This document shows positions 1 through 64,000 of a stretch of DNA of 64,000 nt, piece after piece. The notes under the pieces were generated by a model, which was given only the letters and a program-made list of their open reading frames with translations, was not told the origin of the DNA and searched no databases. Positions within the stretch are counted from its first letter, which is position 1. Each line of letters begins with the position of its first letter. The stretch lies in assembly GCA_016933695.1 (NCBI GenBank), contig JAFGAL010000001.1:186001-250000 (forward strand), given 5' to 3'. The position numbers and the translations under genes were made by a program. The stretch is from Candidatus Zixiibacteriota bacterium (GTDB taxonomy: Bacteria > Zixibacteria > MSB-5A5 > GN15 > PGXB01).

Positions 1-188
1 TATTGATGTTGAATGCTGTCGATAATATAACTCTCGGATGCCAGATCGGCATCGGTGACCAGATCGACCCGCCCTTTCAGCTCGATGCGGTGATGTTGTC
101 GAGCCTTTTTGTCGAGAATTTCTCCGGCGCCAAGTGCGGTGATCCGGGCAAATCGGGTTAATTTGCGAAGGTAGTGAGGTGATATCAT
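1..188 (-). CDS. Inositol monophosphatase family protein (5' part only)
   Basis: This reading frame starts with ATG at 188 and runs off the window edge after 62 codons. The visible part contains an AGEILDKKA stretch and then the motif DLVTDADLASE. That motif matches the N-terminal region of SuhB/inositol monophosphatase proteins, where DLVTxAD precedes the metal-binding site. The metal-binding Glu and the DPxDGT motif lie outside the window. The start lies 3 bp after the stop of the ABC transporter gene, so it is probably the last seen member of that operon. The family dephosphorylates myo-inositol phosphates or related sugar phosphates with Mg2+. The family call is fairly safe; the substrate is unknown. 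Confidence 0.7.
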   Translation of the reverse strand, partial: MISPHYLRKLTRFARITALGAGEILDKKARQHHRIELKGRVDLVTDADLASESYIIDSIQHQ

Positions 189-191
189 GGA

Positions 192-1985
192 TTACATCGC
201 AGTCCTTACGCTTTCCTGTTTGAATTGCATTTGATACAGTTTATAGTAAATACCTTTTTGTTCAAGCAGTTCGTGATGTTTGCCCATTTCACGGAGCTTG
301 CCGTGATGCAGGACAATAATCTTATCCGCCTTTTCGATTGTCGAGAGACGATGGGCAATCATGATGGCGGTGCGATTCTCCAAAAGATTATCCAGCGCCT
401 TTTGAATCATCTTCTCAGTCGCCGTATCGACCGAACTGGTGGCTTCATCGAGAACCAGAATATTCGGATTGAACGCCAGCGCCCGCGCAAACGACAGCAG
501 CTGTTTCTGCCCGGTCGAAAGAGTCGCGCCGCGCTCTTTAACCTCCGCATTCAGACCGCCTTCGGCGTCAATCACATAATCATACAGATTGACCCGCCGC
601 AGGGCGGCACGGATTTGATCATCGGTGATATCCCTGTTGCCCAGACGAATATTGCCGGCATAATCACCCGAAAAGATAAAGACATCCTGCAGAACCAGTC
701 CCAACTGCTCGCGAAGAACACCAAGCGGGTAAGCCTTCAATTCCACGCCATCAAGTTTGATCGATCCTTTTTGATAATCGTAAAAGCGAAACAGCAGTGA
801 TACCAGAGAGGTTTTCCCCGCCCCGGTCGCGCCGACAATGGCGACTTTCTCCCCCGGTTCGACCGTAAAGGTCACATCCCGGAGTACCGGTTCATCCGGG
901 TTGTATCCGAACCAGACACCATCGAATTCGATTTTACCGTTAAACTGCTTTGGTGCCGTCGTTTTTTGCACGTCAATCTGATCCGGCTTGGTATCCAGCA
1001 ATTTGAAAATGCGCTCTGATGACGCCATTGAGGCCTGCAGAACATTATATTTCTCGGCCAGATCGCGAATCGGATGATAAAATCGCTGAACCAATTGAAT
1101 AAACGCCACCAGCTCGCCGAAGGTCAGCGCCGCCGCGATAATCTGCACCCCGCCGTAATAAATCAGCACCGCCAGTGAAACGGAACTGATCAACTCGACT
1201 GCCGGGAAAAAGGTGGCGTAATAGTAAATCGACCGAAAGTGTGCATCACGCAAGTGTGCATTAATTGTGGAGAACCTGTCAAAAACCCGCTTCTCACGGG
1301 TAAAAAGCTGGATAATGGTCATTCCGGTGATATGTTCCTGCACGAATGCGTTCAACCGGGCCAGCCGGGTCCGAACTTCACGGTAAATCGCGCGAACTTT
1401 TTTTCGAAAAATCGCGGTTGCGATTATTAACAGCGGCAAAACCATGAATGTCAGCAGAGCCAATTGCCAGTTATAGTATAACAGGGCGATGACAATCCCG
1501 ATTAAAACAATAATATCGCCGAAAACCGAGACCAGCCCCGATGAGAACATTTCATCGAGCACGTTGACGTCGTTGGTAACTCGTGTCACCAGCCGTCCAA
1601 CCGGGTTTTTATCGAAAAAACCCAGATGCAGGCGCTGAAGATGCCGAAAAATCTGCATGCGGATATCAAATTGCACTTTTTGGCCGATAAACATCGTGAT
1701 ATACATCTGTAAAAACGACAGCGCAAAGCCCGCCAACAGGATACCGGCATACGCCAGCGCCATGCGGGCCATGCCGCTCATGTCGTTTTGCATGATATAC
1801 CGGTCGATGGTGATCTGTACCGTAATGGGAAGAAGAAGCTGAAGGCCGGAAGCCAATACCAGAAGAAAGGTCGCCAGTGCCAGCCAGAGCCGATACGGCC
1901 GAACATAGGTCAGCAAGCGCCGCATCAGGCGGGAGTCATAGGCCTTCCCCAGTACTTCCTCTTCATGATATCCGTTGGTACTCAC
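192..1985 (-). CDS. ABC exporter half-transporter, membrane plus ATPase domain (consensus-site subunit)
   Basis: This is a 597-residue type IV ABC exporter half of the MsbA/MdlB kind. Six membrane spans fill about residues 35-320 and the nucleotide-binding domain fills the C-terminal 250 residues. The Walker A motif is GATGAGKTS, the Walker B ends LVLDEATSSVD with the catalytic Glu intact, and the H-loop is AHRLST. The signature motif reads LSTGQ instead of LSGGQ. The start is a GTG two bases after the stop of the upstream partner gene, so the two are translationally coupled. With the partner's altered Walker B (LDDATS) this fits a heterodimeric exporter with one degenerate ATP site. The substrate (lipid, drug or peptide) cannot be told. 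Confidence 0.9.
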   Translation of the reverse strand: MSTNGYHEEEVLGKAYDSRLMRRLLTYVRPYRLWLALATFLLVLASGLQLLLPITVQITIDRYIMQNDMSGMARMALAYAGILLAGFALSFLQMYITMFIGQKVQFDIRMQIFRHLQRLHLGFFDKNPVGRLVTRVTNDVNVLDEMFSSGLVSVFGDIIVLIGIVIALLYYNWQLALLTFMVLPLLIIATAIFRKKVRAIYREVRTRLARLNAFVQEHITGMTIIQLFTREKRVFDRFSTINAHLRDAHFRSIYYYATFFPAVELISSVSLAVLIYYGGVQIIAAALTFGELVAFIQLVQRFYHPIRDLAEKYNVLQASMASSERIFKLLDTKPDQIDVQKTTAPKQFNGKIEFDGVWFGYNPDEPVLRDVTFTVEPGEKVAIVGATGAGKTSLVSLLFRFYDYQKGSIKLDGVELKAYPLGVLREQLGLVLQDVFIFSGDYAGNIRLGNRDITDDQIRAALRRVNLYDYVIDAEGGLNAEVKERGATLSTGQKQLLSFARALAFNPNILVLDEATSSVDTATEKMIQKALDNLLENRTAIMIAHRLSTIEKADKIIVLHHGKLREMGKHHELLEQKGIYYKLYQMQFKQESVRTAM

Positions 1986-1987
1986 GG

Positions 1988-3757
1988 CTACATGTTCTCC
2001 AGTTCTTCTTCCAGCAATTGCGTGCGGTACAACTCGGCATATCGGCCGTTCGATTCCAACAGTTCTTCATGCGTGCCGGACTCGACAATCGCCCCGCCGC
2101 TGAGATAGATGATAAGATCAGCATCCTTAACCGCCGAGATGCGATGCGAGATGACGAACGCGGTGCGTTTGTCGAGTTCATCGCGCAGATAACTATTGAT
2201 TAGATGCTCGGTTTCGGTGTCGACGGCACTCGTGGCGTCGTCGAGAATCAAAATTCGTGGATTGGTGACAATGGCGCGGGCAATCGCCACGCGCTGTTTT
2301 TGCCCGCCGGAAAGATTGATCCCCCGCTCGCCGAGGATGGTTTCGTATTTCTCCGGAAACGAATCAACCTCCCGGTCGATTGCGGAGGTCGTCGCCGCCT
2401 TGCGGGCGGATTCAAAATCCCCGTTATTCGCTCCAAAGAGAATGTTATTCTGAATGGTATCCGAGAATAAAAACGCCTCCTGCGGCACAAAGCCGATATG
2501 CTGTCGAAGGGCTTTCAACTCCCAATCGTTGATATCGACATCATCGACAAACAACTGTCCGCGATCGACCGGAAACAGCCGTCCCAGAAGCGAGACCAGC
2601 GTTGTTTTCCCCGATGAGGTCGGCCCGACCACTCCAACCGTCATACCGGGGGCGACGGTCAGGTTGATATCATGCAGGATCGGTTTACCGTTGTATGAGA
2701 AATCCAGAGAACGAAATTCGATTTTGCCCTTGATCGCATCGGGCCGATACGCTTCGCTGGGTGAGTGCACCTCCGGTTTGGTATTGAAAATGCGATTCAG
2801 GCGATCCATTGAGGCCGATCCGCGCTGGTAGAGCGACACCACCCATCCCAGTGCGATCACCGGCCAGATCAGCATCCCCAGGTAGGCGAAGAAGGCCACC
2901 AATGTTCCGAGGCTGATATCACCGGCAATGACCAGCTGTCCCCCGAAGTATAGTACCGAAAGCATGGCGAATCCGGCCAGCAAGAACATCATCGGGTGAA
3001 ACAGACCGAATATTTTAATCTGATCCATATTGAGGTCGATATATTTGCGACTGTGCCGGGCGAAATCATCGATTTCATTCTGTTCCTGGCGGTAAGCACG
3101 AATCACCCGGACCCCGGCCAGATTCTCCTGCACTTTGGCGGTTAAAACCGCGAAATATTCCTGAATCCGGGCATGCCGTTTATACAGCAGGTTGCCGAAT
3201 CTGTACACCGCAAACGATAACAACGGCAGAGGCAATAGTGCATACAAGGTCAGTTGCGATGATAAATAGACCATCATGGAAATGGAAATAACCGTCGCAA
3301 CAATGGTATTGGCCAGGTGCATAACCGCGGGGCCGACAGTCATGCGCACCGCCTCGATATCATTAGTGGCGCGCGCCATGATGTCGCCGGTTTTGGTATT
3401 GTGATAAAACGTGGGATTCAATTTCAGCAGATGCGAAAAGAGGTCCTCGCGCAGATCGTATTCGATTTTACGCGACATCCAGATTATGGTGCGGCGCGTT
3501 CCGAAACGAAAAACGCCTGCCACCACCGCCAGTAAAACGATCAGCAGAGCATAGTCCAGGATTTCACCGGCGGGCGCTTTTTGTTCCAGACGATCGAAAG
3601 CGATTTTAACCAGATAGGGTGCGGCCAAACCGATGCCGTTGGCACCGAGTATCGCCAGCGCTCCCCAGAAAAGATATCCCTTGTATCGCCGTAAATACCC
3701 TTTGATACGGGAAAATCTCTGCGGATCATGTTGCCTGGTTTCCTTTGAATTCCGCAT
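1988..3757 (-). CDS. ABC exporter half-transporter, membrane plus ATPase domain (degenerate-site subunit)
   Basis: This is a 589-residue ABC exporter half, first in its operon. Membrane spans cover about residues 28-310. The ATPase domain has Walker A GPTSSGKTT, a canonical signature NLSGGQKQR and H-loop SHRISA. The residue after Walker B is Asp (LILDDATSAVD) where active sites have Glu. In heterodimeric exporters such as TM287/288 or BmrCD, a subunit with Asp here pairs with a subunit whose signature motif is altered. Exactly that is seen in the next gene. I infer that the two proteins form one asymmetric transporter in the inner membrane. Confidence 0.9.
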   Translation of the reverse strand: MRNSKETRQHDPQRFSRIKGYLRRYKGYLFWGALAILGANGIGLAAPYLVKIAFDRLEQKAPAGEILDYALLIVLLAVVAGVFRFGTRRTIIWMSRKIEYDLREDLFSHLLKLNPTFYHNTKTGDIMARATNDIEAVRMTVGPAVMHLANTIVATVISISMMVYLSSQLTLYALLPLPLLSFAVYRFGNLLYKRHARIQEYFAVLTAKVQENLAGVRVIRAYRQEQNEIDDFARHSRKYIDLNMDQIKIFGLFHPMMFLLAGFAMLSVLYFGGQLVIAGDISLGTLVAFFAYLGMLIWPVIALGWVVSLYQRGSASMDRLNRIFNTKPEVHSPSEAYRPDAIKGKIEFRSLDFSYNGKPILHDINLTVAPGMTVGVVGPTSSGKTTLVSLLGRLFPVDRGQLFVDDVDINDWELKALRQHIGFVPQEAFLFSDTIQNNILFGANNGDFESARKAATTSAIDREVDSFPEKYETILGERGINLSGGQKQRVAIARAIVTNPRILILDDATSAVDTETEHLINSYLRDELDKRTAFVISHRISAVKDADLIIYLSGGAIVESGTHEELLESNGRYAELYRTQLLEEELENM

Positions 3758-3812
3758 ACGTATAGACTACAACATTCCGAACGGTTGCCGGTTCCTAAAC
3801 ACGTAATATATG

Positions 3813-6020
3813 CTATTTTCCGGCGAAATTGACAAGATTCGCGAAGAATTTAACCGCCTCGGGATCGATCTGGCGAATCATCTGCAAAATCGGCAGGCCA
3901 CAATAGATGAATCGTCCTCGTCCGAATTCAGACTCCGACAACAGCGCGGTATTATCGGCACGTTCGATGATACGCTCCGCCGGAAACACCAGCGCCGGAT
4001 AGGAAATATATGACTGTCCGATATTCTGCAATAATTGCAAGACATTGACCGTATGGGTCAGATTGAACAGGGAATGATCGGCATTCAGCACGGTGGCATC
4101 TTTCGCCGACAATCGTTCCGCCGTGGAAGTTATGGTGACCGGAAGCAAATCATCGCGCCAATTCGACGGCTGACCGAAGACAATAATACCGCCGCCGTAG
4201 TCCATATATTTTTTCAGGCGGGTACCGACCGATCCCAGCGCATGATAGCGCTCATCGCACCCCGTTTCGAAAATGATAACATCGAAGAAATCAAGATCGC
4301 CCGCTTCGAGATAACGATCGCTGAGAATGCGATAATTGGCTCCGGTCATGCGAAGCAAGTCTTCCGCCAATCCCTCCGCACCCGGCGCAAGAGCGACTTT
4401 GAGCTTGGTGTCGACCGCGCAATCACCACCGCCCACATACACATGATCCGACGCCGCGACCTGGCCATCAAGCAGGATTTCCACCCCCAGTTTTACCCGC
4501 TTGTTGCCGATGCTTTTGCGTGCCACCAGCGGGATGGAGAATTCGTAGGCATTGTCGCCGGAAACCAGTGTGAGGTTTTCCTCGAATGCTCCGATCAGGA
4601 TTCCTTCCGGGGTAGCAAACCGGATTTTTACCTCGCCGGCGAAATCCGTCGGTTTTTCTATAACGATATTGATCGTCGTCGCGTCAACCAGCCGGTCGAT
4701 TTGCTCCTCCGCAAACGGCTGTCCCATGACAAAATCCGGAATAATCCGCACACGCAACGGCGATTCTTTGTACGCCCCGACCTGATAGGCAAAATCGACG
4801 GTGTTGTTGCGATAGCCAATTTTGCCGGTGAGAGTCAGCGAGTCGGGAGTCCGTGCGGACATCTTGTGCAACGGCAGAGCGATCGTGTATTCGCGGATCA
4901 GGGAACTGAATGGCAGGATTTTGCTCTCGGCGGAATCAATGACAAAGGCGGTGTCGCTTTGATCCAAAGATGCGGTCACGCCGTAGAAGTCAAGCTCCAG
5001 CGGACCATCGTTGGTGATGGTCGAAACGAATTTCAGCCGGGTTCCCTCGGGGCTTCTGCGAAACAGCATGTCGCCGCGATGCGACACCCCCGCCTCGGCG
5101 AAGACAGCATCGACCGCATCGGCCACCGCACGGCTCAGATACGACTCGAACACCCCGCCGGGATCTTCTTCCCTGGCGGAATAAAACGCGTTGAGAATCT
5201 TTCGCAGTTCGCTCACAGCAAAGAGCATGGCTTCGATTCGTTTGCCGCCGATGGTTTCAGCCGCCGACTGCAAGTACGATTGGTACTGCCTGGCATTATC
5301 GAGCATGTTTATGCGCAGATACGAACTGACGATTCTCTGCTCGATAAGCTCCTCCAGCTTGAACGGTTCGATGCCCGATAAAAATCCGGTCGGAATATCC
5401 GATCCTTTGGTGGCGCTGTTGATCAGCTCGTAAACCGTGTACCGTTCCAATTCCTCCGCAAGCGGCGGAATCTCGAACAGGTCGGTCGCGAGGGCCGCGA
5501 TTCTATCGCTGGCACGGTTATAGTACAACTGCCCGTTAACATAGATAACGCTTGGGGAACTCTGATCGGTGCGACGGTAGAATTTTTTAATACCAAGCAC
5601 CGCGTTGACCGTGGTTTGTCCCGACAACAAATGCCGTTCGAACGCCCGCAGGTGACTGCCGCGAAAGACCTCGCCGAAGATCACGATGTCGGGGAAGCGA
5701 TACCCGCACATCGAGGCCAGCGCCCGTTCGAGACTGACCCGCGAGGTATCGGTGACGGTACAGTGGATCGACGAAACGTTCGCATCGGAAGAAAGCCGCC
5801 GATCGGAGGACGGCGACGGAGCGGCATCGATCGTGGCCAGGTCGACCCGGCAGTGGTTTTCATTCGACAGGTAATAGATCAGCGGCCAATCGATTGCGGA
5901 TTGATTTTCGTACAGGTACAGGACTTTGACATCGGTTAGCAAGTTGTCCAGTGACGCACCGATCGCGGACGGCATCATCAATACCAGTACACACAACGTC
6001 AGAATCGTCACCTGTTTCAT
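3813..6020 (-). CDS. Secreted or periplasmic protein of unknown function, 735 aa
   Basis: I do not recognise this gene. The protein opens with a clear Sec signal peptide (residues 1-22, ending SAIGA). The first domain contains VKVLYLYENQSAIDWPLIYY. A middle region reads as beta-rich, possibly Ig-like or CARDB-like. The last 200 residues (FFDVIIFETGCDE, GGGIIVFGQPSNW, GRFIYCGLP) look like the glutamine-amidotransferase-like fold found in periplasmic BatA/DUF4159-type proteins that report on a 'golden line' of text-like loops. No catalytic triad is visible. It stands alone between the etfB terminator and the ABC operon. A weak promoter (TTGCAA-16-TATATT) sits so close that the transcript might be leaderless. 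Confidence 0.75.
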   Translation of the reverse strand: MKQVTILTLCVLVLMMPSAIGASLDNLLTDVKVLYLYENQSAIDWPLIYYLSNENHCRVDLATIDAAPSPSSDRRLSSDANVSSIHCTVTDTSRVSLERALASMCGYRFPDIVIFGEVFRGSHLRAFERHLLSGQTTVNAVLGIKKFYRRTDQSSPSVIYVNGQLYYNRASDRIAALATDLFEIPPLAEELERYTVYELINSATKGSDIPTGFLSGIEPFKLEELIEQRIVSSYLRINMLDNARQYQSYLQSAAETIGGKRIEAMLFAVSELRKILNAFYSAREEDPGGVFESYLSRAVADAVDAVFAEAGVSHRGDMLFRRSPEGTRLKFVSTITNDGPLELDFYGVTASLDQSDTAFVIDSAESKILPFSSLIREYTIALPLHKMSARTPDSLTLTGKIGYRNNTVDFAYQVGAYKESPLRVRIIPDFVMGQPFAEEQIDRLVDATTINIVIEKPTDFAGEVKIRFATPEGILIGAFEENLTLVSGDNAYEFSIPLVARKSIGNKRVKLGVEILLDGQVAASDHVYVGGGDCAVDTKLKVALAPGAEGLAEDLLRMTGANYRILSDRYLEAGDLDFFDVIIFETGCDERYHALGSVGTRLKKYMDYGGGIIVFGQPSNWRDDLLPVTITSTAERLSAKDATVLNADHSLFNLTHTVNVLQLLQNIGQSYISYPALVFPAERIIERADNTALLSESEFGRGRFIYCGLPILQMIRQIDPEAVKFFANLVNFAGK

Positions 6021-6027
6021 AGTCCTG

Positions 6028-6055
6028 AATATAGACAGCGGGGAATTGCTTGCAA
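6028..6055 (-). promoter_or_regulatory. Possible sigma-70 promoter for the 735-aa secreted protein gene
   Basis: On the minus strand TTGCAA at 6050-6055 and TATATT at 6028-6033 are separated by 16 bp. The expected start point falls at or next to the ATG at 6020, which has no good Shine-Dalgarno site. The -35 matches only four of six consensus bases. Confidence 0.35.
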
Positions 6056-6089
6056 ATAAAAAAACGGCCGTCGATGCGTTCGACGGCCG
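6056..6089 (-). terminator. Rho-independent terminator of etfB
   Basis: A perfect 10-bp stem (CGGCCGTCGA pairing with TCGACGGCCG) with a 5-base loop is followed on the minus strand by a run of seven T. It starts 20 bp after the etfB stop. Confidence 0.88.
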
Positions 6090-6108
6090 GAAATGACTGC
6101 GCCATGCG

Positions 6109-6894
6109 TTACAGCGCCTGTTTGTCCTTGAGTTTCTGGTACAGCTTCTCGGCGATTTCTTCCGGCGTTTCGCCTGATATCATCTCGCCCTGTTGACGCG
6201 GCGGCGGCGGGGAAACCTTGACAACTTTCGTGAGCGAGTTTGCCCCGACCAAGGCACCGTCCAGTCCGATATCGGCCGCCGACCATTTCGTGATCGGGGT
6301 TTTCTTGGCCATCATTTTGCCTTTCAGCGACGGCAGACGCGGCTCGTTGATTTCTTTCACCACCGACATCACCATCGGAAGGGTGACCTCGACCACGTCG
6401 TATCCCTCTTCAGTCGTACGCAGAAGTTTGGCCTTGCCACCGTCGACGGCTTCGACCTTCTTGACAAACATCGCCTGCGGCACATCCAGAAACGCCGCGA
6501 CGGCGCCCGGCACCTGCGCGGAGTCGTCATCGACCGCCTGCTTGCCGGCGATAATCAAATCGTATTCTCCGAGTTTTCTCAAGCCGGCGGCCAGAATCCG
6601 GCCGACCGCCTGCGGATCGGATTTATCAAACAGCGGATCGGTGATCAGATACGCGGCATCGACACCCAGCGCCAGGCAATCACGAAGCGCGGACTCGGCC
6701 CGCTCCGAACCGACCGTCAGCACCGTCACTTTGCCGCCGTGCTTTTCTCTCAGCCGCAGTCCCTCTTCGACCGCGAATTCATCGAAGGGATTGACCACGC
6801 CTGGGCCGGACGGCAGGACCACGCTATTGGCCGCCTCGTCGACTTTCACCAATTCTATTTCCGGAACCTGCTTGATGAGGACAACTATATTCAT
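6109..6894 (-). CDS. etfB: Electron transfer flavoprotein, beta subunit
   Basis: The 261-residue product is a full-length ETF beta subunit, which carries electrons from flavin dehydrogenases together with EtfA. N-terminal MNIVVLIKQVPE and the internal GKQAVDDDSAQVPG stretch are typical of the family. The start at 6894 is preferred over the in-frame ATG at 6912 because GGAGG lies five bases upstream of it. The gene has its own promoter and terminator and stands alone. The alpha subunit, normally adjacent, is absent from the whole window. Either EtfA is encoded elsewhere or this protein works with another partner. Confidence 0.92.
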   Translation of the reverse strand: MNIVVLIKQVPEIELVKVDEAANSVVLPSGPGVVNPFDEFAVEEGLRLREKHGGKVTVLTVGSERAESALRDCLALGVDAAYLITDPLFDKSDPQAVGRILAAGLRKLGEYDLIIAGKQAVDDDSAQVPGAVAAFLDVPQAMFVKKVEAVDGGKAKLLRTTEEGYDVVEVTLPMVMSVVKEINEPRLPSLKGKMMAKKTPITKWSAADIGLDGALVGANSLTKVVKVSPPPPRQQGEMISGETPEEIAEKLYQKLKDKQAL

Positions 6895-6934
6895 CGAATC
6901 CTCCGTTGTCATGAATCATGATCTTTAATCGAAT

Positions 6935-6964
6935 AATATAAGAAGATTGGCCCCCGACTGTCAA
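6935..6964 (-). promoter_or_regulatory. Sigma-70 promoter of etfB
   Basis: On the minus strand TTGACA (6959-6964) and TATATT (6935-6940) are 18 bp apart, just downstream of the rnc stop. A start point near 6928 would give a leader of about 34 bases containing the GGAGG site of etfB. Confidence 0.75.
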
Positions 6965-6977
6965 CCGCTTGTTGCGG

Positions 6978-7748
6978 TCAATCTTCGTCGCCGGTCGCGC
7001 CGCCGAGCCGTTCCAGCGCCACCGCCGCGGCCTGCTGTTCGGCTTCTTTCTTGGTTGAGCCGGTTCCGGTGCCGGTCATCTCGCCATTGGTATAGACGGC
7101 AATGGTAAAGGTCTTGTTGTGATCGGGGCCTTCCTCGGAAAGCACCTCGTAGTGCGGCGGTCCTCCGCCGCGCGCCTGCAGGTACTCGAGCAGTTCGCCC
7201 TTGAAATTGCGCTGGGAAACATCGTTGAGAATTTCGTTTTCGCGGATGATCAGAATACGTCGAATAAAATCCCGGGCGGGGTTCAGTCCACCGTCGAGAA
7301 AGATCGCGCCGATCACCGCCTCCACGGCATCCGACATGATCGAATTGCGTTCCCGTCCGCCGGTGCGTTCTTCATCCGGCGACAGCAGGATAAACCGGTT
7401 CAGGCCGGACTCCATCGCCACCCCCGCCAGGGCGGCTTCATTGACCAAAAGCGCCTTGCACTTGGTCAGGTCGCCCTCATCGAATTTGGGATTGGACAGC
7501 AGGAGATGTTCGGCAATGACCATGCCGAGGACGGAATCGCCGAGAAATTCCAGACGTTCATTGGAGCGGGTGTTGTGATCGACGGTGCGGACATACGATC
7601 GATGCGTGAGAGCTTCCAGAAGGAAGCTCTCATTCTTAAAGCGATATCCAAGCTTTGTTTGGAAATCCTGTATCAGTTTCTCGGCTTCATCTTCCCGGTC
7701 ACCCGAGAATAAGCCGGCAAGCAGTTCACGAAGTCCCACAATTGCCAC
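6978..7748 (-). CDS. rnc: Ribonuclease III
   Basis: RNase III cleaves double-stranded RNA in rRNA processing and mRNA turnover. The 256-residue protein shows the catalytic signature NERLEFLGDSVLG near residue 60. A second acidic patch (SDAVEAVIGAIFLDGG) near residue 135 completes the site. A C-terminal double-stranded-RNA-binding domain ends in GTGSTKKEAEQQAAAVAL. The apparent start is a GTG directly following the fabF stop codon, so it is coupled to fabF and forms the last gene of the fatty acid block. The fab-acpP-rnc order is common in bacteria. Confidence 0.95.
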   Translation of the reverse strand: MAIVGLRELLAGLFSGDREDEAEKLIQDFQTKLGYRFKNESFLLEALTHRSYVRTVDHNTRSNERLEFLGDSVLGMVIAEHLLLSNPKFDEGDLTKCKALLVNEAALAGVAMESGLNRFILLSPDEERTGGRERNSIMSDAVEAVIGAIFLDGGLNPARDFIRRILIIRENEILNDVSQRNFKGELLEYLQARGGGPPHYEVLSEEGPDHNKTFTIAVYTNGEMTGTGTGSTKKEAEQQAAAVALERLGGATGDED

Positions 7749-8993
7749 TTAGCCATTGTAGCGACGACCGAGAATACTCACATTGTGACCGCCAAACCCG
7801 AAGGAATTACTCAGAAAAACATCGAAGTTGTAGTCCCGTGCGGTATGCGCCACGTAATCCAGATCACATTCCGGATCGGGATTATCGAGGTTGACGGTTG
7901 GATGCAGTCTCCCGGCCCCAAGCGAGAGAATCGCGGTAATCAGTTCAATCGCCCCGGCGGCGCCCAGCAAATGCCCGATCATCGACTTGGTCGAATTGAC
8001 CGGGATTTTATAGGCGCGTTCGCCAAAAATCGCCTTGATGGCTTTGGTTTCCGCGGGATCGCCCAAGAGGGTCGCGGTCCCGTGACTGTTAATATATTCA
8101 ATATCATCCGGCGTCAAGCCGCCGTCCTTGATGGCGTTGTGCATCGCCATCCGGGCGCCGTCGCCATCGGGCAGAGGCGCAGTCATGTGATACGCATCAC
8201 AGGTCATGCCGCCGCCGATGATTTCGGCGTAAATGGTCGCGCCGCGTTTTTTGGCGGATTCCAGCGATTCCAGAATCAAAATCGCCGATCCCTCGCCAAT
8301 CACGAATCCGTCGCGATCCTTGTCGAACGGACGCGAGGCCCGATGCGGTTCATCATTGCGGGTACTCAATGCCCGCGCCGAACAGAACCCGGCGTACGAC
8401 GTCGGCGTTATGGTGGCTTCCGCACCGCCGGTAATCATGATATCAGCTTCGCCGCGCTGAATGGCGCGAAATGCGTCAAGGACAGCATGTGACGACGAGG
8501 CGCAGGCGGAGACCGTTCCGTAATTGGGTCCCCGGAACCCGAACCGCATCGCCACCATACCGGCGCACATGTCGATAATCATCATCGGGATGAAAAACGG
8601 CGAGACGCGTCCCGGGCCGGACTCCAACAGGGTTTGATGCTGTTTTTCAAAGGTGGTGATGCCGCCGATCCCCGAGCCGATGATGACACCGGCCCGATTC
8701 GGGTCGATGGCAGTCAAATCCAAACCGGAATGATCGATCGCCAGCTGACTGGCGCCGATGGCGTACTGTTCCGAGAGATCCATCCGCCGCGCGTCTTTCT
8801 TGTCGACAAACGCGAGCGGATCGAAATCCTTGACCTCGGCGGCGATCTTGGAAGTAATGCCGTCGGTGTCAAAACGGGTCAGCAGACCGACGCCGCTTTC
8901 GCCGGAAAGCACCGCATGCCAGTACTGTTCCAGATCACACCCGAGGGGACTGACCACTCCCATCCCCGTAACAACTGTCCTGACAGTATCCAT
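7749..8993 (-). CDS. fabF: 3-oxoacyl-ACP synthase II (KAS II)
   Basis: The 414-residue enzyme elongates acyl-ACP by condensation with malonyl-ACP. The nucleophile Cys lies in GTVSACASSSHA near residue 165. The two catalytic His residues are in NSHGTATLLGD and in NSTKSMIGHLLGAAGA. The length is that of the family. It lies 20 bp downstream of acpP, and rnc follows without a gap. In the genome context it completes the elongation set with fabG, fabD and fabH. Confidence 0.97.
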   Translation of the reverse strand: MDTVRTVVTGMGVVSPLGCDLEQYWHAVLSGESGVGLLTRFDTDGITSKIAAEVKDFDPLAFVDKKDARRMDLSEQYAIGASQLAIDHSGLDLTAIDPNRAGVIIGSGIGGITTFEKQHQTLLESGPGRVSPFFIPMMIIDMCAGMVAMRFGFRGPNYGTVSACASSSHAVLDAFRAIQRGEADIMITGGAEATITPTSYAGFCSARALSTRNDEPHRASRPFDKDRDGFVIGEGSAILILESLESAKKRGATIYAEIIGGGMTCDAYHMTAPLPDGDGARMAMHNAIKDGGLTPDDIEYINSHGTATLLGDPAETKAIKAIFGERAYKIPVNSTKSMIGHLLGAAGAIELITAILSLGAGRLHPTVNLDNPDPECDLDYVAHTARDYNFDVFLSNSFGFGGHNVSILGRRYNG

Positions 8994-9013
8994 ATGGCAG
9001 TTCTCGTTTCCTG

Positions 9014-9253
9014 TTACTTGGTGTGCTCCCGAATGTAGTTGACAGCGTCGCCAACCGAAGTAATTTTCTCGGCTTCTTCGTCGGGAATTTCAATGGAAAA
9101 TTCCTCTTCCAGCGCCATGACCAGTTCAACCGTATCCAACGAATCCGCGCTCAAATCCTCGACGAATTTAGCATCCTCGGTCACCTGAGCGGCATCGACA
9201 CCAAGCTGTTCAACGATAATGTCCTTAACCTTTTGAGTGATCTCGTCAGACAT
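9014..9253 (-). CDS. acpP: Acyl carrier protein
   Basis: This 79-residue acidic protein carries growing acyl chains on a phosphopantetheine arm. The attachment Ser is in the motif [25 protein letters not shown] ribosome-binding site precedes the ATG. It lies between fabG and fabF as in most bacterial fatty acid operons. Confidence 0.97.
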
Positions 9254-9288
9254 CCTCTCTCTCCTTTTTTATGAGATTCCCTTCGTAT

Positions 9289-10032
9289 TTACGACATTAA
9301 CAGGCCGCCATCGACTCCGATGACCTGCCCGGTTACATACGATGCATCTTCGGAAACCAGAAACGCCACCGCGGCGGCGACGTCCTCGGACGTCCCCAGT
9401 CGCTTCATCGGGATCGCTTCCGAGAGCCTCTCCCGCGCCGCTTCCGGCATCTGGTCGGTCATGGCGGTCTGGATAAATCCCGGCGCAATGGCGTTCACGG
9501 TCACGCCGCGCGTCGCCAGCTCCTTCGCCGCCGCCCTGGTCAGCCCGATCAATCCCGCCTTACTGGCGGCATAATTGGTCTGACCGGCATTGCCCATCCG
9601 TCCCACGACCGATGAAATATTAACAATTCTTCCGGAACGTTGTTTCATCATTAGTTTCGCCGCCGCCTGGGTCACCAGAAACGCCCCCTTGAGATTGACA
9701 TTGATCACGCTGTCCCAGTCCTGCTCGGACATGCGCACCATCAGTCCGTCGCGGGTGATGCCGGCATTGTTGACGACAATATCCAAACGGCTGAATTTGG
9801 CGACGGCAGTCTCGACCAGCCGTATGGCGTCATCACGACTGGCCACGTTGGCGGCGACCGCAATCACCTCGACACCGCGCGACCGCAGTTCTTCGGCGGT
9901 TGTCTCGGCGGCATCGGCCATGATATCCGAAATGACGATTTTTGCGCCGTCGGCGGCCAGGCGCTCGGCAATGGCTTTGCCGATTCCGCGCGCTGAACCC
10001 GTAATCAGCGCCGTTTTTCCGGTTAGTGTCAT
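9289..10032 (-). CDS. fabG: 3-oxoacyl-ACP reductase
   Basis: The 247-residue short-chain dehydrogenase reduces 3-oxoacyl-ACP with NADPH. The cofactor loop TGSARGIGKAIA is at the N terminus and NNAG near residue 90. The catalytic residues are Ser in NISSVVGRMGN and Tyr/Lys in YAASKAGLIG. The C terminus GQVIGVDGGLLMS is typical of FabG. It lies 10 bp after fabD and 36 bp before acpP, so it is operonic. Confidence 0.96.
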   Translation of the reverse strand: MTLTGKTALITGSARGIGKAIAERLAADGAKIVISDIMADAAETTAEELRSRGVEVIAVAANVASRDDAIRLVETAVAKFSRLDIVVNNAGITRDGLMVRMSEQDWDSVINVNLKGAFLVTQAAAKLMMKQRSGRIVNISSVVGRMGNAGQTNYAASKAGLIGLTRAAAKELATRGVTVNAIAPGFIQTAMTDQMPEAARERLSEAIPMKRLGTSEDVAAAVAFLVSEDASYVTGQVIGVDGGLLMS

Positions 10033-10042
10033 GTTGCCTTGT

Positions 10043-10978
10043 CTACTCCGCCATCACCGTTGCAAACGCCTCGACATCCTGCATGGTATCGATATTAATA
10101 ATTTTGGCGTCTTTGATCTCCCGTTTTGCCAGGCCGGTCAGGACCTTGCTCGGACCGACTTCGATTACGACATCGACGCCGCGCCTGACAAAGGTCTGCA
10201 TGGTTTGATACCATTTCACCGGCGACGTCAACTGCATCACCAGCAATTTTTTCAACCGCTCGGAATCGTTTTCCGGTTCGGCGGTTACGTTCGGGACAAT
10301 GTCTGTATTTGGCGTCAAAAAGTCAACCGTTTCCAAATATTCTTTCATACCTTTTTGGGCCGATTCCATCAGGGGCGAATGAAATGCGCCGCCCACCTGC
10401 AGTTCCATCGCGCGCTTGGCACCCGCTTCTTTGCACAGGCGACAGGCCTCGGCGACTCCCTCGACGGTTCCGGAAATAACCAGCTGATTGGCCGAATTGT
10501 AATTGGCGGGAACCACCACGCCCGTTGCGGAAGCAATGTCACAAATCTCCGCGACCCTATCCTGATCAAGGCCGATAATCGCGGCCATGGTGCTGGGGGT
10601 TTCCCGGCAGGCCTGTTCCATCAACTCCGCCCGTCGTCCGACCGCCCTGACGGCATCATCGGCACTTAACACGCCGGCCAGCGCCAGCGAACCGTATTCA
10701 CCCAGGGAATGCCCCGCGGTGATGGCGGCTTCGGGAAGCGCATCCTTCATGACGGTCAACACCGCCAGCGAATGCAGTAAAATCGCCGGCTGGGTGAACC
10801 GGGTCTGTTTGAGCACGTCGGCGGGACCTTCAAAGGCGATCTTCGCGATATCCTCACCGATGGTTTGCGATGCGATATCATATAGCCTTCTGACGTTTGC
10901 ATCAGCGTCGTACAGGTCTTTGCCCATACCGACGTACTGTGATGCCTGTCCCGGAAATACTATGGCTATCGATTCCAT
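10043..10978 (-). CDS. fabD: Malonyl-CoA:ACP transacylase
   Basis: The 311-residue enzyme loads malonate onto ACP. The nucleophile elbow GHSLGEYGSL and the AFHSPLM motif carrying the catalytic His are present. The chosen start (MESIAIVFPGQ) has GGAG five bases upstream. An alternative ATG five codons earlier would overlap the fabH stop. It lies 8 bp downstream of fabH. Confidence 0.95.
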   Translation of the reverse strand: MESIAIVFPGQASQYVGMGKDLYDADANVRRLYDIASQTIGEDIAKIAFEGPADVLKQTRFTQPAILLHSLAVLTVMKDALPEAAITAGHSLGEYGSLALAGVLSADDAVRAVGRRAELMEQACRETPSTMAAIIGLDQDRVAEICDIASATGVVVPANYNSANQLVISGTVEGVAEACRLCKEAGAKRAMELQVGGAFHSPLMESAQKGMKEYLETVDFLTPNTDIVPNVTAEPENDSERLKKLLVMQLTSPVKWYQTMQTFVRRGVDVVIEVGPSKVLTGLAKREIKDAKIINIDTMQDVEAFATVMAE

Positions 10979-10986
10979 ATTGTCTC

Positions 10987-11976
10987 CTACCATTTGACCG
11001 TCGCCGAAGCCCAGGTCAGGCCTCCCCCGAACGCGGCCATTAACAGAATATCTCCCTCTTTAATCCGGCCGCTTCGCACCACTTCATCGAGTGCAATGGG
11101 AACCGATGCCGCCGAAGTGTTGCCGTATTTGTCAATGTTCATGAACACCCGTTCGATGGGAATCCCGATCCGCCGGGCGGCGGATTCCATAATGCGGATG
11201 TTGGCCTGATGCGGTACCATGACAGTGACGTCTTCGGATTTCAGCCCCGCCATGTCGAGGGCTTTCAATGACGCATCACTCATCTGCCGGACCGCATGGC
11301 GAAACACCTCACTGCCGGACATAGTAATAAAAAAATCGCCGTCACCATTATGGAAGCTCTGCGGCGGCGCGATCGAACCACCGTGGGGAATCCACAGCAG
11401 TTCCGACAAACGGCCGTCGGACTTGAGGAACGTGGACAAAATCCCCCGGTCCCCTTCCGACGCCTCGACGACGGCCGCGCCGGCTCCGTCACCGAACAGC
11501 ACACAGGTGTTGCGGTCGGTGAAATCAGTGCACGACGACAGCTTTTCGGCTCCAATGACCATGACTCTCTTATATTGGCCGATCCTGATAAACGAATTGG
11601 CGATTGACAGACCATGCAGAAATCCCGCGCAGGCCGCCACGATGTCCAATGCCGCGGCATTGACCAGTCCCAGTTTTTTCTGGACGATACAGGCCGTGGA
11701 GGGCAGTCGATGATCGGGTGTCACCGTTCCCAACAAAAGCAAGTCGACATCTTTGGGACCCAGACCGGCCATCTCCAGTGCTCTTCGTCCGGCGGCCACC
11801 GCCAGATCGGACATGCTTTCATATTTTTCACAGATGCGACGTTCTTTAATCCCGGTCCGGCTTTGAATCCATTCGTCGGTGGTGTCCACCATTTTTTCCA
11901 GATCGTGATTGGTCATGATGTGTTCCGGAACGGCCGACCCCAGACCGGTTATACGGCCTCTGCGATTACGATACAT
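10987..11976 (-). CDS. fabH: 3-oxoacyl-ACP synthase III (KAS III)
   Basis: FabH starts fatty acid synthesis by joining acetyl-CoA to malonyl-ACP. The Cys nucleophile is in DIVAACAGFLHGL. The His is in VPHQANIRIME and the Asn in DKYGNTSAASVP, giving the full Cys-His-Asn triad. The start at 11976 (MYRNRRGRITGLG) gives the family's usual 329 residues and overlaps the plsX stop by 11 bases. A GTG at 12000 is possible but would add an atypical N terminus. Confidence 0.94.
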   Translation of the reverse strand: MYRNRRGRITGLGSAVPEHIMTNHDLEKMVDTTDEWIQSRTGIKERRICEKYESMSDLAVAAGRRALEMAGLGPKDVDLLLLGTVTPDHRLPSTACIVQKKLGLVNAAALDIVAACAGFLHGLSIANSFIRIGQYKRVMVIGAEKLSSCTDFTDRNTCVLFGDGAGAAVVEASEGDRGILSTFLKSDGRLSELLWIPHGGSIAPPQSFHNGDGDFFITMSGSEVFRHAVRQMSDASLKALDMAGLKSEDVTVMVPHQANIRIMESAARRIGIPIERVFMNIDKYGNTSAASVPIALDEVVRSGRIKEGDILLMAAFGGGLTWASATVKW

Positions 11977-12991
11977 CACTGACACCATTGGGTACCACAC
12001 CGTTCATCTCGGAGCGGATATTGCCATGGATATTGTGACGTACCATTTCGGCCGCCGTCAACACCGCGTTTTTAATCGCCTTTGGTGATGAAGAACCGTG
12101 ACAAATAATCGACACACCGTCCACGCCCAACAGCGGGGCGCCTCCGGATTCGGCATAGTCGAATGAGCGCCGCAGTCGTTTTAGAAACGGCCGCATCAGG
12201 CCCGCGCCGATCCGGGAAAAGATATTGGTCGACACCTGCCGTCGCAGAGAGGAGGTCAAAAAACCCTCCACCGACTCCGCGAATTTCAGCAGAATGTTGC
12301 CGACGAATCCGTCGGTAACGATCACGTCAATCTCTCCGGTGAGAACATCGCGGCCCTCGACATTGCCGACAAAATTCAAATCCGACTTCTCAAATAATTC
12401 ATGCGTCTGAAAGATCAATTCATTGCCCTTGCTTTTTTCTTCTCCAATGGATAACAATCCCACCTTGGGAGATGTTCTCCCACTCATGAGCGAGGTATAA
12501 ATCGACCCCATCAAGCCGAACTGATACAGCGTTTGCGGTTTGCACTCGGCGTTGGCGCCCACATCGAGCACCAGCGTCGGCACACCGGTCGAGGTTGGGA
12601 AGAAACTCCCGATGGCGGGGCGGTTGACCCCTTCGATTCGGCCCAGAATCAGAATTGACGAAGCCATCACGGCGCCGGTGTTCCCGGCCGAAACGAAGGC
12701 GTCCGCCTTCCCGTTCTTCTGCATCATCAGCCCCACGGCGATGGAAGAGGTTTTCTTGCGAATTCCCTCGGTCGGGGTGTCGGCCATGGCCACCGAGTGC
12801 GGGGCATCCTGAAAATCCACGTTGGGGGGAAGATCTTTCAGCCCCTGGATGGTATTATTGACCACCTCGGTTTTGCCGACCAGCACCACGCGCACGTCGT
12901 CGGGACGCTCCTGCGCCGCCCATATTCCACCCTGAATGATGGAATCCGGCGAGGCGTCGGCGCCCATGACATCGAGCGCGACAGTCATCAT
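11966..12991 (-). CDS. plsX: Phosphate acyltransferase PlsX
   Basis: PlsX converts acyl-ACP to acyl-phosphate for phospholipid synthesis. The start MMTVALDVMGADASP matches the family N terminus and gives the normal 341 residues. The frame stays open to 13132 but that part overlaps rpmF and is not homologous in character. Nearby ATG codons at 12988 and 13009 are alternatives, and none has a strong ribosome-binding site. Internal GNTGAVMA and VTDGFVGN motifs are typical. The rpmF-plsX-fabH order is widely conserved. Confidence 0.93.
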   Translation of the reverse strand: MMTVALDVMGADASPDSIIQGGIWAAQERPDDVRVVLVGKTEVVNNTIQGLKDLPPNVDFQDAPHSVAMADTPTEGIRKKTSSIAVGLMMQKNGKADAFVSAGNTGAVMASSILILGRIEGVNRPAIGSFFPTSTGVPTLVLDVGANAECKPQTLYQFGLMGSIYTSLMSGRTSPKVGLLSIGEEKSKGNELIFQTHELFEKSDLNFVGNVEGRDVLTGEIDVIVTDGFVGNILLKFAESVEGFLTSSLRRQVSTNIFSRIGAGLMRPFLKRLRRSFDYAESGGAPLLGVDGVSIICHGSSSPKAIKNAVLTAAEMVRHNIHGNIRSEMNGVVPNGVSDVS

Positions 12992-13035
12992 ATTCGCGTC
13001 TTTGCCCATGTGGCGATTAACCGCATCTACCCGGG

Positions 13036-13218
13036 TTATGCTTCTTTCGGGGTCATTACCACACTGCCCTTGTAAAATCCGCAGCTGGGGCAGACATGGT
13101 GCGGCAGGGTTGCCTGATGACAATTCGGGCATTCAATAACTTGCGGCGCAGACAATTTCCAGTGCGTTCTTCTTTTACGCCCCCGTGTCCGCGAGTGTCT
13201 TCTCTTTGGAAGTGCCAT
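13036..13218 (-). CDS. rpmF: 50S ribosomal protein L32
   Basis: This 60-residue basic protein begins MALPKRRHSRTRGRKRRTH, as L32 does. It keeps all four zinc ligands in CPNCH...CPSCG, so it is the zinc-binding (C+) form. It lies between yceD and plsX, the classic arrangement. Confidence 0.96.
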   Translation of the reverse strand: MALPKRRHSRTRGRKRRTHWKLSAPQVIECPNCHQATLPHHVCPSCGFYKGSVVMTPKEA

Positions 13219-13244
13219 ATTTCTTACCTATTCGTTTAATACTA

Positions 13245-13754
13245 CTATTCCAACAGGTTTCTTAAACCATCCCATCGTTCATCAAATTCATCCGGACTGC
13301 AGTCGCAGGTTTCCTCGTTCAAATTCACGCCGCAATTCGGGCACAGTCCCTTGCACTCCTCGTTGCACACCGGTTTCATCGGCAGAGCCAGAGTCAGCGT
13401 CTGCCTGACCATATCCGTTAAATCAACAATATGCTCGTTTTGTTTCAAATAAATGCAGTCTTCCGAGCTGTCGGACGCCATTACCGCTTTCGTCTGGGTG
13501 GTTTTAATCAGCACGTCCAGCTCTCCGACCAGCTCGCTTTCATACATCTCCAGGCATCGCGAACATTCCACGTCGACCGGGGCTTTCACCACACCGTGCA
13601 GAAGATACTCCTCCTTGACCTTCTGGAGGTTGATCTTCAGTTTGATCACATCCCGAAACGTGATCCCCTCGATGGTCCCCTCAAGATTGTCTCCCTCCGA
13701 CTCCAGTACAAATTCAACCGGAAACGAACTGAATTCACGCAAATCAAAATTCAT
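13245..13754 (-). CDS. yceD: YceD/DUF177 family protein (rRNA accumulation)
   Basis: The 169-residue protein belongs to the DUF177 family encoded next to rpmF, which is linked to 23S rRNA accumulation. The family pattern CSRC in the middle and CNEECKGLCPNCGxNLN near the C terminus is present. The latter is a likely metal-binding cluster. It opens the rpmF-plsX-fab operon. A promoter-like TTGACT-17-TACTTT places the start point almost on the ATG, and no Shine-Dalgarno site is visible, so the message may be leaderless. Confidence 0.88.
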   Translation of the reverse strand: MNFDLREFSSFPVEFVLESEGDNLEGTIEGITFRDVIKLKINLQKVKEEYLLHGVVKAPVDVECSRCLEMYESELVGELDVLIKTTQTKAVMASDSSEDCIYLKQNEHIVDLTDMVRQTLTLALPMKPVCNEECKGLCPNCGVNLNEETCDCSPDEFDERWDGLRNLLE

Positions 13755-13762
13755 AGAATGCG

Positions 13763-13791
13763 AAAGTAAAAAAAGTCCGCGATAAAGTCAA
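13763..13791 (-). promoter_or_regulatory. Possible sigma-70 promoter of the yceD-rpmF-plsX-fab operon
   Basis: Minus-strand TTGACT (13786-13791) is 17 bp from TACTTT (13763-13768). The -35 is good and the -10 weak. The predicted start point is within one or two bases of the yceD ATG. Confidence 0.4.
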
Positions 13792-13814
13792 GATCAAATA
13801 ACCAGAGAAAGTCG

Positions 13815-13849
13815 GTGCGGCGCGGGCTGGCACCCCGGAAACGCCGCAC
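13815..13849 (-). terminator. Hairpin after atpC, probable terminator
   Basis: GTGCGGCG pairs with CGCCGCAC around a 19-base loop, 14-48 bases downstream of the atpC stop. The T-run after it is poor (CGACTTTCTC), so termination may be partial and allow read-through into yceD. Confidence 0.5.
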
Positions 13850-13862
13850 GTCGCTTTATCGC

Positions 13863-14267
13863 TTACTCGTCTTCCCGCCCGGCAATGCGGATCCGGTTCT
13901 TGGCCCGGGCCAGCGCCCGATGGGCACGGGGGAGATCAATCTCGCCGGCGGCGTCGGCCAACCGCCGTTTGGCGCGTTCCAGAGCCTCACGAGCCCGTTC
14001 CAGGTCGATATTTTTGGCGAATTCGACCGAATCAACCAGAAGCGTGGCATGATTGGAGGAAATCTCGAAAAAGCCGAAGGAAACCGCCATGTCGATCTCT
14101 TTGGCATTGGTATCCTTGACCCTGACTTTCCCGGGAACAATCGCCGTGATCAACGGAGCATGATCGCTAAGAACTCCCAAGTACCCCTCGGAACCGGGAA
14201 TGATCAGCGATGTGACTTCCGCCTCGTAAAATATCTTCTCAGGCGTGACTATGGAGAGTGTATACAT
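13863..14267 (-). CDS. atpC: ATP synthase F1 epsilon subunit
   Basis: The 134-residue epsilon subunit forms part of the central stalk and regulates ATP hydrolysis. The N-terminal beta domain (VTPEKIFYEAEVTSLIIPG, GVLSDHAPLI) is followed by the C-terminal helical hairpin (LERAREALERAKRRLADA). It is the last gene of the atp operon, 14 bp after atpD. Confidence 0.95.
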   Translation of the reverse strand: MYTLSIVTPEKIFYEAEVTSLIIPGSEGYLGVLSDHAPLITAIVPGKVRVKDTNAKEIDMAVSFGFFEISSNHATLLVDSVEFAKNIDLERAREALERAKRRLADAAGEIDLPRAHRALARAKNRIRIAGREDE

Positions 14268-14281
14268 CTCGCTTCCGCCCG

Positions 14282-15700
<1,419 letters not shown>

Positions 15701-15725
15701 CTATTTCAGTATCTTACTTATCCAC

Positions 15726-16592
15726 TTAACCCGACAGCGCTTCGGCACCGCCGACAATATCCAGCAGTTCTTTGGTGATCGCGGCCTGACGCGCCTTGTT
15801 GTACTGCAGAGTCAGGGTGTCGATCATCTCGCCGGCATTCTTGGTGGCCGCCCCCATCGCAATCATCCGCGTCCCGTGTTCCGATGCGAATGAATCGGCC
15901 AGGACCGTTATCAGTTTGGTATAGGCATACCGCGGCATCAAATCGGTGAAGATCGCTTCCGGCGACGGTTCGAAGATGTAATCCTGCGTGGCCGCCTTCT
16001 GTTCGTCGACCACCGGTCGTTCCACCGGCAGGTAGGTCGCCTCGGTGATCTTGTACCGCGTGGTGGAGAGAAACTGCGTGTAAATCAGTTTGATCTCATC
16101 GGTCTCGCCGTTCAGGAAACGATTCGTCAGCAGATCGACCACCTCGCGGGCTTTATCGTAATCCAGGTTGCCGCCCCAGTCGCTGAACGTCTTGACGATC
16201 GTCCACGGACGACGCTTGAAAAAGTCATACCCCTTGCGCCCGACCAGCACCAGCTCGGTGTTTTCCGGCGCTTTATCCGCCAGCCAGGCATTGGCCCGAC
16301 CGATCAGGTTGGAGTTGAACGATCCGCAGAGACCGCGATCCGAGGTCAGCAGAACCAGCGTCTGCTTTTTCACCTCACGAGCCGCGAAAAAGGGATGCAT
16401 CAGTTCACCGGAGGCCGACGCCGACAGGTGCACCAGGATATGATCCAGTTTTTCCGAGTAGGGACGAACCTGCATGATCTTCATCTGCGCCTTGCGCAGT
16501 TTCGCCGCGGCCACCATCTCCATCGCCTTGGTAATCTGGCGGGTCGAGATGACCGAACGAATTCTCTTTTTTACTTGTCGCAGAGTCGGCAT
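15726..16592 (-). CDS. atpG: ATP synthase F1 gamma subunit
   Basis: The 288-residue gamma subunit is the rotating shaft. N-terminal MPTLRQVKKRIRSVISTRQITKAM and C-terminal MIDTLTLQYNKARQAAITKELLDIVGGAEAL are the conserved coiled-coil halves. It lies 3 bp downstream of atpA. Confidence 0.96.
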   Translation of the reverse strand: MPTLRQVKKRIRSVISTRQITKAMEMVAAAKLRKAQMKIMQVRPYSEKLDHILVHLSASASGELMHPFFAAREVKKQTLVLLTSDRGLCGSFNSNLIGRANAWLADKAPENTELVLVGRKGYDFFKRRPWTIVKTFSDWGGNLDYDKAREVVDLLTNRFLNGETDEIKLIYTQFLSTTRYKITEATYLPVERPVVDEQKAATQDYIFEPSPEAIFTDLMPRYAYTKLITVLADSFASEHGTRMIAMGAATKNAGEMIDTLTLQYNKARQAAITKELLDIVGGAEALSG

Positions 16593-16595
16593 ACG

Positions 16596-18110
<1,515 letters not shown>

Positions 18111-18276
18111 CGTAAATACCTCTATTCAATAACAGACTTTATATTCGCAACCATCAAACCGCTTTTATGTACGGTTCTCGTCTTTGCCGGCATCGTTTCT
18201 TCTCCTCGGCATCCGTTTGCGCTGACCTCGTCGTGTACGGCTGTCACACCCCGTGCACTCGCGCCGGAAAACGCGA
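18111..18276. other. Untranslated 166-bp spacer between atpH and atpA
   Basis: Other atp genes in this operon are separated by 4 to about 60 bp, but this spacer is 166 bp. I see no convincing ORF, terminator or promoter in it. It may hold an mRNA processing or stability element. Confidence 0.5.
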
Positions 18277-18825
18277 TTAGTGCACTTTTACCTTCATCAA
18301 CCGGTTCCGCAGCTGACTCAGCCCGTACCGGATGGAACCGTCGAGAATCTGGTTATGCAGGATGACAATCATCCCGCCGATAATCGACGGATCATTTTTT
18401 TCCTCGAGTTCGATTTTCAGCGACGTGCGCGCGGCCAGTCGCTGGATCAATTCCTTGCGTTCGGCGTCGGTAATTTTGACCGCCGTAATGCAGGTGGCCC
18501 TGGCAATGCCCTTTTCGGCGCGCACCAGGCGATCGAACTCGTCGATGATTTCCGGCAGAAACTTAAGTCGATGTTTTTCGACCAGAAACTGCACGAAATG
18601 GTAAAACGGCTTGTCCAGCCGGCCGGCAAAGGCCTTCTCGACCAGGTTATACTTGTCCTCGTCGGGGATCTGGGGCGCGGTCATAAAGTCCAGAAAGGTC
18701 CGGTCTTTTTTCAGGTACGCCACCAGAGCGTCAAACTGGTCCCAGGCCGCGTCGAGCGCATTCTGCTCTTTGGCCAGCTCAAACAGGGCGGATGAGTACT
18801 TTTTGGCAACTTGCTGGGCAATCAT
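18277..18825 (-). CDS. atpH: ATP synthase delta subunit
   Basis: The 182-residue protein matches F1 delta (OSCP), which joins the F1 head to the peripheral stalk. N-terminal IAQQVAKKYSSALFELA and C-terminal DPSIIGGMIVILHNQILDGSIRYGL are family hallmarks. It lies four bases from atpF. Confidence 0.95.
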   Translation of the reverse strand: MIAQQVAKKYSSALFELAKEQNALDAAWDQFDALVAYLKKDRTFLDFMTAPQIPDEDKYNLVEKAFAGRLDKPFYHFVQFLVEKHRLKFLPEIIDEFDRLVRAEKGIARATCITAVKITDAERKELIQRLAARTSLKIELEEKNDPSIIGGMIVILHNQILDGSIRYGLSQLRNRLMKVKVH

Positions 18826-18829
18826 GGGA

Positions 18830-19312
18830 TTACGCCTTTTCGATGTTGTCTATGAACTTCCCGATCAACTCCCGCTCTTTCTTGTCATCAAGCTTCTCAT
18901 GCAGGATCTTCTCCGCCGCGGTCAGGGTAATGGCAACCATTTGTTCTTTGAGCTGCACCTTGGCCTTGGCGACGTCGCGATCCAACTGCTCGTTGGTGCG
19001 ATTGATAATCCCGCGCGCTTCTTCCTGAGCGTTCATCTTGATATCGGAGGCGAGCTTGTTGGCCTCGTTCACCGCCTCGGTGATCTTGACCCGACGCTCC
19101 GCCTCGATATTCTTCAGTTTGTTCTCGTACTCCGTCCGCAATTGTTCGGCATCCTGTTTTCGGGTCTCGATGTTGTCGAATTCGTCTTTGATCTTCTGCC
19201 GCCGTTCCTCCATCATGGACAACAGCGGTTTCCAGGCGAATTTCTTCAGCAACCAGACCGTAATCAGGAAACCGATTATGTGAGTTATTACTTGCGCTAG
19301 TTCAATGTTCAT
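18830..19312 (-). CDS. atpF: ATP synthase Fo subunit b
   Basis: The 160-residue b subunit has one N-terminal membrane helix (about residues 4-24) and a long charged coiled coil that forms the peripheral stalk. A GGAG site lies seven bases upstream of the ATG. Only one b gene is present, so the stalk is predicted to be a homodimer. Confidence 0.94.
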   Translation of the reverse strand: MNIELAQVITHIIGFLITVWLLKKFAWKPLLSMMEERRQKIKDEFDNIETRKQDAEQLRTEYENKLKNIEAERRVKITEAVNEANKLASDIKMNAQEEARGIINRTNEQLDRDVAKAKVQLKEQMVAITLTAAEKILHEKLDDKKERELIGKFIDNIEKA

Positions 19313-19370
19313 TGACGATCTCCAACAGTCAGTTGGTGAACTCCTCTCCTCAGTTTGCGGACTGTGTTAA

Positions 19371-19604
19371 TTAACCGATCTTGCCCATGAGCAACAGCAG
19401 ACCGACCAGCGCATAAATGGTCAACGCCTCGATAAACGCGGCACCGATGATCATACCGGTCTGAATCTTACCCGCGGCTTCAGGCTGACGACCCATCGCT
19501 TCCATTGCGGAACCTACCGCCTTGCCGAGCCCGAGGCCCGAACCAATCGCCGCGATCGAAACCGCAATCGGCAGTGCAAATGAAAGTGCAGTCTGGAAAT
19601 CCAT
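19371..19604 (-). CDS. atpE: ATP synthase Fo subunit c (proton type)
   Basis: The 77-residue proteolipid has two membrane helices joined by the conserved RQPEA loop. The ion-binding carboxylate is the Glu in [14 protein letters not shown]. The Glu is followed by Ala instead of Ser or Thr, and the first helix has Leu where sodium-binding rings have Gln. These features predict proton coupling. The ATG at 19604 has GGAGG five bases upstream. A TTG four codons earlier is not needed. Confidence 0.96.
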
Positions 19605-19664
19605 CTCATCCTCCAAAAAAATTGATACGGTGAAACTCTATCTTTTTTTCTTTTCTTCTCGTTA

Positions 19665-20492
19665 TCAATGCTCGTCATGCGGCATGACCATCACGAAATA
19701 AATCGTGGACAGCATGGTGAACACCAGGGCCTGGATGGTCGAGGTCAGCATGGCCAGCAAAATAAAGGGAATCTGGAACGGAAAGCCGATCGGCGATCCG
19801 AAAATTCCCATGAACATGATCCCCAGCGACACGAACGCCGCGATCAGGATATCCTCACCGGTGATGTTGCCGAATAGACGAAGCGCCAGTGAAAACGGTT
19901 TCGCCAGCTCGCCGACCAGGTGAATCGGCAGGTTGATCGGCGCCAGACACCAGGTGACGACATCCGTCGGCGATCCCATCAAATGGTGCACGTATCCCCA
20001 CACTCCCAGCCGCCGGATACCGGTGTATTGCACATACAGAAACACCGTCAGCGCCAGGGCCGCGGTGGTGTTGATCGACGATGTCGAAGATTTGAAGAAG
20101 GGAATCAGGCCAAGCAGGTTCATGAACCAGATGTACACGAACAGGGTGCCCAGAAACGGCGTAAATTTCTTCGCCTCCTTGCTTCCCATCACCGACTCGA
20201 TAAGGTTGTACAACCCCTCGACAATCATCTCCACCAGGTTCTGGAGTCGGCCGGGAATCATCTGCCGCTTCCGATACGTGATCATCGCCACCACAATCAT
20301 GAACAGCGCCACCACTCCGGCATAAATTAATGCGTCGTAATGGTGCGCGAAGGCCTTGTTGATGAACGTGATCAGGTTGGGAAGTTCGTGCGATTCCCCG
20401 CCTCCGTGCCCGCCCTCGGCGGCGTGTTCCGCACCGTGGGCCGCCGCGTCATGCGTCGCGGTCAGAATGTGATAAAACAGTCGGTTAAACAC
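19665..20492 (-). CDS. atpB: ATP synthase Fo subunit a
   Basis: The 275-residue a subunit forms the proton half-channels. The essential Arg lies in KPFSLALRLFGNITGED. A His-rich N-terminal extension (HDAAAHGAEHAAEGGHGGG) precedes the first membrane span and is longer than usual. It might bind metal, though this is not shown. The start is a GTG that overlaps the upstream gene by eight bases, indicating translational coupling. Confidence 0.95.
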   Translation of the reverse strand: MFNRLFYHILTATHDAAAHGAEHAAEGGHGGGESHELPNLITFINKAFAHHYDALIYAGVVALFMIVVAMITYRKRQMIPGRLQNLVEMIVEGLYNLIESVMGSKEAKKFTPFLGTLFVYIWFMNLLGLIPFFKSSTSSINTTAALALTVFLYVQYTGIRRLGVWGYVHHLMGSPTDVVTWCLAPINLPIHLVGELAKPFSLALRLFGNITGEDILIAAFVSLGIMFMGIFGSPIGFPFQIPFILLAMLTSTIQALVFTMLSTIYFVMVMPHDEH

Positions 20493-20892
20493 TCTTCAGG
20501 CTTTCTTTTCTATTACTCATATCCATATTATCAAGCTTTAAAATGGTCCGCCCCACCGCCTTGAGCACCATCACCAGCAGAACCACCGAAAATCCGATCA
20601 AAAGCAAAATGGCATCGAAATACTCGCTGGTAACCATAAAATACCCGGAGGCGTACAGTAAAGGGAATTTGATAAACATCACGACCAGCGCGGTAGTCTT
20701 GTCGACCCCGTCGGGGCGCAGTGCGGAGCGAATCAGCTTTTCCAGAAAATACAGATTTACCATCCCCCAGACCAGCCCGGTAAATACCGACAGGCTCGCC
20801 TGAAATCCGTAATAATAGGAGCCAAAGATGATAATCAGCAGGCCGAGTGCGGCCGCCGTTTTGATGGTTCTGGCAATAAACCCGATATCCAT
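20485..20892 (-). CDS. AtpI-like small membrane protein
   Basis: The 135-residue protein has four predicted membrane spans and sits between atpZ and atpB, where subunit I is usually found. Subunit I helps assemble the c-ring. The fold pattern (SLSVFTGLVWGMVNLYFLEKL) fits the ATP synthase I superfamily, but the sequence is too diverged for a firm name. It overlaps atpB by eight bases. Confidence 0.75.
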   Translation of the reverse strand: MDIGFIARTIKTAAALGLLIIIFGSYYYGFQASLSVFTGLVWGMVNLYFLEKLIRSALRPDGVDKTTALVVMFIKFPLLYASGYFMVTSEYFDAILLLIGFSVVLLVMVLKAVGRTILKLDNMDMSNRKESLKSV

Positions 20893-20905
20893 TAGCGTTT
20901 TTTGC

Positions 20906-21154
20906 CTATTCGTCGCTGTCCTGTTCCGCCCGTTTAATGATGCCGTATATCTCTTTTCCCGAGGCGATAAACCCGAAAATCAAAAACACAATCAGTAAAT
21001 ACGGTTCGGTGCCCAGCTTGGAGTCGAGCCAGCGGCCAATAAAAAAGCCGACAACCGGCCCTACGACCAGAAGAATCGGAATGGTGCCCAACAGACCAAG
21101 CTGGCGAATCTCCCTTCGTCCTTTTGCCTTTTTCGGCTTTTCAGGTTCGGGCAA
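20906..21154 (-). CDS. atpZ: AtpZ family protein, first gene of the atp operon
   Basis: The 82-residue protein has two membrane helices. A GxxIGRWLDxxLGTxP motif in the loop is typical of AtpZ/AtpI (F1Fo-associated, proposed Mg2+/Ca2+ transporter or assembly factor). No in-frame ATG exists; the start is a TTG preceded by GGGTGA. It lies 28 bases downstream of a consensus promoter. Confidence 0.8.
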   Translation of the reverse strand: MPEPEKPKKAKGRREIRQLGLLGTIPILLVVGPVVGFFIGRWLDSKLGTEPYLLIVFLIFGFIASGKEIYGIIKRAEQDSDE

Positions 21155-21188
21155 ATTTCACCCATCACTCATGTGCTTTAAAGCCCCA

Positions 21189-21216
21189 AATATAAGGCTC
21201 CGAACAGAATTGTCAA
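21189..21216 (-). promoter_or_regulatory. Sigma-70 promoter of the atp operon
   Basis: Minus-strand TTGACA (21211-21216), a 16-bp spacer and TATATT (21189-21194) lie directly upstream of atpZ. The start point would be near 21182. Confidence 0.75.
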
Positions 21217-21503
21217 GAGCTTTTGAAAATAAAAAGTGAAAAATTTCACGATATGACCAGAAAATCTCAACTACCAACACCGCAAGAAGATAAGAAAACT
21301 CGCCGTTTTTACGAAGCAATTTTAAAGAAAATACCGGTTAATTTCTTCATTAAATATAAAACCCGGAAAAACCAGATTAATTTCTTGTTGCTTAAACACG
21401 GGAAACCCCGATTTCGTCGATTCGTATGTAACAATGAGATCACGCACTCTCTTTGACTTCGAACAGCAATCCACACCGCCATACACCATCACGGGAGGTC
21501 GAT
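21217..21503. other. AT-rich divergent intergenic region
   Basis: This stretch between the atp promoter and the dockerin gene is richer in A and T than its surroundings. A basic 77-codon frame crosses it (21223-21456), but it has no Shine-Dalgarno site and no recognisable features, so I do not call it a gene. The GGGAGG ribosome-binding site of the dockerin gene is at the right end. Confidence 0.5.
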
Positions 21504-22457
21504 ATGTTTCGCACTTATCGGAGTATAAAGGTTGTCGTATTGACAGTCGCTGGCCTTTTATCTGTCGTCGCTACCGGTCAACGAGTTTTCGGGGTGGATA
21601 TTTCATGCGGCGATGTTAATCTCGATGGCGATATCAACCTGCTTGATATTCTGGAAAGCATTTCCTTTGTTTACGGTGACGGAATGCCGTCGGAAAACCC
21701 CTGGGCCATGGATGTCAACGACTGCGACGGGGCAGTTAATCTGTTGGATATCATGCACTTGATCGACAAGATTTACAGCGATGGCCCGCCGCCGGTCTGT
21801 TGTGAGCAATCCGGTTATTTTACGATGGAAGCCAAGTACGAGTATATTGTCTCGTGTCACAACGGGGGAGGGATTTTCCCCGTGATGATTACTGTCGATC
21901 CTGATTTCGGCGGCTATGTCGAGATTGCACTCGATGCCGATCCGGACTTGCACGCTAAAGCATGGCCACAAACAGTCACGGCATTCTGGCCGGTTACTGA
22001 AATAACCATTCGGCCCGATTCGCCTGCCGTCGTACGGCTCGATACGATTTGGGTTACGGCAACGCATCTCGACAGTGCGATTACCATCCCGTTGGAGGTT
22101 GATCTGAACGGCTTTCCCGGCGGCGATCCCGAACACACGCTGGAAAAGAAAGAACAACTGGTTGACTGGCTGGAAACCGAACATCCCGAATTCGGGTCGT
22201 TCGAGGGATTACCGTGGTACGGATACGTAACCTATCCCGGAATCCTGATAGTCGAGCACTGGACGTATATCTACGACGAGTGGGAGATGCGGATCTGTTT
22301 TCATGTCATGATTCCGCCGTATGACTGGTCAATGATCTGGCTTCGCCGCCGTGGTGAATTGGAACCCCGTATTGCGGCCAAACGGGAACATAACGGCATT
22401 ACCTATGAAATCCATGAAATCCCGATCGAGGAATACCCGACGTTTTACGGGTATTGA
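21504..22457 (+). CDS. Secreted dockerin-repeat protein of unknown function
   Basis: The 317-residue product starts at an ATG preceded by GGGAGG at six bases. A signal peptide covers residues 1-33. Two dockerin type I-like calcium repeats follow (CGDVNLDGDINLLDILESI and VNDCDGAVNLLDIMHLIDKIY). The Asp/Asn ladder of calcium ligands is visible. The remaining 220 residues read as beta-rich and are not recognised. Dockerins bind cohesins or act as calcium-stabilised stalks. No cohesin is visible in the window, and in FCB bacteria such repeats are common outside cellulosomes. Confidence 0.75.
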   Translation: MFRTYRSIKVVVLTVAGLLSVVATGQRVFGVDISCGDVNLDGDINLLDILESISFVYGDGMPSENPWAMDVNDCDGAVNLLDIMHLIDKIYSDGPPPVCCEQSGYFTMEAKYEYIVSCHNGGGIFPVMITVDPDFGGYVEIALDADPDLHAKAWPQTVTAFWPVTEITIRPDSPAVVRLDTIWVTATHLDSAITIPLEVDLNGFPGGDPEHTLEKKEQLVDWLETEHPEFGSFEGLPWYGYVTYPGILIVEHWTYIYDEWEMRICFHVMIPPYDWSMIWLRRRGELEPRIAAKREHNGITYEIHEIPIEEYPTFYGY

Positions 22458-22671
22458 CCTTGCTTAACCAGCACGTCTTTCGAGGCGGTCGTGATTGATT
22501 ACAATTGCCCGACATGTTCATCATAGCCGTAGACAAAGACGGACAACAACATGCACCGCAACGATTGTAATTATATGAGTCTGAACATAATGCGATAACG
22601 ATGCCGCCAGTCGCGCTGTTTAATCGTACGCGACTGAACCGCAACTCCATACTGATGATACTAATGCGGTG

Positions 22672-23637
22672 TTAAAACGAATATCCGGCCGAGACGCGGA
22701 AGGTCTCATCAAGATAGTCATTATGCAAATAGGCCAGATCGACGATAATGCGGTTGATATTGACCCCGACGCCGCCGGTGAAATTGCCGATATCAAATCC
22801 CGCCCGCCCGAAAATCATCTCGCGATACGACAACTCCAGCCCGTAGTGCATATCCAGCGAAATCTCCCCCGCCCAGTATTGTGCGGCGCTCTGAATCCCC
22901 TCGAACTTGATATCGCCGGAGGCCGCCAGCTGTCCGGTGAAATCGCTGACGGTATGATGCAACAGCAGTCCCGGTTTGACCGTCGGCAGAATCGACTCGG
23001 TGGTTCCTCCGGAATACCGGATGAATCCGGAAAACAGGTCGGTCACCATCAGGCCGAGCCGCGCTTTGGGATGAATGTCATACAGCGCGCCGATATCGGC
23101 GGTTAGCCCGTAACCGGTGATAGTCGGCATGTCGCGGTAAATCATGCGGACGGTAATCCCGACATCGATTTTCTCTTTAATTTTCCCCGCCGCCGAGGCC
23201 GCCAGCATGTAATCGCCGTGCGATTCCTCGCGCACCACGTACTGCCGACGGGACACCGGGTCGATATCGGTGATCTTGATCCCGCCACCGCCAAGATAGT
23301 ATACATACGCCCCGTAGGAACGGACGATATACAGATTGTCGCCCCGACGTCGGGCATATCCAATAAAATCATGATTCAAAAGCGACCCGAAGGTTTCGGC
23401 GTGCATGGCGATCAAGTTGTGTCCGGTCAGGTTGTTCAGCCCGGCCGGGTTCCAGTATCCGCCGGAGGCATCGAACGGCCCGGCAACCGTTGCGCCGCCC
23501 ATCGCCAGCGCACGGGCACCGACTCCGAGCGCGAACGGCTCCCCGGCGTATTTGGCCCCGAGAGCCGAACCGGCCAGAAGCAAAGCGATTATGCAAATTC
23601 CAAAAGTCCGCATTGTCCAATAATATATACGTTTCAT
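22672..23637 (-). CDS. PorV/PorQ-like outer-membrane beta-barrel protein
   Basis: The 321-residue protein has a signal peptide (ALLLAGSALGA) and then the motif FALGVGARALAMGGATVAGPFDASGGYWNPAGL. That motif marks the PorV/UPF0164 branch of FadL-like outer-membrane proteins. The rest alternates short polar turns with beta strands and ends in an aromatic residue (SAGYSF), as outer-membrane barrels do. The start could also be 23613. PorV in Bacteroidetes serves type IX secretion, but no other por gene is nearby. Confidence 0.75.
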   Translation of the reverse strand: MKRIYYWTMRTFGICIIALLLAGSALGAKYAGEPFALGVGARALAMGGATVAGPFDASGGYWNPAGLNNLTGHNLIAMHAETFGSLLNHDFIGYARRRGDNLYIVRSYGAYVYYLGGGGIKITDIDPVSRRQYVVREESHGDYMLAASAAGKIKEKIDVGITVRMIYRDMPTITGYGLTADIGALYDIHPKARLGLMVTDLFSGFIRYSGGTTESILPTVKPGLLLHHTVSDFTGQLAASGDIKFEGIQSAAQYWAGEISLDMHYGLELSYREMIFGRAGFDIGNFTGGVGVNINRIIVDLAYLHNDYLDETFRVSAGYSF

Positions 23638-23667
23638 CCTTTTGGCAATGCAAAGGACATTGCGCGG

Positions 23668-23700
23668 ATAAAAAAAACGCGGCGATAAACCCCGCGTTTG
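23668..23700 (-). terminator. Rho-independent terminator after the HMA-like gene at 23722
   Basis: AAACGCGG pairs with CCGCGTTT around a 9-base loop, and on the minus strand the stem runs straight into eight T residues. Confidence 0.85.
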
Positions 23701-23721
23701 AATAATCATATTCGCGTCTTG

Positions 23722-24267
23722 TTATTTATTATCCGACGTGGCTGGAACCGTTTTGACCGCCGGACATTCGGATTTGCCTGCCGACGCCTTCATCATCGGG
23801 CAGGCTGATGCAGCTGTTTTGTCATGGGTGCAAATCTGCGATAATGCCACCTCGGCTTTGTACCCGGCTTTGACCACCACCTGCGCCAGCTTATCGGCTT
23901 TGGTCTTTTGGGGATCGAAACACACTGTCGCCGTTCCGCCTTTGCGATCCACTGCGGTTACCGTGATAACGCCATCCTGGCCGGCCAGAGTCTTTTTCAG
24001 TTCTGCCTCAGCGGTATCATCGGCGATTCCCGATACGGTCAGAGTAAGGTGCTCACAGGTTCCCTTATAATCAGCGCAGGCCGGATTAGCCGGCGTTTCG
24101 GGCGCTGTCGCCGAGGCGGTTTTGCTAATCGGGCAGGGAGTGGCGCAGGTTGATGCGCAGGACGTCGTGCCCTTTTTGCCGCAGTTCGATCCGGCCAGCA
24201 CCGGCGATACGACCAGCGCCAGACATACCACCAACAGCCCCAGTAGAAACAGTTGTCTTGTGTACAT
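23722..24267 (-). CDS. Secreted HMA-fold protein without the CxxC site
   Basis: The 181-residue protein has a signal peptide ending LAGS and a Cys-rich linker (CASTCATPCPISK). A heavy-metal-associated-type domain follows at about residues 70-145. The loop that carries CxxC in metal chaperones reads VSGIADDTAEAEL here, so the metal ligands are lost, while the rest of the fold (GVITVTAVDRKGGTATVCFDPQKT) is kept. The C-terminal tail has scattered Cys and Met residues (ACPMMKAS). It may bind metal through the flanking Cys. It is a diverged relative of the neighbour at 24429. Confidence 0.65.
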   Translation of the reverse strand: MYTRQLFLLGLLVVCLALVVSPVLAGSNCGKKGTTSCASTCATPCPISKTASATAPETPANPACADYKGTCEHLTLTVSGIADDTAEAELKKTLAGQDGVITVTAVDRKGGTATVCFDPQKTKADKLAQVVVKAGYKAEVALSQICTHDKTAASACPMMKASAGKSECPAVKTVPATSDNK

Positions 24268-24371
24268 TAATCATCCTCTCATAGCGGTAGTAATTGGAAT
24301 AACTGCCTTAGTATACCCAATTAGTCTATAATGTCAAGCGGATTCGCGGAAAGATTGTCGTTAAAATGGAT

Positions 24372-24395
24372 CGGGGCGGGTGATAACCCGCCCCG
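24372..24395 (-). terminator. Strong hairpin between the two HMA-type genes
   Basis: A perfect 10-bp GC-rich stem (CGGGGCGGGT with ACCCGCCCCG, loop GATA) lies 34 bp downstream of the 24429 gene on the minus strand. Only TTTT follows at a distance, so it is a probable rather than a certain terminator. Confidence 0.55.
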
Positions 24396-24428
24396 GGAGA
24401 GATAACCAATGCACTAAACAAAGAGATT

Positions 24429-25121
24429 TTAACGGGAGCCGTCGTCGGTGCTGACGGTCTTGCCCATCGCCGCACAGGCGGACGGATCGCAAGTCTTGGC
24501 GGCGGCACACATCGCCGGATCGCATGCCATATCCGAAGTCATTTTGGCGTTCATCGCGGCACAGGCGGCCGGATCACAAGCCTTGGCGGCGGCACACATC
24601 GCCGGATCGCATGCCTTGTCCGAAGTCATTTTGGCGTTCATCGCACCGCCGGCAATGGCAACGGCCGGAATCAATTCCGCCTGATAACCGGCATCATTGA
24701 TCATCGCGGTGAATTTCGACGGGCAGTCGACCTTCGACGGATCATAGTGAATCATCGCGGTTCCGTCGGCATAACTGACCTTGTCGACGCTGGTTACTGC
24801 CGCATTGCCCTGCAGGACTTTTGTTAAATGGGCTTCGCAACCGGCACAGGTCATCCCCTTGACCTTGAAATTGGCAGTGGCATACTGCGCGTTTACGACT
24901 CCGGCCTGTTCGGTGGCGGCCGATGTGCTCGTTTCGGCAGATTTGTTCACCTTATCGGCTGAACAGGAACCGACCGCCTTGACTTGCGAGGCGTTGGCCT
25001 TGTCAGCCGAGGCCGATGTTTTCGCGCTGGTTGCACAATTACCGGCAAAAACGGTCATCGGGGCACTTACCAGCGCCAGCCCTAAAACCAGGGCAAAACC
25101 AAAGATAGCGGCTTTCTTCAT
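24429..25121 (-). CDS. Secreted heavy-metal-associated (HMA) protein with CDPxxC repeats
   Basis: The 230-residue protein has a signal peptide (residues 1-26), a low-complexity Ser/Ala/Lys linker, and an HMA domain at about residues 78-150. The intact metal motif is KGMTCAGCEAHL. The C-terminal 60 residues contain four CDPxxCAA units arranged as two 29-residue repeats. HMA domains bind Cu(I), Hg(II) or similar soft metals, and the extra Cys pairs would add four sites. An AGGAGG site lies eight bases before the ATG. I infer periplasmic metal binding or sensing; the metal is unknown. Confidence 0.75.
   Translation of the reverse strand: MKKAAIFGFALVLGLALVSAPMTVFAGNCATSAKTSASADKANASQVKAVGSCSADKVNKSAETSTSAATEQAGVVNAQYATANFKVKGMTCAGCEAHLTKVLQGNAAVTSVDKVSYADGTAMIHYDPSKVDCPSKFTAMINDAGYQAELIPAVAIAGGAMNAKMTSDKACDPAMCAAAKACDPAACAAMNAKMTSDMACDPAMCAAAKTCDPSACAAMGKTVSTDDGSR
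24465..24638 (-). repeat. Two tandem 87-bp coding repeats
   Basis: Units at 24465-24551 and 24552-24638 are nearly identical at the DNA level. They encode the 29-residue CDPAMCAA/CDPxACAA repeats of the HMA protein. The high nucleotide identity suggests a recent duplication that keeps the reading frame. Confidence 0.9.
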
Positions 25122-25262
25122 CGAAGCATCCTCCTAAAACAGTGTCACGTGTTCAATTCAAACAAGTTTGTGGGATATAGGACTTATTCTATCCTGTTTT
25201 AGTATCTTAAACGGTTCAGCTCGTGGGAAAGTTCCAATTGTGTCGGTTTGATTGGGAAATCA

Positions 25263-25303
25263 GAAAAAAAGGCCGCCGACAAGTTACCGCGGCGACCTTT
25301 TAA
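25263..25303 (-). terminator. Rho-independent terminator of kdsB-pyrG
   Basis: An 11-bp stem (one G-T pair) reading AAAGGTCGCCG/CGGCGGCCTTT is followed by seven T on the minus strand, about 55 bp after the pyrG stop. Confidence 0.88.
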
Positions 25304-25356
25304 GCTATTGGCTATGTATTCATTATAAATGATTTTCGAAATCACTTCCTTCTTAT

Positions 25357-27060
<1,704 letters not shown>

Positions 27061-27069
27061 TTAGCCTGT

Positions 27070-27789
27070 TTATTCCAAATCCTCCGGGGCGTCGATCGAC
27101 CACACCCGGCTTTTAATGGCGTACATCCTGATTTTCTGGTGGTGTTCAAGAATACGCAATTGTTCCAGCGATTCGGCTTTTTCCAGCGCAGTTCGCGGCC
27201 AGGCGTGATACCTCTCCAATGCCGCCCGCCGATAGAAATATACGCCGATATGATAGAAATACATAAACCGCCCCAGACGCGTGTCGGTCACCCCCTGCAG
27301 ATACGGCAACGGATACCGGCTGAACCAGAGCGCATCGCCGTTAGTATCGCAGATGACTTTCACGCGATTCGGATCATCCAGTTCGGTATCGTCGGCAACC
27401 CGTTTCATCAGCGAGGCATACTGCATATGCCGGTCGGCCAGCATTGCTTTCAACACCCGGTCATAGTCGTTTCGCGTCACTCCCAAATGATCGGCCTGAA
27501 TACTGATGATAATGCTTCCTCCCAGTTTCGCCACGACTTCGGAGGTGCGATCCGATCCGGTGTGATGCTTGCGTGAGGTCATGACCACCTCCCCGCCGAA
27601 ATCCTTGACCGCAGTCGCGATATCCTGCGAATCGGTCGCCACCACTAGCCGGTCGATCCGCGCGGTCTTCTCGGCTTCACGGTATATGTGCTCGATCAGC
27701 GGCCGGCCTTTGATCAGGGCCAGCGGCTTGCCGGGAAAACGCCGGGAATCATAACGGGCGGGAATCACCGCCAGAACGCGCGGCTTCAT
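27070..27789 (-). CDS. kdsB: CMP-Kdo synthetase (3-deoxy-manno-octulosonate cytidylyltransferase)
   Basis: The 239-residue enzyme activates Kdo with CTP for lipopolysaccharide core synthesis. The nucleotide-binding N terminus VIPARYDSRRFPGKPLA and the SIQADHLG motif (family usually QGDEP) are present. The latter is a small deviation in the CTP/Mg site loop. C-terminal GVYFYRRAALERY and SIDAPEDLE are typical. The gene implies a Kdo-containing outer membrane. It is co-directional with pyrG. Confidence 0.93.
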   Translation of the reverse strand: MKPRVLAVIPARYDSRRFPGKPLALIKGRPLIEHIYREAEKTARIDRLVVATDSQDIATAVKDFGGEVVMTSRKHHTGSDRTSEVVAKLGGSIIISIQADHLGVTRNDYDRVLKAMLADRHMQYASLMKRVADDTELDDPNRVKVICDTNGDALWFSRYPLPYLQGVTDTRLGRFMYFYHIGVYFYRRAALERYHAWPRTALEKAESLEQLRILEHHQKIRMYAIKSRVWSIDAPEDLE

Positions 27790-28141
27790 CGGCGTAACAT
27801 CCTGTCCGCCATAGCATGAGCGGTATTGTTTTCGGACATAATGATAACGATCTCATCCCCGACGTCGGGAACAGAAATCGGTTGATCGGGGTGTGGGTCC
27901 TGATGAATCGGTCGGTTGTCGGTGAATATGTCGTCCTGTGTTATCGGCATAAGCGAAGATAAGCGACGCCATATGAGACTGTCAAGTTTTAATAAAAAAT
28001 ACCTTTTCTGCCACCATTCGCCATGAAACGAACCCAAACGGGATTACGCAAACGGCAATATTCGTTGTCGGGTGGTAAAGCTTTTACCGATCACATCCGA
28101 TACCAATACTGTGTGTCATTTTGAAACAGATCGGTAAACAG

Positions 28142-29593
28142 ATGAATAACAGTTTGCAACAAACGGAGTTCGTCGGGCTCCGTCCCGATCACGGCACCGA
28201 TATTGGCAGGGGGCTTTTCATCCTCAGCTATGAAATCGTGCAGGGTTCGGCCATCTCGGGAAAATCCCGACGTTTTATCGACCGTATCACGCCCGACCGG
28301 GCTGATTTCTTTTTGCTTTGCGATGACGAGGTGGCATACAGCGCCGACAGTCATCCGCTTCCGGTGGAACTGATACGGGAAATTATCAAGAACGACAGCA
28401 GGGGCATTTTCTGCCGGACGGTTTCCGGCGATCGTCTCAACGGCGAAGGCGACCGCACCCTGGTGGCGGCGTGCCTCGGTGGGGATTTCGACCAGCGGGA
28501 ATTGATTGCGGGATTGTCCTGCACACGCGGTTTTCCCCGACGGGAAATCGATGAAACGGAAACCTATCGGTTTATCAGCACCCTGCGTAAATTCTATGGT
28601 GAGTTTATTTCATCGCGCACCGTGTCCAACCTGCTGAAAGACAATTCCCGGTATCGCTATGTGTTAAATCGCAAAGACCGAAGCCTGATCGTGGCGCTTC
28701 GTCCGACCGACGTCAGCGCCAACCAGACCGTCGTGCAAACCGGTGACCGGATGGCCGAGGAGATTATCGCGCGGCTGATGAACACAACGGATGATGATGC
28801 CGCATCCGCATCGTCAACTCCGGACAACCGAATCGACAATTTGAATATTTCCGGATTCAGTCTGGCCGGACACGATTATGTCCTGATATCTTTCGGGTTA
28901 CGTCAAACCCGCACGCCCGATGACTACACGGTCGATCATCTTCTGGGCGCGTTCACCCACAAAACCGGGAAAGACTTCCAGGTTATTCGCGCCGCCGTGG
29001 GACGGTTGTCCCTGCTTGATGACGAAACCTCCAAAGGTCATGCCGATCTTCTGGAAACGATCGAAAAAACTCTGGATGGGCTCGATATTGCGGTCACCCG
29101 TCTGCATCGGTTCGCCTATTGCACCAAACGGCAGGAGGCCGAATTCAATCTCAATGATTGTATCGCCAAAACAGTAACCCGTCACAATCAGGTGCGATCC
29201 GACGGTCCGCGCGCGCGATTCCGCCCGCTGGACATGCCGGCCGTGATCAACGGCGATGCCGACAATGTGCAACTGGCGATGCGCGAACTGCTCGACAATG
29301 CGGTCATGTTCGGTTCCGCAAATACGGATATCGAAATGGCGCTGACCCAGGACGGCGACGGGATCGTTCTGACCATGCAAAACGACATGGCTACAGCCGA
29401 CGACCGTCAATCCTGGCCGGTTCTTCTGGAGCCGTTCGTGACCACTCGTCCCGATCGTTCCGGTCTGGGATTGCCGCTGGCACGCAAAGTCTTCGCCGCG
29501 CACGGCGGCGTATTGTCGATACATACTGCGCCCGGCGCCCGTTTCGTGGTTCGGGTGGACTTCCCGCTCACCATCTTTCGAAGGACTTCGTAA
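28142..29593 (+). CDS. Atypical histidine kinase of an NtrB-like pair
   Basis: The 483-residue protein has an unrecognised N-terminal half that is probably sensory, with no membrane spans. A kinase core follows. The presumed phosphoacceptor is His 273 in AFTHKTGKDFQVI, not the usual HEIKNPL pattern. The ATPase domain has N-box ELLDNAVMFG (about 382), F-box LLEPFVTTRPDRS and G2 GLGLPLARKV (about 441). The G1 box is altered: QNDMATADD replaces DxGxG. It lies two bases before the regulator gene. An upstream TTG at 28121 is possible. It may be a weak kinase or a phosphatase-type partner. Confidence 0.75.
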   Translation: MNNSLQQTEFVGLRPDHGTDIGRGLFILSYEIVQGSAISGKSRRFIDRITPDRADFFLLCDDEVAYSADSHPLPVELIREIIKNDSRGIFCRTVSGDRLNGEGDRTLVAACLGGDFDQRELIAGLSCTRGFPRREIDETETYRFISTLRKFYGEFISSRTVSNLLKDNSRYRYVLNRKDRSLIVALRPTDVSANQTVVQTGDRMAEEIIARLMNTTDDDAASASSTPDNRIDNLNISGFSLAGHDYVLISFGLRQTRTPDDYTVDHLLGAFTHKTGKDFQVIRAAVGRLSLLDDETSKGHADLLETIEKTLDGLDIAVTRLHRFAYCTKRQEAEFNLNDCIAKTVTRHNQVRSDGPRARFRPLDMPAVINGDADNVQLAMRELLDNAVMFGSANTDIEMALTQDGDGIVLTMQNDMATADDRQSWPVLLEPFVTTRPDRSGLGLPLARKVFAAHGGVLSIHTAPGARFVVRVDFPLTIFRRTS

Positions 29594-29595
29594 AC

Positions 29596-30945
29596 ATGAT
29601 GCCATGTCTCCCTGTCATTCTCATCCTGTCAGAACATCAGGCGCATTCCGAGCGCATGTCCGGGATTCTGAAACAACATTCTTCTCTATTACTGAAGGCG
29701 CATAATCTCGAAGTCGCCGCCAAACTGACCGCGAATCAGCCCTGTGATCTGGCAATTGTCGATCTTCCGCATGTGCAGAATCCGATATCCGATCTGATTC
29801 GCTTCATTGAAACCCACAACGCCGACTGCCTGATCGTTCTCGATCCGAAGTCGCAATCGCGGGCGGAGGAAATTCTGAGTCAACAAGGGGGGCAGTATAT
29901 CCTTTCGTCACTTATCGACCAACTCCTATATATGCAGGTCGAACAGATGCTGGACACCCGGCGGATGCGTCAGGAACTGACCGCCATTCGCGAGGAAATC
30001 GCCTGGAAGTATTGTTTCGATCGGGTCGTGGGGATTTCGGAAACCATGACCACGATCAAAGCCACCGCCGCGCGTATCGCGGCTACCGATGCACCATTTC
30101 TCATTACGGGAGAAATCGGGACCGGTAAAGAACATCTGGCGCGGTCCATTCATTATCATTCCAAACGCCGGAAAAACCGTTTTCTTCCGGTTGACTGCAC
30201 GGTTTTCGCGCCGGAGGTCCTTGAGGTCGATTTATTCGGCCTGCCGGGGGAATCCGACGGACGACTGGCCGTTGTTTCGGGCGGGACGGTCTTTCTCGAT
30301 GAACTCGGCGATTTGTCGCCGTCAATACAGGAACGATTCCTGCGTGTTCTGAACACATCGTCGGAATCACATAATTCGGATATTCGTATTATCGGCGCAA
30401 CCAGGTACAGCCCGGATGATCTGCTCAATAAGGAAAACATCCGCGTTGATTTCATCAAACGTCTGGGGCTGGTGACCGTTCATATTCCGCCGCTGAGAAA
30501 CCGTCTGGAGGATATCGCGGTTCTGGTCGAACATTTCCTCGCAATGGAAAACCGGGCCGGGTTCCGGGAGGCGGTGACGATTTCAACCGACGCCATGGAA
30601 AAACTGCTATCGCATCCCTGGCCGGGCAATGTCAGAGAACTGGAAAACACGGTCAAGCGCGCTGTGACTCTGGCGCAACACAGCCGAATGACGGCATCCG
30701 ATGTGATCTTTCTGGTTACCGGGCACACGCCGCTGGAAAGAGGCGAACATCGGGTGACAACCACACTCAGCGAGGGGACCCTCGAAGACAGCCTGAAACG
30801 GCGAATCGAGGCGACCCTGTACGCCACCAACTGGAATTTTACCCAAACGGCAATAAAACTCGGCATCGGCCGAACCACGCTCTGGCGTAAAATAAAGAAG
30901 TATGACATCAAAAGACTGGATAAAGAAACAATATCCGTCGCTTAG
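29596..30945 (+). CDS. NtrC-family regulator lacking the GAFTGA loop
   Basis: The 449-residue protein has three parts. Residues 1-125 resemble a receiver. A candidate phospho-Asp is in AIVDLP, but the acidic pair is replaced by SEH and the conserved Lys is not evident. An AAA+ domain covers about 150-385 with Walker A GEIGTGKE, Walker B VFLDELGDL and arginine-finger region RVDFIKRLG. A Fis-type helix-turn-helix (QTAIKLGIGRTTLWRKIKKY) ends the protein. Between DLFG and GGTVFLDE the chain is eight residues short, and the GAFTGA loop that contacts sigma-54 is gone. Like TyrR or Rhodobacter NtrC, it should not activate sigma-54. The start at 29596 follows the kinase stop by two bases. Confidence 0.88.
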   Translation: MMPCLPVILILSEHQAHSERMSGILKQHSSLLLKAHNLEVAAKLTANQPCDLAIVDLPHVQNPISDLIRFIETHNADCLIVLDPKSQSRAEEILSQQGGQYILSSLIDQLLYMQVEQMLDTRRMRQELTAIREEIAWKYCFDRVVGISETMTTIKATAARIAATDAPFLITGEIGTGKEHLARSIHYHSKRRKNRFLPVDCTVFAPEVLEVDLFGLPGESDGRLAVVSGGTVFLDELGDLSPSIQERFLRVLNTSSESHNSDIRIIGATRYSPDDLLNKENIRVDFIKRLGLVTVHIPPLRNRLEDIAVLVEHFLAMENRAGFREAVTISTDAMEKLLSHPWPGNVRELENTVKRAVTLAQHSRMTASDVIFLVTGHTPLERGEHRVTTTLSEGTLEDSLKRRIEATLYATNWNFTQTAIKLGIGRTTLWRKIKKYDIKRLDKETISVA

Positions 30946-30972
30946 GAAAGGACGCAAGAGGGGGGCTATGGC

Positions 30973-31554
30973 ATGCACGGTTCGATTTCACAGGAAATGA
31001 GCACGACCATGGAAACGAATCAAAAGGCATCACTATCGACAATCAATACGCGGCTGAACCATACATTCGTGCGTTCGGTCGCATCGATATTCGTCAAACA
31101 GCGCAATCTGCCCAAGCTCTTTTTCTCGGTAACCAAAAAACTGGGAAAATTCTTTTCGATTTCGGGCGCTCTGCTGATTGTGCATTCCTCACGGGATAAC
31201 CGTCTGAAAGTTATCGCGACAAGAAAAGAAAGCCGCGCCCTGGACGGGCTGGCGCTGACTCTGCCGTCGCAGAAATCGCTCTTCTACACCGTGTATAACA
31301 ACGGTGAGCCGTACGTAAAAAACTATCCCGAGGATTTCGAGGGCAATTTCATCGAACAGAAACTCCTGCTGGACGATGACACCAAATCACTGGTGATCTG
31401 CCCCACCATGCACAACGGTTTTCCCAACGGCCTGGTCTGTTTCACCTCGCCGGTTCCCTATGCGTTCGTGATGTTCGAAAAGGGATTTTTGCAGGAGATT
31501 ATGGAGCAGTTCGGCTCGGTCCTCAACCGGGAAACCCGGTTGATCAATATTTAA
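30973..31554 (+). CDS. GAF-like domain protein, third gene of the regulatory unit
   Basis: The 193-residue soluble protein reads like a single GAF domain (KLGKFFSISGALLIVHSSRDN, GEPYVKNYPEDFEGN, SLVICPTMHNGFPNGLVCF). It is preceded by a GA-rich ribosome-binding site and lies 27 bp after the regulator gene. No ligand-binding signature is clear. The position suggests that it senses something for the kinase and regulator. It overlaps the convergent mltG gene by four bases. Confidence 0.6.
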   Translation: MHGSISQEMSTTMETNQKASLSTINTRLNHTFVRSVASIFVKQRNLPKLFFSVTKKLGKFFSISGALLIVHSSRDNRLKVIATRKESRALDGLALTLPSQKSLFYTVYNNGEPYVKNYPEDFEGNFIEQKLLLDDDTKSLVICPTMHNGFPNGLVCFTSPVPYAFVMFEKGFLQEIMEQFGSVLNRETRLINI

Positions 31555-32702
31555 TTGGATTGATTCTCCCGGCGCTTTTGTTTGGCATCCCGTTTGGCAA
31601 CATTGTGTTCTTTCAGGGTTCGGGTGAACGTATGCCGCCCGGTGCCATTCGCCACAAAATACAGATAATCGGTATCCGCCGGTTTGATCGCGGCCTTGAT
31701 CGCCGCCAGCCCCGGGGAGTTGATCGGGCCGGGCGGAAGGCCCTTGTTGCGATAGGTATTGTATGACGATTGGTATTTCAGATCGCGGTACTGCAACGGC
31801 CGATCCAGTCCGCCCAGGGCATAAATCACGGTCGGGTCGGCCTGCAGGCGCATCCCCTTGCGCAGGCGGTTATGGTACACCGAGGAAATCGTCGGCATTT
31901 CGTCGGTATAGTACGCCTCGGCCTCAATAATCGACGCCAGCACCATAATTTCATCTTTCGTTAGATTATTCGGCGCGGGAGTATCAAACACCCCCTCGGT
32001 TTGACGCTGATATTCGGCCACCATCGCGTCGATAATATCCGGCACTTTCATGCCGTACCACAGCTTGTAGGTTTCGGGAAACAGATACCCCTCCAGACTG
32101 CTGAGCCGGTATTTATCCATCGTGTAGGCGGTATCGAAAGCCAGTTCGTGAAATGTGGCGGAATCGATCTCCATCTGACGAGCCAGACGCGCCGCGATTT
32201 TGGCGGCGGTATACCCTTCGGGAACTGTCAGTAAAAGAGTCGCGATATCATGCCGTTTGAATTTGTCGAGAATCTGATACAAAGACATCCTGCCGGAAAA
32301 ATCATAGCGTCCGGGAATCAGGTTCTTATCGATATTGCGAAACACCGCCAGTCGGGAGAACAGCTTGTCATCGGCCACCACCCCGCCCATTTTGAGCGCC
32401 CGGGTGACTTTGGCGAAGGTGTCGTTTTCATCGACCATCACGGACACCACCCCGTCGCTGATTTCATACGGGATAAAAATCTTGAACGCCAGAAATCCGA
32501 CCGCAATAATAATAACCAGTGCAATAAAGCCGAGCAGATGTTTTACTGATTTCATGGGTGTGCCCGCCGATCCGACAAGAAACGCCGCTGTTTTCCACAC
32601 AATCACCGGGATGGCAAGAATCAGCAACGCCAGAGTTGTCAGCCCGTAGAGGATATATTCATACGCCTTGAATGTATTCCCTGTTGTCTCGTGGTCTTTC
32701 AT
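31551..32702 (-). CDS. mltG: Endolytic murein transglycosylase MltG
   Basis: MltG cuts nascent glycan strands in the periplasm and ends their growth. The 383-residue protein has the YceG domain with the catalytic Glu in LASIIEAEAYYTDE. It also has QADPTVIYALGG and the GLPPGPINSPGLAAIKAA motif. The open frame predicts two N-terminal membrane spans, and the start overlaps ruvX by 44 bases. An ATG at 32555 would give the usual single span. Pairing with ruvX is common. Confidence 0.92.
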   Translation of the reverse strand: MKDHETTGNTFKAYEYILYGLTTLALLILAIPVIVWKTAAFLVGSAGTPMKSVKHLLGFIALVIIIAVGFLAFKIFIPYEISDGVVSVMVDENDTFAKVTRALKMGGVVADDKLFSRLAVFRNIDKNLIPGRYDFSGRMSLYQILDKFKRHDIATLLLTVPEGYTAAKIAARLARQMEIDSATFHELAFDTAYTMDKYRLSSLEGYLFPETYKLWYGMKVPDIIDAMVAEYQRQTEGVFDTPAPNNLTKDEIMVLASIIEAEAYYTDEMPTISSVYHNRLRKGMRLQADPTVIYALGGLDRPLQYRDLKYQSSYNTYRNKGLPPGPINSPGLAAIKAAIKPADTDYLYFVANGTGRHTFTRTLKEHNVAKRDAKQKRRENQSN

Positions 32703-33114
32703 CCAGGAATTTCTGCAGGATAATGGCCGCCGCGATTCGATCCACCCTGCCTTTATCCTGTCCTATTTTCTTGTTATAGCCATGTATGACGTTTTCGGCC
32801 TCCGCCGATGAAAATCGTTCATCAATTGTATACATCGGGCCGTCGTATCGTTCCCTTAATCGCTCCATAAACCGATCAACCTTGCGGCACAACTCTCCCC
32901 GACCGCCACCGTCGGCAAGCGCCACCGGGTAGCCGATTACCACCCCAACCGCCTCGGTTTCGGCGATAATCGCGACGATTTCATCGAGCGCAGTATTGAT
33001 CGATTTAACCGTTACGGTTTTATACGGCGATGCGATCAGCCCGGTGGGGTCGGATTTGGCAATCCCGATCCGTTTCTCGCCGTAGTCGATCCCGATATGG
33101 GTTTGGTTGGTCAT
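32659..33114 (-). CDS. ruvX: RuvX/YqgF family RNase H-like protein
   Basis: The 151-residue protein has the RNase H-like fold with IGIDYGEKRIGIAKSD at the N terminus, GVVIGYPVALADGG in the middle and TIDERFSSAEAE with conserved acidic residues. The family is proposed to act in 16S rRNA 5' processing or as a Holliday-junction resolvase. It is divergent from the tRNA-Leu gene. Confidence 0.93.
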   Translation of the reverse strand: MTNQTHIGIDYGEKRIGIAKSDPTGLIASPYKTVTVKSINTALDEIVAIIAETEAVGVVIGYPVALADGGGRGELCRKVDRFMERLRERYDGPMYTIDERFSSAEAENVIHGYNKKIGQDKGRVDRIAAAIILQKFLDERPRDNREYIQGV

Positions 33115-33210
33115 GAGGCCAATCTATGACGCGGGTGTCATCAAGTCAAATCAATAACCGCCAACAGAATCACTAAAAATGCCCCCTGCGGGTATCCCCC
33201 CAGCTCGTCC

Positions 33211-33239
33211 TTGACTATCCCCGGCAAATCGGCTATATT
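33211..33239 (+). promoter_or_regulatory. Sigma-70 promoter of tRNA-Leu-tig-clpP-clpX
   Basis: TTGACT (33211-33216), a 17-bp spacer and TATATT (33234-33239) lie 12 bp before the tRNA. A start point near 33246 gives a short 5' leader. No other promoter is evident before tig. Confidence 0.8.
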
Positions 33240-33251
33240 CTGACGCTAATT

Positions 33252-33333
33252 GCGAGAGTGGCGGAACTGGTAGACGCGCTGGATTTAGGATCCAGTCCCT
33301 CACGGGGTGGGGGTTCAAGTCCCCCCTTTCGCA
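33252..33333 (+). tRNA. tRNA-Leu (anticodon UAG)
   Basis: The 82-base gene folds as a class II tRNA. The acceptor arms GCGAGAG and CTTTCGC pair with one G-T, and the anticodon stem CTGGA/TCCAG encloses TTTAGGA. A short variable arm and a TTC-containing T arm follow. The anticodon TAG reads CUA/CUN Leu codons. The discriminator is A, as for Leu. The CCA end is not encoded. Confidence 0.97.
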
Positions 33334-33361
33334 TGATTTTGACAGAAAGGATTGGAGCGGT

Positions 33362-34663
33362 TTGAAATCGACAATAAAATCATCGGACGGACTGGTTCGG
33401 GAAATCGAAATTGAAATCCCGGCCGAGACGGTGGACGCCGCCTTTGCCGAGGCTTATCACAAATATCGCAAAGAAGCCAAAATCAAGGGATTCCGTCCCG
33501 GCAAGGCACCATTGACGGTTATCAAGGGGAAATTCCAGGCGGCCATTTTTGAAGACGTTTTGCAGGAACTGGTCAATGCATCTTATCCCGATGCGGTGCG
33601 CAAGCACCAGCTCGATATCGCCTCGCGTCCGACCTTTCCCGATCTGAATCTGAAAGAAGGCGAACCGTTTGTCTATATCGCCAAAGTCGAAGTGATGCCC
33701 AAGCTGGAAAAAGTCGATTACAGCGGACTGACCCTGCCGCAGGACGAGATCGATGTCCGTGACGACGAAGTCAACACGATCGTCGAATACCTGCGCAAGA
33801 AACATTCCGAAATCCGCCCGGTCGAACGCGCCGCCGAGAAAGACGATGTGGTCGTGGTTGATCTCAATAAGCTCGAGGATCCCGGCAACGTGCTGGAAAA
33901 AGACTCCTTTCCCAACACCGAAATCGATTTGGGAAGCGGGTACACGGTCAAGGAATTCCGCGACGCGATCATCGGCGCCAAGTCGGGCGAGGAGCGCGAA
34001 ATCGAAGTGGGCTATCCGGATGATTATTCCGATGAGCGTTTCGCCGGAAAACGGGTGAAATACCTGGCGAAAATCAACGAAGTCAAGCACCGGGTTCTGC
34101 CCCCGGCCGACGACGCGTTCGCGAAACAAACCGGCGAGGTCGAAACCATGCTCGAAATGCGGTTGAAAATCCGCGATGATCTGAAACTGCAAAAAGAGCG
34201 TGACCGTCGCCAGTTCAACCGCGATGAAATCCGACGCCAGATGAACGAAAAAAACGAGATTCCGATTCCCGACAGCATGGTGAAAAACTACCTGGACTCG
34301 CTGGTCGAGGAGTTCAAACAGAAAAAACAACCGGTTGAAGAAGATAAAGTAGTCGAGCAGTACGGCCCGATGGCGGTCAACTCCCTGCGCTGGAATATGC
34401 TGATGCATCAGCTGGCGAAGGACGAAAACATTGAAGTTTTGCCGTCAGATACCGAAAATTGGATTAAGGCTTTTGCCGAGGGATATAAGATGACGTACGA
34501 CGAAGCCAGAAACATGCTGGCCAAGTCGGGGCGTATCCCGGAAATCAGGGAAACCATCCTTGAGGATAAGGTGTATGATTTTCTGATGGCGAAAGTCAAC
34601 TACGTTCCCATCGAAGGGGCCGGACAACAGGAAGATAACAAAGATGTCACGGAGGAAAAGTAG
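33362..34663 (+). CDS. tig: Trigger factor
   Basis: This 433-residue ribosome-bound chaperone has an N-terminal ribosome-docking domain with the signature KGFRPGKAP near residue 45. An FKBP-like domain sits in the middle and a helical C-terminal domain follows. The start is a TTG with GGAG four bases upstream; no ATG is in range. It begins 28 bp after the tRNA, without an intervening terminator, so it is probably co-transcribed with it. Confidence 0.95.
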   Translation: MKSTIKSSDGLVREIEIEIPAETVDAAFAEAYHKYRKEAKIKGFRPGKAPLTVIKGKFQAAIFEDVLQELVNASYPDAVRKHQLDIASRPTFPDLNLKEGEPFVYIAKVEVMPKLEKVDYSGLTLPQDEIDVRDDEVNTIVEYLRKKHSEIRPVERAAEKDDVVVVDLNKLEDPGNVLEKDSFPNTEIDLGSGYTVKEFRDAIIGAKSGEEREIEVGYPDDYSDERFAGKRVKYLAKINEVKHRVLPPADDAFAKQTGEVETMLEMRLKIRDDLKLQKERDRRQFNRDEIRRQMNEKNEIPIPDSMVKNYLDSLVEEFKQKKQPVEEDKVVEQYGPMAVNSLRWNMLMHQLAKDENIEVLPSDTENWIKAFAEGYKMTYDEARNMLAKSGRIPEIRETILEDKVYDFLMAKVNYVPIEGAGQQEDNKDVTEEK

Positions 34664-35260
34664 ATGACCCTCATACCAATGGTTGTCGAACAAACCGGGC
34701 GGGGCGAACGCGCCTATGATATCTACTCCCGTCTGCTGAAAGACCGAATCATATTTATCGGGGCGCCGATTGACGACAATCTCGCTAATCTCGTAATAGC
34801 CCAGTTGCTGTTCCTGCAGGCCGAAGACCCGGAAAAGGACATTTACGTGTATATCAACTCGCCGGGCGGTTCGGTATCCGCCGGACTGGCGATTTATGAC
34901 ACCCTGCAGTTTATCAAACCGGCGGTATGCACCACCTGTATGGGGATGGCGGCATCGATGGGGGCGTTTCTGCTTGCGGCCGGAACCAAAGGCAAGCGCG
35001 CGGCTCTGCCGAATTCGCGCATTATGATTCACCAGCCCATTGCCGGCACCCAGGGACAGGTTTCCGATATCGAGATCATGACCAAGGAATTCGCCGGTAC
35101 CAAAAAGCGTCTGAATGAGCTCCTGGTTTATCACACCGGTCAACCGATCGAGACGATTGAAAAGGATACCGATCGTAATTTCTTCATGTCGGCGCAGGAA
35201 GCGGTGGATTACGGCCTGATCGACAAGATTTACGAATTCAAACCGAAAGAATCAAAATAA
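34664..35260 (+). CDS. clpP: ATP-dependent Clp protease proteolytic subunit
   Basis: The 198-residue serine protease has the complete triad: Ser in [11 protein letters not shown], His in [10 protein letters not shown] and Asp in [11 protein letters not shown]. The ATG follows the tig stop at once. It forms tetradecamers that work with ClpX, encoded next. Confidence 0.97.
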
Positions 35261-35275
35261 CAGGATGGGATCATT

Positions 35276-36562
35276 TTGACTGACGAGTCAAAACGCAAGT
35301 CATCGGATGGCAACTTCGGATCACATCATCGGTGCAACTTCTGCGGCAAACCGGCCTCCAAGGTCAAACGGCTGTTTGCCGGATACGAAGCGTTTATCTG
35401 CAACGAATGTGTTACCCTTTGTCATGATATCCTGATCACGTCACCCGAAGCAGGCGATATCGAACAGACGTTCGATGTCCCCAAACCGGCTGAAATCAAG
35501 GGCTTTCTCGACCAGTATGTGATCGGGCAGGAATACGCCAAACGCAACGTGGCGGTGGCGGTGTATAACCATTACCGACGCATCAACACACTGGCGGAGG
35601 CGGCGCAAAAACCGGTTTCCGACGACGATGTCGAACTGGAAAAATCGAATATCCTGATGATCGGTCCGACCGGCACCGGAAAGACATTGATTGCCCGCAC
35701 GCTGGCCAAATTTCTAAAAGTGCCGTTTTGTATCGCCGATGCCACCGTTCTCACCGAGGCCGGCTATGTCGGCGAGGATGTCGAGAATATTCTGGTGCGG
35801 CTGTATCAGGCATCGAATTTCAACCAGACCATGACCGAGCGCGGGATTATCTATATCGATGAACTCGATAAGATTGCCCGCACCGAAGGCAACCCGTCGA
35901 TCACGCGCGACGTCTCCGGCGAGGGTGTTCAGCAGGGCCTGCTGAAAATTCTCGAGGGGACGGTGTCCAATATCCCGCCCAAGGGTGGACGCAAACATCC
36001 CGAACAGTCGTTCGTACCGATCAATACGGCAAATATTCTGTTTATTTGCGGCGGGGCGTTCGATGGTCTCGAGAAAATTATCGCGCGGCGGGTCGGCAAA
36101 AAACAGGTCGGGTTCGATGCCGAGAATTTGGATATCACCAAGGATTCGCCGGAAATTCTCAGCTATGTCGAACCGGCGGATTTACTGGCATACGGATTGA
36201 TTCCGGAGATGATCGGCCGCCTGCCGGTGGTCGCCCCTCTGCAACCGCTTGACAAAAACGCCCTGTTCTCGATCCTGACCGAACCGAAAAACGCGCTGGT
36301 CAAACAATACCGGCAGTTGTTCGCGATGGACGGGATCAAGCTGACATTTGAGAAAGAGGCGTTGTGGGAAGCGGTCGCGATCGCCGAGAAGAAAAAGACC
36401 GGTGCGCGCGCCCTTCGATCGATTTTCGAAAACACCCTGCTGGACTTGATGTTCGAGGCGCCGTCGCAGGATGATATCGAGGAAATCGTGATCACGCCCG
36501 AAGTGGTCACCGCCAACGGCAAGGCCAAACTGATTAAAAAGTCACACAAAAAGACGGCATAA
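35276..36562 (+). CDS. clpX: ATP-dependent Clp protease ATPase subunit ClpX
   Basis: This 428-residue AAA+ unfoldase has an N-terminal zinc-binding domain with CNFCGK...CNEC. It has Walker A GPTGTGKT, Walker [11 protein letters not shown] and the sensor-2 region with GARALRS. The ClpP-contacting IGF loop and the pore GYVGEDVE loop are present. The start is a TTG, like that of tig in the same operon. The gene ends before a good terminator. Confidence 0.97.
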
Positions 36563-36583
36563 GACTATCGTAAGATATATCCT

Positions 36584-36613
36584 AAAGCCCGCTTTTCCGG
36601 CGGGCTTTTTTTT
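36584..36613 (+). terminator. Rho-independent terminator of the clp operon
   Basis: AAAGCCCGC pairs with GCGGGCTTT around a 7-base loop and runs into a tract of eight or nine T. Confidence 0.9.
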
Positions 36614-36792
36614 GACGGGGTTTTAATATAAAAATACTGCATGATATCATTTGACAAGACCTGATAATTGTACATTCATTCCGGGAGAGATAACATCGAC
36701 GACGGGGCTTGCAGCACGGTCATTCGCCGCCGAACAAAGCGGACCTGTACGGCCCGCGGACGTTTTGCCTTACGCTGTAAGGAGGATCAACA

Positions 36793-37587
36793 ATGCCGCA
36801 GGAAAAAAGACTGCTGGTCGACGTCGGGATGAAAAACCTGCCGTTCCCCATGAAAGTTGCATCGAAAAAAGAACCCGACGGGCAGGCCACGGTCGGGACG
36901 GTTTCGGTCAGCGCCAGAATCACCAGTGAATTCGAGGCCGACTGGATCGACACGTTCATACGCGTCTTCCATCAGCATCGCGACAATATCGGAACCAAAT
37001 TTCTTCGCCATAACATCGTCGATTACTTCAGAGAACTCAACGCCACCTCGGCGCGCGTGACATTCGACTACCCGTTCTTTATCGAAAAAACCACGCCGGT
37101 CTCCAAAGACAAATGCCTGGTGAAATACCAGTGTTCCTACTCAGCCAAAATCTCGCCGTTGCAGGAAGATCCCAAAATCACATTCCGGATCGAAATCCCG
37201 GTCATCACCACCGATCCCGCCTCGGTTCCAGGACAGGCGGGCGGCCTGTACGGGCAATTGAGTATGGTGCTGGTGGAGGTGGCGTCGCAGAAGGACGTGT
37301 ATCCCGAGGAGCTGGTGGAGATCGCCGACCGACACGCGCTCTCCCCGGTGTATTCGTTTCTGGATCGCGAGGACCAGATTCATATCGTCCAGAAAGTGCA
37401 CTCCCAGAAAAAATCCAGCGTGGTCATGACCGATGAGATCAAAGAGGAACTGGCGCGCAACGACAATATCGAATGGTTCATGGTGCACTGCACGAATTTC
37501 GGAATGTTGCACTCGTACAGCACGATTGTCGGCACCGAGAAAAGCATGTGGGTTCCGCTGAGCGGATACGAGGACGACGAAGTTTGA
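36793..37587 (+). CDS. FolE2-like (GTP cyclohydrolase IB family) protein lacking the catalytic motifs
   Basis: The 264-residue protein aligns end to end with FolE2. GMKNLPFPMKV matches the family N terminus, and FDYPFFIEKTTPVSK, EELVEIADRHALSPVY and IEWFMVHCTNF all fall in the expected places. The residues that do chemistry do not. The GIHMSR motif is replaced by ADWIDT. The Cys motif TLCPCSKEIS is replaced by TTDPASVPGQ. GAHNQR is GLYGQL, KRPDEK is DREDQI and SIHNHNA is MLHSYST. True FolE2 makes dihydroneopterin triphosphate with Zn or Mn. This homologue should not, unless it uses another mechanism. It is a single-gene unit with its own terminator. Confidence 0.8.
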   Translation: MPQEKRLLVDVGMKNLPFPMKVASKKEPDGQATVGTVSVSARITSEFEADWIDTFIRVFHQHRDNIGTKFLRHNIVDYFRELNATSARVTFDYPFFIEKTTPVSKDKCLVKYQCSYSAKISPLQEDPKITFRIEIPVITTDPASVPGQAGGLYGQLSMVLVEVASQKDVYPEELVEIADRHALSPVYSFLDREDQIHIVQKVHSQKKSSVVMTDEIKEELARNDNIEWFMVHCTNFGMLHSYSTIVGTEKSMWVPLSGYEDDEV

Positions 37588-37618
37588 CGATTTTAGTCAT
37601 CTTATATTCGACCATACG

Positions 37619-37647
37619 CCGCCGGGGCACTCCCGGCGGTTTTTTTA
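37619..37647 (+). terminator. Rho-independent terminator of the FolE2-like gene
   Basis: CCGCCGGG pairs with CCCGGCGG around GCACT, followed by a T-run. Confidence 0.88.
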
Positions 37648-37694
37648 TGGTATAATCTCACTTGGGATAGTCAAGAAAAACAGTATATTGCAAT

Positions 37695-38474
37695 ATGTCT
37701 GATCGTAAAGACAATTCCGGCTCTGATCTTCCGTCGTACAAAACCTATTTCGGGAAGTACTACACCATTACGCCGTTTTTCAAGGCGTTGACCGATGATC
37801 GCACGGATAGCGAAGTCGACCAACTCTGCACGCTGTGCGGATTCACTTCGGAGGATCGTATCCTCGATCTGGGGTGCGGCCAGGGACGGCATTGTACCGG
37901 TTAGGCTGGGCGAGGTCTGAAACCGATCGGACTGGACTTCGCTCCCACTCTTTTGGCGTTGGCGCGGGATGAAGCTCATAGTAGAAACATCCATGTCCCC
38001 TATGTCAGGGCCGACATGAACTGTCTTCCCTTTGCCGACAATTCGTTTTCATGGGTGTTATCGCTGTTTGGGAGTTTCGGTTATCACGATGACCATGACA
38101 ACATTCTGGTCATCAAAGAAATCAGTCGCGTTCTCAAACTGGGCGGCAATGTTCTTCTGGACATCTGGAATCTACATAAGGCGGTCATACTCAATGGCGA
38201 AAAACAGCGATACCAAATCTCAGATAATGAGTATGTCACGCAACGGTACGAATATAACGCATCATCAAAACGCATGATCATACGAAGATGGTTTCAATTG
38301 TACGACACCGAACGGGAATTCGCCATTTCTTTCCGGGTGTACTCACAAGAGGAAATCACCGATTTGTTGATGTCATCGGGGTTAACGATCAGCAACATCT
38401 ACGGCGGCTATGATCGTTCTGAATTTACGCCACAGTCACGGAATATGGTAATAATTGGTGTAAAGTATCCGTAG
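37695..38474 (+). pseudogene. Class I SAM methyltransferase interrupted by one in-frame stop
   Basis: The frame from ATG 37695 to the stop at 38474 encodes a UbiE-like methyltransferase of 259 codons. It includes motif I ILDLGCGQGRH (about residues 56-66), the GLDFAP acidic-loop motif and RADMNCLPFADNSF. A TAG at 37902-37904 falls between GRHCTG and AGRGLKPIGLD in the same frame. Aligned with intact relatives (GRHALELARRGY), no residue is missing, so one base change such as TTG to TAG explains it. The two halves cannot work separately. It could also be a sequencing error. The gene borders the REP/RAYT patch. Confidence 0.75.
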
Positions 38475-38522
38475 TGCAGGATTCCTGTCGAAGACGCTGA
38501 GTTTTCAAAGGGTGATCCTGCC
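38470..38522. repeat. Degenerate REP-like element, split
   Basis: CGTAGTGCAGGATTCCTGT (38470-38488) and GTGATCCTGCC (38512-38522) match the two halves of the REP palindrome at 38571 but are separated by about 23 extra bases. Confidence 0.55.
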
Positions 38523-38570
38523 GTTGTGATTAATTGTTATTATCTAAATACAACGTTGTTTCAAAGACCG

Positions 38571-38598
38571 CGTAGGGCAGGATCCCTGTGATCCTGCC
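38571..38598 (+). repeat. REP palindrome, left of the RAYT gene
   Basis: The 28-bp element consists of CGTAG followed by a hairpin with a perfect 9-bp stem (GGCAGGATC/GATCCTGCC) and the loop CCTGT. It is identical, in inverse orientation, to the element at 39140-39167. Confidence 0.88.
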
Positions 38599-38609
38599 GT
38601 CTTGATTTG

Positions 38610-39113
38610 CTAATCATCACCAAAATCGCCATTAAAAACCAGCTCTCGACTCCCCCAATCTTCAGAATAGTATCCGTCTTGGAAAAACTCATGAATGGAT
38701 GAATGTATATAAGCAAACGGATCATTTGTATATCCATGCTTAACGGGATTATAATGCATATAGTTTATACGAGTATTCATGTCGTCCTGATTACGAATAA
38801 CATGATCCCAAAATCGACTTTGCCAGATACGCCCCGTGACAAGACCATACCGTTTTCGATACATTGCCCCAAAAGACAGTTTGATTCGATGCAAGATATC
38901 GGAGAGATTGTTCAAGCCGGGATCAATCAAAAGGTGTGCATGATCAGGTAGGAAAACGTATGCGACTAAATTGAATTCAATACGGTTCTTCGTATTACTG
39001 ATGGCCTTCCAGAGCAGATCGTAATTGTCTTCAAGATACGGTTGTCTATTATATGTGACATTGGTTACAAAATATGTCTGCCCTTCATGATACAAACGCT
39101 TTAATTTGGACAT
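38610..39113 (-). mobile_element. REP-associated tyrosine transposase (RAYT, Y1/HUH family)
   Basis: This 167-residue protein is a Y1 single-strand transposase of the IS200/RAYT family. The HUH pair is in VFLPDHAHLLIDPG and the catalytic Tyr region reads NYMHYNPVKHGY. GAGG lies eight bases upstream of the ATG. RAYTs process the REP hairpins that flank them, and here both flanks carry the same 28-bp element in inverted orientation. The gene looks intact, so the REP family may still be mobile or maintained. Base composition is more AT-rich than neighbouring genes. Confidence 0.9.
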
Positions 39114-39139
39114 TGTGATTGCCTCTTTTTATTTAAGAT

Positions 39140-39167
39140 GGCAGGATCACAGGGATCCTGCCCTACG
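39140..39167 (-). repeat. REP palindrome, right of the RAYT gene
   Basis: This is the exact reverse complement of 38571-38598, including the CGTAG tail. The two copies point outward from the RAYT gene with the hairpins nearest to it. Confidence 0.88.
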
Positions 39168-39199
39168 AAAACTTGACATGAAAGACAGTATCTATGGAT

Positions 39200-39733
39200 C
39201 TACTTAATCACGCCACCAATAAACACATCAGTGGCATATATTGTGTCTATTGGTAAGGGTTCATTATTACAGGTCAAAAAAGTGCTTAGATCAATACTGA
39301 TGATCGGTGGGTCGTCCCACCCTGTATACTTCGCAGAATCCCGAACTTCGTGAAGATCATAATCGTACCATAACCTGCACTTATATTGTCTACCCAACTT
39401 AAATACAGAATTTTCTACAAAGGTTGCCTTCATTACTGTTTTGTTTAATAAGACGTTAATATTGTCGGTATTGTAAGTTATAACATTATGCTTATCATTA
39501 TCGTTAACAACGATTGTAAGATAAAGGCTATATATAGAAGTGTCCTCACGAGTATATTCATAACTTTTACCATGTAATTCGATATTAAGTGAATAAGGGA
39601 TGAGTTTGATTTTTAGTCTATTGCTATATGAACTGTCCTGATACTTAAAATGGATATTATTACACGGACAACCTTCAAGAAGAGTAATAATCAGAAATGC
39701 CAATATCAAAACAGATAAGCGGCTCTTGGTCAT
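39200..39733 (-). CDS. Predicted lipoprotein of unknown function
   Basis: The 177-residue protein starts with a lipoprotein signal (LIITLLEGC, Cys 22 as the lipid site). The mature part is rich in Asn, Tyr and Ile and shows no known domain. Base composition is AT-rich, unlike the genes around the patch, and it lies between two REP elements. These are signs that it was acquired together with the RAYT region. Confidence 0.65.
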   Translation of the reverse strand: MTKSRLSVLILAFLIITLLEGCPCNNIHFKYQDSSYSNRLKIKLIPYSLNIELHGKSYEYTREDTSIYSLYLTIVVNDNDKHNVITYNTDNINVLLNKTVMKATFVENSVFKLGRQYKCRLWYDYDLHEVRDSAKYTGWDDPPIISIDLSTFLTCNNEPLPIDTIYATDVFIGGVIK

Positions 39734-39786
39734 GGCAAATTTCCTTGTTCATACATTATCATGTATTCAATAGGTAATTAATTCAT

Positions 39787-39812
39787 GGGCCAGGATCAAC
39801 CCTGCCCTACGG
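39787..39812 (-). repeat. Diverged REP-like element
   Basis: Read on the minus strand the element is CCGTAGGGCAGGGTTGATCC followed by TGGCCC. This keeps the CGTAGGGCAGG head and the GATCCTG tail of the REP with two small changes. Confidence 0.6.
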
Positions 39813-39947
39813 AAAATATAATATATACTATTCTCACCGCAATTCAATATTCGCCATTTTTGCGTTGCTTTTATTCCTTGCCTTAATCCCCCGTCTGGCG
39901 TACCATTCCGGTAATTTGACACAAACTGACAACAGGAGCGATGTATC

Positions 39948-41513
39948 ATGCGCAGGCTGTCCATGTTTTTCATAATCGGGGGTATTTTGGTAACATTATG
40001 TCTCGGCGGGTGCGGGCGGTCGCCATATCCGGACGACGTTGCCGAAGTGCTCGCACAGGCCGGCGACAATCGCGCCGAGCTGGAAAAAGTCATCGAGCAT
40101 TATCGCACCGAAGCCGACTCACTCAAACTCGAAGCGGCGTATTTTCTGATCGGCAACATGGAGGGACACGCCTATGCCACGTATGTCCTCAAGGACAGCG
40201 CCGACAGTATCATCCCGTTCAACGCGATGGATTACCCCGATTATGATGTCCTCTTGACCTCGATTGACAGTCTCGACAAGGCCCATCCCGGTTTGGATTT
40301 CAAACGCGGGGAGTTGATCAATGATATCGACGTCATCACCGCCGATTTTCTGATCACGCAGATCGACTACGCCTTCCGGGCCTGGCGCGAAAAACCATGG
40401 GCGGAAAATCTCTCGTTCGATGATTTCTGCCGCTATGTCCTTCCCTATCGCGGAAGCAATGAGCCGCTGGAAAACTGGCGGGAATATTTCTGGGATAAGT
40501 ACGCCGATGTCGCATCGGGCATGACCGATTCCACCGATCCGATCGAGGCGACCGTACTGATCAACAACGACGTGCGCTCGGGGTTTGTCTTTGACCGGCG
40601 GTTTTATTACCATCCCACTGACCTTGGTCTGAAAGAAATGCTTGAGTACGGCATGGGACGATGCGAGGACATGACCAATGTCACGATCTACGCCCTGCGC
40701 GCCAACGGTCTGGCAGTCACCAGCGACTACACCCCGTGCTGGGCCAATGCCGGCAACAATCACGCCTGGAATGCCATTTTGGCGCCCGACGGCCGGGTGA
40801 TTCCATTCATGGGGGCGGAAGCCAACCCCGGGGAATACCGCCTGCGTTACAAACTGGCGAAAGTGTACCGCAAGATGTTCAATAAAAATCCGGACAATCC
40901 GGTCTTTCTGGATCGTAAACAGGAGACGATCGCACCCTGGCTGGGCGGCAACAGCTTTATCGATGCCACCGCCGACTATGTCGATGTCTGCGATGTCGAG
41001 GTAACATTCGAGACTGTCGTCCCCGACTCGGTCGACCTGGCGTATCTGTGCGTGTTCAATTCCGGGGAGTGGAAAGCGATACACTGGGCGAAAATCGAAA
41101 ACAACCGCGCCGTGTTCACCGATATGGGCCGTAGCATCGCCTATCTCCCGGCGCTGTATCTCGATAAGGAAATCAAGCCGTGGGGTGCGCCGTTCATTCT
41201 GCACGATGACTGCACGCGACAGGTCCTGACACCGGGCAAGGATCGGATTACCGCCCGCCTGAACGCCACCACTGAAATCGAGCGGGCCGAATCCACCGAC
41301 GGCGTGCAGAAAGCGTATCTTACGTCCGGCAAAGACTACGAACTGAACTACTGGGACGGCGAGTGGCAGGCGCTGGACACCCTTCGGGCCGGCAACACGC
41401 CACTGGTGTTCGACTCCGTGCCCGTCGGAACTCTGTACTGGCTGACGGCGATCGATTCCGACCGCGAGGAACGCATTTTCACGCTCGATGGCGGTGAACA
41501 GATCTGGTGGTAA
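39948..41513 (+). CDS. Transglutaminase-like lipoprotein
   Basis: The 521-residue product has a lipobox (LCLGGC) and is predicted to sit on the inner or outer membrane facing the periplasm. At about residues 235-285 lies a transglutaminase-like core. The Cys is in YGMGRCEDMTNV, the His in AGNNHAWNAI and the Asp in APDGRVI. The C-terminal part has beta-rich segments of unknown type. The family includes proteases and peptide cross-linkers. GGAG precedes the ATG by nine bases. It is followed by the TonB receptor gene, which has its own promoter. Confidence 0.8.
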   Translation: MRRLSMFFIIGGILVTLCLGGCGRSPYPDDVAEVLAQAGDNRAELEKVIEHYRTEADSLKLEAAYFLIGNMEGHAYATYVLKDSADSIIPFNAMDYPDYDVLLTSIDSLDKAHPGLDFKRGELINDIDVITADFLITQIDYAFRAWREKPWAENLSFDDFCRYVLPYRGSNEPLENWREYFWDKYADVASGMTDSTDPIEATVLINNDVRSGFVFDRRFYYHPTDLGLKEMLEYGMGRCEDMTNVTIYALRANGLAVTSDYTPCWANAGNNHAWNAILAPDGRVIPFMGAEANPGEYRLRYKLAKVYRKMFNKNPDNPVFLDRKQETIAPWLGGNSFIDATADYVDVCDVEVTFETVVPDSVDLAYLCVFNSGEWKAIHWAKIENNRAVFTDMGRSIAYLPALYLDKEIKPWGAPFILHDDCTRQVLTPGKDRITARLNATTEIERAESTDGVQKAYLTSGKDYELNYWDGEWQALDTLRAGNTPLVFDSVPVGTLYWLTAIDSDREERIFTLDGGEQIWW

Positions 41514-41542
41514 ATCGTTTCGACCGCCGGGTCGAAAATAAT

Positions 41543-41571
41543 TTGTATAAATCGGTCCCTGTGTGTATATT
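41543..41571 (+). promoter_or_regulatory. Sigma-70 promoter of the TonB receptor gene
   Basis: TTGTAT (41543-41548), a 17-bp spacer and TATATT (41566-41571) predict a start point near 41578. This lies inside the longest open frame and so supports the ATG at 41649 as the true start. Confidence 0.65.
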
Positions 41572-41648
41572 GATTGCATAACCGCGAGATTCCTCACCAC
41601 CGTACAGGTAACAATATCTCTGGGCATTGTAATGCGAGGGAAGCATCT

Positions 41649-43955
41649 ATGAACAAGCGTACGGCACTCATTCTCCTGATTGGTTTTATCTGTCTGGTTC
41701 AATCGGCGTTTGCAACCGAGACCGCAACCATCACCGGCACCGTCAGCGACGTCTCCACCCTCCTTCCGCTGGAGGGAGTATCCATCACCATTGATAACAC
41801 CACCCGGGGTGCAACCACCGATACGGCGGGTGCATTCGCGATCGAAAAACTTCCGGCGGGTGAATACGGCCTGTCGGTGTCCCGGGTCGGATATCTGACC
41901 ACGCATCGCAAAGTGCGTCTCGATCCCGGCGACGCCAAAAACATACAGGTGGCGCTGGAACCGACCGCGCTGGAACTGGACCGGATCAATGTCACCGTGG
42001 CGCGATTCGCGGAGGAGACTTTCGCGTCACCATCGCCGGTTTCGATCACGACCGAACGGGAATTCGCGGAGCGGACCTTCAGCACCACCGCCGAGGTCCT
42101 TCGGGAGGAACCGGGTATCCTGGTGCAAAAAACCACCGCCGGTCACGGGGCGCCAATCATACGCGGACTGATCGGCAAACACGTTCTGTTGTTGTATGAC
42201 GGAATTCGTCTCAACCGCCCCACTTTCCGCTACGGCGCCAATCAATACCTGAACACGATCGACCTGGAATCGCTGGATCGGATCGAGGTCGTGCGCGGAC
42301 CGTCGTCGGTAATGTACGGCAGTGACGCGCTCGGCGGCGCGATCAACCTCATTCCCGGACGGTCGCGGTTGCACTGCGATGAACTGGTGCTGACCCCGAG
42401 CGTGAGCACGCGGTATTCCAGTGCCGATAACGGCTCGGCGAGTCATATCACTATCCTCGGTGATTATCATGACCTGGCCGCGCAGGTCGGCCTGTCGTAT
42501 AAATACATCGACGATCTCCGCGCCGGCGGGGATATCGGCAAACAGAAACCAACCGGATGGGAGGAAGTCAATCTCACCTCCCGCCTGCAATACTGGCTGA
42601 ACAACGACAACACCGTCAGTGTCGACTACCTGATGGTGCGGCAGGACGATGTCGCGCGGTATGATAAGTACGAATGCGGCGAATTCGAACAGTACGTGTA
42701 CGACCCGCAGGACCGCGATCTGGCGGCGGTGACGTTTACGTCGCAGAATCGGAGCGACCTCGTGCGAACGCTGAAAGCCAATCTGTCATATTGTCGGGAG
42801 AAAGAGGGCACGGTCAAGCAGAAAACCGGCAAGACGTCCATCGATTACGGGATGGACAAAATCACCACCTGGGGCGGGTACGCGCAGGCGGCACTGACAC
42901 CGCATGTCAGACATACGGTGCATGTCGGCGGCGAGTACTACTACGACGTCGTGCGCAGCAGTTTGTATTCGGTGGATGAAGGTGACGTGACGATCGAGCG
43001 TCCCACCTATCCCGACAATTCGAAATACCATTCACTGGGGGTTTTTCTCGAGGACGAATGGGCGCCGGCGGCGAAACTGAAAGTCACGGCGGGTGTCCGC
43101 TACAGTGTGATCCGGCTGATCTCGCCGCTGGAGGAGCCGTACGGTGAGTACGACGAAACGTACGACGACATCACCGGAGCGTTGGCGCTGACATTCACCG
43201 TGCACCCGAATGTCAACCTGATCGGCCGCTGGGCGCAGGGTTTCCGCGCCCCCAACCTGAACGACGGCACAGTGGTAAAATACTCCAGTAGCGGGGTCGA
43301 TGTCCCGACCATGGGCCTGAAACCGGAGCAAAGCAACAATTTCGAAATCGGGATAAAGTATCAGTCATCGCATGCCGACGGCAGTCTGTTCGCGTTTTAC
43401 AACAAACTGAAGGATTTTATCGACCGGATTCCGGGGTCGTACAATGGTCTGACCTTTTTCGATGAGGACGGCGACGGGATTCAGGACGAGGATGAGTACG
43501 ACGTCTACGAGCGCAAAAATGTTACCGACTCTTACATCTACGGATTCGAATTCGCCTTTGCGGCGCGGCTGAACCGCGTCTGGGAAACACGGCTCAACGG
43601 CCTCTGGATGCACGGCGAAAGTAATACCGACGATGAACCGATGAGCCGGATTCCCCCGCTGATGGGTTTGCTGTCGGTGCGGGCGCATCTTCGCCCGGAT
43701 TTCTGGGTCGAGTCGTTCGTCCGCGCGGCCGATGCCCAGCGACGGCTGTCACAGCGCGATATCGACGATACGCGCATCGGCCCGGAGGGAACCGACGACT
43801 GGGTGACGCTGAATATCCGCGCGCGCTATTCGTACGAGAAATGGTATATCACCCTGGCGCTGGAAAACGTTACCGACAAAGCGTACAAAGAACACGGTTC
43901 GGGAGTGTACTCACCGGGACGTAACCTGCTGGTCGGATTGGGGTACGGTTTGTAG
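41649..43955 (+). CDS. TonB-dependent receptor with N-terminal carboxypeptidase-like domain
   Basis: The 768-residue outer-membrane receptor has a signal peptide (ending AFAT) and a carboxypeptidase-regulatory-like domain at about residues 25-100 (ITGTVSDVSTLLPLEGVSI). The plug domain includes APIIRGLIGKHVLLLYDGIR and RIEVVRGPSSVMYGSDALGG. A beta-barrel fills the rest. This domain order is typical of the CirA/FCB type. The substrate (iron complex, vitamin, peptide or sugar) is not clear. The start has GAGGGA upstream. No TonB or ExbBD gene is present in the window. Confidence 0.93.
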   Translation: MNKRTALILLIGFICLVQSAFATETATITGTVSDVSTLLPLEGVSITIDNTTRGATTDTAGAFAIEKLPAGEYGLSVSRVGYLTTHRKVRLDPGDAKNIQVALEPTALELDRINVTVARFAEETFASPSPVSITTEREFAERTFSTTAEVLREEPGILVQKTTAGHGAPIIRGLIGKHVLLLYDGIRLNRPTFRYGANQYLNTIDLESLDRIEVVRGPSSVMYGSDALGGAINLIPGRSRLHCDELVLTPSVSTRYSSADNGSASHITILGDYHDLAAQVGLSYKYIDDLRAGGDIGKQKPTGWEEVNLTSRLQYWLNNDNTVSVDYLMVRQDDVARYDKYECGEFEQYVYDPQDRDLAAVTFTSQNRSDLVRTLKANLSYCREKEGTVKQKTGKTSIDYGMDKITTWGGYAQAALTPHVRHTVHVGGEYYYDVVRSSLYSVDEGDVTIERPTYPDNSKYHSLGVFLEDEWAPAAKLKVTAGVRYSVIRLISPLEEPYGEYDETYDDITGALALTFTVHPNVNLIGRWAQGFRAPNLNDGTVVKYSSSGVDVPTMGLKPEQSNNFEIGIKYQSSHADGSLFAFYNKLKDFIDRIPGSYNGLTFFDEDGDGIQDEDEYDVYERKNVTDSYIYGFEFAFAARLNRVWETRLNGLWMHGESNTDDEPMSRIPPLMGLLSVRAHLRPDFWVESFVRAADAQRRLSQRDIDDTRIGPEGTDDWVTLNIRARYSYEKWYITLALENVTDKAYKEHGSGVYSPGRNLLVGLGYGL

Positions 43956-43979
43956 GTTTTACGAGACGATATGGTACGA

Positions 43980-44012
43980 AAAGACGGGAGTATGACACTC
44001 CCGTCTTTTTTT
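43980..44012. terminator. Rho-independent terminator between convergent genes
   Basis: A perfect 12-bp stem (AAAGACGGGAGT with ACTCCCGTCTTT, loop ATGAC) runs into a T-tract on the plus strand. It serves the TonB receptor gene and may also act on the convergent gene. Confidence 0.92.
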
Positions 44013-44018
44013 GTTTTG

Positions 44019-46253
44019 TCACCAGGCCGATTTGGCGTTCATTAAAAGGTAGGCAATCAGGTACAACACCGCGCCAAGCAGGAGCGCCACGGAGAATCCG
44101 TAGGTAAACGCCACCAGCAGGATCGCGGTCGAACCCAGTACCGATGCGACGCCGTTCACCGCGAATCCCCAGTCGATAAGTGGTCCGACCCGCAGCGTTC
44201 CTTTCGGGAAGGGCATCCCCATGAAAAAGCCGAGCGGCAATATCAACAGCACCGTGATTATAATTCGCGGAACCATGGTCAACCCGCCCAGGGGGGCGGT
44301 AATATGTCCGAACACCAGCGCATCCAGAAGCAACCAGCCCACAATTCCGAGGAACGCCACCCGGTCGCTGACTTTCGCGGCAAAGCGACTGCCGATTCCC
44401 GAACCGACCAACAGGGCCAGCAAAATCGCCACGATGGTGTACACCGACGGCCCGATGAACAGCGTGTATTTTTGCATCAGGACGATTTCCACGATCATGA
44501 ACGCCATCCCGATGACGAAGAAATACAGCCACGGCACCGCGCGCAAATGCTCCTGTTTGCTGAAATACGGCAGAAGGTTCAGCGGTATGATTAAAATTCC
44601 CACCACCAGCAGGATGATAATGATCAGGACTTTCGACAGCGGAAATCCCATGAACTCGTATGGTAACACCTCGGCCAGATTGTCCCAGCTGAAATTGGCC
44701 CACCGTCCCGTCTGCGCGATAAACGGCTTGTTGTCGGTGCACGGCGAGATGTCGATTACAAGTGTGTCGGCATGCGTCTCCCATCCATCCAGGACGATCC
44801 GGTTATACAGGTTGTCCGGTGCGGAATCCGTCGGCGGATACAGCAGGTGAATATACCCCTGCATTTCGGGAGTCAGATCGACAATGGCATGATACCGAAG
44901 CGTATCGGTCAGGGGTCGTTTGGAGAGGAGTATCGCCTTCCGGCGCAACTGCGGGAAATTGTACACGGCAAAATGCGAATTGATATCCTCGACTCCCTCG
45001 GCCCGCAGCGCGGCCATCGCCTCGCTGACAATACGCGTCATATAAAACTGATGCTCCATCATCATGAACCCGCTGTCGGACAGCGACTGCCAGTAATCCC
45101 GAAACGCCTCGGTGGTAAACAGGTAGTTTTCCGCCAGTGCGAACGCCCCCGAGGCCAGCGCCGACCAGGTATTGGAACTGAGCGAGTAAATGACGTCAAA
45201 TTTGTTTTTATGCCGCCGCACATACGCGCGGGCGTCCTCGGTGACCACGGTCACCCGTGGGTCATCGTAAATATGCCCGGAAAACTCCGCCAAGTCACCG
45301 TGTTTCATCATCTCGTTGATGCGGCCGTTGACTTCGACGGCATGGATTTCCGTCGCGCCCTCCTGCAGGGCATGCAGGACATCGGTGCCGCCGCCAGAAC
45401 CAAGCGAGAGAAAGACGCAGGAATCGAACTGCCGGATCAGGTAATCGACCGGAATGCCGACTTGAAACCGCAGGGAATCGGGACGATCCCAGTTGCCGTC
45501 GAACCGATACACCGGCGAATTGGCGACATTGTCGATCTCCAGTCCCCAGAAGTCCTCGTTGTATTCATAGATTTTAATTTTCGACAGGGCATCCCAGGTT
45601 ACGCTGTGAATCGGCGCGCGCTCCTGGCGCTCGTTGTGCAACAGTGTCGATGAATACACGGTCAACACCACCGCTCCGGCGGCCAGGACCACCGGGACCG
45701 CTTTTAACCACCGTCGACAGGTGAGAATTGCCGCCAGCAGCACCGGAAGTCCGCAGAGAAACGTCGCGACCGGGGTACCAACCCAGTTCATGACGACAAT
45801 CGCCAGGGTCGCCCCCAGACCGGCGCCCAGCAGATCCGCCATGTACAGGCGCGGCATATCCTGATGGTTCTGCTTGAACAGCATGGCCAGCGCCATGCCA
45901 CCAAAGAAAAACGAGGAACTCAAAAGGATAATGGTCACAACGAATTTGCCGACCATGATCCAATTGCCGAACAAGGTGGAGAAATCGAGTCCGAGGTGGA
46001 ACACCAGCGGCGGCCCGGCCAAGCTCATGAGACCGGTCAGCGCGAGATAGACTCCGAGATATTCCTGTTTGTTAAGAAAAGCGAACAATCTCAGCGACAG
46101 GCCCCCCAGTCCCAGGCCGAGAATCGCCAGAGAGAGTGTCAGAAAGGCGAACGTGTAGAAAAATTCCGCTGAAAAAATCCGTGTCCAGACAATTTCCAGC
46201 GCGATCATCGTGAGTGACATCAATCCGATGACGAGTAATTTCCGGTATGTCAT
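44019..46253 (-). CDS. Membrane protein with spermidine-synthase-like domain
   Basis: The 744-residue protein alternates about five N-terminal membrane spans, a soluble SAM-dependent domain, and more spans at the C terminus. The soluble part at about residues 270-480 has the Rossmann motif SLGSGGGTDVLHAL. The acidic loop HAVEVNGRIN and the segment DPRVTVVTEDARAYVR follow. Fused 'spermidine synthase-like' membrane proteins are common in uncultivated bacteria, and their true substrate is unproven. The active-site Asp pair typical of SpeE is not obvious, so methyl transfer or polyamine transfer to another acceptor is possible. Confidence 0.8.
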   Translation of the reverse strand: MTYRKLLVIGLMSLTMIALEIVWTRIFSAEFFYTFAFLTLSLAILGLGLGGLSLRLFAFLNKQEYLGVYLALTGLMSLAGPPLVFHLGLDFSTLFGNWIMVGKFVVTIILLSSSFFFGGMALAMLFKQNHQDMPRLYMADLLGAGLGATLAIVVMNWVGTPVATFLCGLPVLLAAILTCRRWLKAVPVVLAAGAVVLTVYSSTLLHNERQERAPIHSVTWDALSKIKIYEYNEDFWGLEIDNVANSPVYRFDGNWDRPDSLRFQVGIPVDYLIRQFDSCVFLSLGSGGGTDVLHALQEGATEIHAVEVNGRINEMMKHGDLAEFSGHIYDDPRVTVVTEDARAYVRRHKNKFDVIYSLSSNTWSALASGAFALAENYLFTTEAFRDYWQSLSDSGFMMMEHQFYMTRIVSEAMAALRAEGVEDINSHFAVYNFPQLRRKAILLSKRPLTDTLRYHAIVDLTPEMQGYIHLLYPPTDSAPDNLYNRIVLDGWETHADTLVIDISPCTDNKPFIAQTGRWANFSWDNLAEVLPYEFMGFPLSKVLIIIILLVVGILIIPLNLLPYFSKQEHLRAVPWLYFFVIGMAFMIVEIVLMQKYTLFIGPSVYTIVAILLALLVGSGIGSRFAAKVSDRVAFLGIVGWLLLDALVFGHITAPLGGLTMVPRIIITVLLILPLGFFMGMPFPKGTLRVGPLIDWGFAVNGVASVLGSTAILLVAFTYGFSVALLLGAVLYLIAYLLMNAKSAW

Positions 46254-46565
46254 GATGATTCCTTAAGAAGGTCTCCGCTGTCGATGGATGGCGTGTGTTG
46301 CTATCCGGCGCCGGGTGGCATATGACTGTCCTGATCCGGATAACAGGGAGAGCGTTGTTGATTATTCCGGGTTGCATATGTTTACATTACGAGGACAGAA
46401 GTGGAAAGGTTTCGACGGAAGGGACAAATACAAACCATCAGAAATTCCTGTTACAGGGCCGTTTCCCGAAAAAAGGCCGATCGGATCTGTTTTTTGTTTG
46501 ATTTGGTGAACCGAATAACGATTTTACGGTTACAGTCTGAATAAACTCATTGGAAAGTGAAGGAA
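46254..46565. other. Divergent intergenic region, no gene seen
   Basis: About 310 bp separate the membrane spermidine-synthase-like gene from the TolC-type gene. I found no convincing promoter, hairpin or small gene in it. Divergent promoters are expected here. Confidence 0.4.
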
Positions 46566-48053
46566 ATGCGGATAATATCCAGAATAGGCACCTTCGGTCT
46601 TTTTATATCTATTTTGCTGCTTTTTGAGTCGGCGATTGTCCCGGAGGCCCGGGCAAACACAATCTCGCTGGATGAATTTCTGACGAGTATTCAACAGCGT
46701 CATCCCCTGATCATCTGGGAAAACCTGACTCCGGAGATCGAGCGGGCAAACCGCGAACGCTATCTGGCGGACCAGGACTGGCGGCTCGACGCCCGGCAGT
46801 CGCTGTATACGGTAAAACCGGTCACGACCAGTTCCTTTCAGCCCAGCCGGATCACCGAAGTCAAACTGGATGCTTCACTGGGGCGCACTCTCTGGTCGAC
46901 CGGCGGTGCTTTTTCGATGGCGTGGTCATCGGCACGTACCGATCAAACGCTTCCCGGTTTGACATTTCCTTCGGAGTCGGGCCCGGTTGCCATATCAACC
47001 GGAGCGTCGCGGCTGTACGAACATCGGTTATCGCTTACGTACAGTCAGCCCCTATTACGGGATTTCGGCGGCCGGCTGGATCGTCTGGAGTACGATCTCA
47101 GCACTTACAATGTCACGGTTGCGGAATTGGAGGCGGTTGAAAACCAGGAAGATTTTTTGCGTGATCTCGGTCTTCAGTATCTGGATTGGGTATTCCTCCA
47201 AGAGCAAGTGCTGATTGCCGAACGTCGCCTGCAACTGGCCGAGGAACAATTGGAGCAAACCACGGAAAAGCATGAGGCCAACCTGATTGACAAAGTCGAT
47301 GTCCTGCGGGCCGAAGATGCCGTTCGCACAGCCCGTCAAAACATGGTATTGCTTCGCTCGCGGTTTGACGCCCGGCGCGCCGAGCTGGCGGTGCTGGCGC
47401 AGGACACCGGAATAAACGAAATGATTCCTGCCTATGATATTTATGCGCTGGCGGATCTCCCATCGGTCGAGGAGTCCTCGGCACAAATTGCCGCCGGTTC
47501 CCGCCGGTTGCAGGTGCTGGCTCAGCGGCGCGACCAGTTCCGGGAACGCCGCTCCGGATTTGCGGAAACCGGGCGCCCCAGCCTTAATCTCGATCTCGGA
47601 GTCGGATTAACCGGTGGCGATAATGGTTTTGGCAATTCGCTGGAGATGACCAAACCCGATTTTTCGGTCGCGTTTGCATTTACGCAGGCGATTGGAGCCA
47701 ATGCCGCCGAGTCCGATGTCGCAAGGTCCGACATCGAAATCCGCCGATTGGAGGCCCAGATGGATCTGACGACCCTGAACCTGCAGTCGATCCTGACCGG
47801 CCTGTTGATTCAGCTGTACGAGCTGGAACGGGTTCTTGAACTCAACCAGGAGGAAATCGAATCGGCGGCCCGGCGTACTGAGGAGGAAGTGAAGCTGTAT
47901 GAACAGGGACGCGGTGAGTTGACGTTTGTCATTCAGAGCCGGGACAACGAACAGAATGCCCGCTTGACCTATGCGGGCAATGCCATTGCGTATCATAAAC
48001 TGCTGTTACAGTACCGAGCGTTGACCGATCAGCTGTTAACGAGACAGAAGTAA
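46566..48053 (+). CDS. TolC-family outer-membrane efflux protein
   Basis: The 495-residue protein has a signal peptide (ending ARA) and two similar halves with long amphipathic helices, the TolC layout. A typical helix is QVLIAERRLQLAEEQLEQTT. No lipobox is present, so it is TolC-like rather than OprM-like. AAGGAA lies just before the ATG. The RND pump gene follows after 13 bp, but no adaptor (membrane fusion protein) gene lies between or next to them. Confidence 0.88.
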   Translation: MRIISRIGTFGLFISILLLFESAIVPEARANTISLDEFLTSIQQRHPLIIWENLTPEIERANRERYLADQDWRLDARQSLYTVKPVTTSSFQPSRITEVKLDASLGRTLWSTGGAFSMAWSSARTDQTLPGLTFPSESGPVAISTGASRLYEHRLSLTYSQPLLRDFGGRLDRLEYDLSTYNVTVAELEAVENQEDFLRDLGLQYLDWVFLQEQVLIAERRLQLAEEQLEQTTEKHEANLIDKVDVLRAEDAVRTARQNMVLLRSRFDARRAELAVLAQDTGINEMIPAYDIYALADLPSVEESSAQIAAGSRRLQVLAQRRDQFRERRSGFAETGRPSLNLDLGVGLTGGDNGFGNSLEMTKPDFSVAFAFTQAIGANAAESDVARSDIEIRRLEAQMDLTTLNLQSILTGLLIQLYELERVLELNQEEIESAARRTEEEVKLYEQGRGELTFVIQSRDNEQNARLTYAGNAIAYHKLLLQYRALTDQLLTRQK

Positions 48054-48066
48054 ACGGAAATCCGAC

Positions 48067-51000
48067 ATGAACAGTTTTTTCAGATTTTTCACCGAACGCC
48101 ATATGCTGGCAAACCTGTTCACGGTCATGATGATCCTGTTGGGCGTGGGCGCCCTGGTGCAGATCAAGCGCGATATTTTTCCCGAGGTTGATTTTGGCGA
48201 GGTAATCATCACCACGCGCTATCCCGGGGCATCTCCGGAAGATGTGGAACTGAATGTCACCAATAGAATTGAAGAGGAGATCAAGGGCGTTTCCAATATC
48301 GACAATATCACCTCGTACTCGATGGAAGACTTGTCCATTATCAACATCTCCATCGACCTGCAGGCTGATGACAAGGATGCAATTCGCGACGATATCCGCG
48401 AGGCGGTCAACCGCGTCACCGATTTACCCGATGAAGTGACTGAAGCTCCGCTGGTACTCGAGATCAACAGCGAAATCCTGCCGGTCATTGAGGTCGGTGT
48501 TTCCGGTGATCTTCCCTATCCCGAATTGCGCGAGGTGGCCCGCCTGTTCAAGAAAAAGCTTGAGAATGTTTCAGGGGTATCGACGGTGGACGAGTTCTGG
48601 TATCTTGACCGAGAGATAAAAATCGAGGTCTCGCCGGACTCGGTGAAAAAATATCAAATTCCTCTACAGGAAATCGCGGCCGCGATCAGTCGCCGCAATA
48701 TCCGCTCCACGGGGGGATCGTTCGAATCGTACACCAGCGAAAAGAGCCTGGTTACCCTGGCACAGTTTCGTGATCCCGATGAAGTCAGCGACGTGATCGT
48801 GCGTTCCACGTTCAGCGGGCCGTCGGTCCGGGTCGGTGACCTGGCGACGATCAGTGACGAGTTTGAAGATCCGATTGTTATTTCCCGAATGAACGGCAAG
48901 CCGGCGATTACCTTCTCCGTTTTGAAGAAAAAATCAGCGGATATCATCCGCACGGCAGACGCCATCAAGAATCTGGTGAAGCAGGAAGCGGAATTGCTTC
49001 CCGATGGCGTGAAAATCCTGTTTGCCGATGATATCTCATATTATCTGCGAAACCGATTCAATGTTGTCCTTTCCAACGGGGCAATCGGCCTGGTGTTGGT
49101 ATTGATCGTCTTGTCGATTTTTCTCAATTTGCGAACCGCGTTCTGGGTGGCGCTGGGGATCCCGGTGGTCCTGCTCGGGATCATCTTTCTGCTTCCGGTA
49201 ACCGGGGCGTACCTGGACATTATCGCATTGGCGGCCATGATACAGGTGATCGGTATTATTGTCGATGACGGAATTATCGTCGGGGAGAATATTGTCCGTC
49301 GACGAGAACGTGGTGATCCGCCGTTAGTGGCGGCGTCGGAGGGTATCCGGGAGGTTTTTCGTCCGGTCATGACAACCATCCTGACGACGTTCCTGGCGTT
49401 TGCCCCGATGTTTTTCATGTCCGGTGTGTTTGGCGAATTTGTCGTGAGTATCCCGCTCGTGATCAGCCTGGCGGTGTTTATTTCGGCATTTGAGCTGGTT
49501 ATCGCTCTCCCGGCGCACCTCATGCCGGGGTTGAAGAGAATTCAGCCCGGCAACAAGAAGGGCGGACGGCATTGGTTTGACGGTATCCGCCGATTGTTCC
49601 AGAAATATATGTATTACGTTCTCAAGGCGCGCTATGCGTTTCTGGCATTGTCGATCGCGCTGTTTTTCGGGACGATGTATTATACCGCAACCCACATGAA
49701 ATTCGTGCTTTTCCCGAGTACCGCCTCGGACAATTTCAATATCTATCTCGAACTCCCGGTGGGGTCGTCGATGCAGAAGACCGTCGATAAGACCAGGGAG
49801 ATCGAGCAATTCATACTGGAACTACCGCAACAGGAAATCGCATCATTCTCGTCGCGGATCGGCACGCACGGAGAACGCCAGCCGGGTGAGTACGAACACT
49901 GGGCGCTTATTAAGGTCAACCTGGTGCCGTATGCCAGACGCGATCGTACCGCGGCGCAGATTATCGAAAGCCTGCGACCGCGGACCGATTCGCTGGGCGG
50001 ATTTGAAAAACTGCTGTACAATGTCGAGGCCGGCGGGCCGCCGGTGGGATCGCCAGTGACGATTCGGGTGGTTGGTTCCGACGACCGCATGCGCCGGACT
50101 CTGACCGACTCCCTGGTGACATTTCTGGAATCCATCGACGGCGTGACGGATATCGATCGCAATGACAAGCTGGGGAAGATGCAGATCCAGCTTGATATTG
50201 ATTACGATCGGCTGGCCCGACTGGGGTTGACCGTTGCCGATGTCGCCGCGACCGCACGCATCGCCTATGACGGGCAGGTGGTGACCAGTGTTCGCTACGG
50301 AGAAGAGGATGTCGATTTCCGTGTTATTTTCAACCGCTCGGCACGAACCAATCCCGCCACGCTGGGCAATCTCCTGATCCCCAACGACCAGGGACGGCTG
50401 ATCAGGCTGAGCGAAGTGGCCACGTTCAACAGCGGTCCCGGCCCTTCGAGTTATTACCATTATGACCGGGAACGCACCACCACCGTGACCGGCGATATCG
50501 TGAAAGGCAAAGCTACGCCGCTTGAGGTAACCTCGGCGGCGGTGGCGCATTTCGATCTTGATCGTGACTGGCCCGGCATGCGCATGGTTATCGGCGGCGA
50601 AGCCGAGGAAACCGCGGAATCGTTCCGCAGTCTCTTTATCGCCTTTATCATCGCCGTGATCGGAATCTATTTTATCCTGATCCTGCTGTTCAATTCCGCC
50701 ACACAGCCCCTGATGGTGATGGTGGCGATTCCATTCGGCCTGATCGCGGTGGTGATTGCCTTCGCCCTTCACGGAGAACCGCTGGGTTTTCTGGCAATGA
50801 TGGGATTGATCGGGCTGACCGGCGTGGTGGTCAATGATTCACTGGTGATGGTCGATCATATCAATCAACTGCGCAAAGCCCATCCAACCATGCCGATTCT
50901 GGATGTGGTGGCCCAGGGCGCGGCCAATCGCCTGCGGGCAATTATCATGACTACGCTTACCACGGTTGTCGGACTGATTCCACTGGCCTATGGTATCGGC

Positions 51001-51165
51001 GGTTCCGATCCCTTTATCGCTCCGATGGCGCTGGCGCTGGGGTACGGATTGCTCTTCGCCACGCCGTTGACGCTGATTCTGGTTCCGTGTTTGTACACCA
51101 TCCGCACCGACATATTCAGGCTCTTTCGCTGGATTTTCCGTCGCACAGAGGCGACTGCCGAATAA
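48067..51165 (+). CDS. RND-family efflux transporter permease
   Basis: The 1032-residue inner-membrane pump has the twelve-span RND layout with two large periplasmic loops. The proton-relay Asp pair is in TM4 (VIGIIVDDGIIVGENI). TM10 reads GLTGVVVNDSLVMVDHINQ. The Lys found there in AcrB is replaced, as in many RND members outside the classical drug pumps. The family exports drugs, lipids or metals by proton exchange. It is coupled to the upstream TolC-type gene. The substrate is unknown. Confidence 0.92.
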   Translation: MNSFFRFFTERHMLANLFTVMMILLGVGALVQIKRDIFPEVDFGEVIITTRYPGASPEDVELNVTNRIEEEIKGVSNIDNITSYSMEDLSIINISIDLQADDKDAIRDDIREAVNRVTDLPDEVTEAPLVLEINSEILPVIEVGVSGDLPYPELREVARLFKKKLENVSGVSTVDEFWYLDREIKIEVSPDSVKKYQIPLQEIAAAISRRNIRSTGGSFESYTSEKSLVTLAQFRDPDEVSDVIVRSTFSGPSVRVGDLATISDEFEDPIVISRMNGKPAITFSVLKKKSADIIRTADAIKNLVKQEAELLPDGVKILFADDISYYLRNRFNVVLSNGAIGLVLVLIVLSIFLNLRTAFWVALGIPVVLLGIIFLLPVTGAYLDIIALAAMIQVIGIIVDDGIIVGENIVRRRERGDPPLVAASEGIREVFRPVMTTILTTFLAFAPMFFMSGVFGEFVVSIPLVISLAVFISAFELVIALPAHLMPGLKRIQPGNKKGGRHWFDGIRRLFQKYMYYVLKARYAFLALSIALFFGTMYYTATHMKFVLFPSTASDNFNIYLELPVGSSMQKTVDKTREIEQFILELPQQEIASFSSRIGTHGERQPGEYEHWALIKVNLVPYARRDRTAAQIIESLRPRTDSLGGFEKLLYNVEAGGPPVGSPVTIRVVGSDDRMRRTLTDSLVTFLESIDGVTDIDRNDKLGKMQIQLDIDYDRLARLGLTVADVAATARIAYDGQVVTSVRYGEEDVDFRVIFNRSARTNPATLGNLLIPNDQGRLIRLSEVATFNSGPGPSSYYHYDRERTTTVTGDIVKGKATPLEVTSAAVAHFDLDRDWPGMRMVIGGEAEETAESFRSLFIAFIIAVIGIYFILILLFNSATQPLMVMVAIPFGLIAVVIAFALHGEPLGFLAMMGLIGLTGVVVNDSLVMVDHINQLRKAHPTMPILDVVAQGAANRLRAIIMTTLTTVVGLIPLAYGIGGSDPFIAPMALALGYGLLFATPLTLILVPCLYTIRTDIFRLFRWIFRRTEATAE

Positions 51166-51288
51166 AACCCATGAGTAAAAACACCGGCATCGCCGGCCGC
51201 ATTAGCATTTGATATTATCAGCCCCGTAGAATATATTACCGTAAATTAACCACAAGGTGGGAAACATTGCGACAGGCGCGACAGCGGC

Positions 51289-52626
51289 ATGAGTGACAGG
51301 TTTACCAAAGACGAAATCACCGGGATCATTCTCGACAGCATCGCTGACGGAGTGTTCACCGTCGACCGCGACTGGAATATCACGTCGTTTAACCGGGCCG
51401 CCGAAGAGATAACCGGCATTCCCCGCGAAGAGGCGATCGGCCAGCAGTGTTGCGACGTGTTCCGCGCCTCGATTTGTGAAGGCAGTTGCGCCCTTCGCGA
51501 AACGATCCGAACCGGCAAGCCGGTGGTCGACAAAGCGATATATATTATCGATGCCGATGGACGACGGATCCCGATCACGATTTCGGCGGCGGTGCTCAAA
51601 GATAAAAACGGCGAGGTCATAGGCGGGGTCGAAACCTTCCGCGATTCCAGCGCGATCGAGGAATTGCGCCGCGAGCTGGAGAAAAAATACTCGTTTTATG
51701 ATATTATCAGTAAAAACCGCGAGATGCTTCGCATCTTCGATATTCTCCCCGAAATCGCCGAATCCAACAGCACCGTTTTAATCGACGGGGAAAGCGGCAC
51801 CGGCAAGGAGCTGATCGCGCGGGCGTTACATAATCTGTCACCGCGTAAAGACCGGCCGATTGTTGCGGTCAATTGCGGCGCTTTGCCGGATACTCTCCTG
51901 GAATCCGAATTGTTCGGCTACAAGGCCGGAGCGTTCACCGATGCGCGCTCCGACAAACCGGGACGGTTCGCGCTGGCCGAGGGCGGCACGATTTTTCTCG
52001 ATGAAATCGCCGAGGTCTCCCCCGCCTTGCAGGTGCGGCTGTTGCGGGTATTGCAGGAACGGGTGTACGAACCGCTCGGCGCGACCGCCTCGGTCCCGAC
52101 CGACGTCCGCGTGATCGCCGCCACCAATAAAGACCTCGAGAAATTGGTCAAGACGGGTAAATTCCGTGAGGACTTGTACTACCGGATCAATGTTATCCGC
52201 GTCACCCTCCCCCCGCTTCGTGAGCGCAAAGAGGACATCCCCCTTCTGGTCGATCATTTTATCGAACGCTTTAATCGGTTAAAAAGCAAATTCATCACCG
52301 GCATCGCGCCCGATGCGCTGGCGATCCTGATGAATCACGACTTCCCCGGCAATATCCGTGAACTGGAGAATATCATCGAGCGCGCCTTTGTCATGACTCG
52401 CGGCGCGATCATCCAGGCGGCGGCGTTTCCCGATAATCTGCAACCGGATCGCCCCGCACCAGAGATGGTCGGAGGCAATTCGCTGGAAGATATCGAAGCC
52501 GCATATATCACCGAAGTCCTTCGTAAAAACGGCTGGAATCGGCAGAAAACCGCCGAAGAGTTGGGGATGCACAAGACCACACTCTGGCGGAAGATAAAAA
52601 AGCTGGGCATAACAGTCCCTGAATAA
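51289..52626 (+). CDS. PAS-domain sigma-54 enhancer-binding protein (likely activator of the next operon)
   Basis: The 445-residue activator has an N-terminal PAS domain (residues 10-125). Its loop carries QQCCDVFRASICEGSCALRE, whose Cys cluster could bind metal or an iron-sulfur cluster or sense redox state. The AAA+ domain has Walker A GESGTGKE (about 166) and Walker B IFLDEIAEV. The sigma-54 contact loop reads GAFTDA, not GAFTGA. A Fis-type helix-turn-helix (QKTAEELGMHKTTLWRKIKK) ends the chain. Two inverted repeats and a sigma-54 promoter begin immediately after its stop, so I infer that it controls the cofactor operon. A similar regulator is next to the orp operons of Desulfovibrio. Confidence 0.92.
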   Translation: MSDRFTKDEITGIILDSIADGVFTVDRDWNITSFNRAAEEITGIPREEAIGQQCCDVFRASICEGSCALRETIRTGKPVVDKAIYIIDADGRRIPITISAAVLKDKNGEVIGGVETFRDSSAIEELRRELEKKYSFYDIISKNREMLRIFDILPEIAESNSTVLIDGESGTGKELIARALHNLSPRKDRPIVAVNCGALPDTLLESELFGYKAGAFTDARSDKPGRFALAEGGTIFLDEIAEVSPALQVRLLRVLQERVYEPLGATASVPTDVRVIAATNKDLEKLVKTGKFREDLYYRINVIRVTLPPLRERKEDIPLLVDHFIERFNRLKSKFITGIAPDALAILMNHDFPGNIRELENIIERAFVMTRGAIIQAAAFPDNLQPDRPAPEMVGGNSLEDIEAAYITEVLRKNGWNRQKTAEELGMHKTTLWRKIKKLGITVPE

Positions 52627-52627
52627 T

Positions 52628-52643
52628 GTTGCATTATTGCAAC
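52628..52643. promoter_or_regulatory. Upstream activator site 1 (inverted repeat)
   Basis: GTTGCA-TTAT-TGCAAC is a perfect inverted repeat two bases after the stop of the activator gene. It shares the core TTGC-N6-GCAA with the second site. Confidence 0.78.
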
Positions 52644-52658
52644 TATAAATATCAATAT

Positions 52659-52676
52659 AATTGCATATTCGCAATT
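52659..52676. promoter_or_regulatory. Upstream activator site 2 (inverted repeat)
   Basis: AATTGC-ATATTC-GCAATT is an inverted repeat with the same TTGC-N6-GCAA core. Its centre is 32 bp from site 1, three helical turns, so both sites face the same side of the DNA. It lies about 100 bp upstream of the -24 element. Confidence 0.78.
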
Positions 52677-52774
52677 AAATACATATAAGCTTAATCCTTT
52701 CGAAACTCCTCGATTATTTTATCTGATTGTTATATAACAACATAAAATGGTTACACGCCGATAAGCCGATTGTT

Positions 52775-52788
52775 GGCATTTTTTATGC
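52775..52788 (+). promoter_or_regulatory. Sigma-54 promoter (-24/-12) of the cofactor operon
   Basis: TTGGCATTTTTTATGCTT contains GG and GC dinucleotides exactly ten bases apart, the invariant sigma-54 pattern. The start point would be near 52800, so the first gene (ATG at 52807) would have a leader of only about seven bases and has no Shine-Dalgarno site. Confidence 0.85.
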
Positions 52789-52806
52789 TTTATATCTGCC
52801 TTAGTT

Positions 52807-53220
52807 ATGAAGATTGCAATTCCGATATGGAACAACCGGGTTTCGCCGGTCATGGACAGCGCCGGTCGGCTGTTGTTGATTGAGATTGACAACGGCGCGA
52901 TCGGTGCCAGGTCCCTGATTGACATCCCGCCACTGCACCCGGTGCAAATGGCACGATTCATTGTCGATCTGGGAATCGACCGTCTGATCTGCGGAGCGAT
53001 CTCGCATCGTTTGCAGATGATGCTGACCACTTCCGGGCTGAATGTATTACCCTGGGTCAGAGGGCAGGTCGATGATATCATCACAGCGTTTATCAACGGC
53101 AATTTGCAAAATCAGGATTTTTACCTTCCGGGGTGCCGTCGGGGGGGTCACCGTCGCGGACGGGGATGCGGACGACGATATGGCATGGGACACGGAAGAT
53201 TTTATCTGGAGGAATCATGA
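52807..53220 (+). CDS. DIM/NifX-type cofactor-binding protein with Gly/Arg/Cys tail
   Basis: The 137-residue protein belongs to the dinitrogenase iron-molybdenum cofactor (DIM) family. MKIAIPIWNNRVSPVMDSA, LLLIEIDNG and the DRLICGAIS strand-turn match the fold. Family members bind metal clusters; in Desulfovibrio the ORP protein holds a Mo-Cu-S cluster. Unlike most members it ends in a GCRRGGHRRGRGCGRRYGMG tail with two Cys and two His. It is the first gene of the sigma-54 operon and overlaps the next by four bases. Confidence 0.85.
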   Translation: MKIAIPIWNNRVSPVMDSAGRLLLIEIDNGAIGARSLIDIPPLHPVQMARFIVDLGIDRLICGAISHRLQMMLTTSGLNVLPWVRGQVDDIITAFINGNLQNQDFYLPGCRRGGHRRGRGCGRRYGMGHGRFYLEES

Positions 53221-53579
53221 AAATCGCCATCTCATCGCAGGGAGAAACCCTGAACAGCCAGGTCGATCCGAGGTTTGGCCGGGCGAAGTGTTTTATCATC
53301 TATGATACCGATACCGGCAATTTCGCGGTGGTGTCCAACGATCAAAACCTCAATGCCGCCCAGGGGGCGGGGATTCAGGCCGCGCAGAACGTGGTTCGTC
53401 AGCAGGTCGATTTGGTGGTATCCGGCAATCTCGGCCCGAAAGCGTATGCCACACTATCGGCCGCCGGTGTCAAAACTGCGCTCTGGGCCGAGGGAACGGT
53501 TGCCGATGCAGTGAAGTTGGTTGTGGAAAATAAACTGGAAATAACCAATGGCGCCAATGTCCAGGGACATTGGATGTAG
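53217..53579 (+). CDS. DIM/NifX-type cofactor-binding protein
   Basis: The 120-residue protein is a compact DIM-family member: MKIAISSQGETLNSQVDPRFGRAKCFIIYD at its start, then VDLVVSGNLGPKAYATLSAAG. The DPRFGR motif and following Cys are typical of single-domain members such as ORP. The ATG overlaps the upstream stop (ATGA), with GGAGG just before. Of the three DIM proteins here it is closest to the ORP/NifX core length. Confidence 0.9.
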   Translation: MKIAISSQGETLNSQVDPRFGRAKCFIIYDTDTGNFAVVSNDQNLNAAQGAGIQAAQNVVRQQVDLVVSGNLGPKAYATLSAAGVKTALWAEGTVADAVKLVVENKLEITNGANVQGHWM

Positions 53580-53627
53580 GATGATACTAATAAGAGAAAA
53601 CGCAAGTCGTATAGAAAGGAGATAATC

Positions 53628-54020
53628 ATGCCGGGTGGAGATCGAACCGGACCGATGGGTGCCGGACCGATGACCGGTCGGGGCGCCGGATATTGCGCGG
53701 GCTATACCATGCCCGGGTATATGAATCCCGTTTGGGGCAGAAATTTCGGACAGGGCGGTTATGGCTATGGCTTCGGTCGCGGCTTTGGCCGTGGCTTCGG
53801 CATGGGACGCGGACGCGGTTTCGGCCGCGGCTGGGGTATGGGAATGGGCCGGCAGGCCATGCCCTATCCGTATTATCCCGATCAGGGAGATGTCGCGTCT
53901 CAACCGACCGCGGAAAATGAACTGGCCTATCTGAAAGATCAGGCCAAGTATTTCGGTGACGCGCTGGAAAATATCAATAAGCGTATCGCCAAACTGGAAA
54001 CAAAGGAGAAAGGGAAATAG
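53628..54020 (+). CDS. DUF5320 Gly/Met-rich protein
   Basis: The 130-residue protein begins MPGGDRTGPMGAGPMTGRG, the signature of DUF5320, followed by a CxGY stretch. A Gly/Arg/Phe/Met-rich low-complexity region covers residues 40-80. A C-terminal coiled coil (LKDQAKYFGDALENINKRIAKL) ends it. Such proteins accompany DIM and MinD-like genes in anaerobes. The function is unknown; a metal-binding or scaffold role is possible. Confidence 0.85.
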   Translation: MPGGDRTGPMGAGPMTGRGAGYCAGYTMPGYMNPVWGRNFGQGGYGYGFGRGFGRGFGMGRGRGFGRGWGMGMGRQAMPYPYYPDQGDVASQPTAENELAYLKDQAKYFGDALENINKRIAKLETKEKGK

Positions 54021-54021
54021 C

Positions 54022-54264
54022 ATGGCATATCCCGGAGGAGGCCGCGGCGGCGGAGGTATGGGAGGCGGACAGGGACGTGGCGGCGGCGGCGGTCGCGGTA
54101 TGGGCGGTGGTCGCGGCATGGGGCGTGGCGGCGGTCAGGGTTTTGGTCCCAGCGGCGAATGCATCTGTCCCAATTGCGGCGAGACCGTACCGCATCAGGC
54201 CGGAACCCCCTGTTTCAACATGAAATGCCCGAAATGCGGCCAGACCATGACCCGAAAGCAATAG
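54022..54264 (+). CDS. Glycine-rich zinc-ribbon protein
   Basis: The 80-residue protein has a Gly/Arg-rich N-terminal half (GGGRGGGGMGGGQGRGGGG) and a C-terminal zinc ribbon with CICPNCGETVPHQAG and CPKCGQTM. The ATG follows the DUF5320 stop directly. It has the same ribbon as small proteins found beside DIM genes in anaerobes. The function is unknown. Confidence 0.8.
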   Translation: MAYPGGGRGGGGMGGGQGRGGGGGRGMGGGRGMGRGGGQGFGPSGECICPNCGETVPHQAGTPCFNMKCPKCGQTMTRKQ

Positions 54265-54265
54265 C

Positions 54266-55132
54266 ATGAAAGCGAACGCGCTTCATATCGCCGTCGCCAG
54301 CGGCAAAGGTGGCACGGGCAAAACCACGCTCGCGACCTGTCTGGCGGCGGTCCTGGCCAAACGGGGAAAATCGGTGGCGTATCTCGACTGCGACGTCGAG
54401 GAACCCAACGGCCATATTTTTCTCAAACCGCAAATTTCAAAAACCACGGAGGTCGAGGTGTTGATTCCGAAGGTCGATCTCGACAAGTGTACCTTTTGCG
54501 GTGAATGTGCCAAAATCTGCGAGTTCAACGCCATTGCGGTTTTGCTGGACAAGGTGATGGTCTTTCCGTCGCTGTGTCACAGTTGCGGCGGCTGTTTTCA
54601 TATCTGTCCGGAACGCGCGATTACCGAAATCCCGCGACCGATTGGGACGATTGCCGACGGTATCGGAATGGGCGTCCGCTTCATCGAGGGACGGCTGAAT
54701 ATCGGCGAGGCGATGGCCCCGCCGGTTACGACCAGAATAAAACACAATATGCCGGATATGGACGTGACCATTATCGATGCCCCGCCGGGAACATCCTGTC
54801 CGGTGATCGAGGCGGTGCGGGACACCGATTTTGTCGTGCTGGTGACGGAACCGACCCCGTTCGGGCTGAACGATTTGCAACTGGCGGTGGGCATGGTGCG
54901 ATCATTGCAGTTACCGTTCGGCGTGGTAATCAACCGCAGTGATCTGGGCGATGACCGGGTGGTCAAATACTGCGCCGACGAGAAAGTGGACGTGATGATG
55001 CAAATCCCGTTCAATCGCGCCCTGGCCGAATCATACGCGGTCGGCAAAATGATCGACGGTCTCGCGCCGGAACTGACCGACGATTTGACACACATGTATG
55101 ATACTATTGAAAGCCGGGTGGCCCATGATTGA
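54266..55132 (+). CDS. MinD/Mrp-like ATPase with inserted 2x[4Fe-4S] ferredoxin domain (first copy)
   Basis: The 288-residue protein is a deviant-Walker P-loop ATPase (SGKGGTGKTT at residues 13-22) with a two-cluster ferredoxin insert at about 70-120. The first cluster is CTFCGECAKIC and the second CHSCGGCFHICP, all eight Cys present. The ATPase core continues with IIDAPPGTSCPV. Proteins of this type are thought to move or assemble iron-sulfur or metal clusters using ATP. It overlaps the second copy by eight bases, and the two probably form a heterodimer. Confidence 0.92.
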   Translation: MKANALHIAVASGKGGTGKTTLATCLAAVLAKRGKSVAYLDCDVEEPNGHIFLKPQISKTTEVEVLIPKVDLDKCTFCGECAKICEFNAIAVLLDKVMVFPSLCHSCGGCFHICPERAITEIPRPIGTIADGIGMGVRFIEGRLNIGEAMAPPVTTRIKHNMPDMDVTIIDAPPGTSCPVIEAVRDTDFVVLVTEPTPFGLNDLQLAVGMVRSLQLPFGVVINRSDLGDDRVVKYCADEKVDVMMQIPFNRALAESYAVGKMIDGLAPELTDDLTHMYDTIESRVAHD

Positions 55133-56081
55133 ACTGGTGGTTCTCAGCGGCAAGGGCGGAACCGGCAAAACCAGTACGGTTGGGGCACTGGCGGCTTTGG
55201 CGGAAAACAAGGTGCTGGTGGACTGCGATGTCGACGCCGCCGATCTGCATCTCATTCTCGATTATAACGTGGAAGAGATGCATGAGTTTATCGGCGGGAG
55301 TATCGCCAAAATAGTGGAAGACAAATGCGTCGATTGCGGCATCTGTCCCGATTACTGCCGGTTTAATGCCATTAAAACCGTGGCGGATGAATCTCGTCCC
55401 GACGGCGAACGCTTCGTGATCGATGAGTACGCCTGCGAGGGATGCGGGATTTGCGCGCATTTCTGCCCGGAGCAGGCCATTGATTTTTCCGAGAAGGTCA
55501 GCGGGCAGTGGTTTCGATCGGAAACACCGCATGGCCCGCTGTTTCACGCCCGGCTGGGAATCGCTCAGGCCAATTCCGGCAAACTGGTGGCGGTACTGCG
55601 CCGCGAGGCTCGTGAGGCGGCCGAACAGCAAGGCCGGGATTTGATTATAATCGACGGTCCCCCGGGAATCGGCTGTCCGGTGATCGCTTCGCTGACCGGT
55701 GTAAACTATGTCCTGCTGGTGACGGAACCCTCGATGTCGGCCCTGCACGATATGGAGCGACTGGTGAAGCTGCTGTCGCATTTCAAGATTCCGGCGGGGA
55801 TGTGTATCAACCGCCATGATCTCAACAACGATCTGACCGCACAACTGGAACGATTCGCAATAGACAATCGCATCGCCCTGCTCGGCCGTATCCCCTTTGA
55901 CCGCGCCGTTACCGACGCGCAGGTGGCCGGGCGCAATAGTATCGACCACGGCAACGGCCCGGCGGCATCGGCACTGAAAGCAGTATGGGGACGACTGCGG
56001 GAAGAGTTGCAACAGGTTCATCAGCATCGGTCGGGACAGACAAGAAGAATAATCAATATACAGGATAACGTGGAGATGTAA
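55125..56081 (+). CDS. MinD/Mrp-like ATPase with inserted 2x[4Fe-4S] ferredoxin domain (second copy)
   Basis: The 318-residue paralogue has Walker A LSGKGGTGKTS at the N terminus and the clusters CVDCGICPDYC and CEGCGICAHFCP. The ATPase motif is IIDGPPGIGCPV. It differs from the first copy by a longer ferredoxin region and a C-terminal tail. In Desulfovibrio the matching pair is encoded with ORP and binds it. The ATG at 55125 gives a clean N terminus; earlier codons are not needed. Confidence 0.92.
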   Translation: MIELVVLSGKGGTGKTSTVGALAALAENKVLVDCDVDAADLHLILDYNVEEMHEFIGGSIAKIVEDKCVDCGICPDYCRFNAIKTVADESRPDGERFVIDEYACEGCGICAHFCPEQAIDFSEKVSGQWFRSETPHGPLFHARLGIAQANSGKLVAVLRREAREAAEQQGRDLIIIDGPPGIGCPVIASLTGVNYVLLVTEPSMSALHDMERLVKLLSHFKIPAGMCINRHDLNNDLTAQLERFAIDNRIALLGRIPFDRAVTDAQVAGRNSIDHGNGPAASALKAVWGRLREELQQVHQHRSGQTRRIINIQDNVEM

Positions 56082-56083
56082 CT

Positions 56084-56479
56084 ATGAGGATTGCGATTCC
56101 GACAGCGGAGGGACTGCTCTGCCAGCATTTCGGTCATTGTCAGCAGTTTGTCATTATCGATGTTGATACCGACAAGAAAGAGATTCTTAAAACGGAAATG
56201 GTCACGCCTCCCCCGCATGAACCGGGAGTGCTCCCCGGCTGGCTTCAGCAGCAGGGGTGCCATTTCATCATTGCCGGCGGTATGGGGGGACGTGCGATCG
56301 GCATGTTCAGCCAGTACGGTATCGGGGTGATTACCGGTGCGCCGCCGCAGAAACCCGAGGACGTTGTCATCGCCTATATGAACGGTCAGTTGATCGCGGG
56401 CGGCAACCCCTGTGCCGACGATCATCCGGGATTCCACCAGGGCGGCCACGGCAAATGTCAGTCACGCGAGCGAGAGTAA
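56084..56479 (+). CDS. DIM/NifX-type protein with His/Cys-rich tail
   Basis: The 131-residue third DIM-family protein begins MRIAIPTAEGLLCQHFGHCQ, with the CxxHFGHC motif typical of the group of ORP-like NifX homologues next to MinD ATPases. A GGMGGRAIGMF stretch lies in the middle. The tail (NPCADDHPGFHQGGHGKC) adds Cys and His. It ends the operon. Confidence 0.9.
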   Translation: MRIAIPTAEGLLCQHFGHCQQFVIIDVDTDKKEILKTEMVTPPPHEPGVLPGWLQQQGCHFIIAGGMGGRAIGMFSQYGIGVITGAPPQKPEDVVIAYMNGQLIAGGNPCADDHPGFHQGGHGKCQSRERE

Positions 56480-56535
56480 TTTCCGTCGCGGGACTAAAAA
56501 GAAAACCCTCTTTGGGGATTGTCCGCTAGGTACGG

Positions 56536-56558
56536 AGGGCAGTCATCTCGACTGCCCT
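56536..56558. terminator. Hairpin between convergent genes
   Basis: AGGGCAGTC pairs perfectly with GACTGCCCT around ATCTC. The T-run is short or absent, so it is a probable terminator or stability element for the cofactor operon and the convergent regulator. Confidence 0.5.
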
Positions 56559-56585
56559 TCGCCATTATGGTGGAAATGTGATTTG

Positions 56586-56939
56586 TTATCCGATGGCTTT
56601 CTTAACCGCTTCCAGCAGTTTGTCCCGATCGATCGGTTTGTCAAATACCGCCACCGGTTCCTTGACCGCCAGGTGACGACCGGGGATGCCGCTGATAATG
56701 ATAATGGGAATCGCGCTGAGTTTTTCATCGCGGTGAATCTTGCGGTAAAAACCGGTGCCGGTGTCATTCGGCATCTGCAGATCAAGCGTGATCAGGTCGG
56801 GGATTTCGGCCTTCAGTACTTCCAGTCCGATCACACCGTCCGAGGCGGTAACCGTATCGTACCCTTCGGCCTTGAGAAATGCCTCCAGATAATCGCGCAC
56901 GTCCTGTTCGTCGTCGATAATCAGTATTTTCTTGCTCAT
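56586..56939 (-). CDS. Stand-alone response regulator receiver domain
   Basis: The 117-residue protein is a single CheY-like receiver. It has an acidic pair in LIIDDEQDV, the phospho-Asp in LITLDLQMP, and Ser/Lys in IIISGIPG and VFDKPID. There is no output domain. GGAGGG lies six bases before the ATG at 56939. No kinase is adjacent; the nearest kinase is far away. Stand-alone receivers often sit beside PEP-synthase-like ATP-grasp genes in this region type, but a link is not shown. Confidence 0.9.
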   Translation of the reverse strand: MSKKILIIDDEQDVRDYLEAFLKAEGYDTVTASDGVIGLEVLKAEIPDLITLDLQMPNDTGTGFYRKIHRDEKLSAIPIIIISGIPGRHLAVKEPVAVFDKPIDRDKLLEAVKKAIG

Positions 56940-57132
56940 TGATTTCCCTCCGGCACATGTGGCCATTTATTTCCCATATTAATAGGCCGCTGCGTTCCGG
57001 GCAAGGATAATCGCAGTCCGAACGGCAAAAAGCAAATCGCGAAGGAACCGCTCTTTTTGTAACGGCGGTCGCATTTTTTGTGATATATTAGGCCTGATGA
57101 TTATACTCCAAATACGAAGGACCTGACCGTCG

Positions 57133-57990
57133 ATGAAATTACCCTGCCTGTTCGTTACCGACATCCACGGCAATATCGAACAGTACCACAAACTGTTCCG
57201 GCTGATCGAAGACACCCGCCCGTCGGCGGTGTTCCTGGGCGGCGATTTGCTTCCGTCCGGCATCAGACAACTCACCCCGGCCAGGGGAGATTTTGTCAAT
57301 CAGTTTCTGGCTCCCGGCCTGCAGCGGATTCGCGACAACCTCGGTGATGCGTACCCCCGTATCTTCATGATACTCGGCAATGATGACGGCCGTTACGAAG
57401 AGCATGCCGTGTTCGAAGCGGCCGCGCGGGGAATCTGGGACTACTGCCACAGCCGCGTGCTGACGTTCCACGGGTATTCGGTGTACGGCTACGCCTATGT
57501 TCCGCCGACGCCGTTTCAACTGAAGGATTGGGAGCGGTACGACGTGTCGCGCTATGTCGATCCGGGATGTGTTTCGCCGGAAGAGGGGACTCGCTCGATT
57601 CCGGTCACGCCGTACGAACAGAAATACACCACCATCGCCCGTGATCTGACGGAGCTGACCGAAGACGCCGATCTGACCAGAGCGGTATTTTTGTTTCATA
57701 CTCCGCCGTATAAAACCAATCTGGATCGTGCCGCGCTCGACGAAGTGGTGGTGGATTACGCCCCGGCCGACGTGTATGTCGGCAGTGTCGCGGTGCGCGA
57801 GTTTATTGCTGAACGGCAACCCCTGTTGACCCTGCACGGCCACGTCCACGAATCGCCGCGCATTACCGGATCATGGCAGGATCGTATCGGGCGCACCGTC
57901 TGCTTTTCGGCGGCCCATGACGGAAAACGGCTGGCGGTGGTGCATTTCGATCCCGCCCGTCTTGATCGTGCTACCAGAGAATTGTACTAA
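57133..57990 (+). CDS. Metallophosphoesterase
   Basis: The 285-residue protein has the calcineurin-like metal motifs in order: DIHGN (10-14), GGDLLPSG (37-44), LGNDDG (about 79), LFHTPPYKTNLD and LHGHVHESPRITG. Both metal sites look complete. The substrate could be cyclic nucleotide, nucleotide or protein phosphate. It overlaps the convergent ATP-grasp gene by four bases, and a pair of PEP-synthase-like genes lies next to it. Confidence 0.88.
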   Translation: MKLPCLFVTDIHGNIEQYHKLFRLIEDTRPSAVFLGGDLLPSGIRQLTPARGDFVNQFLAPGLQRIRDNLGDAYPRIFMILGNDDGRYEEHAVFEAAARGIWDYCHSRVLTFHGYSVYGYAYVPPTPFQLKDWERYDVSRYVDPGCVSPEEGTRSIPVTPYEQKYTTIARDLTELTEDADLTRAVFLFHTPPYKTNLDRAALDEVVVDYAPADVYVGSVAVREFIAERQPLLTLHGHVHESPRITGSWQDRIGRTVCFSAAHDGKRLAVVHFDPARLDRATRELY

Positions 57991-60900
57991 CCCCTTCGCG
58001 GATCACGCAACATCGGCAGTGATCGTGCCGGATCGGTTACGGCGCCTATTTTAACCGCGTAACTGGTTTTCTTGGCAATATCCTGATCGGTGATAATGTG
58101 CAAATCGAGCAGGCCGGTGGAACGGTACCCCGTCCGCAGGTAATTCATTTCGTCAAGACAGAGACTCCACCCTTCCAGCCAGGTCTGCAAATCGGCCAAT
58201 TGCCGATTGTCTCCGCGAAAATGCACCAGAATATCGATATCGCTTCCCGGACCGGCGGTGGCATTTTTGGTGCTTCCGAACACATAAAATCCGGCCACGC
58301 CGAAACGGTGCGGATCGAGCTGTGACGCGATACGCTCCGCCATCTTCAGCCGCCAGCGCCAGAAATTTTCGCTTTGCTTCTCGACCCGATCGGCTTTCAG
58401 CGGCATCGGCCTGGTTTCTTCGGCGGACGGCACACTGAGAATGCCGACGGCCTCATCGAGATCGGCGTTCATGAGTATTTTCAGCACCTTGCCGCCGGTG
58501 CTTTTGGGCACGTCGATCAGCTTGATAATACCGTCCAGATCGGTATTCTCCGGAAGCACATCAGGAAGAATATTCGGCGCCCGATCGAGAAATTTCGCGT
58601 TAAAGATGATATGCTCATCATCGGGATACAACGGCAGATAGCGGATATGCGCTTCAACCAGATCCTGAAAGAAATGCGTCCCGAACGACAAATCCGGCAG
58701 GTAGTTGCCCTTCTTCACCGCGACTTCAATAAGCACCGCGGTGTTGTTGATATCGGAGTAGGTGACATTCACGCCGAGTTTGATATCGCCGCGACTCCCC
58801 CATCGCCCCGGTCCCATTAAAATGAATTGCCGTTTGGGAAGCAGTTTGTTCAGCTTCCCGACCGCCCGCCCCACCGCCATCATCGTCTGGCGATCGGCGA
58901 TATCGCCGTATTTGGCGGGATCGACATACACGATATGCGTGATATCCGGCACTTTGCCGTTGGAAATATACCGATTGGCGGAAAAGATAATATCATCATG
59001 CGGAATGTCTTTGGGTATCGGTGCCGGCATGCTTAAATCCGAGTAACTCTGCGGGCGACACTGCAGCAAATAAAAATCGGTGCCGTCGAACGCAAATTCG
59101 ATATCGACCGGCATCCCCAGGGTCTCGCCGAGATGTTTGAGGATCGCCTCCATCTGCTTTAAAAACGGCGTGTTGGAAATCAACCCCTCGAACGTCACCA
59201 CAAAATCATCCTCGTCAAAATCGATTCCGATTCCCGAGGGACGAGAAAGATTGCCGTCCTTAAAGACGGACAGAATTTCTTTGGCGGCCGGATATTCATA
59301 ACCGGCTTCTTTGAGAAACTCGACCAGATCGATGGTCTCGAAGCTGTTGGTTTCCAGATTGATCGCGTCGATTTTCTTCGGCGAATACCGGACGATTTCA
59401 TCCGGGCTGACATTCACCCGCAGTCCCGGTTGTCCCGGCGCCACCAGCACCGGGTAATCGTCGCTGAGACGGTCGACCGCGCGGGTTCCCAGCCCCGGCA
59501 CCATGCGCACCAGTCCGTCATCCCGTTTGATCCGCGGCGACCAGCGAAACTCGTTGTTGCTGAACGCCACTCCGGCGAAGGCCGGCAGATAGTACTTGCC
59601 GACCCGCTTGCCGACAACTTCCTGTATCATGATCCCCATTTCCTCGCCGAAATCCAATAGTCCCCGTTCGACACGGTACTCGATGGGATCGGGACTGAAC
59701 GTCGAGGCATAGACCTCCGCGATGGCATCCATCAGCGCATCCAGCCGCTTCTGCTTGCTTCCCTGGTTGGCCAGAAAGAGGCTTTTGTACTTGCCGGAAA
59801 ACGCCGCGCCCATGCGGTCTTCCAGCAGACTGGAGGAGCGCACGATCAGCGGGGAGTCACCGAAATCGTCCAGCGCTACGGATAATCCCTTGACGATGTC
59901 GGCGGGGAAACGCGCGCTCTTGAAGGTCTGGACGATATGCGGGTACTCCAGACGAACCTGGTTGATCTCCTTGTATTTCTGCTCGACCACCTCGTCGAGA
60001 TCGTTATAGTGCATGAAATGCAGAAGCACATCGGAGCTGATATGCCAGGTTTTCGGAATCTTGACATTGCCGAGCAGGTCATCATCCTCGGACTTGCGTT
60101 TTAAAATCTGCGCGGCCAGATACAACCCGGCGCTTTTACCGCCGAGTTTGCCGTGGCTTTCGGCGCTGAAAATGACATTGTGCAATAGGTGATAGAAATC
60201 GCGGACGTCCACGAAATGCTTGGCGACGTTGATATACTGCAAACCGTCGGACAGAAAACGCCGAATCAGCGATACCCGGATGCCCCGCTTGCTGGGCGAG
60301 GGAATTTCCGGCTCGTCCGGCGCGAGGTGATGATACCGACGGATGGCGTCGGCCACTTCGGAGAGCGACAAATTGCGATTGACCACCTGCACCAGGAAAC
60401 TGAGTTTGTCCTCCTGCACCCATTTCTGAATCAAACGCAGAATTTCCTCGTCGCTGAGATGATCGGATGCGATCCGGAATGCGGCGGCGCTGATATCCGC
60501 CGAAAAACTGCGTCCGCGCCGCTGATGGGGGCGGTTCCAGTCGTCGAGCAGTTCCTCTTCCGTGACTTTCTGGTCCATCCCGAGCGCCCGCAGGATTTTT
60601 TCCGCTTCGGCGACCCCGCTCCAGCAGAGGTGATTGAGCATTTTTCGGGAAATACTGATATACAGGTTGCGGTCGGTCTGCTTGAGCATTTCCAGCACGA
60701 CCTGCCATTCGCCGCGCTTGTGCTCGGTAACGCTATGCTGGGCGGATTCCCAGTCGCGCACGACCAGCCGCATTTTCTGGTGCATGATAAAATGCCCCAG
60801 TCGCTCGGCGATGGTTTTGATCAGCTTGGATTCTTCTTTCAGAAACGGGCCGTCGTCGGCCTGCGGCATCTCGATCGTATAGTACACACTGATCGTGCCG

Positions 60901-61190
60901 ATGACCATGTCCTGCACGACAATGTCGGCGCTTTGCACCCACGGCGTTTCCATGAAATTCGGGGTATGGTAGGTCTTGTTTTCCAGGGATATCTTGGCCT
61001 GGCAAACGTGCGGGTACTGCCATCCGGGAGGAATGGCCCGGACGATTTTCGGGCATATCACGTCCAGCGACTCATCCGGTTCGTTGAGAATCTCCTCCAC
61101 CTGGTAAAGGCAGTTCAATTCTTTGGCGCGCTCCTGAAGCGCTTCGAGCAGTTTGTCTATCGAAGTTTTCTTATCATTATCGTTGGTCAT
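57987..61190 (-). CDS. PPDK_N ATP-grasp protein fused to a nucleotidyltransferase domain
   Basis: The 1067-residue protein has an N-terminal region (1-165) resembling a GAF domain and a helical stretch. The pyruvate-phosphate-dikinase N-terminal ATP-grasp domain runs at about 340-715 (GKLGGKSAGLYLA, LIVRSSSLLEDRMGAAFSGKY, LLQCRPQ). A 130-residue domain with LMGPGRWGSRG and FGTHFFQD follows. A Pol-beta-type nucleotidyltransferase ends the protein, with FGSTKNATAGPGSDIDILVHF at about 965-988. No swivelling His domain and no PEP-binding barrel are present, so it cannot be a PEP synthase. The start overlaps the upstream paralogue stop by ATGA, with GAGGAG upstream. Confidence 0.88.
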   Translation of the reverse strand: MTNDNDKKTSIDKLLEALQERAKELNCLYQVEEILNEPDESLDVICPKIVRAIPPGWQYPHVCQAKISLENKTYHTPNFMETPWVQSADIVVQDMVIGTISVYYTIEMPQADDGPFLKEESKLIKTIAERLGHFIMHQKMRLVVRDWESAQHSVTEHKRGEWQVVLEMLKQTDRNLYISISRKMLNHLCWSGVAEAEKILRALGMDQKVTEEELLDDWNRPHQRRGRSFSADISAAAFRIASDHLSDEEILRLIQKWVQEDKLSFLVQVVNRNLSLSEVADAIRRYHHLAPDEPEIPSPSKRGIRVSLIRRFLSDGLQYINVAKHFVDVRDFYHLLHNVIFSAESHGKLGGKSAGLYLAAQILKRKSEDDDLLGNVKIPKTWHISSDVLLHFMHYNDLDEVVEQKYKEINQVRLEYPHIVQTFKSARFPADIVKGLSVALDDFGDSPLIVRSSSLLEDRMGAAFSGKYKSLFLANQGSKQKRLDALMDAIAEVYASTFSPDPIEYRVERGLLDFGEEMGIMIQEVVGKRVGKYYLPAFAGVAFSNNEFRWSPRIKRDDGLVRMVPGLGTRAVDRLSDDYPVLVAPGQPGLRVNVSPDEIVRYSPKKIDAINLETNSFETIDLVEFLKEAGYEYPAAKEILSVFKDGNLSRPSGIGIDFDEDDFVVTFEGLISNTPFLKQMEAILKHLGETLGMPVDIEFAFDGTDFYLLQCRPQSYSDLSMPAPIPKDIPHDDIIFSANRYISNGKVPDITHIVYVDPAKYGDIADRQTMMAVGRAVGKLNKLLPKRQFILMGPGRWGSRGDIKLGVNVTYSDINNTAVLIEVAVKKGNYLPDLSFGTHFFQDLVEAHIRYLPLYPDDEHIIFNAKFLDRAPNILPDVLPENTDLDGIIKLIDVPKSTGGKVLKILMNADLDEAVGILSVPSAEETRPMPLKADRVEKQSENFWRWRLKMAERIASQLDPHRFGVAGFYVFGSTKNATAGPGSDIDILVHFRGDNRQLADLQTWLEGWSLCLDEMNYLRTGYRSTGLLDLHIITDQDIAKKTSYAVKIGAVTDPARSLPMLRDPRRG

Positions 61191-63007
61191 GTCAATATCA
61201 CTCCTCGTCCGCCGCGACCGTCAACCTTCGCCGTCAGCGGCTTGTCCAGCGTAACATAACTGACAAAGCGGCTTCTGGCAACCTCCTTCTGACGTTTCAA
61301 CCAGTCCCAGTTGATACGGTATGGCCCCGAATAACGCACACAGAAATAGCAGATCTGAAAACTGGAAATATTATGGAAAAAGTGCGATCCCTGACTCATG
61401 TCGACGTCCATATCCGGAAGGGTCGCCTCGACAATCATCCCCGCACCTGAAATTTGTCCCCAGTTGACCGGAATCCCCAGCCAGGGATCGGAACTACCCC
61501 AGCGCCCGAACCCGATCAGCAGATAGCGACGGCCGGAATCGCTCAGGCGTTTGTTGAAGGTCTCCAGCTCCCCGGCGATCTCGCGGGTATGTTTGGCGTT
61601 GAATGTCTCGGGACGGACATAGACGATATCGGTCAGCGACGTGTTGACCCCGTTGCCCAGCACCGTTTCCGATGCCGCCAGTACGTTGTCGCCCTGCAGT
61701 TCTTCGGGCGTCAGATCAACTTTCTCATGCGAAACCACCATCGGCCGCACCTGTAAAAATCCGAACCGGGCCGGAAGCGCCTTCTTGCGGTCCAGCTTGA
61801 CAGCAAACTCGATTTCCACTTCACTGCCGATGGCTTTTTCACATACATGTAAAAGCGTCGTGACAAGATCATTCAGCGGAAACAGGTTGGTGATCAAAAT
61901 GGGCGCGAATGTCACCAGACGCGGGCCGGGAGTACCCATGCCGGTCACGATACGATCATCCTGGGCGCGATAAGTCGAAACCGCGTACCGCAGGGTGCTG
62001 TCATACTCGGCGTCGGCCAGATATCCCTTAATCAGGTATTCCACCTCGCGAGTCGGATCGTACACCGGCGGCTTGCCCATATTGACCGCCCAGAACTCGG
62101 TCTGAGTGAGTTTCAGAAGCTCCCGGGGCGAACCGACCGGCGGATTGGCACGGGGATACGCCGGGGAATAACTCCAGGCCAGACCACCGTCGACAATCGT
62201 CTTGCCCAGACCCAGCGCCAGATCGACCACCCCGTCCTCAGGACGGGTGTGGCCCATACAATAGAAATTGTACGTTCGTGCCACTCCAGAAAGGTGCGGA
62301 TAAAAACGATCGCTGAACCGGTCCCCGACCACCTCCTGTATGATGACCGCCATTTTTTCATCGCGCGATGATTTCCCGGTGGCCCGGATATAATCGCGGG
62401 CATCCTTGAAAAAGGTCGATGCGTACACGAATTTGATCGCCTCGACCAGTTTCCGAAAACGCGTATCGATATCAGACTGATTGTTGGGAATCATCTTGGT
62501 GCCGTACACGCCCGCGAACGGTTCGTACATGGCGTCTTCAAGCAGACTTGAGGAACGTATCGCCAGCGGCGTGGTGATCGCCGCCGTCAGGGCGCGTATA
62601 TCACCCACCAGTTCCGCCGGCAGTTGCGCGTTCTGAAACAGGTGTGCGATATGATCATCGGACAACTCGTCGTCCAGGCTGTCGTACAGATTGTTGCGCT
62701 CCATGAAACGGTCGAATATGTCGGTGGTCAACACGGTCAGGCGGGGAATATCCACGGTTATGCCGGGGAACGATTTTTCATCGAAATGCCGGGCGAGGAT
62801 GTCACGAATGAACGCCAGACCGGAAGCCTTGCCGCCGATGACCCCGCCGCCGATATACGTGAATGTCTCGCGGGTTTCGAGCGTATGTCGATTGAACGGG
62901 GTCAGCTGGTCGGTCGATACGGTAATGCGTCGAATCTGCATGGCTCGTGCCTGTTTTTCCACGCCGTCGCGGCGGCGGGCATTGACGATTTCTTTCCCTG
63001 ACGGCAA
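61187..63007 (-). CDS. PPDK_N ATP-grasp protein, paralogue of the next gene
   Basis: The 606-residue protein consists of a PPDK-type ATP-grasp domain (IGGGVIGGKASGLAF, AIRSSSLLEDAMYEPFAG, FLQVRPMVV) and the C-terminal domain shared with its neighbour (LIGFGRWGSSDPWLG, SQGSHFFHN). It lacks the phosphohistidine and PEP-binding domains of true PEP synthase. The open frame begins with a TTG at 63007; an ATG at 62941 (MQIRRITVSTD) is a plausible start. The two paralogues are translationally coupled. Confidence 0.85.
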   Translation of the reverse strand: MPSGKEIVNARRRDGVEKQARAMQIRRITVSTDQLTPFNRHTLETRETFTYIGGGVIGGKASGLAFIRDILARHFDEKSFPGITVDIPRLTVLTTDIFDRFMERNNLYDSLDDELSDDHIAHLFQNAQLPAELVGDIRALTAAITTPLAIRSSSLLEDAMYEPFAGVYGTKMIPNNQSDIDTRFRKLVEAIKFVYASTFFKDARDYIRATGKSSRDEKMAVIIQEVVGDRFSDRFYPHLSGVARTYNFYCMGHTRPEDGVVDLALGLGKTIVDGGLAWSYSPAYPRANPPVGSPRELLKLTQTEFWAVNMGKPPVYDPTREVEYLIKGYLADAEYDSTLRYAVSTYRAQDDRIVTGMGTPGPRLVTFAPILITNLFPLNDLVTTLLHVCEKAIGSEVEIEFAVKLDRKKALPARFGFLQVRPMVVSHEKVDLTPEELQGDNVLAASETVLGNGVNTSLTDIVYVRPETFNAKHTREIAGELETFNKRLSDSGRRYLLIGFGRWGSSDPWLGIPVNWGQISGAGMIVEATLPDMDVDMSQGSHFFHNISSFQICYFCVRYSGPYRINWDWLKRQKEVARSRFVSYVTLDKPLTAKVDGRGGRGVILT

Positions 63008-63100
63008 TCACACGTTTTGACGCTGTTGACCGCTACCATGCGATCACCTTTGATACTGACGTCAGCAATATTGACGATTTCCGGCAGGGAGGCAAGAAGA

Positions 63101-63134
63101 AAAAGCCCCGGAGGTTTCCCGCCGGGGCCTTTTT
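63101..63134. terminator. Bidirectional Rho-independent terminator
   Basis: GCCCCGG pairs with CCGGGGC, with A-rich bases on the left and CTTTTT on the right, so it can work on either strand. On the minus strand it lies just after the glutamate dehydrogenase gene. Confidence 0.82.
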
Positions 63135-63154
63135 GTCATACGTAAAAGGGGCTT

Positions 63155-64000
63155 TTATACCCAGCCGCGTTCACGGCAGGCGCGCGCCACGCGATCGATC
63201 GCGATCACATAGGCCGCGTCGCGCATGTACAGTTTGCGCTTCGCCGCCAGGGCACTTACCGCCAGGAAGGCCGAGGTCATCTTGACATCCAGTTTGCCAA
63301 GAACTTCGTCCTTTTCCCAGAAATAGTTCATATTGCATTGCACCTGCTCGAAATAACTGCAGGTCACGCCGCCGGCGTTGGCGAGAAAATCGGGAATGAC
63401 GAAAATGTTTTTCGCCTTGATAATCTCGTCGGCTTCCGGCGTGGTCGGGCCATTGGCGCCTTCGGCAATGATTTTAACCTTGCCGCTGATCTTGCCGGCG
63501 TTCTCACCGGTGATCTGGTTTTCCAGCGCCGCCGGAATTAGAATATCGACTTCCTGTACCAACCAATCGTCACCCGGAAGCACCTCGTAACCGAGATCGC
63601 GCGCTTTGGCTTTGTTGATACCGCCGAACCGGTCGGTGATATCGAGCAATTCCTTGAGATTGACCCCGGCCACCTTCTTGAACGAGTACGACGTCTGGTC
63701 GGTCTGATCCCAGCTGGAAACGCAAATCACCTTGCCGCCCATCTGCGTGTACAGCTCGATGGCGTATTGCGACACATTGCCGAAGCCCTGCACGCTGGCG
63801 GTGGTGTCTTCGGGACGAATGTGCAATTGCTTCAACGCTTCGCGCACCGTGTAAATCACGCCGTACCCGGTGGCTTCGGTGCGACCCAGCGAACCACCCA
63901 GACCGAGCGGCTTGCCGGTAATGAAACCGGGGTATTTCTTGCCGTGAATCGCCTCGAATTCGTCGAGCATCCACAGCATGTGCTGACCGCTGGTCATCAC
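63155..64000 (-). CDS. gdhA: Glutamate/leucine/phenylalanine dehydrogenase (C-terminal part)
   Basis: The frame runs off the right edge, and 281 C-terminal residues are visible. GKPLGLGGSLGRTEATGYG and the NAD(P)-binding VQGFGNVSQYAIELY are the hallmarks of the Glu/Leu/Phe/Val dehydrogenase family. ALENQITGENA and FLANAGGVTCSYFEQ also match. The catalytic Lys lies outside the window. The family oxidises glutamate to 2-oxoglutarate and ammonia. Most sequence features favour glutamate dehydrogenase. Confidence 0.9.
   Translation of the reverse strand: MMTSGQHMLWMLDEFEAIHGKKYPGFITGKPLGLGGSLGRTEATGYGVIYTVREALKQLHIRPEDTTASVQGFGNVSQYAIELYTQMGGKVICVSSWDQTDQTSYSFKKVAGVNLKELLDITDRFGGINKAKARDLGYEVLPGDDWLVQEVDILIPAALENQITGENAGKISGKVKIIAEGANGPTTPEADEIIKAKNIFVIPDFLANAGGVTCSYFEQVQCNMNYFWEKDEVLGKLDVKMTSAFLAVSALAAKRKLYMRDAAYVIAIDRVARACRERGWV

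Follow-up and report, generated by a model that had tools for sequence, protein, structure and literature searches.

A Zixibacterial operon of probable ORP type with a proposed redox switch and cluster-carrier mechanism

Overview

An eight-gene locus in the window, the 64,000-nucleotide stretch of DNA analysed here, is probably an ORP-type operon in a Zixibacterial form, for which a redox switch and a cluster-carrier mechanism are proposed. "Orange protein" (ORP) operons have been described in sulfate reducers. Operons of this kind probably assemble or hold metal–sulfur clusters, and the sequence makes a metal–sulfur role likely for the present operon. The source organism is a probable Zixibacterium; the highest-identity named match of one of the operon's ATPases, MinD1, is a Candidatus Zixiibacteriota MAG (68%), which fits the original guess of an FCB-type genome, and no 16S gene was found in the source assembly.

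Gene order and occurrence

Sequence and Pfam analysis place an EBP gene and a packed seven-gene operon at 51289–56479 on the + strand, with three candidate control sites between them:

51289..52626, + strand: EBP, with a Cys-rich PAS domain, a sigma-54 AAA+ domain (GAFTDA loop) and a Fis-type HTH; OrpR-like activator
52629..52642, no strand: candidate activator box 1, TTGCATTATTGCAA; the box pair is conserved across the order
52661..52674, no strand: candidate activator box 2, TTGCATATTCGCAA; box-to-box distance 32 bp
52774..52789, + strand: candidate sigma-54 promoter TGGCATTTTTTATGCT (GG-N10-GC); 145 bp from box 1
52807..53220, + strand: DIM1, a DIM domain with an Arg/Gly/Cys cationic tail; PF02579 3.7e-6, own clade
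53217..53579, + strand: DIM2, ORP-type DIM protein (Orp8-like); PF02579 1e-22
53628..54020, + strand: DUF5320 protein; PF17253 2e-26; pI 9.6
54022..54264, + strand: Gly/Arg-rich zinc-ribbon-like protein; Cys set in the sequence; pI 9.6
54266..55132, + strand: MinD1, P-loop ATPase of the MinD/Mrp type carrying two CxxCxxCxxxC motifs; Orp3/4-like
55125..56081, + strand: MinD2, a second ATPase of the MinD1 kind
56084..56479, + strand: DIM3, free-standing counterpart of the MrpORP Di-Nase domain; CQHFGHCQ ... CADDH

The EBP gene and DIM1 are separated by 180 nt, and the operon is tightly packed, with overlaps of 4 nt (DIM1/DIM2) and 8 nt (MinD1/MinD2) and gaps of 48 nt (DIM2–DUF5320), 1 nt on either side of the zinc-ribbon gene and 2 nt (MinD2–DIM3). 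The seven genes and the EBP gene just before them thus lie where they had been predicted. Of 40 genomes from the order, 11 carry the cluster, whole or as contig pieces (the source genome and ten others); the presence of DIM2 in the relatives is based on the order-wide genome survey, the EBP-neighbour set and the DIM tree. As regards the restriction to anaerobes that marks ORP operons of the Desulfovibrio type, COX1 scored above the cut-off in 3 of the 11 cluster genomes versus 20 of the 29 others (Fisher p 0.03, kinship ignored), and since three bearers have it, the cluster is not confined to oxidase-free genomes. Neither rpoN nor a clear Mrp was found in the source assembly, which is 82% complete; most relatives have both.

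The activator and its candidate sites

The EBP matches Sigma54_activat (5e-68), PAS and HTH_8 in Pfam. It is 58–61% identical, over at least 440 columns, to the EBPs of four MrpORP loci (L080, L131, L110, and L092), the comparison with OrpR being indirect, by way of these loci. Cys54, Cys63, and Cys67 are invariant across 13 aligned EBPs and are kept in 33 of 34 EBPs adjoining a DIM gene; EBPs without an adjoining DIM gene form a small and biased control, all named loci having been fetched via MinD1. OrpR itself reportedly holds an Fe–S cluster; none of the listed matches from a literature search for OrpR concerned the protein. A plasmid tblastn search with the EBP gave 2515 records; those listed comprise three annotated and two unannotated proteins, all five AtoC-like.

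A pair of TTGC-N6-GCAA boxes, spaced by 31–33 bp, is present in 10/10 promoters of the order, and its score in each was equalled by at most one of 200 shuffles, a control confined to the box pair. A sigma-54 site follows about 145 bp downstream of box 1 in most of these promoters; that of L033 has no GG-N10-GC, that of L041 is shortened by a long ORF call, and in L042 the top-scoring site is not the conserved one, which is visible in the promoter comparison of the relatives. The sigma-54 consensus is uninformative alone, because a scan of the window gave 27 matches against 26 expected, and it gains weight only from its conserved position. The source genome contains the exact box pair a single time. 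Of 26 promoters from named loci, eight also show the full layout of box pair and sigma-54 site, two of these (L053 and L054) coming from near relatives, and 18 lack it; next to EBPs, the layout recurs with the same spacing in at least two further phyla (Eisenbacteria and Desulfobacterales).

The EBP gene lies directly ahead of DIM1 in all nine relatives' loci that extend that far. Together with the ten promoters and the single exact box pair, this adjacency bears out the predicted link between EBP and operon, for which the sequence case is strong. A cognate EBP with a sigma-54 promoter and palindromic sites, a hallmark of ORP operons, is therefore present here in the form of candidate sites. 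A second, paralogous EBP–DIM pair in the source genome heads a CCG/NarI-like/Fe–S/NrfD-cytochrome gene set. Upstream of the paralogous EBP2–DIM operons, the box pair in that form was absent; related half-sites at other spacings were seen there by eye.

The three DIM proteins

DIM2 is the counterpart of the ORP protein (Orp8), another ORP-operon component, and groups with D. gigas ORP (2wfb) in a 33-row clade (100/90), where it is nevertheless distant from 2wfb, which shares a sub-clade with proteins of the Desulfobulbus type. It matches 1rdu at 8e-20 and 2wfb at 5e-17, and 1rdu falls outside the DIM2/ORP clade despite its better score. Of the named loci, the tree covers the even-numbered ones, with domains of at least 60 bits and 75 residues.

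DIM3 (PF02579, 5.6e-21) matches the MrpORP family NF041136 at 8.7e-38, with the match confined to profile positions 265–365, while DIM1 and DIM2 reach 2.5e-10 and 3e-6; in the tree, DIM3 clades with the fused forms (27 rows, 100/99). The MrpORP family includes DVU2109 and Dde_3202; its motifs CXHFGHCE and CDH (PMC6345978) correspond in DIM3 to CQHFGHCQ and CADDH, but DIM3 has no P-loop domain. The pattern C.HFG.C occurs in 21 of 60 DIM3-assigned proteins and HFG.C in 55; the first cysteine of CxHFGHC is absent from 39 of the 60 and from four of seven certified MrpORP proteins, and so cannot be a universal ligand. The third DIM of Desulfobulbaceae and Desulfocapsaceae is of a different, long-branched type in the tree. 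No MrpORP fusion was found at the NF041136 family cut-off in any of the 40 genomes of the order, and ordinary Mrp halves occur in 33 of them, including 9 of the 11 cluster bearers. One candidate fusion (G007:C36) was rejected, its 391-aa frame being a DIM-domain protein of another kind.

DIM1, whose PF02579 match is barely above the cut-off, forms a separate class in the tree (28-row clade, 97/93). Among DIM proteins of 100–200 aa, the last 30 residues carry a net charge of at least +5 in 32/51 DIM1 versus 6/76 DIM2 and 1/45 DIM3, a count blurred by several profile-called DIM1 rows that fall in another clade; the DIM1 tails of the relatives range from +5 to +10 in 9/9.

The ATPases and accessory proteins

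MinD1 and MinD2 are CbiA/ParA ATPases with Fer4 pairs in Pfam, which supplies a further ORP-operon hallmark, two MinD-type ATPases with two [4Fe–4S] motifs each; one cysteine of the first motif is replaced in 2 of 11 MinD1 rows (L042 and L044). Every Pfam match of the zinc-ribbon-like protein fell below the cut-off, and among the literature matches listed for DUF5320 and DUF134, only PMC6345978 and PMC4672049 concern ORP. Around the named loci, the recurrent neighbour families identified among five scanned with Pfam are NifU_N, ARMT1-like, radical SAM, MBL, and DUF134, with the NifU_N-type family (one member identified by Pfam) recurring in 23 of 80 loci.

Comparison with the D. vulgaris orp genes

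D. vulgaris Hildenborough orp1/orp2 with DVU2106 (OrpR) shares with the window sigma-54 promoters and a cognate EBP with GAFTDA, the loop given for DVU2106 in PMC4641369 (PMC3897727, PMC6345978, PMC4641369). Also shared are palindromic activator sites, one at -131 in orp1 (PMC3897727) and box 2 here centred at about -132 relative to the predicted start, a pair of MinD-type ATPases, each with two ferredoxin motifs, and both an ORP protein and an MrpORP-type Di-Nase domain. The orp genes form two divergent operons (PMC3897727, PMC6345978), whereas the window has one co-directional operon downstream of the EBP; the Di-Nase domain is fused to Mrp there and free here; and the window adds the cationic-tailed DIM1, the DUF5320 protein, the Gly-rich zinc-ribbon protein and a tandem arrangement of the two boxes at a distance of 32 bp. 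The proposed likeness to ORP loci, with sigma-54 control, a cognate EBP and matching ATPases, thus gains from the EBP identity, the cis-architecture and the placement of DIM2 and DIM3, but the claim of the same parts list as in Desulfovibrio does not survive the unfused MrpORP, the single operon and the separate class of DIM1.

Alternative explanations

Storage of iron–sulfur or other thiometallate is an unlikely alternative, in which DIM1 would act as IssA does in Pyrococcus furiosus, particle formation would be aided by two RG-rich proteins (DUF5320 and zinc-ribbon), and the ATPases and DIM3 would release clusters. The DIM1 tail charges and the pI of 9.6–9.7 shared by DIM1, the DUF5320 protein and the zinc-ribbon protein agree with it, as does IssA itself, a DIM protein whose tail is cationic and Gly-rich (PMC5524996), a feature that also marks IssX of Pyrococcus and relatives. 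However, the IssA tail has 70 residues, compared with about 30, Arg- rather than aromatic-rich, in DIM1; several profile-called DIM1 rows belong to another clade; and the DIM1 domain is only distantly related to the IssA type, forming a separate clade in a tree without P. furiosus IssA and lying far (E 0.65) from MTH1175, which PMC5524996 places in the IssA clade.

The maturation of one particular metalloenzyme in anaerobes (hydrogenase, CODH, or an Hmc/Dsr-like complex) is very unlikely: it would suit the ATPase-type HypB among the best fold matches of the MinD1 model (pLDDT 86) and the redox gene set headed by the paralogous EBP–DIM pair, but MinD1 relatives occur in at least 590 places across many phyla, which makes a single client improbable. 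Nitrogenase components (PF00148) were found in none of the 40 genomes, the source (82% complete) included, so the stated lack of nifHDK holds within this search and nitrogenase cofactor assembly was rejected. Least probable is a role of the MinD-like ATPases in positioning the division site or the pole, as proposed for D. vulgaris ORP. The best fold match of MinD1 is MinD of A. fulgidus, and D. vulgaris MrpORP has a polar location (PMC6345978), but each ATPase carries two ferredoxin motifs, no division gene was recognised among the recurrent neighbour families listed, five of them scanned with Pfam, and the ATPase C-termini, where MinD division proteins carry a membrane-targeting amphipathic helix, are not unusually amphipathic (hydrophobic moment ranks 18 of 271 and 12 of 301 windows); the suggestion of a cell-pole or division-linked complex gained no support.

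Proposed mechanism

In the preferred reading, an ORP-type operon of Zixibacterial form, the Cys-PAS domain of the EBP would hold a redox-sensitive Fe–S cluster and activate the operon under reducing conditions. Sulfide–metal clusters would then be bound by the DIM proteins, each in its own way: DIM2 non-covalently, as in ORP, DIM3 through Cys/His, as in the MrpORP Di-Nase domain, and DIM1 electrostatically via its cationic tail. The ATPase pair would bind the DIM proteins and use ATP to load clusters, retain them or pass them on, and a housekeeping Mrp/ApbC would probably provide the Fe–S transfer step performed elsewhere by the P-loop half of MrpORP.

A bolder and doubtful extension makes the three DIM proteins dedicated carriers for three sulfide clusters of differing chemistry, served by one ATPase pair under a redox-sensing EBP switch, with thiometallate on DIM1, an ORP-type cluster on DIM2, and a Cys/His-ligated Fe–S cluster on DIM3; joined by the RG-rich proteins, they would make up a metal–sulfur storage-and-loading body of bacteria. 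As a DIM1 relative also stands between the paralogous EBP and a membrane redox complex, the DIM1–EBP pair would be an older regulatory unit.

Implications

With three DIM clades sharing one operon, the label "NifX-like protein of unknown function" would give way to distinct carriers that can each be tested, and the cationic-tailed DIM1 may link ORP with IssA-type iron–sulfur storage. The recurrent box and promoter spacing would offer a cheap means of defining ORP regulons.

Gene Organization and Conservation

The gene for the sigma-54 activator (EBP) lies just ahead of seven close-packed genes on the same strand, as originally predicted; these begin 180 nt downstream of it and end at position 56479 of the window, in the order DIM1–DIM2–DUF5320–zinc-ribbon–MinD1–MinD2–DIM3 (DIM, PF02579 domain protein). 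Pfam supported all the predicted gene assignments other than that of the zinc-ribbon protein, whose matches fell below the cut-off.

Activator gene and control region
51289–52626, + strand, EBP gene
52629–52642, candidate activator box 1, TTGCATTATTGCAA, between EBP and DIM1
52661–52674, candidate activator box 2, TTGCATATTCGCAA, between EBP and DIM1
52774–52789, candidate sigma-54 site (GG-N10-GC), TGGCATTTTTTATGCT, between EBP and DIM1

Of the 40 genomes searched in the order, the own genome among them, 21 had a PF02579 match. Ten relatives (genomes G001, G005, G007, G010, G014, G018, G021, G031, G036, and G038) carry the cluster, whole or in contig pieces; 11 window proteins were mapped onto 20 fetched stretches (L numbers). 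DIM1 is directly preceded by an EBP gene, 67–74% identical to the window EBP, in all nine loci with a long enough contig (L033–L036, L038–L042); L037, L043, and L044, whose contigs stop short of the EBP position, were left out. The window's flanking genes (upstream RND and TolC, downstream phosphoesterase) lie outside the cluster: only one remote RND match (27%, L034) recurs near the relatives' clusters. G005 carries MinD1–MinD2–DIM3 on two contig pieces (L043 and L044), reflecting either cluster duplication or strain mixture.

A MinD1-alignment scan found at least 590 confirmed relatives, 80 of which served as named loci, from Planctomycetota, "Deltaproteobacteria", Desulfobacterales, Omnitrophota, Spirochaetes, Bacillota, and others; by MinD1, the named relative of highest identity among the matches listed is a Candidatus Zixiibacteriota MAG (68%). 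Neighbor families recurring in the 80 loci, each named from one scanned representative, are NifU_N (23), ARMT1-like (22), radical SAM (21), MBL fold (15), and DUF134 (8), which fits Fe–S or metal work. COX1 exceeded the cut-off in 3 of 11 cluster genomes vs. 20 of 29 others (p = 0.03, uncorrected for relatedness); this rarity of the cluster where heme-copper oxidase occurs is in line with an "anaerobe-specific" system, yet not strictly so.

Control Region and Activator

The box pair, at no more than two mismatches in total and a spacing of 31–33 bp, is present in all ten tested promoters of the order; for each promoter, no more than one dinucleotide shuffle in 200 equaled it. The best-scoring GG-N10-GC match lies 144–147 bp past box 1 in seven of the ten; L042 is an eighth promoter with a site at that distance, found in the sequence listing and not as the best-scoring match. 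In the own genome, the pattern TTGCN6GCAA-N14–22-TTGCN6GCAA occurs without mismatch once, at this promoter, and its reversed control has no match. Among 26 EBP-adjoining promoters of the named loci, nine have the box pair (≤2 of 200 shuffles equal) and a clear pair was not seen in the remaining 17, while a GG-N10-GC site with up to three mismatches, scored without a shuffle control, occurs in 20. Eight of the nine also have the sigma-54 site, at 144–146 bp.

Named loci with the full layout (box pair and sigma-54 site)
L053, L054: EBPs near relatives of the window's (72%); L054 Zixiibacteriota
L069, L070, L074: L070 and L074 Eisenbacteria
L101, L115: "Deltaproteobacteria"
L110: Desulfobacterales

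If transcription is assumed to start 12 nt past the GC of the sigma-54 site, box 2 is centered near −132, comparable to an activator site at −131 described for D. vulgaris orp1 (PMC3897727). The predicted start, near 52800, leaves about 7 nt to the DIM1 start codon, and no clear Shine–Dalgarno sequence is seen in 52789–52807; judged by eye, the arrangement is alike in some relatives. The sigma-54 transcript may be near-leaderless, or a start may be wrongly placed.

In D. vulgaris OrpR (DVU2106), the PAS domain holds a redox-sensitive [4Fe–4S] cluster. The PAS-domain residues C54, C63, and C67 are invariant across 13 aligned EBPs; among 46 EBP-like proteins from all loci, the three cysteines are kept in 33 of 34 adjoining a DIM gene, the single exception being truncated, and in 6 of 12 away from one, all six from DIM-bearing loci. 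The GAFTDA loop of the window EBP is identical to that given for DVU2106 (PMC4641369).

A second EBP–DIM unit, heading a membrane redox complex gene set, occurs at L051:2171–9319 (G000:C27) and also in L046 and L050. Its EBP is a paralog, 52–55% identical and with the same three cysteines; downstream come a DIM1-like protein (249–265 aa) and CCG/HdrD-like, NarI-like, Fe–S, and NrfD(-cytochrome c) genes. Its TTGC/GCAA half-sites are spaced differently from the window's pair, and an adjoining PAS histidine kinase (L051:245–1729) has two Cys-rich PAS stretches like the EBP motif.

DIM Proteins and ATPases

A tree of 135 DIM domain rows, from relatives, even-numbered named loci, and five PDB sequences, contains three groups. 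DIM2 and D. gigas ORP share a 33-row clade (100/90), outside which 1rdu and MTH1175 fall, and DIM1 forms a separate 28-row clade (97/93). DIM3 belongs to a 27-row clade (100/99) together with domains from proteins of ~400–550 aa; all seven scanned proteins of ~400–430 aa with a DIM3-type domain passed the cut-off of the MrpORP family model (NF041136), L080, L092, and L110 being tree rows. The scheme is not universal, because some Omnitrophota rows that are DIM1 by profile were placed in the DIM3 part and Desulfobulbaceae/Desulfocapsaceae "DIM3" rows form a long branch apart. A net charge of at least +5 over the last 30 residues characterizes 32 of 51 DIM1, 6 of 76 DIM2, and 1 of 45 DIM3 proteins (Fisher 5e-15, uncorrected for relatedness), and this cationic DIM1 tail is present in 9/9 relatives.

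DIM3 itself matches NF041136 (8.7e-38) in the Di-Nase part only, and its motifs CQHFGHCQ and CADDH resemble CXHFGHCE and CDH of MrpORP, described in PMC6345978 as likely [3Fe–4S] cluster ligands. HFG-x-C is kept in 55 of 60 DIM3 rows; the first cysteine of CxHFGHC is found in only 21 of the 60 and in three of seven certified MrpORPs, which argues against a simple ligand reading.

MinD1 and MinD2 each contain two CxxCxxCxxxC motifs. The folds closest to the predicted MinD1 model (pLDDT 86) are A. fulgidus MinD and ATPase-type HypB, followed by FlhG, FleN, Cfd1, ApbC, and DPOR/NifH, so that fold alone cannot decide between positioning and metal delivery. In MinD1 of L042 and L044, the second cysteine of the first ferredoxin motif is replaced by Arg or Trp, a change that, judged from sequence, should break one [4Fe–4S] site.

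Relation to the Desulfovibrio ORP System

In D. vulgaris, the Di-Nase domain is fused to an Mrp ATPase, which in vitro transfers its own Fe–S cluster to Orp3–Orp4–Orp8 (PMC6345978). The MrpORP model matched none of the 40 genomes of the order at its cut-off, and an ordinary Mrp half (E 1e-60 or better) is present in 33, including 9 of the 11 cluster-bearing genomes. One 391-aa protein (L139:531–1706, G007:C36) was rejected as MrpORP; it has an N-terminal DIM-like domain and cysteines in its middle part. Neither a clear Mrp nor rpoN, which is present in 36 of the 40 genomes, was found in the own assembly (2.7 Mb, 82% complete); these absences say little, since ~18% of the genome is missing.

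By a strict Desulfovibrio definition, the window operon is not an ORP operon, because it has neither the MrpORP fusion nor the divergent operons found there. The original prediction of an ORP-like operon holds in the broader sense: the window encodes a variant form of that system, which likely functions like ORP.
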